DNA from: Ectocarpus siliculosus
Taxonomy: Eukaryota; Sar; Phaeophyceae; Ectocarpales; Ectocarpaceae
Assembly (NCBI GenBank): GCA_000310025.1
Contig: FN649742.1
Span: 1,721,947-1,768,788 of the forward strand
Direction of reading: 5' to 3'
DNA: 46,842 nt
This document shows, piece after piece, positions 1-46,842 of the stretch. The notes below the pieces were generated by a model, which saw nothing but the letters and a program-made list of their open reading frames with translations, was not told the origin of the DNA and searched no databases. Made by a program: the position numbers and the translations under genes. Each line of letters opens with the position of its first letter. Positions within the stretch are counted from its first letter, which is position 1.

Positions 1-883
1 GCATGAACGGAACGAACTACTGCTGTGTAGTACAAAAGGATACGAACTCACAATCAATCGCTGCTGCTGCTGTACGCCCATGGGAGGGTGTCGAGGCTCT
101 GCGTGTTGCACAGCCGACGATTATTTATTGTACACCAACCGTAGCCAGGGCGGACTTTCTCGGTCAAAGAGATTTCGTTTGCCTCCCTACAAAAAAATTG
201 CTTCTCTTGGTTTCAGAGTAATTATTTATTTATTTTTTCCTGTGTGATGGAGATAAGATACCATGTGTCCTGCCGCCGCGCCGACCTCCCGCGTGTCGAC
301 CTACTCGGTCCGTCGGCATGCATGAAGGAGGTTAGCAATCTGTTTGAAAGCGCTGGCGACGTCCTGCAGTCTCACGACTGCCATCCTGGACCGTTCAGGC
401 CTGAATTATGTATCCCGCTTCCGGCTATACGTTCGAGTTTAATTGCGAGAGCTGCCCCCCTTCACCGTCCACGGGCTGTCATAAGTGTGACTACCGTTTC
501 GTCACCATTCCTTCAGTATGTCTTTATAGGCAATCGACAGTTCTGTTGTAGCATGCGCGGTCGAGTGATCGTGCCTGCCTCGCGTGCTGCTGCTGCGCAC
601 AACCGTGTACCGTGTAACGGTTCCCACCGAATGAATGACGTCAGTTTTGCGGCGAGATTTTTCACGTCAGCCGAACTGGCTTTCTGTTCCGAAACATGGG
701 AATTCTGGTCAGCTCTGTAGATGCCAACTTCCCAAAAGCGCTCGCGATCATGGCGGCCGATGCGCTCATGGACGCTGGCTTTCCCCTTGCGGCCTCTAAA
801 AGCCCCAGAGCCCTGGGGCGTGCGCATGGAGAATGTTCTTCGCGGAATCTGTTATTCCCGTTTCTGCCTTTGTGGCTCACGGG
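1..883. other. No gene recognised
   Basis: Several short open frames occur on both strands, but none has a recognisable motif, splice structure or biased composition. A short CTG run lies near 60-75. I see nothing else to annotate. Confidence 0.5.
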
Positions 884-1104
884 TACCGTATATGACACAA
901 GATAACACACCCCCTTGGCCGATTTTCAAAGCTCAATTTCTCAACAGCAGGAAGAGTCACAGCGCCGAAAACGGCGGCGTTGGAACCGTCTCGTCGAGAG
1001 CTGTTCGAAAACGTATTGTTTCGTTTATGCATCCTCTTCGTCGTGGAGTAATCGAGCTTTGAAAATCGGTCCAGGGGGTGTGTTATCTTGTGTCATATAC
1101 GGTA
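884..1104. mobile_element. MITE with ~50-bp TIRs and TA target duplication (copy 1)
   Basis: The first and last ~50 bases are inverted copies of each other with only a couple of differences: the left end reads TACCGTATATGACACAAGAT and the right end is its complement. Both ends carry a TA dinucleotide, which fits the TA target duplication of Tc1/mariner-type (Stowaway-like) MITEs. The interior has no coding capacity. A diverged second copy with the same ends lies at 29582-29815. The element sits about 120 bases upstream of the start codon proposed for the Rep-domain gene, so it could contribute promoter sequence; that is inference. Confidence 0.85.
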
Positions 1105-1225
1105 GTCGGGACGGGCAGCCACTCAATTTTGGGAACAGCAGCGCGAGCTACGTTTGCCCCTGCCTTCCCCCTCCCCCCTCCTCCTCACAATCCTCTACTC
1201 CCCACCACTCGCTCTTCTTAAGCGA

Positions 1226-4200
1226 ATGTCTTCATCCTACGAAGTATCTTTCAACGTTCTCAACAACACTGGGCTGCTGTACATCGAGAACGGCTTCACC
1301 TACCGGCCCGGAGCACATCAAGAAACAGCAGTACCGCGGTTTCTTCCTGCCGGCTGGGGTCCCCAAGGTCGCCTCTATTCCTGCCAAGGTGTGGATCATA
1401 AAACGCTCGGACGACTCCGCGATTCGGGCCGTCGCACAACAACTCAGGAAGGACCTGAAACGTCTGGGAGCGTCTGTCGCCAAGGTGAGGGCGGCAGTTT
1501 GTACGCATCACTTTTTCTTTGACTTTTTCGTTGCGCGAATTTCTATGTAGGTTCATCATTTTTTTCTCTCGATGCTCTCTTTCGTGATTTTTTCGATGTG
1601 TTTTTTCTCCTGTCATCCATCTCTGCCTTCTTGTGCGGTTCACCACAACCCTCCAGTAGCTTCGCGTTTTGTCCAACGCTAAATGTACACCCACCTTTCT
1701 GTGTTCATGCCACTTTCGCCACGCTCTTTCACCTCTTCGTTCTTTCTGTGTCTTGCGCAATATAAATATCCTAGTCCTTCGTGAGTTCTCTGGTATCCTA
1801 TCTCTGGTTGCATGTACTTACTCCAAGCATAGACTACATATATATGCACACCCGCGTGCTTAAACGTCTCACCAACTACCCTCGGGGTTTCGTTCGCTTT
1901 CCATACCTCTCTCCGTCCGATCGTGTCCCTCTTTTGCTACTGTGTTCCTCTTCCCCAAGATCGTCGTACTCAGTGTAACCAAGGCAGACCGTAAGGCCAT
2001 CAAAGACTCGGACGTCCTCAACAGAACCCCGAAGCGCAAGGCCACCTGCATCGAGGTGATCGACTCGGACAGCTCTTCTTCCGACGAATCTGTTGACTCC
2101 GCGGACCACGACTACGATCAAGCCGACGAGAACAAGTACGACGACGACCTTGTCGAACGCCTGCCAGACACCGACGCGGACTCCGCGTTCCAACCGTCGT
2201 CCGGCTCCACTTCGGAAGCCTCGACTGGTTCCTCCAGCGAAGGTAACTATTCTCTGCATACCGTACTGGACCTTTTAGTTTCCCGCATGGTTGTTCGTTG
2301 TTTGCCGTTTGTCATATTAGTATGTTGGACCCTTTCTTTAACTACACAGCAGGACCGCAGTACGCTTTTCCCCCCGTAGTGAGCTTCTTGTCTTTTCGTT
2401 TCGTAGCGTTGTCTTGTCGTTTCATACCACATCATCTGATTGCTTTGTTTAAATGTTGTGTTCCTTTTGCGCCCATGCATTTTGCCTGTTGCTCGTTTGT
2501 TTGTTCTCTATTACTGTTTGGTCTGCAAGTATAATATTGTCTTTGTTCAATTCGTCCCTGGTTCCCATTTGTCCTGCCTCTACTGCTGTACTGCTGTACT
2601 GCTTACACTACTGTTTGCGTTCCCTCTCTTTTCATCTTGTGTATGTTGTCGTTGCTCACTCGATTCGTCCGTCTACTTCTTCTTCTTGGTCTCTGTGTCT
2701 TTTGGTCTCTTTGTGTCTTTTGATATATTTCTGTGTTTGACAAGGAGCGAATCTCTTTCTTGGCCACGGTCGGTTTTATATTGACGCAACAACAAACCAT
2801 TCCATCTTTTTCCTATTTTATCTTCTTCCCTTTTCCATTCAGAAGACGAATCCAGCTCCGAGTCGGGCAGCGACGACAGCAGCGACGACAGCAGTTCGGA
2901 CGAGGACTCCAACGCCGACAACTCCAACACCGGAGGCAGCGGGGCTGAATGCGGAGTGCCGGTCGTCAGCTCCCAGGAAAGCTGCAGCAACGATGCGTCC
3001 GCTCTTCCCGCTCTTCCCGCAAAGAAGCGCAGGTAATGCTTGCCGTGTTCGAAACTTCTTTCCCTTTGCTTTTTTTTAGTTTCGGCGGTCGTCAACATAG
3101 TACGTGCGCGAGTTGGTTCGTTGTTTTTGCCTGTTCCTTCTTACCGTCTGTCGTTGGGTGCTGTAGATAGGTTTTTCCCTCCCCCTTCTGGTTTTTGTTC
3201 CCCTGTGTCTCCCTTTCTTGCGCTTTTGCGCCGCCTGTACATTTAACTTAGTCTTCTTGTTGTTCACCTTGTGCGAAATACAATTAACTCATTTATGCAA
3301 CAATACTTCGAAGTATCTCCTCTTCTTTCTTCTCAACTGATACTCATACCCTTCGCCTCTTCTTTCGTTTTTTTCGTGTAGGCTGCGCTGAAGAGGCCGC
3401 AGCCTCTTCCGCAGGTGCGGCGGCTGCGGCCCCAGTCCCGACGACGTCAGACGTGGCCGTGCGCAGTTCCGACGTCTTCACCGCGTCGACTTCGTCCCTG
3501 GACGAGCCTTCGTCTACCGTTCATGACCCGGCTACGAGTGCTTCTACGCCCGCTCGGGGGGCGATCGCGCGGGGGGCGGGTCGTGGTCGACCCCTCTCTT
3601 CTCCGCAAGCACCTGGAATAGATCCTGGTGACGCCGTCGTCACCAGGTCCAGGTCCAGGAGCAACTCAGGTGCGTTCACTGCTTCAGGCGAGGTTATTGC
3701 CTGTTATCGAGTTCGGTTTTGTGTCTGTCTGTATGGCTCAATGTATCATCTTCCTCTTTTTTGCTTCCTCCAGACAACTGCAGCACTTCGTCGTCCTTGA
3801 CGCACTTCCTTTGGTTGGTTGCTCTTCTTCCTGCTCATTGTTGTTGTCTTTGGTCTGCTTTTACCATCATTGGTGTCTTGCGTGCAGTCCCCAATGCGTT
3901 ATGTGTTCAAGTGTTGAGTACTTGGGTGGTCGTTATAGTTTTTCTTGTTGGGATAGGTATTTTGTCATCGTCCCGCCTTACTCTCGCTGCCTCAACAAAT
4001 ATTGCTATTGCACAGCGTGTGTATTTGTATGCCATATCATCTTATTGTTTCCTCGCTACTTTATGTTCTGTCCCCGCCACTGCCTTTCCCACGACAGGAC
4101 ATGACACCCGGCCTCGCCGTCCTCCCACGGCGGACGACTCCAGCGATGCTATCGCCGCTCCCTTTTCCCCTTCTTCTACCCGTCCTCCCGCCACTACCTC

Positions 4201-6534
4201 GCCTCGTCGTCCTGTCGGGCGCCCGCGGGGTCGGTCTGTTGGAGCCCAGGCCGCCGCCAGCCGTGCCGGAGCCGCAGCCGGAGACGTCCATCGCCGTCGC
4301 GCTGGACGCCCCCGCAAGGATGCCGCTTCCGCCCCTCCCTCTCCTGCTTCGGAGATCTCCTCGCGTCGCGGTCCGGGTCGTCCCCGCAAGGACACAGGTC
4401 GTCCCCGCAAGGACACAGGTCGTCCCCGCAAGGACACCGGTCGTCCCGCTGCCCCGCCCGACGGCGGGGGCGGGGCAGCGGGTGGAGCAGCTTCTCAGCC
4501 TTCGACGCCCTCTTCTCCGCGACCTTCGTCGGCATCTCCTCCTTCAACGACAGCACCGTCTACGTCTGCACCAGCGGCCCCCGTCACTCCTCCTGCGATT
4601 GCGACATCGGCTCGCCGTCCTGGTCGCCCTCGCAAGAGTCCTCCTGCTTCCAGGGAGCCCTCTTGGATCTGTCCGACCACAGGGGACATCGCCGATGACA
4701 TCATCGACAGCGGCGTCGGCGCTCCACACGACTTCTCCGTGACCATCGGCAACCGCAGTGGCGCCAACATCAAGGAGAGCCTCTTCAACGAAGGCTGCGC
4801 ATGGATGACGAAGCGTGCAGTTCGCGGCATCACCAGCATGGAGCGCGGAGACATCAACGGAAACCTACACCTCCAGGGCATCTGGACCCTGGCCCTGAAG
4901 AAGGACTTCGGTGACAGCAAGAAGGAGGAGGCGGCCTTGAGGAGGAAGCTTCGGGTGGACTGCGGGTGGACTGCGGCGGACAAGGTGAAGATCACCATCA
5001 AGCGCCTCATCAAGCAACAGACATTCAGCGGTGAGTTCTTCTCTTTGAGACTTCTGTAGAGCTTTAATGTCCGTCTGTATTTTTAGGCATCTCATTTTCA
5101 AGTGGAGACACGTCTTCTGTAGCTCCTTTATGTTCGTTTGATGTGTTGTCTGTCGTACGTGGCCCTGCTTTCCGACGGTGTGTTTCGGTGCCCTGTATCT
5201 GTGAATAACGTCTACCCATCCGTCTCTGTTGCCTACTGTTCCTTGCGTTCATCGCCCAACGTTTGTTTTTGGTTCTTTGCCCTTTACTGCTTACACAGAT
5301 AGGTTTCGTCTTGCCTGTTGCTCGTCTTTCTCTCTTTTCCTCTTGCATACCCTCTCCATTTTTTTGTTTATGTTCTCCACATGCGTACCCCCTCGACATT
5401 TTTTTATTCTATCATACCCCATGTACGTTTCGTCCTTTCCTTCCTGGACTTTTTTCTGGTTGCGTTTTGTTGCTTCGACGGTTACATTCTTTCGTCTTGC
5501 CAGTGGCTAATCCTTCTCTTTTCTTCCCTTGCGTTTCCCCTCCCACAATTCGTATGTCTTTATCCGTTGAAGGGATGGTAGGGTACTGCTCGAAGGACGA
5601 AGGACGATCACACTTCAAGACGGTCACCAAGGGCGTGTCGCGGACCGAGGTCAATATCGCCCTCGCCGAGTACCGCACCCTCCAGCGATTCGTCGTCTCC
5701 GAGCTTCGAACCGACATCGGGAAGAAGAATTTCTGGGGTGTCCTTCGGCGCTTCAAGCAGGAGCACTTGCGCGGGATCTCCGTCTCACCGGTGCAGCTGA
5801 TCTCGTGGTACATCAACGACGGGGAGGGGATGCCCAGCCACACGTGGATCTGCCCGACCAGCGCATTCGCTATGGAGGCCGCGCGCGCCGATGCCTACTT
5901 CACGGCGCTCATGTCCCCATCGCTTTTTACGCGCAAGGACGCGTACTTGCTCTTCTTCTCCGGCGGGCAGGGCGGGCGCGTGAGCTCGTCCTTCGCGAAG
6001 TGGGACTACCAGGACCGCGAGTTCTCCGAGATGACGGTCGACCAGGCGAAGGTGTGCTCCCACGACCGCCAGGAGCTGGAGGGAGCCATGGACATCGCCC
6101 GCGAGCGCATCATGCGCGACATTGCGGAGTCTCATCGCGCCCCGGCAGGGGTCGTCAACTTCCCCGTCGACGCAGACTCCGACGCCGGCTCCGACTCCGA
6201 CGTCGCCGCCGCCCCGCCGCCGCCTCCCGCTCGTCGTCAGTGGGACCGCATCGGCCGTACTGCGGCGGACACGTCGTCGGCATCGGAGGAACTGCCGCTC
6301 ATTATCTGCCCCAAGTGTGTGGAGCCAGGGTGCACCAAGGCCGGCAACATCGCGATGGTCGCGTGCAACCTGTGCGACGGGGACCTCCACCGATCGTGCG
6401 GAGTGCGCGGGGGTGAGGAGGACGCGTCGTGGAGTTTCAAGGCATCCGGTGCTCCCCCTGCTCCACGACTTCCCATGGGAAGAGGAAGTCTCGCGCTAGC
6501 TTGTACTGATTTCTGTTTGGGGACCTTTCCGTAG
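1226..6534 (+). CDS. Spliced AT-hook / HUH Rep-type endonuclease / PHD-finger protein
   Basis: Proposed exons are 1226-1484, 1984-2242, 2843-3032, 3382-3669, 4098-5030 and 5573-6534, all with GT/AG borders; phases agree at four of the five junctions. In order the product (about 960 aa) has an unknown N-terminus; a Ser/Asp/Glu-rich acidic part (exons 2-3); an Ala/Ser-rich part; six GRPRK/GRPRG AT-hooks (about 4200-4640); and then the three motifs of a CRESS-type Rep nicking domain. These are motif I FSVTIGN (4733-4753), motif II HLQG (4868-4879) and motif III YCSK (5584-5595, catalytic Tyr). The motif III exon is joined in phase to the motif II exon. The C-terminus has a C4HC3-like PHD finger (about 6307-6520: CPKC, CNLC, H, C, late C..C). 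No Walker A of a Rep helicase was seen. Two lesions are present: a +1 frame change near 1311 inside exon 1, and a phase mismatch between exons 3 and 4. It could be a Rep-bearing transposon gene or a domesticated gene. Confidence 0.7.
4379..4441 (+). repeat. 21-bp tandem repeat coding AT-hooks
   Basis: Three consecutive near-identical 21-base units each encode GRPRKDT, so unit expansion multiplies AT-hook cores in frame. It lies inside exon 5 of the Rep-domain gene. Confidence 0.85.
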
Positions 6535-7042
6535 ATCTGTGTCATGTCCAACTTCTCCTTGCGTAGTGCCGCTGTTTTATTGTCTTGTTTTGTTTGCTGT
6601 CAACGTCTCCCACTCGCCTGTAGCGTATCACTTCCTGGTACCGTCTGGCGGTGATGACCCGCGCCGTCCCGTTCCGTTTCTCGTCGTGATTTTTCGTTTC
6701 GTCATCGTTTTCTTGTTAGTAGCTTTCGGGTACGCACATTGTACGTTTCGTACGCGTACCACTGCACTTTTCCCGTAGATTCAATCACTGCGCAGTAGAT
6801 TTACATCTCCGCGGTCTTCCCGTCATTTAGCCAGTGTTATGTCTTGGTGCTCTTTGCCGCGGTAGCCGTGTTCCGTCTGCAGTTTTACGGTGGAATTTAT
6901 TTGCGGTTTCTGTGGATGACAGGTGTAGAAGTGCTGTAACCATTGTTGTTGCACATACAAAAGTAGGACCAAGATACGATCCGAACGGAGGATCTTACTG
7001 ATGGTTGATCAGCAAGAGACCCGACTGTGGATGCGTCCCTCT
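6535..7042. other. Spacer between Rep gene and retrotransposon
   Basis: No gene is seen. The 5' LTR of the downstream chromovirus should end here if the proposed primer-binding site is right, but I could not find a matching copy downstream of the element. Confidence 0.4.
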
Positions 7043-7060
7043 TGGCGCCACCTGTGGAGC
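7043..7060 (+). other. Possible tRNA primer-binding site
   Basis: The sequence TGGCGCCACCTGTGGAGC starts with TGG, as expected for a site complementary to a tRNA 3' CCA end, and TGGCGCC is common in Ty3/gypsy primer sites. No LTR end (CA) directly precedes it, so support is weak. Confidence 0.3.
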
Positions 7061-7298
7061 TTGGGAATCCGAGACCCTCGGGCTTGGTTTCCCTTGCCCC
7101 TTGGGGGGCGCACTTTTTTTTGTTTTTTTTTTTTGAGACCCTTTCCTCTTTAAATTTCGAGGAAGAGAACTGCCAGCCCTTAGTAGTGGGAAAAGATTAC
7201 TGCGACCTGGCCCCCCCCCCCAACGAGGGAAGCCTGTGTCCTCATTGGCGTCGACGAATTAAAAGATACTCTGCTGGTACTGGAGGTAGAGGTGAGAG

Positions 7299-8165
7299 AT
7301 GCCGAATAAATCAGCCGTGCAACGCGCTCGCGATAAGGCGGACTCGGCGGACGAAAAGAGGCTCAAGGAGCAGCAACGCCGCCTTGAGCTGGAAGCTGAG
7401 CTAGAGCAGCTCAAGCAACGCCTCGCCGCCAAACACCCGACAACCTCGCTAGCACGTGGGGCACCCTCGGAACGCGTGCCGGCTTCACGCCCCTCGGGTG
7501 ATAGCAGCCTTCTTGAGGAAAAGTCGGATGACCCTGAGGGTGCCGACCGCGCGAGTGCCACCAGCGGCGGTGAAGATGGCGGTGATTCCGGTGAGCGCGA
7601 CACGTGTGTTGACGGCGAGAGTGGAGACGAGTATGAGGATGTTCCTCCTGCCGCCGGCCGGGAGGGCGTTGGGCAGATGAGGAGGAACCCGAGGATGAGG
7701 AGCCCGAGGTTCTATTATATCATCTCCGGCTGGTGCACCCATTGTGGAGATGCTGAAACAGCACCACCGTGATGGGACCGAACCTCCCGAATGGCTCATG
7801 TCCATTGTACTGCCCGCCAACTCGCGAAAGGTGAATACTGTAGGTGGTAGCATGCCTGCTGTCCGACACGAACCCAACGTTGGTAGCGAGGGTAGTGCCC
7901 GCCCGAACCTCCGGCGTGACAACAGCATACCATCTAATTTTGCTTCACAGCAGTCACCTATCTCGTCTCGGCAATTACTAAACGATTTTTCTCCGCAATC
8001 CGTAGAGACCCCACGAGAAATCGACAACACCAGCAGGACTAGCGACCCTCTAGTGATGTCGAATGCCTCACCTACACACTCTACTGTGCGCGCTGATGAA
8101 CACCCGTCAGCGCACACTACGGGTACGTCTGCTCGTTTCGTCTCAAAACCCGCAGACCTACTCAA
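7299..8165 (+). pseudogene. gag-like region of the chromovirus, broken
   Basis: It begins MPNKSAVQ and has a highly charged Glu/Lys/Arg/Leu stretch (about residues 15-48) typical of a coiled coil, followed by an acidic low-complexity part. The frame changes between about 7670 and 7740 and then stays open to 8400, running into reverse transcriptase. No CCHC knuckle or protease active-site motif (DTG/DSG) was seen. The segment between gag-like and RT sequence is shorter than in complete elements, suggesting an internal deletion. The gag assignment rests mainly on position. Confidence 0.5.
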
Positions 8166-8179
8166 AGATCTTGTTTTCT

Positions 8180-11100
8180 CAGGGGCTCGATTCTGTGTGG
8201 ATTATCGCGGTACCATTAATAAGAGTTTAATCCGAAAGTCGTGGCCTATGCCCGATATTAATGCCCACATTGATACAGTAGGTGGAGCAAAGTTTATCAC
8301 TGTGTGTGACGTGCAGAGCGCGTACCACCAGATACCCGTTGCAGCAGCGGAGCAAGAGAAGACCGCCTTTGTAACTCAAAAAAGGAAAATGGGTTTTTAA
8401 ACGTCTCCCTTTTGGAATTGCGAACGCCCAGTTTTTATTTGCTCGCATGATGTCATTAGCATTTGCACATTTTGGACCCCGAAGGGGCCTCCTTGTTTAC
8501 ATGGACGACATCATTTGCTGTAGTTCGACTTGGGAAAGTCATCTAACATTGTTAGAAAATACATTTCAAGCCCTTCAAGCCGCAGGGCTCACATTGAAAC
8601 CTTCCAAGGTACAATTCGGGCCAAGGGAAGTAAAATATTTAGGTCACATTTTGTCTGCGAAAGGAATTCGAATCGGAGACGACCGCATTAAAGCTATTGT
8701 TGACCTGCCCGCTCCTAAAACGATCAAAGAACTCCGTCCAGTTTTAGGCATGATAAATTTTGTGAGGAAATTTCTCCCAGATTTGTCCACGGTGGTAGCG
8801 CCGTTGGTAGACCTCACTAAAAAAGAGCACGTAAAATCGATTGCAAAACGTTGGCGAAACGAACATGATGAGGCGTTTGCGACAGTCAAACGACTGCTCA
8901 CGGAAGCACCTATTTTACACTTTCCCGATTGTACAAAAGACTTCGTCGTGCACGTGGATGCCAGCGAAGCAGGTGCTGGAGCTTTCCTTGCGCAGCAAAC
9001 AGGAGATGACCTCAACATTATTGCGTATTTCAGCCAACGATTCAACAATGCTCAGCGCCACTATTCCCCAACCATGAAAGAATGTTACGCCGTCGTACTA
9101 GCAATACAGCACTGGCGGCCCTATTTATGGGGCAGACATTTTGAAGTTGTGACGGACCATGCTGCGCTGAGATACTTGTACACCATGCAGGACACTTCAA
9201 ATATGCTGACTAGGTGGGCTATCGCTCTGCAGTCGTTTGACTTTACCGTGCGACACAAGCCGGGGAGGTTACACGTTGTTCCGGATACCTTATCTCGGTT
9301 GTTTGCTATTGAGTACCAGCAACACTTAGAAGCCCCGAAACTAACACCGATTTGTAGGAATGTCCCCAAGGATCCTGCTTTGCATGTAGCTGTACCGAAC
9401 AGACCTTATCAAGTGGCCGCAGACCGCCTGGAAAATTTGAAACCAGTGCAAAGTGATCGCGAATTGTTTACCATTAATTCGGTTTACATCAGCGCGACCA
9501 ACGTTTTTGAAACGATGAACCGAGACATCTTGCGAAAGAAACAAGCAGCCGAGTATGGGAAATACATCGACTATCTTGTGGGGGAAAACGCACGAGTCCC
9601 GGACAACGAAACAGCAACAACCATGTCCTATTATTTTGTACGAGACGGATTGCTGTTCAAATCGTATTTACCAGGTTACCTCAGGAAACGGAGTACTTTC
9701 ACTGATCAATTAGTATTGCCACAAGCTCTCACGGGCTTAGTTTTGCACGCTTACCATGATCACGTTTTTGTCCGGAGGTCACCTAGCATCTAGACCGACT
9801 TATGACAAGATCCGCCAAAAATATTGGTGGCCGAACATGAGTCGGGACGTTCGCACTTGGTGTCAGGAGTGCCAAGCATGCCAACGTCGGAAAACCGCGC
9901 ACAATCGCACCAAACTGCCAACTGGACACGTACCAGTACAACGACCGTTTGAGCGAGTTTCAGTGGACTTAGTTGAATACAAGAGCGAATCGATGTCAGC
10001 CGCCGGCGTACGATGCAAATATGTCCTATCCATGATGGACTATCTAACCCGATTCACCGTGTTGACTCCGATTCCGAATAAATCAGCTGTCACAGTTGCT
10101 CAGGCTATCATTGACCGCATCATAGGCATTTTTGGACCGCCTGAGTTGTTGCATTCTGATCAAGGGCCTGAATTTGAGAATAGTGTGATCCACCAGTTAC
10201 AGAGTATTCTGAACTACAAGAAAACCCGCACAACACCATATCGTCCGCAAGGGAATTCTGTGTCGGAACGACTACATTCAACGATGCACGCAATGCTTGC
10301 CATGCATAGTTCAATGAAGCGTGATAACTGAGCGTCGCTACTACCTTTCATACAACTGGCGCATAACACTTCTTTTAGTGCTACCATGCATGAAACTCCA
10401 TTTTTCCTCATGTTTGGCAGACAACCACGACTACCTGTCGATATCATTCTCGGTATTCCTCATGTAGGAACAACAGCCAATACCGAAGAACTTGCGAAAG
10501 ACACGCGGGAAAATTTACAAATTGCTTTCGAATTAGCGCGCCGAAACTTAACGGAACGTACAAAAAAGCAAGCGGCGAGTAATTCAAAACTGAGACCGAT
10601 TCCCGTGTTTAAACCTGGCGATCAAGTACTGGTATACAGACCATATCAGGATTCCGATGGCCCCAACCCGAAATTGCTGTTACCTTGGCGGGGACCATAC
10701 GTCGTCTGCTCGCAACTATCACCCGTAGTATACCGAGTGAGACGGCCAAAAGAAACTCGAGAAGTTTCGGTTCACCTAGCCCATATTAAACGATATTTCG
10801 AGGAAAACAACGCCTGCGCCCGACTTTGATAAACTCGCTGAGTTCTTTTTAGGGCGACAGATTCCGTTACCCGCTATCGACCCTGATGAGGCCCAACCAA
10901 GAATTGAGTCTTATGTTGTAGACAAAGTGGTAAGCCACAAAAGTGGTCGGGGTCCGAGGACTCCTTTTAATTACCGATACCGTTTGCGTCTTCGAGGGTA
11001 TGGCCCGGAGTCAGACCTCGAATACCGCGCAGATGAGGTACCACAATGTCAAGAAATGATAGCTGCATACCGAATCCGTTGTGGTTTGGATATTATCGCG

Positions 11101-11199
11101 CCTCCTAAAACAACTTCGGTTCGCACCCTCAACAAGCAGGGGGACGAAGCATCACCCTGCCGAACTAGGAAGCGAAGACGTACCGAAGCAAGGAATTGA
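8180..11199 (+). pseudogene. Chromovirus pol: RT, RNase H, integrase, chromodomain, with frame breaks
   Basis: Reverse transcriptase starts at RFCVDYR (about 8190), so the N-terminal fingers are absent. The catalytic YMDD is at about 8500. RNase H follows, with DASEAGAGAFL (about 8960) and TDHAALRYL. The integrase has an HHCC zinc motif (H..H before 9790, C..C at 9870-9885), catalytic Asp in SVDLV and SDQGPEF, and Glu in SERLH. A GPF-like tail ends in HLAHIKRYF. After 10822 the next frame encodes a chromodomain (VVDKVVSHK, then YRLRLRGYG, then CQEMIAAY). Three +1 shifts occur, near 8390 (A-run), 9770 (T-run) and 10820 (C-run). There is also one in-frame TGA at 10330-10332, where a Trp would fit the family. 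The copy cannot be autonomous as read. Confidence 0.85.
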
Positions 11200-11314
11200 G
11201 CAACAATGCCAGATATAGAGCGCTCAAAATTTTTATCTGCTGTTGTTCTGCGTCTCAAATTTGTTTCATTTTTATGTTAAAGTTTTATTTTTAACGACAT
11301 GGGGACGAGTTAAA

Positions 11315-11763
11315 ACTATCTTTTTCCATGTCCTTGTGACATGGAGATAGTAATGACACGTTAACACTATCTTTTTCCATATTCTTGTGACATGGAGATA
11401 GTAATGACACGTTAACACTATCTTTTTCCATATCCGTGTGACATGGAGATAGTAATGAAACGTTAACACTATCTTTTACCATCTCCTTGTGACATGGAGA
11501 TAGTAATGACACGTTAACACTATCTTTTTCCATATCCGTGTGACATGGAGATAGTAATGAAACGTTAACACTATCTTTTTCCATATCCTTGTGACATGGA
11601 GATAGTAATGACACGTTAACACTATATTTTTCCATATCCTTGTGACATGGAGATAGTAATGAAACGTTACCACTATCTTTTTCCATATCCTTGTGACATG
11701 GAGATAGTAATGACACGTTAACACTATCTTTTTCCATACCCTCGGGACATGGAGATAGTGACG
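11315..11763. repeat. 51-bp minisatellite, nine units, each able to form a hairpin
   Basis: Nine units start at 11315, 11366, 11417, 11468, 11519, 11570, 11621, 11672 and 11723, a constant 51-base period with scattered substitutions. Each unit holds ACTATCT...CCAT and the complementary ATGGAGATAGT, so each can fold on itself. Because 51 is divisible by three, frames stay open across the array. The minus strand reads as a 17-residue repeat (MEKDSVNVSLLSPCHKD), which I regard as a by-product rather than a gene. Confidence 0.9.
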
Positions 11764-12153
11764 GTGAAAGGGTTTTTGTACATTTTTTGGTACACCCTAT
11801 TATTTTTTATTTTCAGTGTTCTTGGGAAAACACTGGCGAGGAGAGAGTCTTATGACTTATTGTCGCTGTCAGCTTTGTTCAAGAAACCAACGGAAACCAC
11901 GCGACGTGTGGATACGTTGTACGGTTTCAACAAGCGAACGACAGATCGATTTCACCGGCCCCCATTTATGTTGTGTCCACTCCTTGGTTCTCGGCTATAT
12001 CTTGAGTGAGTTTTCGACGAAGATCCATTCAAGTACAAAAAAGACGGAATCAAGATATTAACACGGTTGGCCACGCGACCAATTTTCCGTGATTGTTTGT
12101 CATTTTGCGACATTATGTTTTTTTTGCACTATCATCCAGCAAGCGCCTGATCC
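11764..12153. other. Unassigned sequence before the gap
   Basis: Short open frames exist but none is recognisable. If the chromovirus has a 3' LTR, it should lie here or within the gap. Confidence 0.4.
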
Positions 12154-12253
12154 NNNNNNNNNNNNNNNNNNNNNNNNNNNNNNNNNNNNNNNNNNNNNNN
12201 NNNNNNNNNNNNNNNNNNNNNNNNNNNNNNNNNNNNNNNNNNNNNNNNNNNNN
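12154..12253. other. Assembly gap (100 N)
   Basis: Exactly 100 N, the usual placeholder for a gap of unknown size. The sequences on either side should not be assumed to be 100 bases apart. Confidence 0.98.
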
Positions 12254-12365
12254 CTTAGCACGTCTTGTATTCGTCTTGGCACGTCTTGTGTTCGTCTAAG
12301 CGCGTCTAATATACGTCTTAGCGCGTCTAAAAAACGTCTTAGCGTGTCTTAAACACATCTCATTT
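12254..12365. repeat. Degenerate CGTCTTAG/CGTCTAA repeats at the gap edge
   Basis: Imperfect units of about 20 bases built on CGTCTTAGCGCGTCTAA are repeated about five times. The same motif in inverse orientation (TTAGACG) recurs at 13383-13470. The pair may therefore be the subterminal repeats of one TIR element (about 12254-13470) whose left end is lost in the gap. No transposase is seen between them. Confidence 0.5.
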
Positions 12366-12451
12366 CGACAGAACAAGGCCACAAGGTCCCACACAGCGGT
12401 GTTGTTGTGCTCGATGCCGACCAAAATGGTTTTGTGCCCCATTCAATGATT

Positions 12452-12512
12452 CAATGTACATAGAGCGCGCTACTGCATGTAATACATGCAGTAGCGCCCT
12501 CTATGTACATTG
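12452..12512. repeat. Near-perfect 29-bp palindrome with 3-base loop
   Basis: Arms 12452-12480 and 12484-12512 are complementary except for one mismatch, with AAT between them. A transcript would form a long hairpin. It may be a folded-back pair of transposon ends or a small-RNA-type hairpin; nothing else in the sequence decides this. Confidence 0.9.
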
Positions 12513-12925
12513 CATGTATGTATGGGCTTGGTTGGTATACCATTAGAGGGTAATCGAGTAATTTTAAGCACGTGAGACTCCTCGAGACTCTCTACCTTTG
12601 GCACTCAACAAAAACGATCCAGTTTTTTACGTTTGTTTGTATTTGCTCATTTCCATCTTGTCAGTCAACAGTGGTAAAACGTGAATTCGTTGGTTCACAA
12701 CCGTTGCAAGATATCTACAGTAACCTGAGTACCCGGGAGTGTCAGCAAGGCGCACGCACGCCATTTGCAACGCAAGCAGGAAACACATCAATCTGGTACA
12801 ATAATCTGGTGGAGACCCTTCGCTGCAAACCTCCAATTAATTGCTGCATAAACACGAAAACGAGCTCCAAGAGAACACCACACCCAATAGTAAGAGCGCG
12901 ATGTTTGGTCCAACTACCATCCCGT

Positions 12926-12964
12926 CCGTGTCCTTGGTCGGGACCGTCCCGACCAAGGACACGG
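12926..12964. repeat. Perfect 19-bp palindrome, 1-base centre
   Basis: Arms 12926-12944 and 12946-12964 are exact reverse complements around a single C. The core is GTCCTTGGTCGGGAC. GC-rich and almost loop-free, it would extrude a cruciform or form a very stable RNA hairpin. Confidence 0.9.
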
Positions 12965-13497
12965 GGGTGGGGGCCGTTCCTACGGACGCGTTGTGTGTCG
13001 TGGTAATAGGCGACACCACCGCCATCGGCGTTGTAGTCGATGCTGGTGGGGTCGAAGTCATTACAGGACTAGGGACTCGGGAGCCGTGAAGTAGTTGCGG
13101 AGTGTGTGAGGTGTGCCGGCCGCAGCGCGGGAGTTTTTCGGCGGCCAATTTTTCAAAATTTGAGTGCAAACATGCAAACATAAACATCCTTCCTTCCATT
13201 TTGGAGGAGGTATTTGGAGGAGGTAGTTCTACGGAGAACGGCGGGGAGAGAGGATTGGAGAGAGAACAGATAGATGGAGGACGGAAGGCAGAAGAGAGAG
13301 AGCTGCTCTTTGCTGCGTTTCACGTCCTGTTAAGTCGTCGTGACAGCTCCTTAACAGTCACTCAGTCGCATCCCCCACTGCGTTAGACGACTGTAAGACG
13401 TGCCTAGTCGCCATATTGGGGGTTAGACATGCCTCTCCTGTGGAAACGGACTTAGACGTTTTTTAAGACACACGTCCTGGTACGCGCCGTCACAGCA

Positions 13498-13593
13498 GAC
13501 AGACCCAATCCCCCGAACGAATTGCTGGGGGTTGTCCAGCGCAGATAGTGCTACTACACTGCTCTAGGCCAGCAGTTCGGGGGTCTGTGACGT
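13498..13593. repeat. Imperfect inverted repeat around CGTCACAG...CCCCCGAAC
   Basis: The left arm (13498-13530) and right arm (13571-13593) share CGTCACAG, AGACCC and CCCCGAAC in inverse order with small gaps, about 40 bases apart. It could be a small foldback element; support is modest. Confidence 0.4.
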
Positions 13594-13851
13594 CAAATAG
13601 ACACATGCCTAACTACTGCTGTATGTATGTATGATGCAGCAGTACATTTAATGTGTTGGATGTGGACGTGCTGCGTGTATGTATCCAAATGTATGACAGC
13701 AGGGGTCCCTGCTGTTGAGATTTTCGACGTCGTGCGGAACCCCCTTGGACAGATTGCAGATTTCAGGGATGATCCGCGTTCTATTGAACTCTCTGCCTGC
13801 TGCCCCCGTCTCTCTGTCTCTTAGCGCATCAGCAGCTTGTTAATTGGAAAT

Positions 13852-16800
13852 ATGGCCGAGGCTGAAGCTTTGTCCGCACCCTCCCCCTTCAAATCTGACA
13901 AAGGAAGGAAGAGATGGTTTCCGCTTGGTGAGAGTAATCTAGAGTAATGAGACCTTCATCACTCGCCGCATGTACATGCGCTTGCGCCGCTTTTTCGAGG
14001 CACACGCGATGCTCGGTACGTTAGCTACTGCTGTACGTATCCGCGTGTGGGTACTGACATCGTGGCTGTAAGCTGTACATGCTGCATGAGAGCGTAGGAT
14101 GATGTATAGAGTAGTGCCTGCACTTGGGTTAAAACCCATTGTTTTGCATTGGAACAACGAGTTGCTCCGCCTGCCGCTGTAGTCTACCTAGTCTGGTTAG
14201 ATGATTCGAATGGCCAAACAGGCCAGTGCTGTGCAGCGTCCAAGCGAAACTTGATTCCGTGCTGTGGAGTGTTCAAGCGACTTGGTTCCAACTGCTTTGT
14301 CAGTCCTGCATATTGGGACCTTTACATAGCAGTGTGTGTTCATGTGTGTATCGTGCTTTATTCTATTCGGACAAAGTGAACTTCTGTACATAGCTATCCT
14401 TCCCATGAGGTACTGCTCTTGTAGGTGACATTCACGTCGTTGATCCCTCCGCTCGGATTGTCAGAGTCCAACCCTGATGTGATGAACAAGTACATCGCCA
14501 AGATGGGGTGGCCAGCGGGAGCGTACAGGTCAGTCGGTGTCGGAATTGTTCAGAGCAACCATCATTTCCGATGTGTTCTGTCGAGCAATCAACTACAGCA
14601 GCATGAACCACGTGACGTAACTCTCCCCCTCCCTCAAGATTCCACGCTGGCTCTATGAAATTTCAGCGCTGGCTTGCGCTGGCCGCCGGAGCCAACGAAG
14701 GCTTTGTTTAATGTACATAGTATTAGAACAACGACATGGAAAAACTCCTGTACCACCTCCCTCCTGTACGAGTCCGACTGATACGTCTATATAGATTGGC
14801 GCCAGAATAGATGGGACGAACACCAGCTGGAAGTACGTACCCTAATACGGCGCCATTACGTTGCAGCAGCGATGCTTGTTGCGAATTGTAGCTAGGTGCA
14901 CCAGGCACACGCGTGCAACGGGCACGGTGAGGAGGTGCTTGTGCGCGAGGAGGCGGCCGGTTGTTCTGTTTTCCGTTGACGCCAAGCACTGACGAAGAAC
15001 CTATAGACAAGTCTTACCGCCATGCAAATAGCATGCGGAGATGCGGACGCCAATACGCCGGAGAGAGGTACGAAATTCTGCACGTACCCACGTACCCACC
15101 GCAGGGAATCAGCAGCAGCGTGGAGCAGTGGAGATAGGATCGTGACATCGTGACAGATAGATGCGGTAGGCTCACCACTTACCCGCCACACTCAATCGTC
15201 TCAACCTTGCAAATTTCTCACGGAGTGCAGCAAGCAGTCTACATGCACCATTAGTTTACCGGCCAGCAACAGAAAAATCCATTGCCATCACGCGAGAGAG
15301 TCAGCAGCGACAATAATGGCTCCTCGAAGGTTTCTCTCGATCCGTGTCCAAGGACGCGAGCGATCGTCAGATCGTGTGCTTGGTGTTTGTAACTTGAGTG
15401 TGTGATGCTACTCATGTTGATATTTTTTTGCAGTCAGTTGGGACGGATGCGTAGCCTTAAACAACACCCCAGGCTACACATGGCGCACGGATGGCCTTAT
15501 CCACCGCGCGCAGGTCGTATAGGCTCGGCACCTACTGTTTTTGATAGCTGGCCCTGCCTGTGTGTGAAGATTGCCTCCGTGTCTCCTGCGAGATTGAACC
15601 GCGTGGTGTGCGTGCCATCTCCGATTTTGTGTTCCTCCATTACCTTGACAACTCCCGGGGGTGGGCCGAGGTGTCTCCTACCAGTTTTGGGCACAAATGC
15701 CTGTGTAGCACTTCCAGTTGTCGGAGCACAATCAAAGCGGTGTGACGAAGAGCGCCCTATTTTTCTTCTTCCTCAGAAGTTAACAGGTCGTTATTGTGTG
15801 ACCTATAGGTCTTGGTTGAGTCGAAAAGGAGGGTTCCTTAGGGGCCCCAGTAATCAAGCTTGGGGCCCCTGCATCGTGTTGCAACAGGTCCATATTTTGA
15901 TATTTTGAGCTTTTTTTTCCCTCCTGGGATGACGGGAAAAGAGGTCGCGCTTCACGCTCCGCGGCTCATGACAACCATTTACTGCCTCGTTACAATATGT
16001 TGCTCCTAGACTGTCAACGATATTCCCTCGGGCGTTCAGAATCCCCGACACCTCATTTTATTCGGCACGCAAGCAATAGGAGTTCCGGGTAGTAGCAGCC
16101 TAGAGCGAAACTCTGACGTGGCGTAGTGCAGACAAACTTATCTCATCTGCAGCGCAGCCCATGTTGACAAGTGCCGAGGTAACCGTCCGCAGCAATTTTC
16201 GGCATCCGGGCCGATTTCGGATCCGGCCTGTAAAATGGTTTCCATACAGGCGTTTGCATCAGCTGCTGTTCCCCCTCCCCCCCGTAGCATGCGACACCGG
16301 CTTCGGTCTGTCCCCTACCTTTGAAGTAGATTCCAAAATCCAGTTCTCAGACTTGCCCCCACACCACTTTTGGACAACACGTTCGCAGTTTTACAGATGT
16401 GTATAGCACGGAGGACTGGGCGCTTGCGATGGTGCCGCAGCCGGTCCTGGGCGTGGTGATGCTGTTTCCGATCAAAGAGTCTACCGAGAAGCACCGTGAG
16501 GAGGAGGCGGCGCGGGTCCGGGAATCAACAGAGTCGCTCAACCCCAAGCTGTACTTCATGTGAGAGATCGTGCTGCCTTCCTCATCAACCAAGAAGCATG
16601 CTGAAATGCACGATTGTTTTGTTTTGTGGTGCATCCGCCGGTCGCCCCGGGTGGTCTAGGGAGTAACCTCGAACACTCTCTAGACGCTATATTTTGGGAG
16701 CTCAAACCCTGGCGATGTTTTGCGTTGGTGGAAAGGGCTTGTTCGCGAATTTGCTTGGGGAAGGACAGTTGATACGTCACCTTAAAGTCTAAGACATGCA

Positions 16801-19800
16801 CCGCAGAGAAATTGTTCTGTATGACCCCGGATCCGAGCTTTTCAGTAAAAGAAGAGCGTAGGGTATTTAATGATGTGCATACGAGCGACAGTTTGTGAGC
16901 TGGATGGCGACGAAGACATCTACGAGCAGAAAAGAGAGTTCCTGCATCGCGCCCCCTCGCTCTCGCGTTGCATTCGTGCGCATAGGCCGAACTTTATCCT
17001 GCCTAGATTGGTGTTTGGCTTTGTTGCCCCGCTGCTGTCTTGCGTGTTTTCTCGTACTCGTCGCCATCAGCACACCGTAATTGCACTCACTCTCCGTAAT
17101 TTCCCATGGATCGCGACACGGCCGTGTGTGTTTATTTTTGTTGCACACACTCGCTCGGTCGTTCGTACATGCGGAGAATTGGAGCTAGTAGACGGGTTCT
17201 GGTACTGCTGCTGTGCACGGTGTGCCGTCAAGGCTAGTCGGGGGCAGACACTGAGGGCGATATAACGCGCTACATAGTGCTTTTCGGCGGATGCTCCGCG
17301 CTGACACATTGTCGCCGCTTGTCGAATGCGTGTTAGCCGCGCCGCGTTATGCTAAGCCTTGCGGCTAGCTCTCAGCTGTCTCTCAAGCGCATTGATGGCC
17401 TCTGAACTTTTTGGCCTGTCATTTTCGTTAATTCGTGTTTCTTGTCCTGGTCTGTTATGAGTTGTCCCCACATCGCTGGCCTCCTCCCCGCTTGGATGGT
17501 ATCTGCATGTTCTTCGTTCCAGGAAGCAAACGGTTGGCAATGCCTGCGGGACTGTCGGGTTACTGCACTGCGCGCTGAACGCCTCCATTTCCAAGGGAAT
17601 CACGCTTGGTAAGCCCAAGTCACATTTTCAAGTTATGGTGCATGTATTGCCCAGGACAGACCAGTATGGTGAGATCGTGGACCGCATCGTCGTGGCTACC
17701 CACAGCGTTGTTGATTGTTTGCCAGCAGGTACAGTACCCTGATGAGGAGAATCGATTTTAACAATATACAAGAAAAGCTTTCCTCGGAAGTACATTTACA
17801 CCGCCTTCGGTTAGAAATTTACAACGAATGGAATTTCGCGCAGAACATGTTCTCTCTCAACTGTTGCCGCAAGATGAAAGTGCTGATACCACCAGCACGT
17901 GTCTGTCTGTCTCTCTCTTTCGCTTTCGCTCTCTCTATCTCCGTGCTCCGCTCTCCGTGCTCCCTCTCTCCTTTGAATTAAATGTATGTTCTCGTGACGC
18001 CCTGGCAGACAAGGAGTGTTTCTTGCACCGGTTTTGGGAGAAGACTAGACAGCTTACGCCGGCGCAAATCGCACAGGCTCTGCATGACGTGAGTGCAAGA
18101 ATAGACGTCGGACGCGACAGCCGGAATGTCCCCAAAGTTCAATACGATCTTGTCGAGTTGTAGGTTGGAAGGGTTATCTTGCGACCTGAACAGTCCGCCC
18201 AGTATTTCCTTGGAATGTCAATACATTCTCGAAATGAACACGTTTTTGACCAAAGCATCTCGTTTCGTCGATTGAACTCTCACGCTTTAGCCTTCTTCTT
18301 CGAGCTTTTTTCGTAGTGGGTCGACTCTGTTCTTGCTCCCATCCGCCGGAGTCGAGATGCGTCATGCTGCGTGTACGCGCCCGTGCGTTGATCTTGTCTT
18401 GTGTTGTCACTGGTTGGTATCGTCCGCCCTTGTTTGTGAGTGCTTTCTGGTACTACCTTGGACGTCGAGTCGGGACTGACGGGATGAACGTCTGTTGCCT
18501 TAGCCGCACGAGAGTCGACTATACTTTCCTCTTGCCAAAGCGTGCGAATAGGTTTCCCATCTCTCGTGAGGTGTCACTTGTTATATGTTCTCGATCGTTT
18601 TGTTACACGGTCGTTTGATATTTTTCGCCTCCCTGTGATAATGAATGTTGTGCAAATCTCCTCTTCAGCCACCCAGGAAACCCCTGCCTAGAAGTTGTTT
18701 TTGTCCAAAGTGTAAAATCAGCAAGAGTCTATTTCGCGAAAAACTTCCGCGGAAATCCGCAAGTGTACAATGTTAGTAGCCCTTGTCATAAACTACAGAT
18801 GTGTGGTCCTCCTTTTTCTGAACGAGCGGCCTTCTTTCTCGAGTTTGGTGAGCTACAAGCAGGCTACTGCTGTGGAGATCCGATTTGCAAACGCTCCAAG
18901 CACCTTTGCTTATGGCTAGACCAACACACACATGACCCCAGGCCTTCAAGTCGAATACGGCTCCGAGTGGTATGTGAGGGAAGAGCTCCGCTGAAGTCGA
19001 CGGTCACATGCACTCACATAGGCTCTGATTTGCGTTCACTGTTGTGTGGTTGCAGCGACCGAAAATCGGGGCATCACGGCAGAATCCGAACAACTGCTTG
19101 TAGTTCACCGAACGCGATGAAAAACGGCTCGTTTCGAATTTCGAAAAGCGAAATTCGTGGACCAAATCTGTAAAGTATTGCGAGGGCTACAATATTCTAG
19201 CTTTTATCATGGTACACTCGCGGATTTCCAGGAACGCTTTTTCGCGATCGTAGATTCATTCTGACGTTAGACTATGGGAAACCAAGTTAAACAGGCATTT
19301 CCTGGGTCGCTGAACAGGAGATCTGTGCAACTCCCGGCCCCCTAACATGTATAACTTGTGGAGTATGTTGTCCATCGGCTCCCCCTACATTTTTTGTTTT
19401 TCCTCGCCCCCGACATCTCATGCGGGGAATATATATCTTTGCGTCCTCGAAAGGAGGATGAACTGGAGGAGGTTCATGAAGAAGCCGCTCAAGAAGGACA
19501 GAGTGATCAGATCGCCCGCGAGGAGAAAATCAACACACATTTCGTGTGCCTCACGTGAGTCAGCTAAATATGTGTTCCGTGGGCACTGGCATGGGCAGAG
19601 GGGCTGGTCTCTCTCGAGAGGTGCGCTCGTGTCCTTCTTGTTCGTCGTGAAAATGCGTGGTGGAGTGTGTGCCCCTACGGCCAAGCAATCGACCATTTCG
19701 TGTCGATTGGCGTCGTTGTGCATATAGAACTCCACGTCCGAGAAGAAATAGGCTCAGAGAGGCTGACCCTGTTGTGTTGGAAGTAGTGCGTATCACACAG

Positions 19801-20743
19801 GTTCTTTGCTGGCCGCTATTTCGCCGGAGTTTCGTAGACTTGGGATGTTGTGGGGAGAAGTATCACGCATTGAAGTTCGAAAATATGTAGTGATAATCGT
19901 AAACCGGTAGGATGGTTTTAGCAGACATGCGTGCCAAGACAAGAAAACCACCGACTAGATTTGCAACGCTCCACCACAGCGCGCAGAAAACGCCAGGAAG
20001 GCTAGCGTGGCGTCATCCCCAGCCCCCGCCCCCGACCTTTCCAAACGTTTTAATCAAGAAGCCCGCCGCCAATGTTTGCCGCGATTTTCCAGTGAAATGG
20101 ACGGTACCCTTTACGAGCTTGACGGGCGCAAGGAAGGCCCAGTCCCGCACGGATCCACGTCTCCAGCCACGCTGTTGCAAGACGCGTGCGCGGTGGTGAA
20201 GCAGTTTATGGATAGGGACCCGGGCGAGCTAAGGCAAGCTCCTCGACGAGGGTGGTTTGAGAGGTTGTGGCACACAACAATGCAACATACCATGTCTTTG
20301 GCCCACCCCCGTGGTCGAGCCATGGGTCTGTGCCTTCTACACGCACACGGCACGGCATCATGGGGAGGTTTGGACCGGTCACCTTCGTGTAGCTGGAGCC
20401 GCGTTCTGGCGAACGATGTATCTGACATGTTTTTTGGGTTGTCGTTTGACTGGTGGCGTAGAATAACATGGTGTTTGAGGTTCTGCTCGAAGGTCGTGCA
20501 GAGGCAGGAAGCGTCTCACCGTTCACCACCCACTCCCTACCCTCTCCACAGGATCAAGTGTTCCGCCTAACAACATCTGGTCGCTTCCCCACTGACTGCA
20601 CAGAGTCCGTCAGCCGCTGCTCCACAGGAACAACGCAACGCATGATGATGTTCCTCTCTCACGGGCGTTGCTGCCTGCTCCTCTCACACACGTGCAGGTT
20701 CACCATCGTGGCTCTGGCGCCGACTGCGACCGACGACGCATGA
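13852..20743 (+). CDS. Ubiquitin carboxyl-terminal hydrolase, UCHL3-type (8 exons, 254 aa)
   Basis: This is a UCH-family (peptidase C12) cysteine protease that releases small adducts from the ubiquitin C-terminus. Exons are 13852-13927, 14465-14528, 16389-16559, 17523-17608, 18009-18088, 19454-19554, 20093-20233 and 20698-20743; every junction is in phase. The start is the ATG of MAEAEALS, and RWFPLESNPDVM follows across exons 1-2 as in the family. The oxyanion Gln is Q106, the catalytic Cys is C112 ([10 protein letters not shown], codon 17545-17547), the His is H188 (HFVCL) and the Asp is D203 (LYELDGRK). The His-to-Asp spacing of 15 residues is the family value. The C-terminus ELRF...VAL matches the UCHL3 tail, and length is close to the usual ~230 aa. 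No lesions are seen, so it looks functional. Introns 1-6 use GT-AG; intron 7 appears to be GC-AG. UCHL3 rather than UCHL1 is inferred from general similarity. Confidence 0.93.
14529..16388 (+). other. Intron 2 of the UCHL gene
   Basis: At 1860 bases this is the largest intron of the gene. It holds no recognisable gene or transposon. A strong small inverted repeat lies at 15840-15870. Confidence 0.7.
15840..15870. repeat. Short GC palindrome pair in a UCHL intron
   Basis: AGGGGCCCCA at 15840-15849 and TGGGGCCCCT at 15861-15870 are exact reverse complements 11 bases apart, and each also contains the palindrome GGGGCCCC. Confidence 0.8.
20234..20697 (+). other. Intron 7 of the UCHL gene, apparent GC-AG intron
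   Basis: The exon ends CTAAG and the intron begins GCAAGC, close to the consensus of rare GC-AG introns. The acceptor is CGTGCAG before 20698. This pairing restores the family's conserved ELRF junction. An in-phase GT donor 18 bases downstream (CGAGG before GTGGTT) is possible but would add six residues absent from the family. Confidence 0.7.
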
Positions 20744-22263
20744 GCTAAGAGTGGTGGTGTGATGTGGAAGTATACGCAACTCGCTCTCGACTTGAGCAGT
20801 GCGGTGTAGGCCGGAAGAAGCGAGGACGCGCTAAGCGAGTGACACTGCGAGTAGCTCCCTTCATAGATGTTTTAAGTACCAGGGAAAGTTGTCTCTGGGC
20901 GGGAGGAGTGCGGCATTGTGTACAGCAGATGGTAGAAAGAACGGCTAGTGTTAAGCTTGGCTCAAGCTAGCTGGCGAGTAGCTGGAACGAGGGGTGGATC
21001 CCTTGTCGTACAACGACTCTCGAGCCGCAAGAACGAACTTAGAGGGAGGGTGCACACGCCTTGGTTCTGAACAATGCATGGTCTCGTGCATGTGCGCGCA
21101 GTTGCTCTTCGAAACGGGTGGGTCGATTGCAAACCACGAGTTAATCCTGAATAAGTAAACCTAACTTTCCCTCGACACCGATCGGTGTTGAAACTCCTGA
21201 CCGACCGCGAAATGGCACCTGTTGCGCTTTTTCGTATGCCAACACTTTCGTTTTGAACATGCAAGCGTGTAAGAGCAGCTCCCTGTTCTCCTCACCACGG
21301 CAACTAGGCTTGCAATATGGTATCGTCCTGCGACGCACGGATGATTCATTGATCTGTGTGCACTGCACCGAATCCCTCCACTGGCTTCTTGTAGCTGAAA
21401 TGTCCCCTTGGCGCGACCAGTATCGAGCATATAGCGGTGACCGCCATGAGGCTAACTGGGCAACCACATGTTTGAAAAATGTATACCGTGCTGGGCGAGG
21501 GAACCCCTGCCTGCATCAACATTCCCCACCACTTGCGACTAATTGTATGCAAATCGCATCCATTCCTGGTGCTGATGTTTCAAAATGTTGGGCCGAGTGC
21601 CCGCCCTCTGGAAAGGAAAATATAGCACGCCAGGAATATTCTGATTTGCGCACCGTCGGACACCACCGAAAGTTATTCCCGCAACAACCCCACTAGCGGT
21701 GACCCAGCGGCTAGGCACAACATGTTCCAAAAATGCATGCCGTGCTGGACCAGGGCACCGCTGCTTACATCAATACTCCGTACCAGTTGTGACTGACCGT
21801 GTATGCAAATCCCATCCCTCATATTTTCAAAATCTTGGGTCACGCGTGCCCTAGAACGAAAATAAACGCTAGTCGGCCACCACCGAAGTCTTACCAAAAC
21901 AACACAACATCAGCAACCTTCGCTATTTTTCTGTTCTTTTGTCTCCGGCCCATTCTGCTCGGGAAGGCGGCCTGTTGCACTCTGAAAAATCCACCGAACG
22001 AGAGCTAACACATTACACCTTTGTCCCACGGCCACGAAAACCAAACTCAGGGTTACGGCACAAGTAGATCGTTGACCGTAAACCTGGTTCTCGCCACGAA
22101 AGCAACTCCCGAATCCGGTCAATGCAACAGAACATCCAGCTCCTGGTGAGCCTTGCCTTTCGTGATAGGGCGCTGCGGCAACGAGAAGACTCTACGTTAC
22201 AGCAGCCTAGATGGTTGGAGCACTGAAAAAGAGTACCACGGTACAGATTATCAAAGATTCGGT
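20744..22263. other. Convergent intergenic region with a 262-bp direct duplication
   Basis: It lies between the 3' ends of the UCHL gene (plus) and the zinc-finger gene (minus). A diverged direct repeat begins at 21434 (GCGGTGACCGCC) and again at 21696 (GCGGTGACCCAG), continuing to about 21910. No gene was recognised. Confidence 0.6.
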
Positions 22264-24096
22264 TCATGGAGAAGCAGCTCCGGCAGCAGACGGGGGTTTG
22301 CCATCTGCTGCTCCTGAAGCAGACGGGGGTTGGTCATCAGCTGCTCCTGAAGCAGACGGGGGTTTGCCATCAGCTGCTCCTGAAGCCGACGGGGGTTTGC
22401 CATCAGCTGCTCCTGAAGCCGACGGGGGTTTGCCATCAGCTGCTCCTGAAGCCGACGGGGGTTTGCCATCAGCTTCTCCTGAAGCAGTCGGGGGGCTCCC
22501 ACCAGCTGGACCGGCAGCAGTCGAGGGGCTCTGTTCGTCCAACCAGCACATATCGCACCAGGCGGTCACCGCGTCGTCGGCTGTCTCGTTCAAGGCGTCT
22601 AAGCCTGACCAAAACGTCAGGAAATCGTCATTGAGAGCTTCTATGGAGCCGTGGTCTTCGAACACTAGGGCAGCCTCACGACCCTTCCCGCCGCTAGAGT
22701 CGTCGATCCCATTGCTGTCGCCATCATTAGCGAGAGCGGGGGCTGCAACGGGATGAAGGAGCCGCCCGTTCACAACGTAGTCCAAGTGACCATCGTGGTG
22801 TACGACCTGCGCAGAAGGAGACAAGGGCAGACACTTCAAACCGTTTCCCTCAAGTCTTCTCATGGGCTAGGGTAACTTGTCAACTTTGTTTTGTACGAAC
22901 AAACACGACACAAGTGAATAACTATGAGTAGTGAAAAAGCTCGCTCGAAGAAGGCAACAGACGGAATGAAAAAAGACGGTGCGATAGTGGTGGGGCTGCT
23001 GGTGTTGCTACTGCTGCCGCTGCACACACCTCATGACCGCAATGCGGCCCGTGGTTGTTGCCCTCACAACGACCTCGTGTTTGGTCAAGTCGCGCGCCGT
23101 CCCAATGAACGAGAGCGTTCGTCGGCTTGCCGGGACCATTCGTTTCCTTCTTCGAAGAATCATCGCATCCACAGCTAGAGGCACCCCCTCCGCCACCCTC
23201 CTTGACAATGCTCACCCAGTCTCCGCCAGTTCTCTGTCCAAAGACGACAAGGGTGGAGGGGGGGTCGTGCCATGTGATGTGAACAGAGCCAAAAGCGCGC
23301 ACGGGACAAGCAAAAGGGCATCGTGGCGGGGCGCGCACTACCAACCGGGACATGGCTGCGAACATCTCTCACCCGGTACAAACACACTACAGCAGTTTCA
23401 CGGCGCCCTTTTCACAGTGCGCGCGATTACTCAACAGGCCAAACGCCACACAAACCACGCTCCGGCTCAGTGGGTTCTATCGTGTTTTCTGCAGCTGGGC
23501 GTTTGGCGTCCTCATGAAACAAGATGGTTCACGATGCTCCCAAGGCAACCTTGTCTTCCAGGTCTACGAGAACACGAATATTCGCGAATACACGCCGCAG
23601 CGTGTAAAGTATCTTGGAACGGGATAGCGTCGCACCTCTTTCCCAGCGTAACACTCTAGTTGCCCGCCTTCCCCCAAGAAATCGACATGGTTCTCGTGAC
23701 GCACTGCGCGGTGCCCGCAGGCCGCACCGTGAACGTGTACCTTGGCCCCGACCAGGCCATCCTTTCTCGCCTGCCCATGCGGCCGCTCAGCGCTATGCTG
23801 CTTGATTGAACCGTCGGCAGCAGACCCTCCAGGCCCGTTGATGACGCTGGCGCTGCCGTGGACATCTAATCCTTCGGTTGAGGCGGCGATGGGGCTGCAG
23901 TGCTTGTGAGCATCACACCGCACGCGTTTGCGGCGGTAGCGCCGGTGCGGTACTGCTACGGGCTTTGCGAGTAGAGAACCCAGCGGCACCGAAGCTGATT
24001 GCGGCAGCGGCGGCAGCGGAGGTAACGAAGAGTTGCCAACAAGGCCTTGGATTTCGGTGTTCGTCAGCTTCTGCGGCGGCTGCGGCGGCGGCGGCG

Positions 24097-24170
<74 letters not shown>

Positions 24171-24230
24171 GGTGGCGGTGGCGGCAACTGCTGCTGCGGG
24201 TGCGGTTGCTCCTGGTGCTGTTTCTGCGGT

Positions 24231-24265
<35 letters not shown>

Positions 24266-27200
24266 CGGTTGCTGCTGCTGGGGCTTCTTCTGCTGCTGCT
24301 GGGACTGCTGCTGCGGCTGGGGTTGCGGTTGCTGCGGGTGGGGCTGCTTTTGCTGCTGGTGGGACTGCTCCTGTTGTTGTTGCTGCTGCTGCTGTTGCAG
24401 CTGCTGCGGCTGCTGCTGCGGCTGCTGCTGCTGCTGCTGCTGCGGCTGCTCCTGCTGCGGCTGCGGCTGCTGCTGCTGCGGCTGCTCCTGCTGCGGCTGC
24501 GGCTGCTGCTGCGGCTGCGGCTGCGGCTGCTCCTGCTGTTGCTGCTGCTGTTGTTGTTGCTGTGGCTGCTGCTGCTGCTGCTGCTGCCACTTTTGGTACT
24601 CTTGCCATTGCGGTTGCTTTTGAAGCTGTTGCTGGACAGCAAAAGCCAACCCGTTGAACAGCGGGTTGTCGAAGGCTTCGGCGGCCGTGCATTGCAGCGG
24701 CCGGCTTGACTCCACGGCGATAGGATTCAGCTGCTTTTCCATTTGGACAAGCGGATTAGAGGCCTTGATCTCCACGGTTGCCCCCGTTGGGGCTACCACT
24801 ATGGCCCGCCGTCGCTTTGTTCCACCGCTGCTCATCGTGCGGTTAGTCACGCCGCCAGAGGCCGAGGCATCTGCATCACTCCTCGTCGATGGTGGATTCT
24901 TTCTCTTTTTCGACGACGATGATGGCTGCTGGTGAATGTTCATGACGTGTTTCTTGAGATCGTACGGGCGAGTGAAGCGTTTCCCGCATAGTTTGCACTC
25001 GAAAGATTTGGCGTCGGCGCTGTGAGTGCGCTCATGGGACCGCAGATCGCTTATCCGCGCGAACTTCCTTCCGCAAAGCGGATGTACACACGCGTACGGT
25101 TTTTCACCTGCAAGGCCGATTTGACAGACGCGCATTTTGTCAATTCTCCATCTCGAAATTAAAGCATGAGGGAGACAGGGCGGTCATCATCAGAGTGCAA
25201 CCGCCCGTCGTGTACACTGTTCAACCTCCCTACCTCAGCATCTCCTTCTGCATCACACACATGGCGGTCCACCCGAACTTCAGCTGGCTACAACCTAGGC
25301 GTTGAGGCCTTCAAGGTGAGGTCGGCAGGTCAATCCCAGTGACAGTGAAATGTATTTCCCCCTTGAATTTTGCACCCAGTACTGAAGAAGGCGATCATTC
25401 ACGATAACACCAACACAAAGCGATCTTGCGCGCGCTGCAGTGTGGAAATCTTATTTTGTGCCTAGATGCAGCTCTCCAGTTAACGAAAGGCAGGACGACG
25501 TTCCTTTGTGAGGTGCATGACGAGGTGGAAGATACGAACGGCCGTTACTAAGCTATCTTTTGTCGATGACTCAAAAAAAGATCGACTACAGCGTAAGAAG
25601 TGGGTCATCAAAACAAGTATCCTAAAAGGGACCCGGTTAAATATTTCGCTGTCGTTAATGAAAAAAAGGACAACTGACGAAAGAACCACGTCTAAAACTG
25701 GCAAGCTTGATTCATATAAGAAAGGACAACGCTTTCGGACAGCCCCGTCCTGTCCGTCGTTTAGTAAGTTTTGGTTGTGGGGATGTCCGAAACCTTTGTT
25801 CAGCCCGATGACCCTTCTACATCCCACAGATGGTATCGCAGCTTGCATCGGGAAGCCGTGCAGGTCCTTCACCAGTTCTTTTTTTGAGGTGGTACATATT
25901 TCGTCAGTCCAAGGAGCCGACAAACATTATGTGCACGCAAAGCTTGTGCACGCGCACGTAAACCAAGAATAAATATAAACCGCCGAAACGCGGCGGAATA
26001 AGCAGCCTCCGTGAGGCAGGTGACATATGTCATTTTATTCATCTAAAAAGGTTCCCCTTCGGGACGTGGGTGTCAGGTTTTCCGGGGGTGACGCAAGACC
26101 ACATGCGCATTGCTCAAAGGGCTGTATGTCATGGTCTATATCTGTTCGGTAGTGCTCGCCCTCGTATAAAACATCGCATGTGTCATGGGACTGAGGAGGT
26201 GGAAATAGTTGGCCGACGAGGGTTACTCTTGTGATAATGTTATACAACTGTTGATGGGCAGCTGCAATCTCGACATGGGTAGCATAGGCAGTTGTAACAG
26301 ACATGAGATAGAGGTATTCCGGGACACTTTGGTAGGGTTTTTCAGGTTGACCAGCTATTTGAATGTTCTCTGAATTGATTCCAGCAGAGATGGAGTCGTA
26401 AAAAGTGTTTTGTCCAGAGCCTGGTAAAGGGCTATGGAGATTGTCGTTGATGAGGTCGATGAGTTGCGTTGTGACCAGTTGGTGCATGTTGGGCTGTTGA
26501 AAACTCGATGGGCAATGCATCTTACATAGTAGGCATGCTCCATCACCGATTCCATTGACAATTGGCCAAGACCCTTGGTTGTTGTTGTTCCCATTGTTGG
26601 CGTTATTGCCGTTGTTGTTGCCCGCACCACCGCAGTCGCCATCATTAGGCGATGTGTTGTTGCCATTGTTGCATCGTTCACCTTGGCCATGGTGACGAGG
26701 TAGTTGGATGTCAAAAGTAGGGGGAGGTTGACCGTGGCTGCAACAATCAGAGAAGACGACGTTGTGCACGTGGGGGATGTCGTTGACGAGATGATCCATG
26801 TTCAAAGAGGCATAGGATATTGTCCCTGCAGGTTGTACGGCAAACGGCAACAACGTACAACTGACCGTCGCAGAAGACCGATCCCCTGAGGTCGAGGCCG
26901 ACTTTTCTTAAAGTTGTCCTTGAGACTTGTTTATGGTCATAGCGTAACACAATCTGATAGAGAATGGTAACGGTGAAAGGAAATACCGTGCGCTCCCACT
27001 TTGACGTCCAAGCAGATGCGTAGTATTTTAACGATGGGAGATTCATCGGATAGAACTTCAACGTCGGTAATGCGTCATGAAACCCCTCGAACAACTCCCC
27101 GTTTGCCATTGACGAGACCGCAGTCAAAATTATTGTTCCTGATGAAGACGATCAATGCTCCAACTTTGAGGTTGAGTTTGTGCGGTGGCGTGCCGGGGAC

Positions 27201-30200
27201 GTTGATGCTATTGAGGTATGCGACGGAAACAGCATCTGGCATGTTTTCGTCGTCCTTGATGATCTTGTCTGAACTAAGTTGTTCGTGAACATTTCCTGGC
27301 ATTTTACGAAGGATGAAGTCATCAATCTGGTCAATGTTATTATTTGTGGGTGATAGAATGCCACAGTCGTTGTAGATGTTGTGGTTAGCTTTTAATAGGT
27401 CGGGATAGACTTTTTCAATGAGGATTCAAATTCCGTTGTTCCGGCGATTGGACATGTAGATTTGGAACTATCGTCGTTTTTGACTGTGCGTTGCAATGGA
27501 ATAGCGGCGGTACCATCAGCTAACCGGTTCAATTTTACCGTCTCCAACAGCTAAGACATTTTTAGGGTAAGGGATGTCATCTTTGTCTCTCATGCACTTG
27601 GTAAGGCGGAAGCAATGAACATGTGATCATAAGCAAAGCCTGACGGCAGGAAAGTATATTCTACGATTTCACTCTCAGTTTCGAACGGTAGAACGGGAGC
27701 AACTTGACGCCAATCCCCGCTGAAAAGAATACTTTTCCCTCCGAAAGGCAAGTCATTTTGACATAGGTCCTGAAGAGTGGAGTTGAGTGCTTCTGGGGCA
27801 ATCTTTGAAGACATTACAATTCATCCCAAATAATGAATGACGATTTTTTCAGGTCGTCGGCACGTTCGGACTCAGCTGGGACGTTGCAAACTCTGCCTTC
27901 TATGGCATCGTCTCCGAAAGGGAGTTTAAAGGTATCGTGCGTCGTAAGACCGCCAGGTAGGATAAGGGCAGCTATTCCTGTTGATGTATTCAGCCAGTAT
28001 TCAAAACTTTGAGCGTCAACCACACGCGCCACGGTGGTCTGCCGGGCACGAGCGTTAATGTACCGACGAGCCTCCTATGTGCCCCTGAGAAGGAATCGCG
28101 AGAAAAGACTCGTTGCCGCGAGAGAAAGAAATGCCGAGGCATGAAAAGTGACCAAATCCTATATGTACTACGTTCGATGTCGCAGGCATCATGTACGGGT
28201 GCACGGGTCAGCGACAAATGGTGATGATGTGTGCCTAAAAAGAGAGTAATCAATGCACGCTCCCTACTGCTGTGATCCAACACTAAAACAATTCGACGGC
28301 CCAACGCTGCTGTACGGTAGTACACCACGGGCACGACACGACCGGTCATCCCAAATTAAACCACGGGCACGACCACTCATCCCAGTTACAATAAAGCGAA
28401 GAAGGTGCCCACTGGTGTGCTGGTACACCGAGAGTAGAGAACCGTAAAGCCGACGTCAAACATGGGAATATTGTGCCATTGTATCGCAGCTTGCCTCCCG
28501 AGAGCGGGGGAGAATCAGAGTGCAAAGTCTTCTTACCGCCCAAACAAAACTTCGCGAGGCAACGAAGCTGTATTTTGACGCTGTAGGTCTTTTTTAGCAT
28601 AATCCTCGACCCTTGCCACCTCAGCTTCCGTGCCTGCTATCGCCCCGTGGTCTCTATCAGCCACCACGCAAGACGTAGCATACACATGGCTCGTGTGGGG
28701 GGTAGCTTTGCATATGCTGTTGCTTTCGTTTGTGCAGAGAAATCACCGAAAATCAAACCGGTGGCGAGGTACATGTATGACGAGTGGCGAATTCGAACGT
28801 CCATTGCAGATTTTTTCGAGGTGAATGAGTCGGATGATGCAAAAAAGATCGACTGCAGCGTAAGAAGTAATGAATCGGGTCCTCCAAAGAAATTGTCCAC
28901 AATAACGTGAGCCGGTCCAAGAGGACAAAATAACAGGCAAACAGGGATCGCGTGCGAAGTGGGCTGAGGAAGTGCGACGGCCTCCTTCCCTTTTGCGAAG
29001 CAACTGTCAGTCCAAAATCCCAAAATCCCCATCAATGCCCCCTCGTGTCCCCGCCTTTGTGCACCCCCTTTTAGGACGCCACGCAGACGAGGGGACAGCA
29101 GCTGATAGGAAAATATGGTTGAGTGAGGTAGAGTCACTCATTCCTGTACTTTCACGCACCGCCGTGAACGTGATCCAATCACTGAGCTTCACTTCATCCT
29201 TCTAGTACCCAGTCCCTCCGCAAAAAACAAATGTCGCAAAAATGTTTGTCAGCCATTGGTCGAAGGGCTACAGTCCCTCCAATTAATAGCTCCTTGTCAG
29301 AGAAAGGGTGACTTGGCTTCAGTACAAAAATTGTCCCCAAAAAGTGTCCCCAAAGTTTTGGGGACACTTTTCATACTGAACCAAGTCAGCAAATTTTTCC
29401 AGTACCAGGCGATGTATAGTTTTATGACCTAGGGAACGCTTGGGAGATTGTGTAAAGCAAGTCAGAGGACGAGCAGAGGCATCACACAGCACATCACCCA
29501 GCGTACCACCTCAGCCAAGCATAATAGACAAAGCACGTGCGTTTCACACAGCGGAGCTGAGGGTGACTACGGTGCGGTAAATACCGTAAATGACACAAGA
29601 TAGCACACACCCTGGGCCGATTTTCAAATCTCGATTTCTCAATCAACAGAAAGAGTCACAGCGACAAAAACGGTGGCGTTGAAGCTGTCTCGTCGAGAGC
29701 TTTCCGAAAATGTGTTGTTTCATTTATGCATCCTCTTCGTCATGGCGTAATCGAGCTTTTAAAGTTGAGCTTTGAAAGTTGGCCAGGGGTGTGTTATCTT
29801 GTGTCATATACGGTAGGTATTTGAGTGCTTTGTCCCCAAAGTGTCCCCATTCGGGCTTCCAGCACTAGTAGGGTTAACAAATACATATCGTAAGTAGCCC
29901 GATATAGTGGCACCTACGGGGAGATGACCATCATGCCACTATTCAAGGCAGTACCACTATTGCGTTATAGTGGCATTTCACTACTATTGACACCCCAATA
30001 GGTAACTATGCCACCATTGAGGAGAAAAGGCTTACACTACCGGCAGCTGTCCATTGGGGTCCTCACATTGTATGCGTTGTACTACTAGCCTATGTTGACT
30101 CTTCGCAGTTTGGCATGTATTGCAAAACGAAACACAGCAGGTTTTCGTATATCTACATGACAAGGCCTCATCGATCTCGGGCCACCACGTGAGAAATAAC

Positions 30201-33200
30201 ATTTGCTCGTCAAGCGATAGATATCTATGTAATATAGACAACTTGAGAACACAGCATACCACACAGCAGTAAAGTCACGCAAATACCGGCGGGCCCTATG
30301 TAGGATGGGTTCAACACAACGAACACAAAAAAATTGTTTTGACAACAGTGGAGTACGCGAAATCAACTGGGGTAACCAAACCGTAAGCGCCGAACATCAC
30401 CCCCCCAGGGTGCATAAAACCCCAACCGCCGTCACCACATGCTTCGCGCCTAGAGGGATTCACACACAGTTGCTGGCATGATGTGTGTGGTTTAATTATT
30501 AGCATCGACCGGCTTACCAATGCAAAGACGTCAGGCTCTGTGCGGTTGAAAACATAAGTCTCAAGGCTATGAACTGGGACCCTGTGAGGGGGCGTCATTG
30601 GGGAGGCTACCCTACTCTCCAAATCAGAGACAGCAACGGTAGCAACAGAAGAAAACTGCACGATTATACCAATGTTACTTTGCATGAGTCTTCGTTTCGG
30701 AGTGCTTTCATCATCCTCTTTACATTCACCACAACTCTCGCCAATATGACCACTATTTTTTGGCCACTCCTCTCTATTTTCCTGCGGCGTTGATTGTGCG
30801 GCAATTCTTCTGGCTGGAAGCTCTCGCTCTCCATCATCGGTTCCATCCTTGTTTTGTATTCCGCTTCTTCTTCGCTACGACAAGATGTATCTTCCATACC
30901 ACGACCACCCTCTTCGTCGCCGCCAAAACTAAAATCCCAATACTGGCTGTGTGCGTAGGTGCGCAGTGCGCAGGAGTTCCAAGTTTCAAATTGCCACTAT
31001 TGGGTGTGTGAGATTCCCAAATACCACTATTGAGGGCCCCGTCTTCTATAGTGGCAAAATGTCACTATATCGGGTTGGGAGTGTGACAAGAGATTTTGAT
31101 GCCACCATATCGGCGGTTCCTCTATTCGAGCAGCTGAATGTATCGGGCTTGAGGTCTAGTAAGTAACTTCGCACCTCAAATCTCGATGCAGTCACACGAA
31201 CTGGGATTCTCACATGATTGTAACACCGCTTTTTATGGGAGCACAAAGTTGCGCAAAACAGTCAAAGTTTCCAAACTTTTCTCGCAACTTTCCTCATGTA
31301 CGCTCTTTACGGGAGCAAAAAAGTTGCGCCAAAAAAATTAAAACTTATTTTGCTTTGGACAAAAATCGCGCGGTCTGGAGCACAAAGTTCGTGAACTTTT
31401 CTCGCGACGAACGTGTCGAATAAAAGTTACGCAGCGAGACTTCCGCCAATCCACGTCAAGCACCTACCCCTACCACAAATGTAGACCCCCTCTACAGCTT
31501 CGATTGCACGGCACTGTGTTCACCGATATCTCGACGAATATTAAACGAGTTGCCTCATGAATGGTATCCAGAAGGAGGTGATGCCATGGGCTGTTGGGCA
31601 ATGCCAAGGTTTGGCGCCATGAGGCGCCGAATACTTCGGGAAAATAGTTTGTGTTGACGCACGGACGCCAACGGCCGCGAGCGGGTAAGTTCAAGATCGG
31701 TGTGTTTGACCGCCACAGGTTTGGTTTTCCACCGATAACTTTCCGAAGGAGGAAGCAACAGCAACAGCAAGGCCAGCCGTCGGGAGGTAGCTCTCTGCTC
31801 CGTTTTTGATGCCCAAGGAGAGGCATCGTGGGATATCGTGCGCGTCGGGAAAAAAGTTTGTGGTTGACCCTAAAACACGCACGTCAGAGAGCGGTTGGTT
31901 CAAGTTCGCGGGGATTGTGTGCTCATGGTTTGGTTTCCCAGCGATGACTTTTCGAAGGAGCAACAGCAACAGCAGTGCCACTCCGAGGGAGGTAGCTCTA
32001 CCCAGCTTCTTTTTGGTACCAAGTTACATGCCTTGGGGTATCGTACGTGTGGAGAAAAAGGTTGCAACTACCCTCTCCCGCACGCTCTTGCCGGTTTCTT
32101 CGCGGTGTGGTATGAAGGGGTGTGCCTGCTTCTCGCCGTTGCTAAAAAAAAAGGTGGCGCCTCCGCATTCCACCAGTCCCGTGAACAAAACTCCGTTCGC
32201 CCCATACTGACCGTGCAACAAAAAAAAGGGTTTTGGACAAAATATCCCGACCAAAAGTTGCAAAAAAAACTGTACTTGGAAGTAACTTTTTTCGCAACTT
32301 TGTGCTCCCATGAAAAGGGGTGTAGGCATGTATGCATACCACAAAGCGATAATTCGATGTCCAGGTGGACGAGGGAAAGGAACGACAGAATCCTTCTCGC
32401 GATAAAACTTGAGGCAAGCACCGCAGAAGGAAAATCGGAAAATACAACTCTTGACTGGTGCGCGTATTTTATTAAAAGCATCGACCGCGCTAACCGGCTG
32501 ACCAATGAAAAGACGACAGTGTCAGCGGGTACAATCAAGGTCACTGGCGGAAGCGGGCCAAAATTAATGCGCAATGCGCTAAATGCGAATGCCAATATGA
32601 CTCTACATACTCTTTCACAGAGACACACATCATAGCTCCACACATGCCCTCGCCCTAACGTAGGAAGCCACTGATACAAAGAGTGAAGGGCAGCAAAAGG
32701 GGCAATTCAAGCCCAGCCGAAGCCAGGATATCGTGGTATGCTGCGTGTATGTTCGTCCCATCTATTCTGGCGCCGGTTTACAGGCTTTTCGGCGTCTATA
32801 CCTGACGTATCAGCCGGGGTCACCCAAGAGGAAGGTCACGCAGGAACGTTTTTTTCTTAATATGGCCCAACGAATCCCTCTCTATCTAGAAAAGTCTAAT
32901 GCAATGAATCCATAGCGTCAGCGAAGGCTACCTGTATTTCCACGATTTCCCGAGCAGCACACAGCGATATGTCCATTTATTTGTTTGTGTTCTAGCCCCA
33001 CCTTTCCCCCTGGGGTGACTGGTGCGTCCAGAAAAGTACCGAACGGTGTAAAGGACCGCCATCGTCCGCACCAAATGGTACATACAGTAGGTGTTCCGGG
33101 ATAGTGCCGGTTGAATAGTGCCAAAGTCCGGTATAGTGCCGGTAAATTTTCTTGAAACAGCCAGAGTGCCGGTTCAGGCACTTTTGCACCCGTAAATAGT

Positions 33201-35353
33201 GCCGGTTCACACCACACAAACAGCCTTTTTGCGCCTCAAGGCCTTCTACACCAACAGGATTCGCAGACGGTTTACCTTCGAGCTACAAGTTTAGCTCGAG
33301 TTCTGTCAGTACGAACTCGTGACGTCTTCAAATGTCATGGTTTACCGATCGACCAAATTCCACCACAGCCAATTCAGCCAATACGTTGGGATTTCGGTAG
33401 TAGTGAGGCGGGCAAAAAGAAGGATGGTAGTGACCAAAGGATGTGGGCAGGGAAGAAAAGCGAAGGATAGCAGTGATGATGGAGGAGGGAAATATGTTGT
33501 TGAAGGGAACAAGAGTTTCGAGCCAGATGACCTTCCTCACAACAAACGCGCAGGGGGCAGAGTCTAGAGATGAACGCCCGAAATGGTGGAAAATACAAGG
33601 ATAAGGATGAAAACACTCCGAGAACGCGTTGTGCAAAGTGGTAGCCTTGGCAGACACGAGCAGTTTTTTTCTGTTGGTACAGTGTAGCCTCCTCCATGAC
33701 ACCTTCTCACAGGGTCCCAGATTAGGGCCTTAAGAAACAATTATTTTCTGTTTTCAGCCGCACCGAGCCTGACGTCTTTTTGTTGGTCAGCCGGTTAGCG
33801 CGGTCGATGCTCATAAGAAAGACACAGAGACATAGACGCCATACACACGCATCACCACCGGTAGAGATACCGTGCTGCTGCTGAAGACCCTGTACCAGCT
33901 CTACGCAGAGGGCCAGGCGGTAGATCAGCTAGCTAGCTTCAGCGGTTCAGCATAGCGCTTCTTTTTGCGGCCGTTTTTTATCTCTTGTTTCTCTACCCCA
34001 GCTTTTTATTGAAGGAAGAGTGAAGATTGTTTTCTTCTTCGTTCCTTTGGGTTGCACCTGCTTTTGCTGTGCTCATGTAAGTAGCTCCACATCCACGTTG
34101 TACCTCCCAAATGTACATCGGGTGCGTGCATGAGCGAAATTCTTTCGCTGTCGAGGGGTGCCTTTGACGTTGTCTGAATAGTGCTACGGCCTTCTTGCCA
34201 CTACATGTAAATGTGAAGTGCCTTTTGATCGGGCACCACGGTCTACGGTTTAAGGGCAGCAGCAACGTTCACTATCTTAGTGTGTGCGCTGAGGTGGGAA
34301 GATAACAGTGTTGCAACAAATATGTCTGTTCAAGTATAATGTAGCGCGCCCACGTCAATCCATATTCATTCGGTTGGTACTCTGTCAGCCCCGTAAAGCG
34401 GGAGTGCTGCACACTTGAAGTCGAACAGTCCTCAATAGTGCCAATCCGGCGCTATTCAGGGGTTTTTAGACCCTGAATGTGCCGGCTTATAGTGCCGGTA
34501 TAGTGCCGGTCTAAGCTCCTCCGGCTTATAGTGCCGGTATAGTGCCGGTCTAAGCTCCTGGGCACTTACCGGCACTATACCGGGACACCTACTGCACACA
34601 GAAAAAAAAAAAAAACGATCCGAGAGAATAAGGCGGCGTTCTGAGTAGAGAGGTAAGTACGGCGATAAGGCGTTCTAAACGGTTGTTAACCTTCGCTCGC
34701 AGTTTTCTGACTATCCTATGGGCTTGCCTTTCTACCGAAGAGTTCCGATCCGGAGTCACACACAAGTGCATGTAGCCTATTCCTATGCTACGCGCAAATA
34801 CAGAAATGCTGGTACACGTACGCGCAAGTACGCAGTCAAAGACAGGGATGACTGCCATGATACCACAGGCTCACGGCTTAGCAAAGTCGGTAGCAGGCTA
34901 GACGGCGCCAGCTAAACAGCACCATAAAGCACAACCGATACAAGAGACAAAACCGAGCAAACACGACCTACCTGTGTGAACTCGCATGTGCATCGTTCGG
35001 TCCTCCTTTCGTTTGAACTCTTTCCCGCAGACCTCGCAAGGGTAGGTCTTTACCCCTTGCAGATGAGTCGCTTGTTCGTGCCGCACCTTGTTTCCCTTGG
35101 TCGAGAAGAGTCTATCGCAGAACGAGCACTTAAACTGCTTCGAGCTGTCAGCACCCCGACCAACGCCACGAGCAGCCGCTGGAGATGGGGCTGCAACACA
35201 ATGCCCGCGAGGCTGTGAGGTGACGCCGGGGGGATGATGGGTCTGCTGGGGCGCCTTCGGAGAAAATCCAGCCGCGTTCAGCAGCAACTGGGGGTCGAAC
35301 TGTTGGCTGCTCCGGGAGCACCCTCTGCTGGATGTCGGACTCGAGGGCTGCAT
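22264..35353 (-). CDS. C2H2 zinc-finger / poly-Gln / His-Cys-rich protein (4 exons, ~866 aa)
   Basis: Exons on the minus strand are 35353-34972, 25107-23636, 23233-23030 and 22806-22264, with every junction in phase and GT-AG borders. The start is the ATG of MQPSSPTS, the best in-frame Met before the fingers. There are four C2H2 fingers: C76/C79/H92/H97, C106/C109/H122/H126, C134/C139/H152/H156 and C165/C168/H181/H186. The classical TGEKPY linker between fingers 2 and 3 is split by intron 1 (9864 bases). A basic patch (KKRKN, KRRR) suggests nuclear localisation. A ~170-residue Gln-rich tract with Pro runs follows. Two His/Cys motifs come next: HVHGAACGHRAVRHENHVDF (exon 2), and GPHCGHE joined across introns 2-3 boundaries to HHDGHLDYVV (exons 3/4). 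They resemble small His-rich metal-binding proteins. An Ala/Ser/Pro repeat tail ends the protein. It is probably a DNA-binding regulator, perhaps metal-responsive (inference). The downstream exons could instead be a separate gene, but the frame is continuous from fingers to first His motif. Confidence 0.8.
22268..22505 (-). repeat. 33-bp coding tandem repeat
   Basis: About six or seven units of 33 bases encode an 11-residue Ser/Ala/Gly/Pro repeat (core PSASGAADGKP on the minus strand). It forms most of the C-terminal tail of the zinc-finger gene. The unit length keeps both strands open. Confidence 0.85.
24101..24169. repeat. Uninterrupted (CTG)23 microsatellite coding poly-Gln
   Basis: Twenty-three consecutive CTG triplets read as CAG (Gln) on the coding minus strand. 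They sit within a longer, interrupted Gln/Pro region at about 24064-24600. Such pure tracts are prone to length change. Confidence 0.95.
25508..25605 (+). repeat. Diverged repeat, copy A (copy B at 28766-28870)
   Basis: Both copies are in the same orientation and share GAGGTACATG/GAGGTGCATG-type, CGAACG and AAGATCGACT.CAGCGTAAGAAGT blocks. Near copy B the minus strand reads VIVDNFFGGPDSLLL, reminiscent of the DNFF catalytic block of piggyBac-type transposases. That assignment is tentative. Confidence 0.45.
25980..26017 (-). terminator. Two tandem GC-rich hairpins 3' of the OTU stop codon
   Basis: GCCTC-CGT-GAGGC (26005-26017) and CCGCCG-AAACG-CGGCGG (25980-25996) are perfect short stems within 20-60 bases after the minus-strand stop at 26035, followed by an A/T-rich tail. 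Helitron-type elements carry a hairpin near their 3' end, so this may be the 3' terminus of the element. No CTRR end is evident. Confidence 0.45.
26035..28032 (-). pseudogene. Helitron/Helentron-type PIF1 helicase plus OTU protease, decayed fragment
   Basis: Reading from 28032 downward, PIF1-family blocks appear in order: STGIAALILPGGLTTHDTFK, then WDE (Walker B), then FGGKSILFSGDWRQVAPVLP, then LNLKVGALIVFIRN with GLVNGKRG, then VGLDLRGSVFCDGQLYV. They are split over several frames. The nucleotide-binding Walker A block was not found upstream. The last open stretch (about 26850-26035) has an Asn/Gly linker and then an OTU-like cysteine protease: GIGDGACLL (Asp/Cys), YATHVEIAAAH, and a terminal EHYRTDID with the His. 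PIF1 helicase followed by OTU is known from Helentron-type Helitrons. The HUH Rep half expected upstream was not found, so this is a 5'-truncated, frame-broken copy. It is nested in an intron of the zinc-finger gene on the same strand. Confidence 0.75.
28766..28870 (+). repeat. Diverged repeat, copy B
   Basis: Second copy of the sequence at 25508-25605. It ends in AAAAAAGATCGACTGCAGCG followed by TAAGAAGT, nearly identical to copy A at that point. Confidence 0.45.
29310..29397. repeat. Foldback element with AAGTGTCCCCAAA core
   Basis: GACTTGGCTTCAGTA at the left pairs with TACTGAACCAAGTC at the right, and AAGTGTCCCCAA pairs with TTGGGGACACTT in the middle. Together they make a long, nearly complete hairpin of 88 bases. 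TCCCCAAAGTGTCCCC recurs at about 29832-29848. Confidence 0.7.
29582..29815. mobile_element. MITE with ~50-bp TIRs (copy 2)
   Basis: Same family as 884-1104: the interior is recognisably similar along its whole length (for example TTTATGCATCCTCTTCGTC) and both ends carry TA plus CCGTA. This copy is 234 bases and its left TIR is more diverged. Confidence 0.85.
29896..31150. mobile_element. TIR element with iterated ATAGTGGCA/CCACTATT motifs
   Basis: The left end has AGCCCGATATAGTGGCA. Inverse copies occur at 31061-31074 and, less exactly, at about 31130-31150, so the right boundary is uncertain. Both flanks are studded with GCCACTATT or its complement at irregular spacing, as in transposons with subterminal transposase sites. 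The interior is partly homologous, in inverse orientation, to the element at 33085-34594. No intact transposase was found. Confidence 0.6.
31223..32323. mobile_element. Non-autonomous TIR element carrying a ~205-bp tandem repeat
   Basis: The left end (ACACCGCTTTTTATGGGAGC, then ACAAAGTTGCG) and the right end (the same with CCCC and TTC variants, complemented) form a ~31-bp TIR. Further GTTGCG/CGCAAC motifs lie inside both ends. The centre is the tandem repeat at 31571-32100. No target duplication is obvious. Confidence 0.65.
31571..32100. repeat. Diverged tandem repeat of ~205 bases
   Basis: The block GGAGGTAGCTCT...GATGCC...GGGAAAAAAGTTTGTG...TGGTTTGGTTTCCCAGCGAT...AACAGCAACAGCA recurs with offsets of about 209 and 205 bases. 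That gives two full units and a partial third. Confidence 0.7.
33085..34594. mobile_element. TIR element with iterated AGTGCCGGT motifs
   Basis: The left end CAGTAGGTGTTCCGGGATAG matches the complement of the right end CTATACCGGGACACCTACTG with two differences. (A)TAGTGCCGGT recurs several times within 150 bases of each end, including a 53-base direct duplication near 34478-34570. The 1510-base interior has no intact transposase. No clear target duplication was found next to CAGTAGG. Confidence 0.75.
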
Positions 35354-35785
35354 GGCAGCAGGTGGGCGATACGCATGTATCAGTGGGCAAGCAAGGAGCT
35401 GGCCGAGGGAGATGGACAAGCACACAATCGTCGAGTCAGCAGTGAAGCATGATGAAAGGCAAGACAACAAGAGGAGGACGTGGGGGCGGGGGGGCAGACA
35501 GAAGAGAGACAAGAGAGGTAGGGAGGGGCTACGCAGAGTTGATTATCTCCGACCCTCCTTCGGCGGTTCAGCAGTCAGCGGGCAGGGGCTGGGTCCGCCC
35601 TCTCCGAGTGCTAAATTGAATTTCCACTCACAGAAGAGAACGAAAGTGTCGTGCACAGAGACGCCCTGGGCAACGGACGAAAAGCACCAGCTACAACAGG
35701 ACGCATCGCATTGACAAGGAGGGACGGCTAGTCTGGTGGGGGCGTGGGGAAGCTCGTGCGTGAAAAGGAAAACAAGCCGGAGCAT
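35354..35785. other. Upstream region of the zinc-finger gene
   Basis: The sequence 5' of the minus-strand start codon, up to the MULE target duplication, holds no other gene. The zinc-finger gene promoter should lie here, so the MULE inserted within about 440 bases of it. Confidence 0.6.
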
Positions 35786-35794
35786 CTTTTTTTC
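35786..35794. other. 9-bp target-site duplication, left
   Basis: CTTTTTTTC here is repeated exactly at 41846-41854, immediately outside the two ends of the Mutator-like element. Confidence 0.9.
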
Positions 35795-35912
35795 GGGCGC
35801 GAATATTTGCAATCCATGGATTATAGAAGAGAACCACAGTCCAAACATCCATATGGATCGAAACCCCGGGAAACCGCCCGGAGTGTCCCCGAAGAGGTTC
35901 TTCTCCCTCTCC

Positions 35913-35920
35913 TATAAAAG
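35913..35920 (+). promoter_or_regulatory. TATA box of the MULE transposase gene
   Basis: TATAAAAG lies at the inner edge of the left TIR. A plausible 5' UTR exon ends at 36014 (ACTG before GTGAGA), and the acceptor GTTGCAG at 36873 lies just before the proposed start codon. The right TIR lacks this box. Confidence 0.6.
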
Positions 35921-36462
35921 CAGCGATAATCACGGCGGCGGAGAGCCGTCTGAAGGCGGCGACACGCACCCGCACGCTGGGGGAAGACGAGGAGACAACA
36001 CACAACGATAACTGGTGAGATCCCGTCCCGACAGGCGTCCGTGCATCCTCTGTGTCTGTGCCTCACCCTCACCCTCTCTGTGATGTTTTTTTTGGAAATA
36101 AAATAGCAACGGCCGCACCCGCACCAGCGCCATGTGTGTGTTGGTCTGTCTCCTGTGTTGCAGCCTCCCTCATGCTGTCCCACGTGTCGATGCTGCTCTG
36201 TACCTGTTGTTGCCGTCGTACGTACGTTGGTGATCATGTGCCTGCACTGGTGTGGTCAGGCCAGGCCAGGCCCTGCCTGTTGTCCTTGCCGTATAGTCCG
36301 GAGTCTTTTCTTCTGGCTGCTCGGCTGTATGGTGGTGCTACAGCAGTGCTGGGCTGGTAGAGGTGCAGGCATTGTGCACGCACTTGCCCAACCCCTTAAC
36401 TTCATGTGTCTACCCTCCATGTTCGCGTCGTGGGACCCGTGGCCTGCCGTGCGGTAGTGTCA

Positions 36463-37345
36463 TTGCTAGGAATGCTTCCATCCAGTGCTGCTCTGTCGGC
36501 CTCTTACGGTGCTCGTCATGCTGGCGCTGCGGGAGCCTTTGCGGGCTACCCTGTACAAGCCCACCCCGTACAGCAACAACAGCAGCAGATATTGACCACC
36601 AGCCCTCCGCCGGAAACGCAGGCGAGACGGGTTGATGTTTGACAAGTGCGGTTCGACGTGACACCGGCAATGTTTGTTCCGTGGGTGTAGCACGCCAGTG
36701 GATTGTCGCTGCTGTGCTGTACCTCGTGCCTTTCAACGCGTGCACGTACGGTTCGCTGTTTTCGTGTACTCAGCGGTGGACGGCGAAACGTTTCATTTGT
36801 CTTGTCTTGTGATCAAACGTTGACATGGTGTCCTTCCATTCCGCCGCGTGGTGGGTTTCGCGTGCGGTTGCAGGCCATGCTTTCACCTCGCACTGGTCTG
36901 CCGTTGGGAACTCCGGCCCCTGTGGGTGCTCCCGATGCTGGGGCCGCCGGAGGTTTTGCGGGCTACCCTGTACAAGCCCACCCCGTACAGCAACAACAGC
37001 AGCAGACATTGACCACCAGCCCCCCGCCGGAAACGCAGGCGAGACGGGTTGGTGCTTGACACGTGCCGTTCGGCGTGACACCCACAATGTTTTTTTGTGT
37101 GCTTTACTTGATGTTGCTGCTGCTGTTCCCCTTGGCCCCATGAAAAGAGCACCGGTATCTGGCATTCCCCCGGTCCACATCAAGGCTCCCTGTAGAGGCC
37201 CTGCCATTGTTTTCGTGGGTGTAGCACGCCAATTGATTGTCCCTGCTGTGCTGCACCTCGTGCCTTTCAACGCGTGCACGTTCGGTTCGCTGTTTTCGTG
37301 TACTCAGCGGTGGACGGCGAAACGTTTCATTTGTCTTGTCTTGTG
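36463..37345 (+). repeat. Tandem duplication around the first coding exon of the MULE
   Basis: A block containing GCGGGCTACCCTGTACAAGC and ending in GAAACGTTTCATTTGTCTTG occurs at about 36463-36815 and again at about 36876-37345. The second copy carries about 115 extra bases. Only the second copy keeps the donor used in the transposase model. Confidence 0.75.
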
Positions 37346-40300
37346 AATCAAATATGGGGCAAGGAAGATTGAACTCGTTGGAGTAGGTCTACAGTGGCTC
37401 CCGTCGTATCCCACGGTTTGTCATGGTTGGTAGTCATGATGCCGCATGACGAACGGCCCTTGAAGCGTGGTACTGCTGTCGCCTCCACATTGTTACCCTG
37501 TTTGTCTGTGACACGCCACTTATTTTTGTGCTCCCGGCTCTCCCATACGGCGCAGGTCATGGGATGAAGCCAAAAGAGGTGACGAAAGCAATGAAGGCGT
37601 TGCACGAGGACAGCGACATCGACATCAACAAGCGCGCGGTGCAGAACGCAGCTGCCATTGTGCACGGGGCGGAGAAGCCGAGAGATGCTGCCGATGCGTA
37701 CGAAGAGGTGTGTCCATGTGTCCGTTGAGACTGTTGCCTCTCTTGTTTGTGTGTGGGATGTTGGGTTTTGCTCAAGGCGGTATCCGGGCGACAAGACACA
37801 TACGATCGCAGGTGACAACCGGGAGAATATATGCCCCATGACACCAAACCAAGAAATGTTGGAGGTAAAAAATGTGTGCCGTGCCGTCGTCGTGGTTTTG
37901 CGCTGATGCCCTCGATGTTTCCGGGCGCTTAACATGTTGCAATTTCAGGTCATGGCCGCGACGGCCGACGGCGGAGTGTGCGAGATCAAGATGGATGACA
38001 GCGGCCGCCTGACGCACATCTGGTGGCAAACGAAAGAGCAGGTAGGTCGCCGGTCGTTGTGCCCCATACGAATATTCCCCAGCCGGAAGGTTTGCTTTCA
38101 TTTTAGCATCTCGCACGTACCGCTTCGCCGTCCGCAAATGTAGGACGTCTGACCGAAAGCACGCCGTAGGCAAGGGTGGGGGTGCGTTGTGACGCGTCCA
38201 ACACACGTCACACCCACAATTAAGTGCTCTCGATCCCCTTCGACGTCATGCTCCGAATACGCAGGTGGCGCTTTGGAATCGGTACGGTCACGTTGCGCTC
38301 TACGACGACACCGCTGTCAAGAACAGATACCGTATGCCTCTCGGTGTGCTCGCTGTCGTCGATTCGGAGTATCGGACGCGGATCGTCGGCCAAAGCATAA
38401 CGGCCGACACCACAACGGACACTTTCCTGTGGATGTTGAAGAGTGCGTTGGAGTCTCGCGGGAAGCAGCCGGATACCTTCATCCAGGACGCGGACGCGGC
38501 GATGACGGCGGCGGTGCGAGAGGTGTTCCCGGACGCGCTGGCGAGGCGCAATTTATGGCACCTCAACCAGAACGTTATCAAGGCCCTCGCTAAAGTCCTT
38601 GGTGGGTACATGAAGGTGCGCTCTACTGTGTGTGTTGGCGTGGTTAGTCTGGCCTCTCGTATTGTCCTGGTCGCGCGACGTACGCTGCCCACTCTAGCCC
38701 CCCTCCCCCACTCCCGCTTGTATCCCCTGTGCGAGTTGGTGCGTTGTCATGGATCAGTGTCGCCTACTTGGAAGAGTGATATCCAGCGTCTCTGCGTAGA
38801 CCGTGATGCGGAGACGACCTCGGCTTCGACGGAAACATACCTCACGACGTCCAGTGCACACAGAAAAAGCAGCAGCAGCAGCAGCAGGTTGTAAGCACCA
38901 ATGGTATGTCGCTGAGTTTTTTCAACCCTCTCCTCGTCTCGCCTTAGCGCTAACGAAGTGTACGGGGTTGTTGGTGGCAGTCAATCGTACAGACCGGTAG
39001 CCCATATCGCAAAGGCCCCAACTCACGCAACACCCACCCGGCCCACGTCGTTTGTGTTTTCCGCAGCCTTTCATGGACGAGTTCAGGTGTGTGCGTCAGC
39101 AGCTGTCATTGGCGAAGTTCGAACGGAAGTTCAACGCCCTCATCGAAAAGTACCCGAAGGCGGAGAAGTACATGCAAGTAGTATATGACGACCGTGCACG
39201 GTGGGCGGAATATGTGTCGCCCCTGGTGTTCTCCGTGGGTTCGTGGACGACATCAAGAGTTGAAGGTGCGTGTATGCGTCATCTGCCATCATGAGCGTTT
39301 TGTTCGAGAACGACAGCGCATATAGCGTTGTCGTTGTTTTTGGGAGTTTTTCTACGTCTGTAGGGGTTGGGGGCGGCTATCTTCCTTGCCCCCTATTTAC
39401 TATGCCATTGGTGAGTGCTTCTGGACGAATTTATCGTACGCCGTCAGTGGATGACCAGTAAACAACTCCCTACATGACGCTAATGTTTACGACCTCTTCG
39501 AAACATGTGGCTGTTGTCCGGCCCCTGTTGTTCGGGATTGATGTACTTGGTCGGTGCACTGCGATCGTCCGGCTCACGTGTACATACATCTGTGGCGATG
39601 GGTGCGTCAAGTCATAGGCTTCTCTTTCAGTCGTTTGGCGTACTGCGACTTCAACGATGTCTGATGACACCAATCACTAACCTACGGTTTGGTTTGTGTG
39701 TCGCTTCTTGCGTGTTTGTCCGCCGCACACACAACAGGCCAAAACGCCCTCATCAGGGATAGGTGCAACTCGCGCTCCTCGCTTTTGGACGTGGCGAAGT
39801 ACTTTTCGGGCATCATCTGTTCCCAGAAGGATGCCGCCATGCTGCGTGACGCAATCGACCATCTGCCGCCTAATCGGATGGCGGCTCCACCAGCGACCGC
39901 TTTCAAGAGTGTGCTCGAGTCCTGCGAGTTCTCCATCGCGGGCTGGCCGCGGCGGTTCATGGAGCAAGAGATGACCGCGGCCATCACGTTTTGCCAGATG
40001 GGTGGTGGGGAGGTGGATGGACCAGAACGCGCGGCAGCTTCGGGGCGCACGTTCGAGTACATCGAGGACAAGCTTTGCGACGCCATTTACGTCTTCGGGA
40101 TTCACGAGCAGCGTGATGACAAGGCCTTCGACTACCTCGTCTTGCTCTTTTCCGACGGTAGCCATCTCTGCCAGTGCCGCACACTCCAAACTCTCAGGCT
40201 ATTTTGTCGCCATGTGTGGGCGGCGATGATGTACAGCCCCCGATTCAGATTCCACGTAGGCCTCCTGCACGAGCACTGGCTGACGGAAAAGGCGAGGGGA

Positions 40301-40573
40301 ACACCGCAGCAGGACTGGCCGGATGTCGCCCGCCCTCGGTGGGTGGTATCCAACCGCCACGCTGCGAGAGAAGTGGACGGGGCGGCGGGAGAGGGAGAGG
40401 GAGAGGGGGTGGGGGGATGCAGCGGGAGATGGAAGTCTTTCGTTGGGAGCAGCCAGACGGTGCAGACGGTCCTGTTGGACTTGAAGGAGAAGGGGCCCAC
40501 GGACCAGGATAGACAAGTGTTGTACGCCGACGTAACGAAGAAGCTCGGGCAAGCCAGCGAGTATTTTGTCTGA
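36877..40573 (+). CDS. MULE transposase (FAR1/MuDR-type), ~601 aa as read
   Basis: Proposed exons are 36877-37051, 37556-37707, 37949-38041, 38265-38615, 39067-39265 and 39738-40573; all junctions are in phase. The last four are well supported and the first is tentative. The catalytic core has Asp in ALYDDTAVKNRYRMPLG (about 38310), Asp in TFIQDADAAM, the VFPDALARRNLWHLNQNV block, and Glu in TTSRVEGQN, whose codon spans intron 5. A SWIM zinc finger, CxC...CxH (CQC, CRH), lies near 40170-40215, as in MULE transposases. The N-terminal exon is Pro/Gln-rich and no DNA-binding finger was identified. At 40571 the frame stops, but the next frame continues to 40811 with a basic tail (KRRPG). One extra T in the TTTT run near 40565 would explain the break. 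Confidence 0.82.
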
Positions 40574-40811
40574 TCGCTTTTCACCGACAGTCGCCGTAGC
40601 CCTCGTGGACCAATTTCTGACGATGGTCAATGCGCAAGCAGGCGGGGTAGGAATTACAACGACGGGAGGGCGGGGGGCGGCTCTCTTCATGGCCAACCCT
40701 GGAACTGTTCGCCTGCCCGCTAGGACAAGTAATAAAAGACGACCTGGCGCTGCAGAAAGATACACAAGAGGGGGTAGCAAGAGAGCCGCGACTTCGGGGT
40801 CCCAACTCTAG

Positions 40812-41724
40812 TTTCGGTGTTGCATACTTTGGGGTACGTGAGTAGCGGTACGCGGCCCTAGGTTTACGACGTCACCGGGGCATATGCCTGAACGATGTTT
40901 TGTCCCCCCCCGGCGGCAGGTCAAGGCTCGGTGTGTTGTTTATTTTTCGCTTCGGCGTTTTTGCGCCGATCGCCGTCTGTGATGTTGTCGATTTTGTGTT
41001 TGTATGTCTATTTGGTTGTTGCGGTGTAGCGTTCGATGGGGCCATCTGGTTCCTGTCCTGTTTTTATTTCTTTTGTTCCATTTCCTTTTCTTTTCTTTCT
41101 TCCGCCCCCTTTTTTGCCGTGTTGGGGTCATATCCAGGTCCTTTCATTTTTTTGGTGGGGGTCAGTCTATCATCAAATCGCTGTTGGATATTGATTGTTC
41201 TGTTTTGTTTTTTTCTGCGTCTATCTGTGCTTGTCGACCTGTGTGCTCTGCGAAGAAAACCGTGTGAGCCGCGTCTCGAGTTTGTTGAGCGGGCCTGCGG
41301 TGTGCGAACTAAACGATGCCTACAGATTTTGACGGCCCCATGATGACTGACATCCATCACGGCAGCACCGTGCAGCAGGTTATATCTACCAAAAAAAGAA
41401 TACTGCTGTATGTAGTTCACAAAATCTACAGCAACAATTGCTTGCAGCAGCAGAAACGCACAACAACAGCAGCACCACACGCGGATAGACACACACACAG
41501 AGAGAGACGAGCACTCCTCTAAGTACGGGGCGTTGTGTGTCGTCGTGTCCTCCTGTTCCTCTGAGGCCTAGCGTCTCCTGGGCATCCCGGGTGCGAAGGG
41601 TGGCCTTGGCGTGAAATATGTGCCAGTATGGCAGTATGGACTGTTGAGGCTGTTGCTGCAGACGAGAGCTCTGCTTCCGAAGACAACGGGCGTTAGATCC
41701 AGGCTCCGAGATAATATTGAATTT
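40812..41724. other. 3' non-coding part of the MULE
   Basis: T-rich and low-complexity, with no gene seen. Runs of CAG/AAC-type triplets occur near 41420-41480. Confidence 0.5.
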
Positions 41725-41845
41725 GAGAGGGAGAGAGGAGAACCTCTTCGGGGACACTCCGGGCGGTTTCCCGGGGTTTCGATCCGTCCGGATGTTTGGA
41801 CTGTGGTTCTCTTTTATAATCCATGGATTGCAAATATTCGCGCCC

Positions 41846-41854
41846 CTTTTTTTC
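41846..41854. other. 9-bp target-site duplication, right
   Basis: CTTTTTTTC, identical to 35786-35794. Confidence 0.9.
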
Positions 41855-42207
41855 CCGGAGACAGAGGTCGCCTTGTGAGAGGATTGGACACGCGCTGTCT
41901 CCCCTGTCTGCGCGCCAGTGGCGCAGTCCCCGTGAACGGTTTTAGTTGGAGAGGGGTCAAACAGCAAGTGCTGCTGGGCCGAACTGCTGCTTTTCGCCTC
42001 TAGCAGCCTCCAGCGACCGGATAATTCCGTCATCGGGTTGGCTCGCCACGATTTTATCTGCTGCAGGGTAATACCCCTAGGGAAGGTGGGGTTCTGACGT
42101 GATTCGGACTCGTATTCGCATACCGGAGTATATGCAACCTGCCGCCCACGACCCTATCGCCTGCGCGACGTTCCACACATCAGAGCGCCTTTGAGCACGC
42201 GCTTTAG

Positions 42208-42804
42208 ATGGGTTTGCGGAGCGGCAACAGCCCGGCCAACTCGTCGCAGTCGAGAATATCGGCATGGTTTGCGGCTCTGGTGGTGCTCGCCGGGTCCGTG
42301 TTCTTGCTGGAGTATGTCGTGTTTTTCAATGCCGGCAGCGGCAGAGGGAGCAGTGACATGGGCAGAGGGCAGCAGGGCACTCCTCCTGAAGCCTGGCGAT
42401 TAGCGCACCCTCCGGCACACACACGAGAGCCCGATGCCGTCGCCACCGCTCCGCAAGTGGCGACAAAAGCAGCAGAACTGCGACCAGTAGCGCCAGCTTC
42501 CTCTTCTTCTTCGTTTGGCGTTGCTCCGTCGGAAGAGGAGAAGAATGGGGTGGTGCGGGCGGAGCCAGCGAGAAGGCTAGCGGTAGTTGTGCCTGCACAT
42601 GCGGGGGATCTTGGCAAGGCTCTTAGCTCGCTGGCGACATGGCCGACGACTTGCCACAGCTCCACCCTGGTGAACGCCGACCTGATTTTGTATTACGCTG
42701 GAGGGGAGGAGGACGACGTCGCGGCCGTGCTGCCGGCGCTCGCGCAAACCGGCGGGCGATGCTTCGCAAACACGAGGCTGGTGCTGGCAAATTTGAGCCA
42801 AGAG
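42208..42804 (+). CDS. First exon of a type II membrane, glycosyltransferase-like protein (partial)
   Basis: The ATG at 42208 opens a 199-residue exon ending at a good donor (GAG before GTGAGT). A short cytoplasmic tail is followed by a hydrophobic segment (about residues 17-40, AWFAALVVLAGSVFLLEYVV) that would act as a signal anchor. Next come a Pro/Ala/Ser/Glu-rich stem and the start of a globular domain at RRLAVVVPAHAGDL with ADLILYYAGG. The layout is that of a Golgi type II glycosyltransferase, and AVVVPAHAGDL resembles the first strand of a GT-A nucleotide-sugar fold. The family is not certain. No matching downstream exons are seen before the window ends. The rest may lie beyond a long intron containing the TIR element at 43683, or the gene may be truncated. 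Confidence 0.55.
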
Positions 42805-43682
42805 GTGAGTCTCATGAATCTCCTTGGTGTTGTACAATACCTGGTACATTATTAGTCTGCATATACTTCTGCGGAATTTTTCGCTGAACATGAGGCACTA
42901 CTGCTGCTGCTGCTGAACATCGACCTCCCCCGAATCCCACGAAAGGCGCGCCCGGTGAGGTGAGGGTGTGTACGGGGTGACGCATCTCGAGCGTTTATGT
43001 AGGCCTCGGGACCATCTGCCTCGGGACCATCTCCGGCTCCCAACGCTCTCTCTCTATAATCTCTCTTGCCCCTCGAAAATTCGGAGTCCTCGGCGGTTGT
43101 TCCTGCCTCTTTCTTCCCGCTCGCTGTGTTTTCGCCTGGCGATCACTTTTGCTGCCGACAACCAACCCTAAAAATCAACAGCTATTATGTACTGGACCCC
43201 GACACAGCAGCAAGTGTTCTCCGCACGTGTTGCTCTTCTCCCTCCGGCTCCCCAACGCTGTACACGTCAATTTCTTCTTTCGGTGGTTCGTGCAGCAGCG
43301 TCGGCGCTGTGTACCTAAAAGCAAGCGTTGTCGTGGGATTGCAAAATTGCGGGGATATCGGGCTGTCTCTTTGCGTGGCTCTTGTGGCCTTCCGACGAAC
43401 GCAACAGCAACAGTCACCCCACTGGTTGGGGTGCATGAAGCGTTTTCCTTGGAATGTTTTCCCGTCAGATTGGGCAGTGTGTCCATGTGTGCGTGGTGTA
43501 CTCGTGTACGTATGTGCTCTCGAGGGTACTGCTGATGCGATCCCCTTCCCTACTACAGCTAGCTAACAGAGAAGAAAAATTAGGTGCCCGCCGGAGAAAT
43601 GGCGTCCTAGAAGGAGAGTCCGTCGGTTGGAAAAACGGAGAACGGAACAAAAAAAACTGAGAAAAAAATGTTAATATTAACG
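42805..43682. other. Sequence after the glycosyltransferase-like exon
   Basis: Probably intron. A few open frames occur but none continues the upstream domain in phase with a good acceptor. Confidence 0.4.
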
Positions 43683-43849
43683 CTGAGTCTTACGGCATGA
43701 TTATTTCGGAGATTTTTTTTCTCTCGGTCTGGGGGGGGTGGCCTGCACGGAAAAAATTATCAAGATCCAAACGACCGTCTTACGGGGTTCCTCGAGGTAT
43801 GTTTTTTTCTGAAGGATAAAAGAGGCTGATTCATGTTCTTGTGAGTCAC

Positions 43850-44560
43850 AACATGCTTCAGTACACGGTTTTGGCTCGTGTGCGACCAACAAGACACCGA
43901 GCACTCAATTTATGGGTCGCCTGCAGAGGGCACGTGTATCATCGCACGCCAGTGGCTGCAGTTTGTGGATGTCGTCGGCCAAAGGCCTCTCTCTGAAGGC
44001 ATGCGTTGTACACTGATCACACTCGACTCGGAGCAAGCGGCAGAAAAAAAAGCAACGTCCAAAACAGGCAACACCGAACCACACCTCGATTCACGTTTGC
44101 AGACCGTGTGCAATCAAAACTGGACAATACGCTCTGTTTCTGGGACGCGAGCAGAGGGTATGTGTATGACCACACGCCACTGGCTGCTGTTTGTGCATGT
44201 CGTCGGCCAAAGGCCTCTCTCGGGCATGCGTTTTTGACTGGTCGCGGGTGACACACGGAGCAAACACACGGCGGAACAAGAAAAAAGACCAAAAGTCAAC
44301 ACCGCAACACACTTCGGTTCACGTTTGCAGGCCATGTGCAATCAAAACTGGACAACACGCTCTGTTTCTGGTACGCGAGCAGAGGGTATGAGTATGAACA
44401 CACGCCATTGGCTGCAGTTTGTGGATGTCGACGGCTTAAGGCCTCTCTCTGGCATGCGTTTAAACTGGTCACATATGCAGCAGGCGCAAAAACGGCTCTT
44501 TTCGGCCCAAAGGCAAGAACGTCAGCAGAGCAATGTGGCAGGGTTGACGTTTTCGGCTCG
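43850..44560. repeat. ~228-bp tandem repeat, three units
   Basis: The block GTGTGCAATCAAAACTGGAC...GCGAGCAGAGGGTATG...GCCACTGGCTGC...GGCCAAAGGCCTCTCTC...GGCATGCG recurs from about 43880, 44108 and 44336. The last two units are more alike than the first. Confidence 0.8.
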
Positions 44561-44570
44561 TGTGCGGCCA

Positions 44571-44738
44571 GCACGACGAACGCCCTGAATTTAGATACCT
44601 GCAGAGGGCTTGTGCATGGCCTCATGATACTGGCCTCTGTTAGGCCAGCAGCCAGCACGACGAACGCCCTGAATTTAGATACCTGCAGAGGGCTTGTGCA
44701 TGGCCTCATGATACTGGCCTCTGTTAGGCCAGCAGACG
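44571..44738. repeat. Exact 84-bp tandem duplication
   Basis: The sequence starting GCACGACGAACGCCCTGAAT at 44571 is repeated without a visible difference from 44655. This suggests a very recent duplication or an assembly artefact. Confidence 0.85.
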
Positions 44739-44790
44739 GTGTAGTTCCTCGTTCTGGCACGATCGGGGTGTGACCAGGGGGTACCCCCCC

Positions 44791-44836
44791 CCATTTCTAA
44801 CAGCGATATTCCAACAAGATCGCTGTTGGAAAATGG
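44791..44836. repeat. Inverted repeat CCATTT...AACAGCGAT
   Basis: CCATTTCTAACAGCGAT pairs with ATCGCTGTTGGAAAATGG with a one-base bulge and one mismatch. The half-site CTGTTGGAAAA recurs at about 44881. It lies inside the right part of the TIR element. Confidence 0.7.
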
Positions 44837-44995
44837 GCTAATTTTCTAACAGGCCGGCCAGAATCGATGTTGGAAACTGCGCTGTTGGAAAATTGCCATT
44901 TTCCTACCCGTAAGACGCCCAAATTATTTTTTTGGCTCAGAAAAGGACCCCCCCCCAAAATCCAATCCGGAAATAATCACGCCGTAAGACTCAGC

Positions 44996-46688
44996 CTAAC
45001 CTCACAGAAAGACTGCCCGTTTTTGTCGTAGATTTAGATTTTGCAAGACAAACGATGCGCCGTATGTTGTGTTTCACCATGAACACGGTCGATTCAAGTC
45101 TCATTCTCCACGGCAATCGACTCCGCTCGGTCGAATTACCTACCAGACGACAGCACCCCGAGGTCGTCAGACCAACACTCTGTCTAGGACAGCCCTCATT
45201 CCCTCTGGCATCTATGGGTTGGGAGATGTGTTCAAAAAACAACCAAACGAAAATTCTCTGCCGCCTTTTCACAGAGAGGGTAGGTCTTAACGAAGAGATC
45301 AAACCTCGAAATCATATCCAAATTTCGTTGTAGGACTTTAAGATCCAAAGAACTCTCTTGCTGATTGGGTGAAAATTCTTCCACCGGTCCACTCTTTTAG
45401 GACTAAAAACAGGATGACCCAAACCCAAATCGGGATTTGAAAATAGGTGAAATGAATTAATCGAACCGACGTGGTTTGGGTGAACCGGAAATATGACGAA
45501 ACGCGGTCTAACTCGCATGCACGGCGCGTGCCCACGTACCGCCATCCACACAAGCTCCATCCACTACTGTCGCACACCGCCGAGCACAGAGTAGAGAGCA
45601 CAAAAGCCAACCCAAAGCAGGGGTGACTGCGCATCGTTGTTGCACGTGACTGGCGCCGAAATAACACGTGTGTGGGGTATGTTGGTCTGTGGGACATTCC
45701 CCCGTGCGTTGTCGAACCTCCAATGCACAGACGAATTGGTGGCTTTCCGTTGGACGAGGCTCGATTCAAAGTCTCACATGCACTGACATCGTGTCAATAC
45801 CGCACAGAGGTCATGTACGCGTTTGGTGTGTGCTTCTCAGGAGCGATAGCTCCCCATGTGGTGTGGCCACGTCACAACAGTACGTCACAATAGCAATCTG
45901 GCAGTTGGCAAGCCGCGGACCTCTCGGGTTGTTCGCGGTGGGCTGCAGAGATTCGTTTCTATTTGGCAGATCTGCCGTTAAGACTCACAGGCCATTTCAA
46001 TTCGTTTTGGGGCACGTCCAACTCTCGTATTATTATATCCAACTACTGTGCAATGGAGATTTGACTTCTTCGTTAAGACCTACAATATGCATATCCTCAT
46101 TTCCAGCGCCTACAAATGCACCGGGCCACCGATTTAACCCTGTATGCCACTGGATATCGAATCTAATAGGTCATCTCTGGAAGGGTAGGCCTTGTTGGCT
46201 GAAAGCTAGCCTTCTCGGGCGTTGTATAGGAGCAATCCGTACCTCTCCTATATACACTAAATTGAAGTCATACGCACCCGGTCCGATTTAAATTCGTTGG
46301 CCCCGTACGAGGGGGGGGTGCGGATAGTCGTGATGCCGTAGTCGTTAGACCATTGACCTCGCATCCCTACCAAGCTGGGACGGAGCACGCCGGGTTCTCA
46401 CAGGACCAGGCTCTCACATCACCAAGCGCGAAGCGCCGTGAGGTATTCGGCGAGTCGCATGGAGGGTGCACTGCATCCTGCTAAGGGTGTTCGGCATCTT
46501 GTGCTTACTTCCTTGCGACGGATGACAGCTAGCTGCGAATGACTTAATTTATTTTCTGGTGCTTTCACTTCCACAGACAGTTGTAAGCATTGTGTAACTG
46601 CCTCGAGGGTGCTTGGCCCATTTAACACAACGTGCGATCATCCCCTTTAGTCGGAGTGAGGGTTCTCGACCCCGCACAACATTATCTA
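44996..46688. other. Unassigned right-hand sequence
   Basis: About 1.7 kb with no recognisable gene, splice structure or transposon ends. Open frames are short and have no motif. Confidence 0.5.
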
Positions 46689-46746
46689 CTCGACCACCAC
46701 TATGGTTACCGCGAAAAAAAAAAAAAGCGGTAACCTGGTTGTCGAG
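46689..46746. repeat. Hairpin with poly-A loop
   Basis: GGTTACCGC and GCGGTAACC flank a run of A. The stem extends outward through CTCGAC and GTCGAG with a small bulge, giving a 58-base foldback. Confidence 0.75.
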
Positions 46747-46820
46747 CTCACGAAGCGATCAGCGTGTTTTACAACGTCGTTACCAAGCGACTAAAACCCA
46801 ACCCCGATTGCAAACACCGA

Positions 46821-46838
46821 GGGGGGGGGGGGGGGGGG
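46821..46838. repeat. G18 homopolymer near the window end
   Basis: Eighteen consecutive G. The length of such a run is unreliable in most sequencing data. Confidence 0.9.
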
Positions 46839-46842
46839 AATG

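Follow-up and report, generated by a model that had tools for sequence, protein, structure and literature searches.

A very probable Replitron fossil bearing AT-hooks and a Cys/His finger in the genome of the brown alga Ectocarpus siliculosus

The window, the whole stretch of 46,842 nt analysed here (Ectocarpus siliculosus, contig FN649742.1, positions 1,721,947 to 1,768,788), lies on C17 of a 189-Mb genome. Other contigs of the same genome are given below as C numbers, and protein relatives as P numbers. The window contains a spliced gene within a mobile element, very probably a Replitron, the 3' part of which is interrupted by a retroelement. The features assigned were as follows:

173..6910, + strand: the probable Replitron as preserved, from its 5' end to the retroelement cut-off (breaks at 172/173 and 6910/6911)
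173..183, + strand: 5' terminus, TTTCGTTTGCC (comparison of 5' ends; cut A|TTT from empty sites)
886..1100 (approximate), no strand assigned: short MITE-like insertion with inverted ends in the leader, which C420 and the partial copy in C1 lack
1226..1483, + strand: exon 1, N-terminal domain of the transposase (ends placed by eye; frame broken near 1305)
1960..2242, + strand: putative exon 2, acidic Ser-rich linker (both the exon and its ends read by eye from GT/AG)
2843..3032, + strand: exon 3, acidic Ser-rich linker (ends read by eye from GT/AG)
3382..3669, + strand: exon 4 (ends by eye; tblastn match of P0001 92–169 at 3435–3671)
4098..5030, + strand: exon 5, with six AT-hook cores, HUH motif I (4733) and motif II HLQ (4868) (motif search, Pfam)
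5573..6509, + strand: exon 6, with motif III, the catalytic Tyr (5584), the C-terminal region and the Cys/His finger (motif search, Pfam)
6316..6497, + strand: Cys/His finger (frame intact for the first six ligands, 6316–6399, and broken near 6426)
6911..9790, + strand: retroelement start and RT/RNase H region, interrupting the 3' part and not belonging to the Replitron

An earlier note, made from the sequence alone, had placed at 4098..6534 a gene fusing AT-hooks, an HUH nicking domain and a PHD finger. These coordinates hold for exons 5 and 6 but are too narrow for the gene, which has more exons upstream from about 1226, in an element beginning at 173. Position 6534 is the stop of a shifted frame, and the conserved frame ends at about 6509. 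Exon 1 was placed from a match of C420 to residues 8–75 of P0009, the window matching C420 in two frames, and the exon 3 area has a weak tblastn match of P0001 at 2917–3210 (E = 6e-4). The MITE-like insert has inverted arms at 877–945 and 1043–1111. The start of the retroelement at 6911 is repeated in the genome, and its ORF matched RVT_1 and RT_RNaseH.

A script search recovered motif I (FSVTIGN, 4733), motif II (HLQG, 4868) and motif III (GYCSKD, Tyr codon at 5584) where they had been reported, with one Tyr in motif III. Over all six frames, motifs I and II occur together once in the window; taken singly, the motif II pattern has 6 occurrences and the motif III pattern 2. The proposed splicing of the motif II and motif III exons is borne out by a GT at 5031 and an AG at 5571–5572, with the frame kept. 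In a profile search of the exon 5–6 region, which had been suggested as a check, the spliced protein (4100–5030 joined to 5573–6534) matched the Pfam family Replitron_HUH (PF21859) over positions 1–128 of 128 with E = 4.3e-51 and 173 bits (cutoff 28.5), and neither a CRESS Rep nor a Helitron family was listed. The exon-5 ORF alone matched positions 1–94 (E = 2e-30) and the exon-6 ORF alone positions 92–128 (E = 1.9e-13). Since the model continues over the junction and the two ORFs match adjoining parts of it, the 5030/5573 splice is independently supported. The gene product, very probably a transposase, combines AT-hooks, an HUH nuclease domain with one tyrosine, a C-terminal region and a Cys/His finger.

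Nine chosen ORFs, 8 from the Replitron region and 1 from the adjacent reverse transcriptase, were scanned against Pfam, and the 8 from the Replitron region matched no family besides Replitron_HUH at E 0.01. The absence of a Rep helicase, claimed earlier, was confirmed within this scope: no helicase family was found at E 0.01 in the nine ORFs or at E 10 in the spliced protein. Replitrons have one catalytic Tyr and are not known to carry a fused helicase. The C-terminal region of the transposase may be of Replitron type, judging from weak matches: 7 of 8 relatives scanned matched Replitron_C (PF21860) at E 1.7e-5 to 0.17, all below the 27-bit cutoff, which counts against the Replitron reading, and the spliced protein of the window itself gave no match to this family.

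The predicted structure has a beta-alpha-beta-beta-alpha-beta core across motifs I and II, which speaks for the Replitron reading, with mean pLDDT values of 77–94 per ten-residue block of the core except for one block at 57. Among the 50 matches listed in the fold comparison were common ferredoxin-like folds and no Rep, which was counted against this reading.

The order of the three motifs is that of CRESS-DNA virus Reps, and the words HLQG and GYCSKD resemble those familiar from such proteins, so that the gene might be the Rep of a CRESS-type ssDNA virus or of a plasmid, integrated into the genome and now endogenous. CRESS-DNA virus Reps match viral Rep families and carry an SF3 helicase. In contrast, the spliced protein matched neither an SF3 helicase nor a viral Rep family among those listed, no CRESS Rep family appearing at E up to 10 (a range in which the filtering by HMMER removes most matches weaker than about 0.1), and neither helicase nor capsid families were found in the scanned ORFs. 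Moreover, the domain matches Replitron_HUH instead, and the gene is spliced and lies within a mobile element with defined ends. We therefore regard a viral or plasmid origin as extremely unlikely.

Further copies and conserved ends, a search for which the earlier note had proposed, were found in the same genome. Related protein pieces are present in C1, C420, C10, C2 and C18, with weak ones in C21 and C44. By DNA comparison, the 5' end at window position 173 is common to C1 (twice), C420, C16 and C474, and the shared 5' part is 94–97% identical in all 10 pairs of five copies. TTTCG begins 7 of the 8 5' ends compared; five of these seven are preceded by A and the other two by T. The 3' end, TTTAATTTCTGTCCCCTTTCTCTTCCT followed by a short tail, was found with small differences among copies in C420, C1, C16, C83 and C24, and the 3' part of the Replitron was not found in the window. 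The tail beyond CTTCCT measures 1, 7, 8 and 15 nt in C1, C16, C420 and C83, respectively, and no TTT follows closely on the isolated 3' end in C24; both observations count against the Replitron reading. C10 and C2 form a second family, with 54–69% protein identity, differing 5' ends and a similar 3' end (C10 and C24 agree at 84% across 51 bp).

The outer ends are common to C16, C83, C420 and C1. Both are kept in C16 (1.37 kb) and C83 (2.0 kb), which have in common one internal deletion removing nearly the whole gene. C83 is composite: it also contains a MITE-like piece, another 5' end and, in inverted orientation, a 3' end of the second family, and this too was weighed against the reading. Between the first 120 and the last 150 nt, no inverted match of at least 8 nt was found in any of the four copies. 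Short direct repeats at the ends are indistinct, which also counts against the reading: C16 has two 10-nt words, C83 and C1 have one each and C420 has none, and a length of 10 nt was attained by 5 of 265 random pairs as well.

In the window the element is a fossil: exon 1 and the finger have lost their frame, the leader holds a MITE-like insert and the 3' part is gone. Its catalytic exons remain open and the motif III Tyr is present. C1 and C420 both show frame changes; Asp stands at the position of this Tyr in C1, and no motif III match was obtained from C420. That the window alone among the three gene-bearing copies of the first family (the window, C1 and C420) retains open catalytic exons and the Tyr would speak for a Replitron transposase that the host has domesticated and retained for a role in chromatin. 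This explanation is very unlikely, since it has to accommodate the frame breaks, the MITE-like insert and the retroelement over the 3' part, the existence of element ends and gene-less copies, and third-position changes that, as in decay, are not strongly enriched between copies. The domesticated Rep that the earlier note had offered as one option is likewise disfavoured by a multi-copy gene whose deletion derivatives have the same outer ends and whose copies are decaying, and its other option, a transposon, is supported by the location of the gene within a multi-copy mobile element.

Insertion sites were examined for the gene-poor copies C16 and C83, which occupy their own separate sites. C83 sits in a dispersed repeat; its joined flanks gave 330 candidate places, and all 40 scored hits cover the join. 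The eight empty paralogues fetched all read CTCTCTA|TTTGTAG; at this point C83 contains the element and, after it, a pyrimidine-rich tail of 15 nt. C457, a diverged paralogue with flanks 76% and 82% alike, was identified for C16. The alignment runs from CCAACGA over the join to the side with TTTGCGG at a score of 35 if the 7-nt tail is left out (at most 28 in 300 shuffles) and ends at CCAACGA if the tail is included; a length difference of about 200 nt between C457 and C16 just upstream of the join was counted against. From the empty paralogues of C83 and the C457 alignment, insertion occurred at A|TTT without loss of target in C83, and the same is supported by one diverged site for C16. The TTT on either side of C83 and C16 fits a 3-bp duplication or a plain insertion before TTT alike. 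In C420 and C1, TTT follows the 3' end at 8 and 1 nt, respectively, as read by eye without empty sites.

An HUH enzyme in an element inserted between A and T, with neither inverted ends nor a clear target duplication, could also belong to a Helitron or Helitron-like element whose helicase was lost; Helitrons share with the present element an HUH transposase, the lack of TIRs and an assumed rolling-circle-like movement. Helitrons have two catalytic Tyr and a fused helicase, and their 3' end reads CTRR. Neither two Tyr nor a fused helicase was found in the window gene, which has a single Tyr in motif III, its 3' end differs from CTRR, and the domain matched Replitron_HUH with no Helitron family hit. 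A Helitron that has lost its helicase is therefore most improbable.

The protein search yielded 22 relatives, 9 of which were named, and all 9 are from brown algae (Ectocarpus siliculosus, other Ectocarpus, Sphacelaria rigidula and Pylaiella littoralis). Among them, E. siliculosus Esi_0000_0510 (P0002) shows 98% identity across 83% of the query region and bears the name Replitron HUH in UniRef; it differs in having Asp at the place of the Tyr, like copy C1. Because of the match to the curated Pfam family far above its cutoff and of this named relative, the element is assigned to the Replitrons and not to a new transposon type, as had been considered. We conclude that it is very probably a decayed copy of a brown-algal Replitron. 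With known Replitrons it shares the one-Tyr HUH domain, the lack of a helicase and of inverted terminal repeats, and the presence of several copies, some of them gene-less. The abstract of the founding Replitron paper by Craig in PNAS in 2023 reportedly speaks of three supergroups, and brown-algal members may thus be among them.

According to passages of PMC10741241, Replitrons were described from green algae and seedless plants, and have no TIR, direct terminal repeats of 5–11 bp, a size of 0.9–4 kb and target duplications of 2–8 bp. The brown-algal element differs in being larger, the gene-bearing copies measuring 5.6–6.7 kb as they stand (a difference counted against the Replitron reading), in probably having about six exons and in carrying AT-hooks and a Cys/His finger. 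These last two are the unusual part of the window Replitron, the kind itself being already known. A 2025 paper on curated Ectocarpus transposons (PMC12477816, passages with Table 1) has Helitrons but no Replitron class, and its main text contains no word that begins with 'replit'. A search of the available literature returned nothing on HUH endonuclease transposition in brown algae or on a transposase combining an HUH endonuclease with a PHD finger. The window represents a Replitron family in a brown-algal genome, and the base-exact empty sites suggest the position at which the enzyme cuts.

At the level of the superfamily, the Tyr cuts single-stranded DNA and remains attached to its 5' phosphate (passages of PMC13231165). 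By analogy with Replitrons and other HUH transposases, we infer a copy-and-paste movement in which i) the Tyr would cut single-stranded DNA before TTT at the 5' end of the element, ii) the displaced strand would be copied and then released at the pyrimidine-rich 3' end, and iii) the released strand would be joined to a target beginning with TTT. The AT-hooks and finger may tether the enzyme to DNA or chromatin. Cuts followed by TTT in all three places, namely the 5' end, the 3' junction and the target, are consistent with a single enzyme obeying a single cut rule.

The six AT-hook cores (GRP[RK]) claimed earlier were confirmed at 4217, 4304, 4376, 4397, 4418 and 4622, three of them sitting in a 21-bp tandem repeat; elsewhere in the window, 3 such cores occur in all six frames. 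Cores were found in all five own-genome copies bearing the HUH half (7 pieces scanned), their numbers being 6 in the window, 7 in C1, 4 in C420 and 2 each in C10 and C2. Seven relatives with the HUH start were read, and a core is present in 4 (P0003, P0004, P0009 and P0011) and absent from 3 (P0001, P0002 and P0006). The P0001 gene model starts exon 5 only at about 4676, so that the AT-hooks are left out, and that of P0002 takes the AT-hook stretch in a different frame.

The finger pattern C-x4-C-x10-C-x2-C-x4-H-x2-C is present in all 7 own-genome pieces, and its last C-x2-C is in frame in 6 of them, the exception being the window, where a frame change at 6417–6429 (near 6426) puts it out of frame. 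The finger was described in the earlier note as PHD-like. The Cys/His pattern is indeed conserved and the C4HC3 PHD pattern is present, with a first spacing of 4, but Pfam PHD_2 matched only at E = 4.4, and 12 hits to PDB profiles at E 0.04–4.5, 3 of them named PHD finger proteins, were not significant. On these comparisons the finger is at best weakly PHD-like. The earlier picture of an HUH nicking enzyme steered to chromatin stands as to the HUH enzyme with AT-hooks, whereas the steering is at most suggested by the domain make-up. It is conceivable, though doubtful, that the Replitrons of brown algae are a lineage in which AT-hooks and a finger reading histone tails steer the nicking transposase, new copies thereby landing at chosen chromatin, with one TTT-based cut rule for donor ends and target; such chromatin-type modules on a Replitron enzyme are open to testing. 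P0008 has two fingers, as does P0010, in which one ligand is absent from each. The best PDB profile hit of the finger was a PDI-like plant protein.

The Replitron of the window is cut off by a retroelement and carries an insert in its leader; the following features were annotated here:
6911-9790, start of the retroelement, encoding reverse transcriptase and RNase H
886-1100 (approximate ends), MITE-like insert with long inverted ends
23567-25183, minus strand, long open reading frame whose product matches a C2H2 zinc finger at E = 2.1e-10

When window positions 6540-7020 were searched against the genome (40 of 51 candidates scored), 38 of the 42 matches listed fell within the first ~110 bases of the retroelement. 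No second copy of positions 6900-9000 was found within the window.

Further Replitron pieces were found on other contigs of the same genome. On contig C1, at G000:C1:2847868-2849126 (loci L009/L010), only 26 bases separate the end of an inverted partial 5' copy from the 3' terminus of the larger copy on that contig, and in the deletion derivative on C83 one inverted 3' end of the second family lies between two family-1 5' ends. On C18, G000:C18:72194-74297 (L016/L017) is a palindrome built from a related Replitron gene, whose 3' half is present twice in head-to-head orientation; its arms are 98% alike, and the palindrome may be either a genuine fold-back or a fault of assembly.

Pieces resembling the MITE-like insert occur inside the Replitron copies on C2 and C83, and also near the C18 locus.
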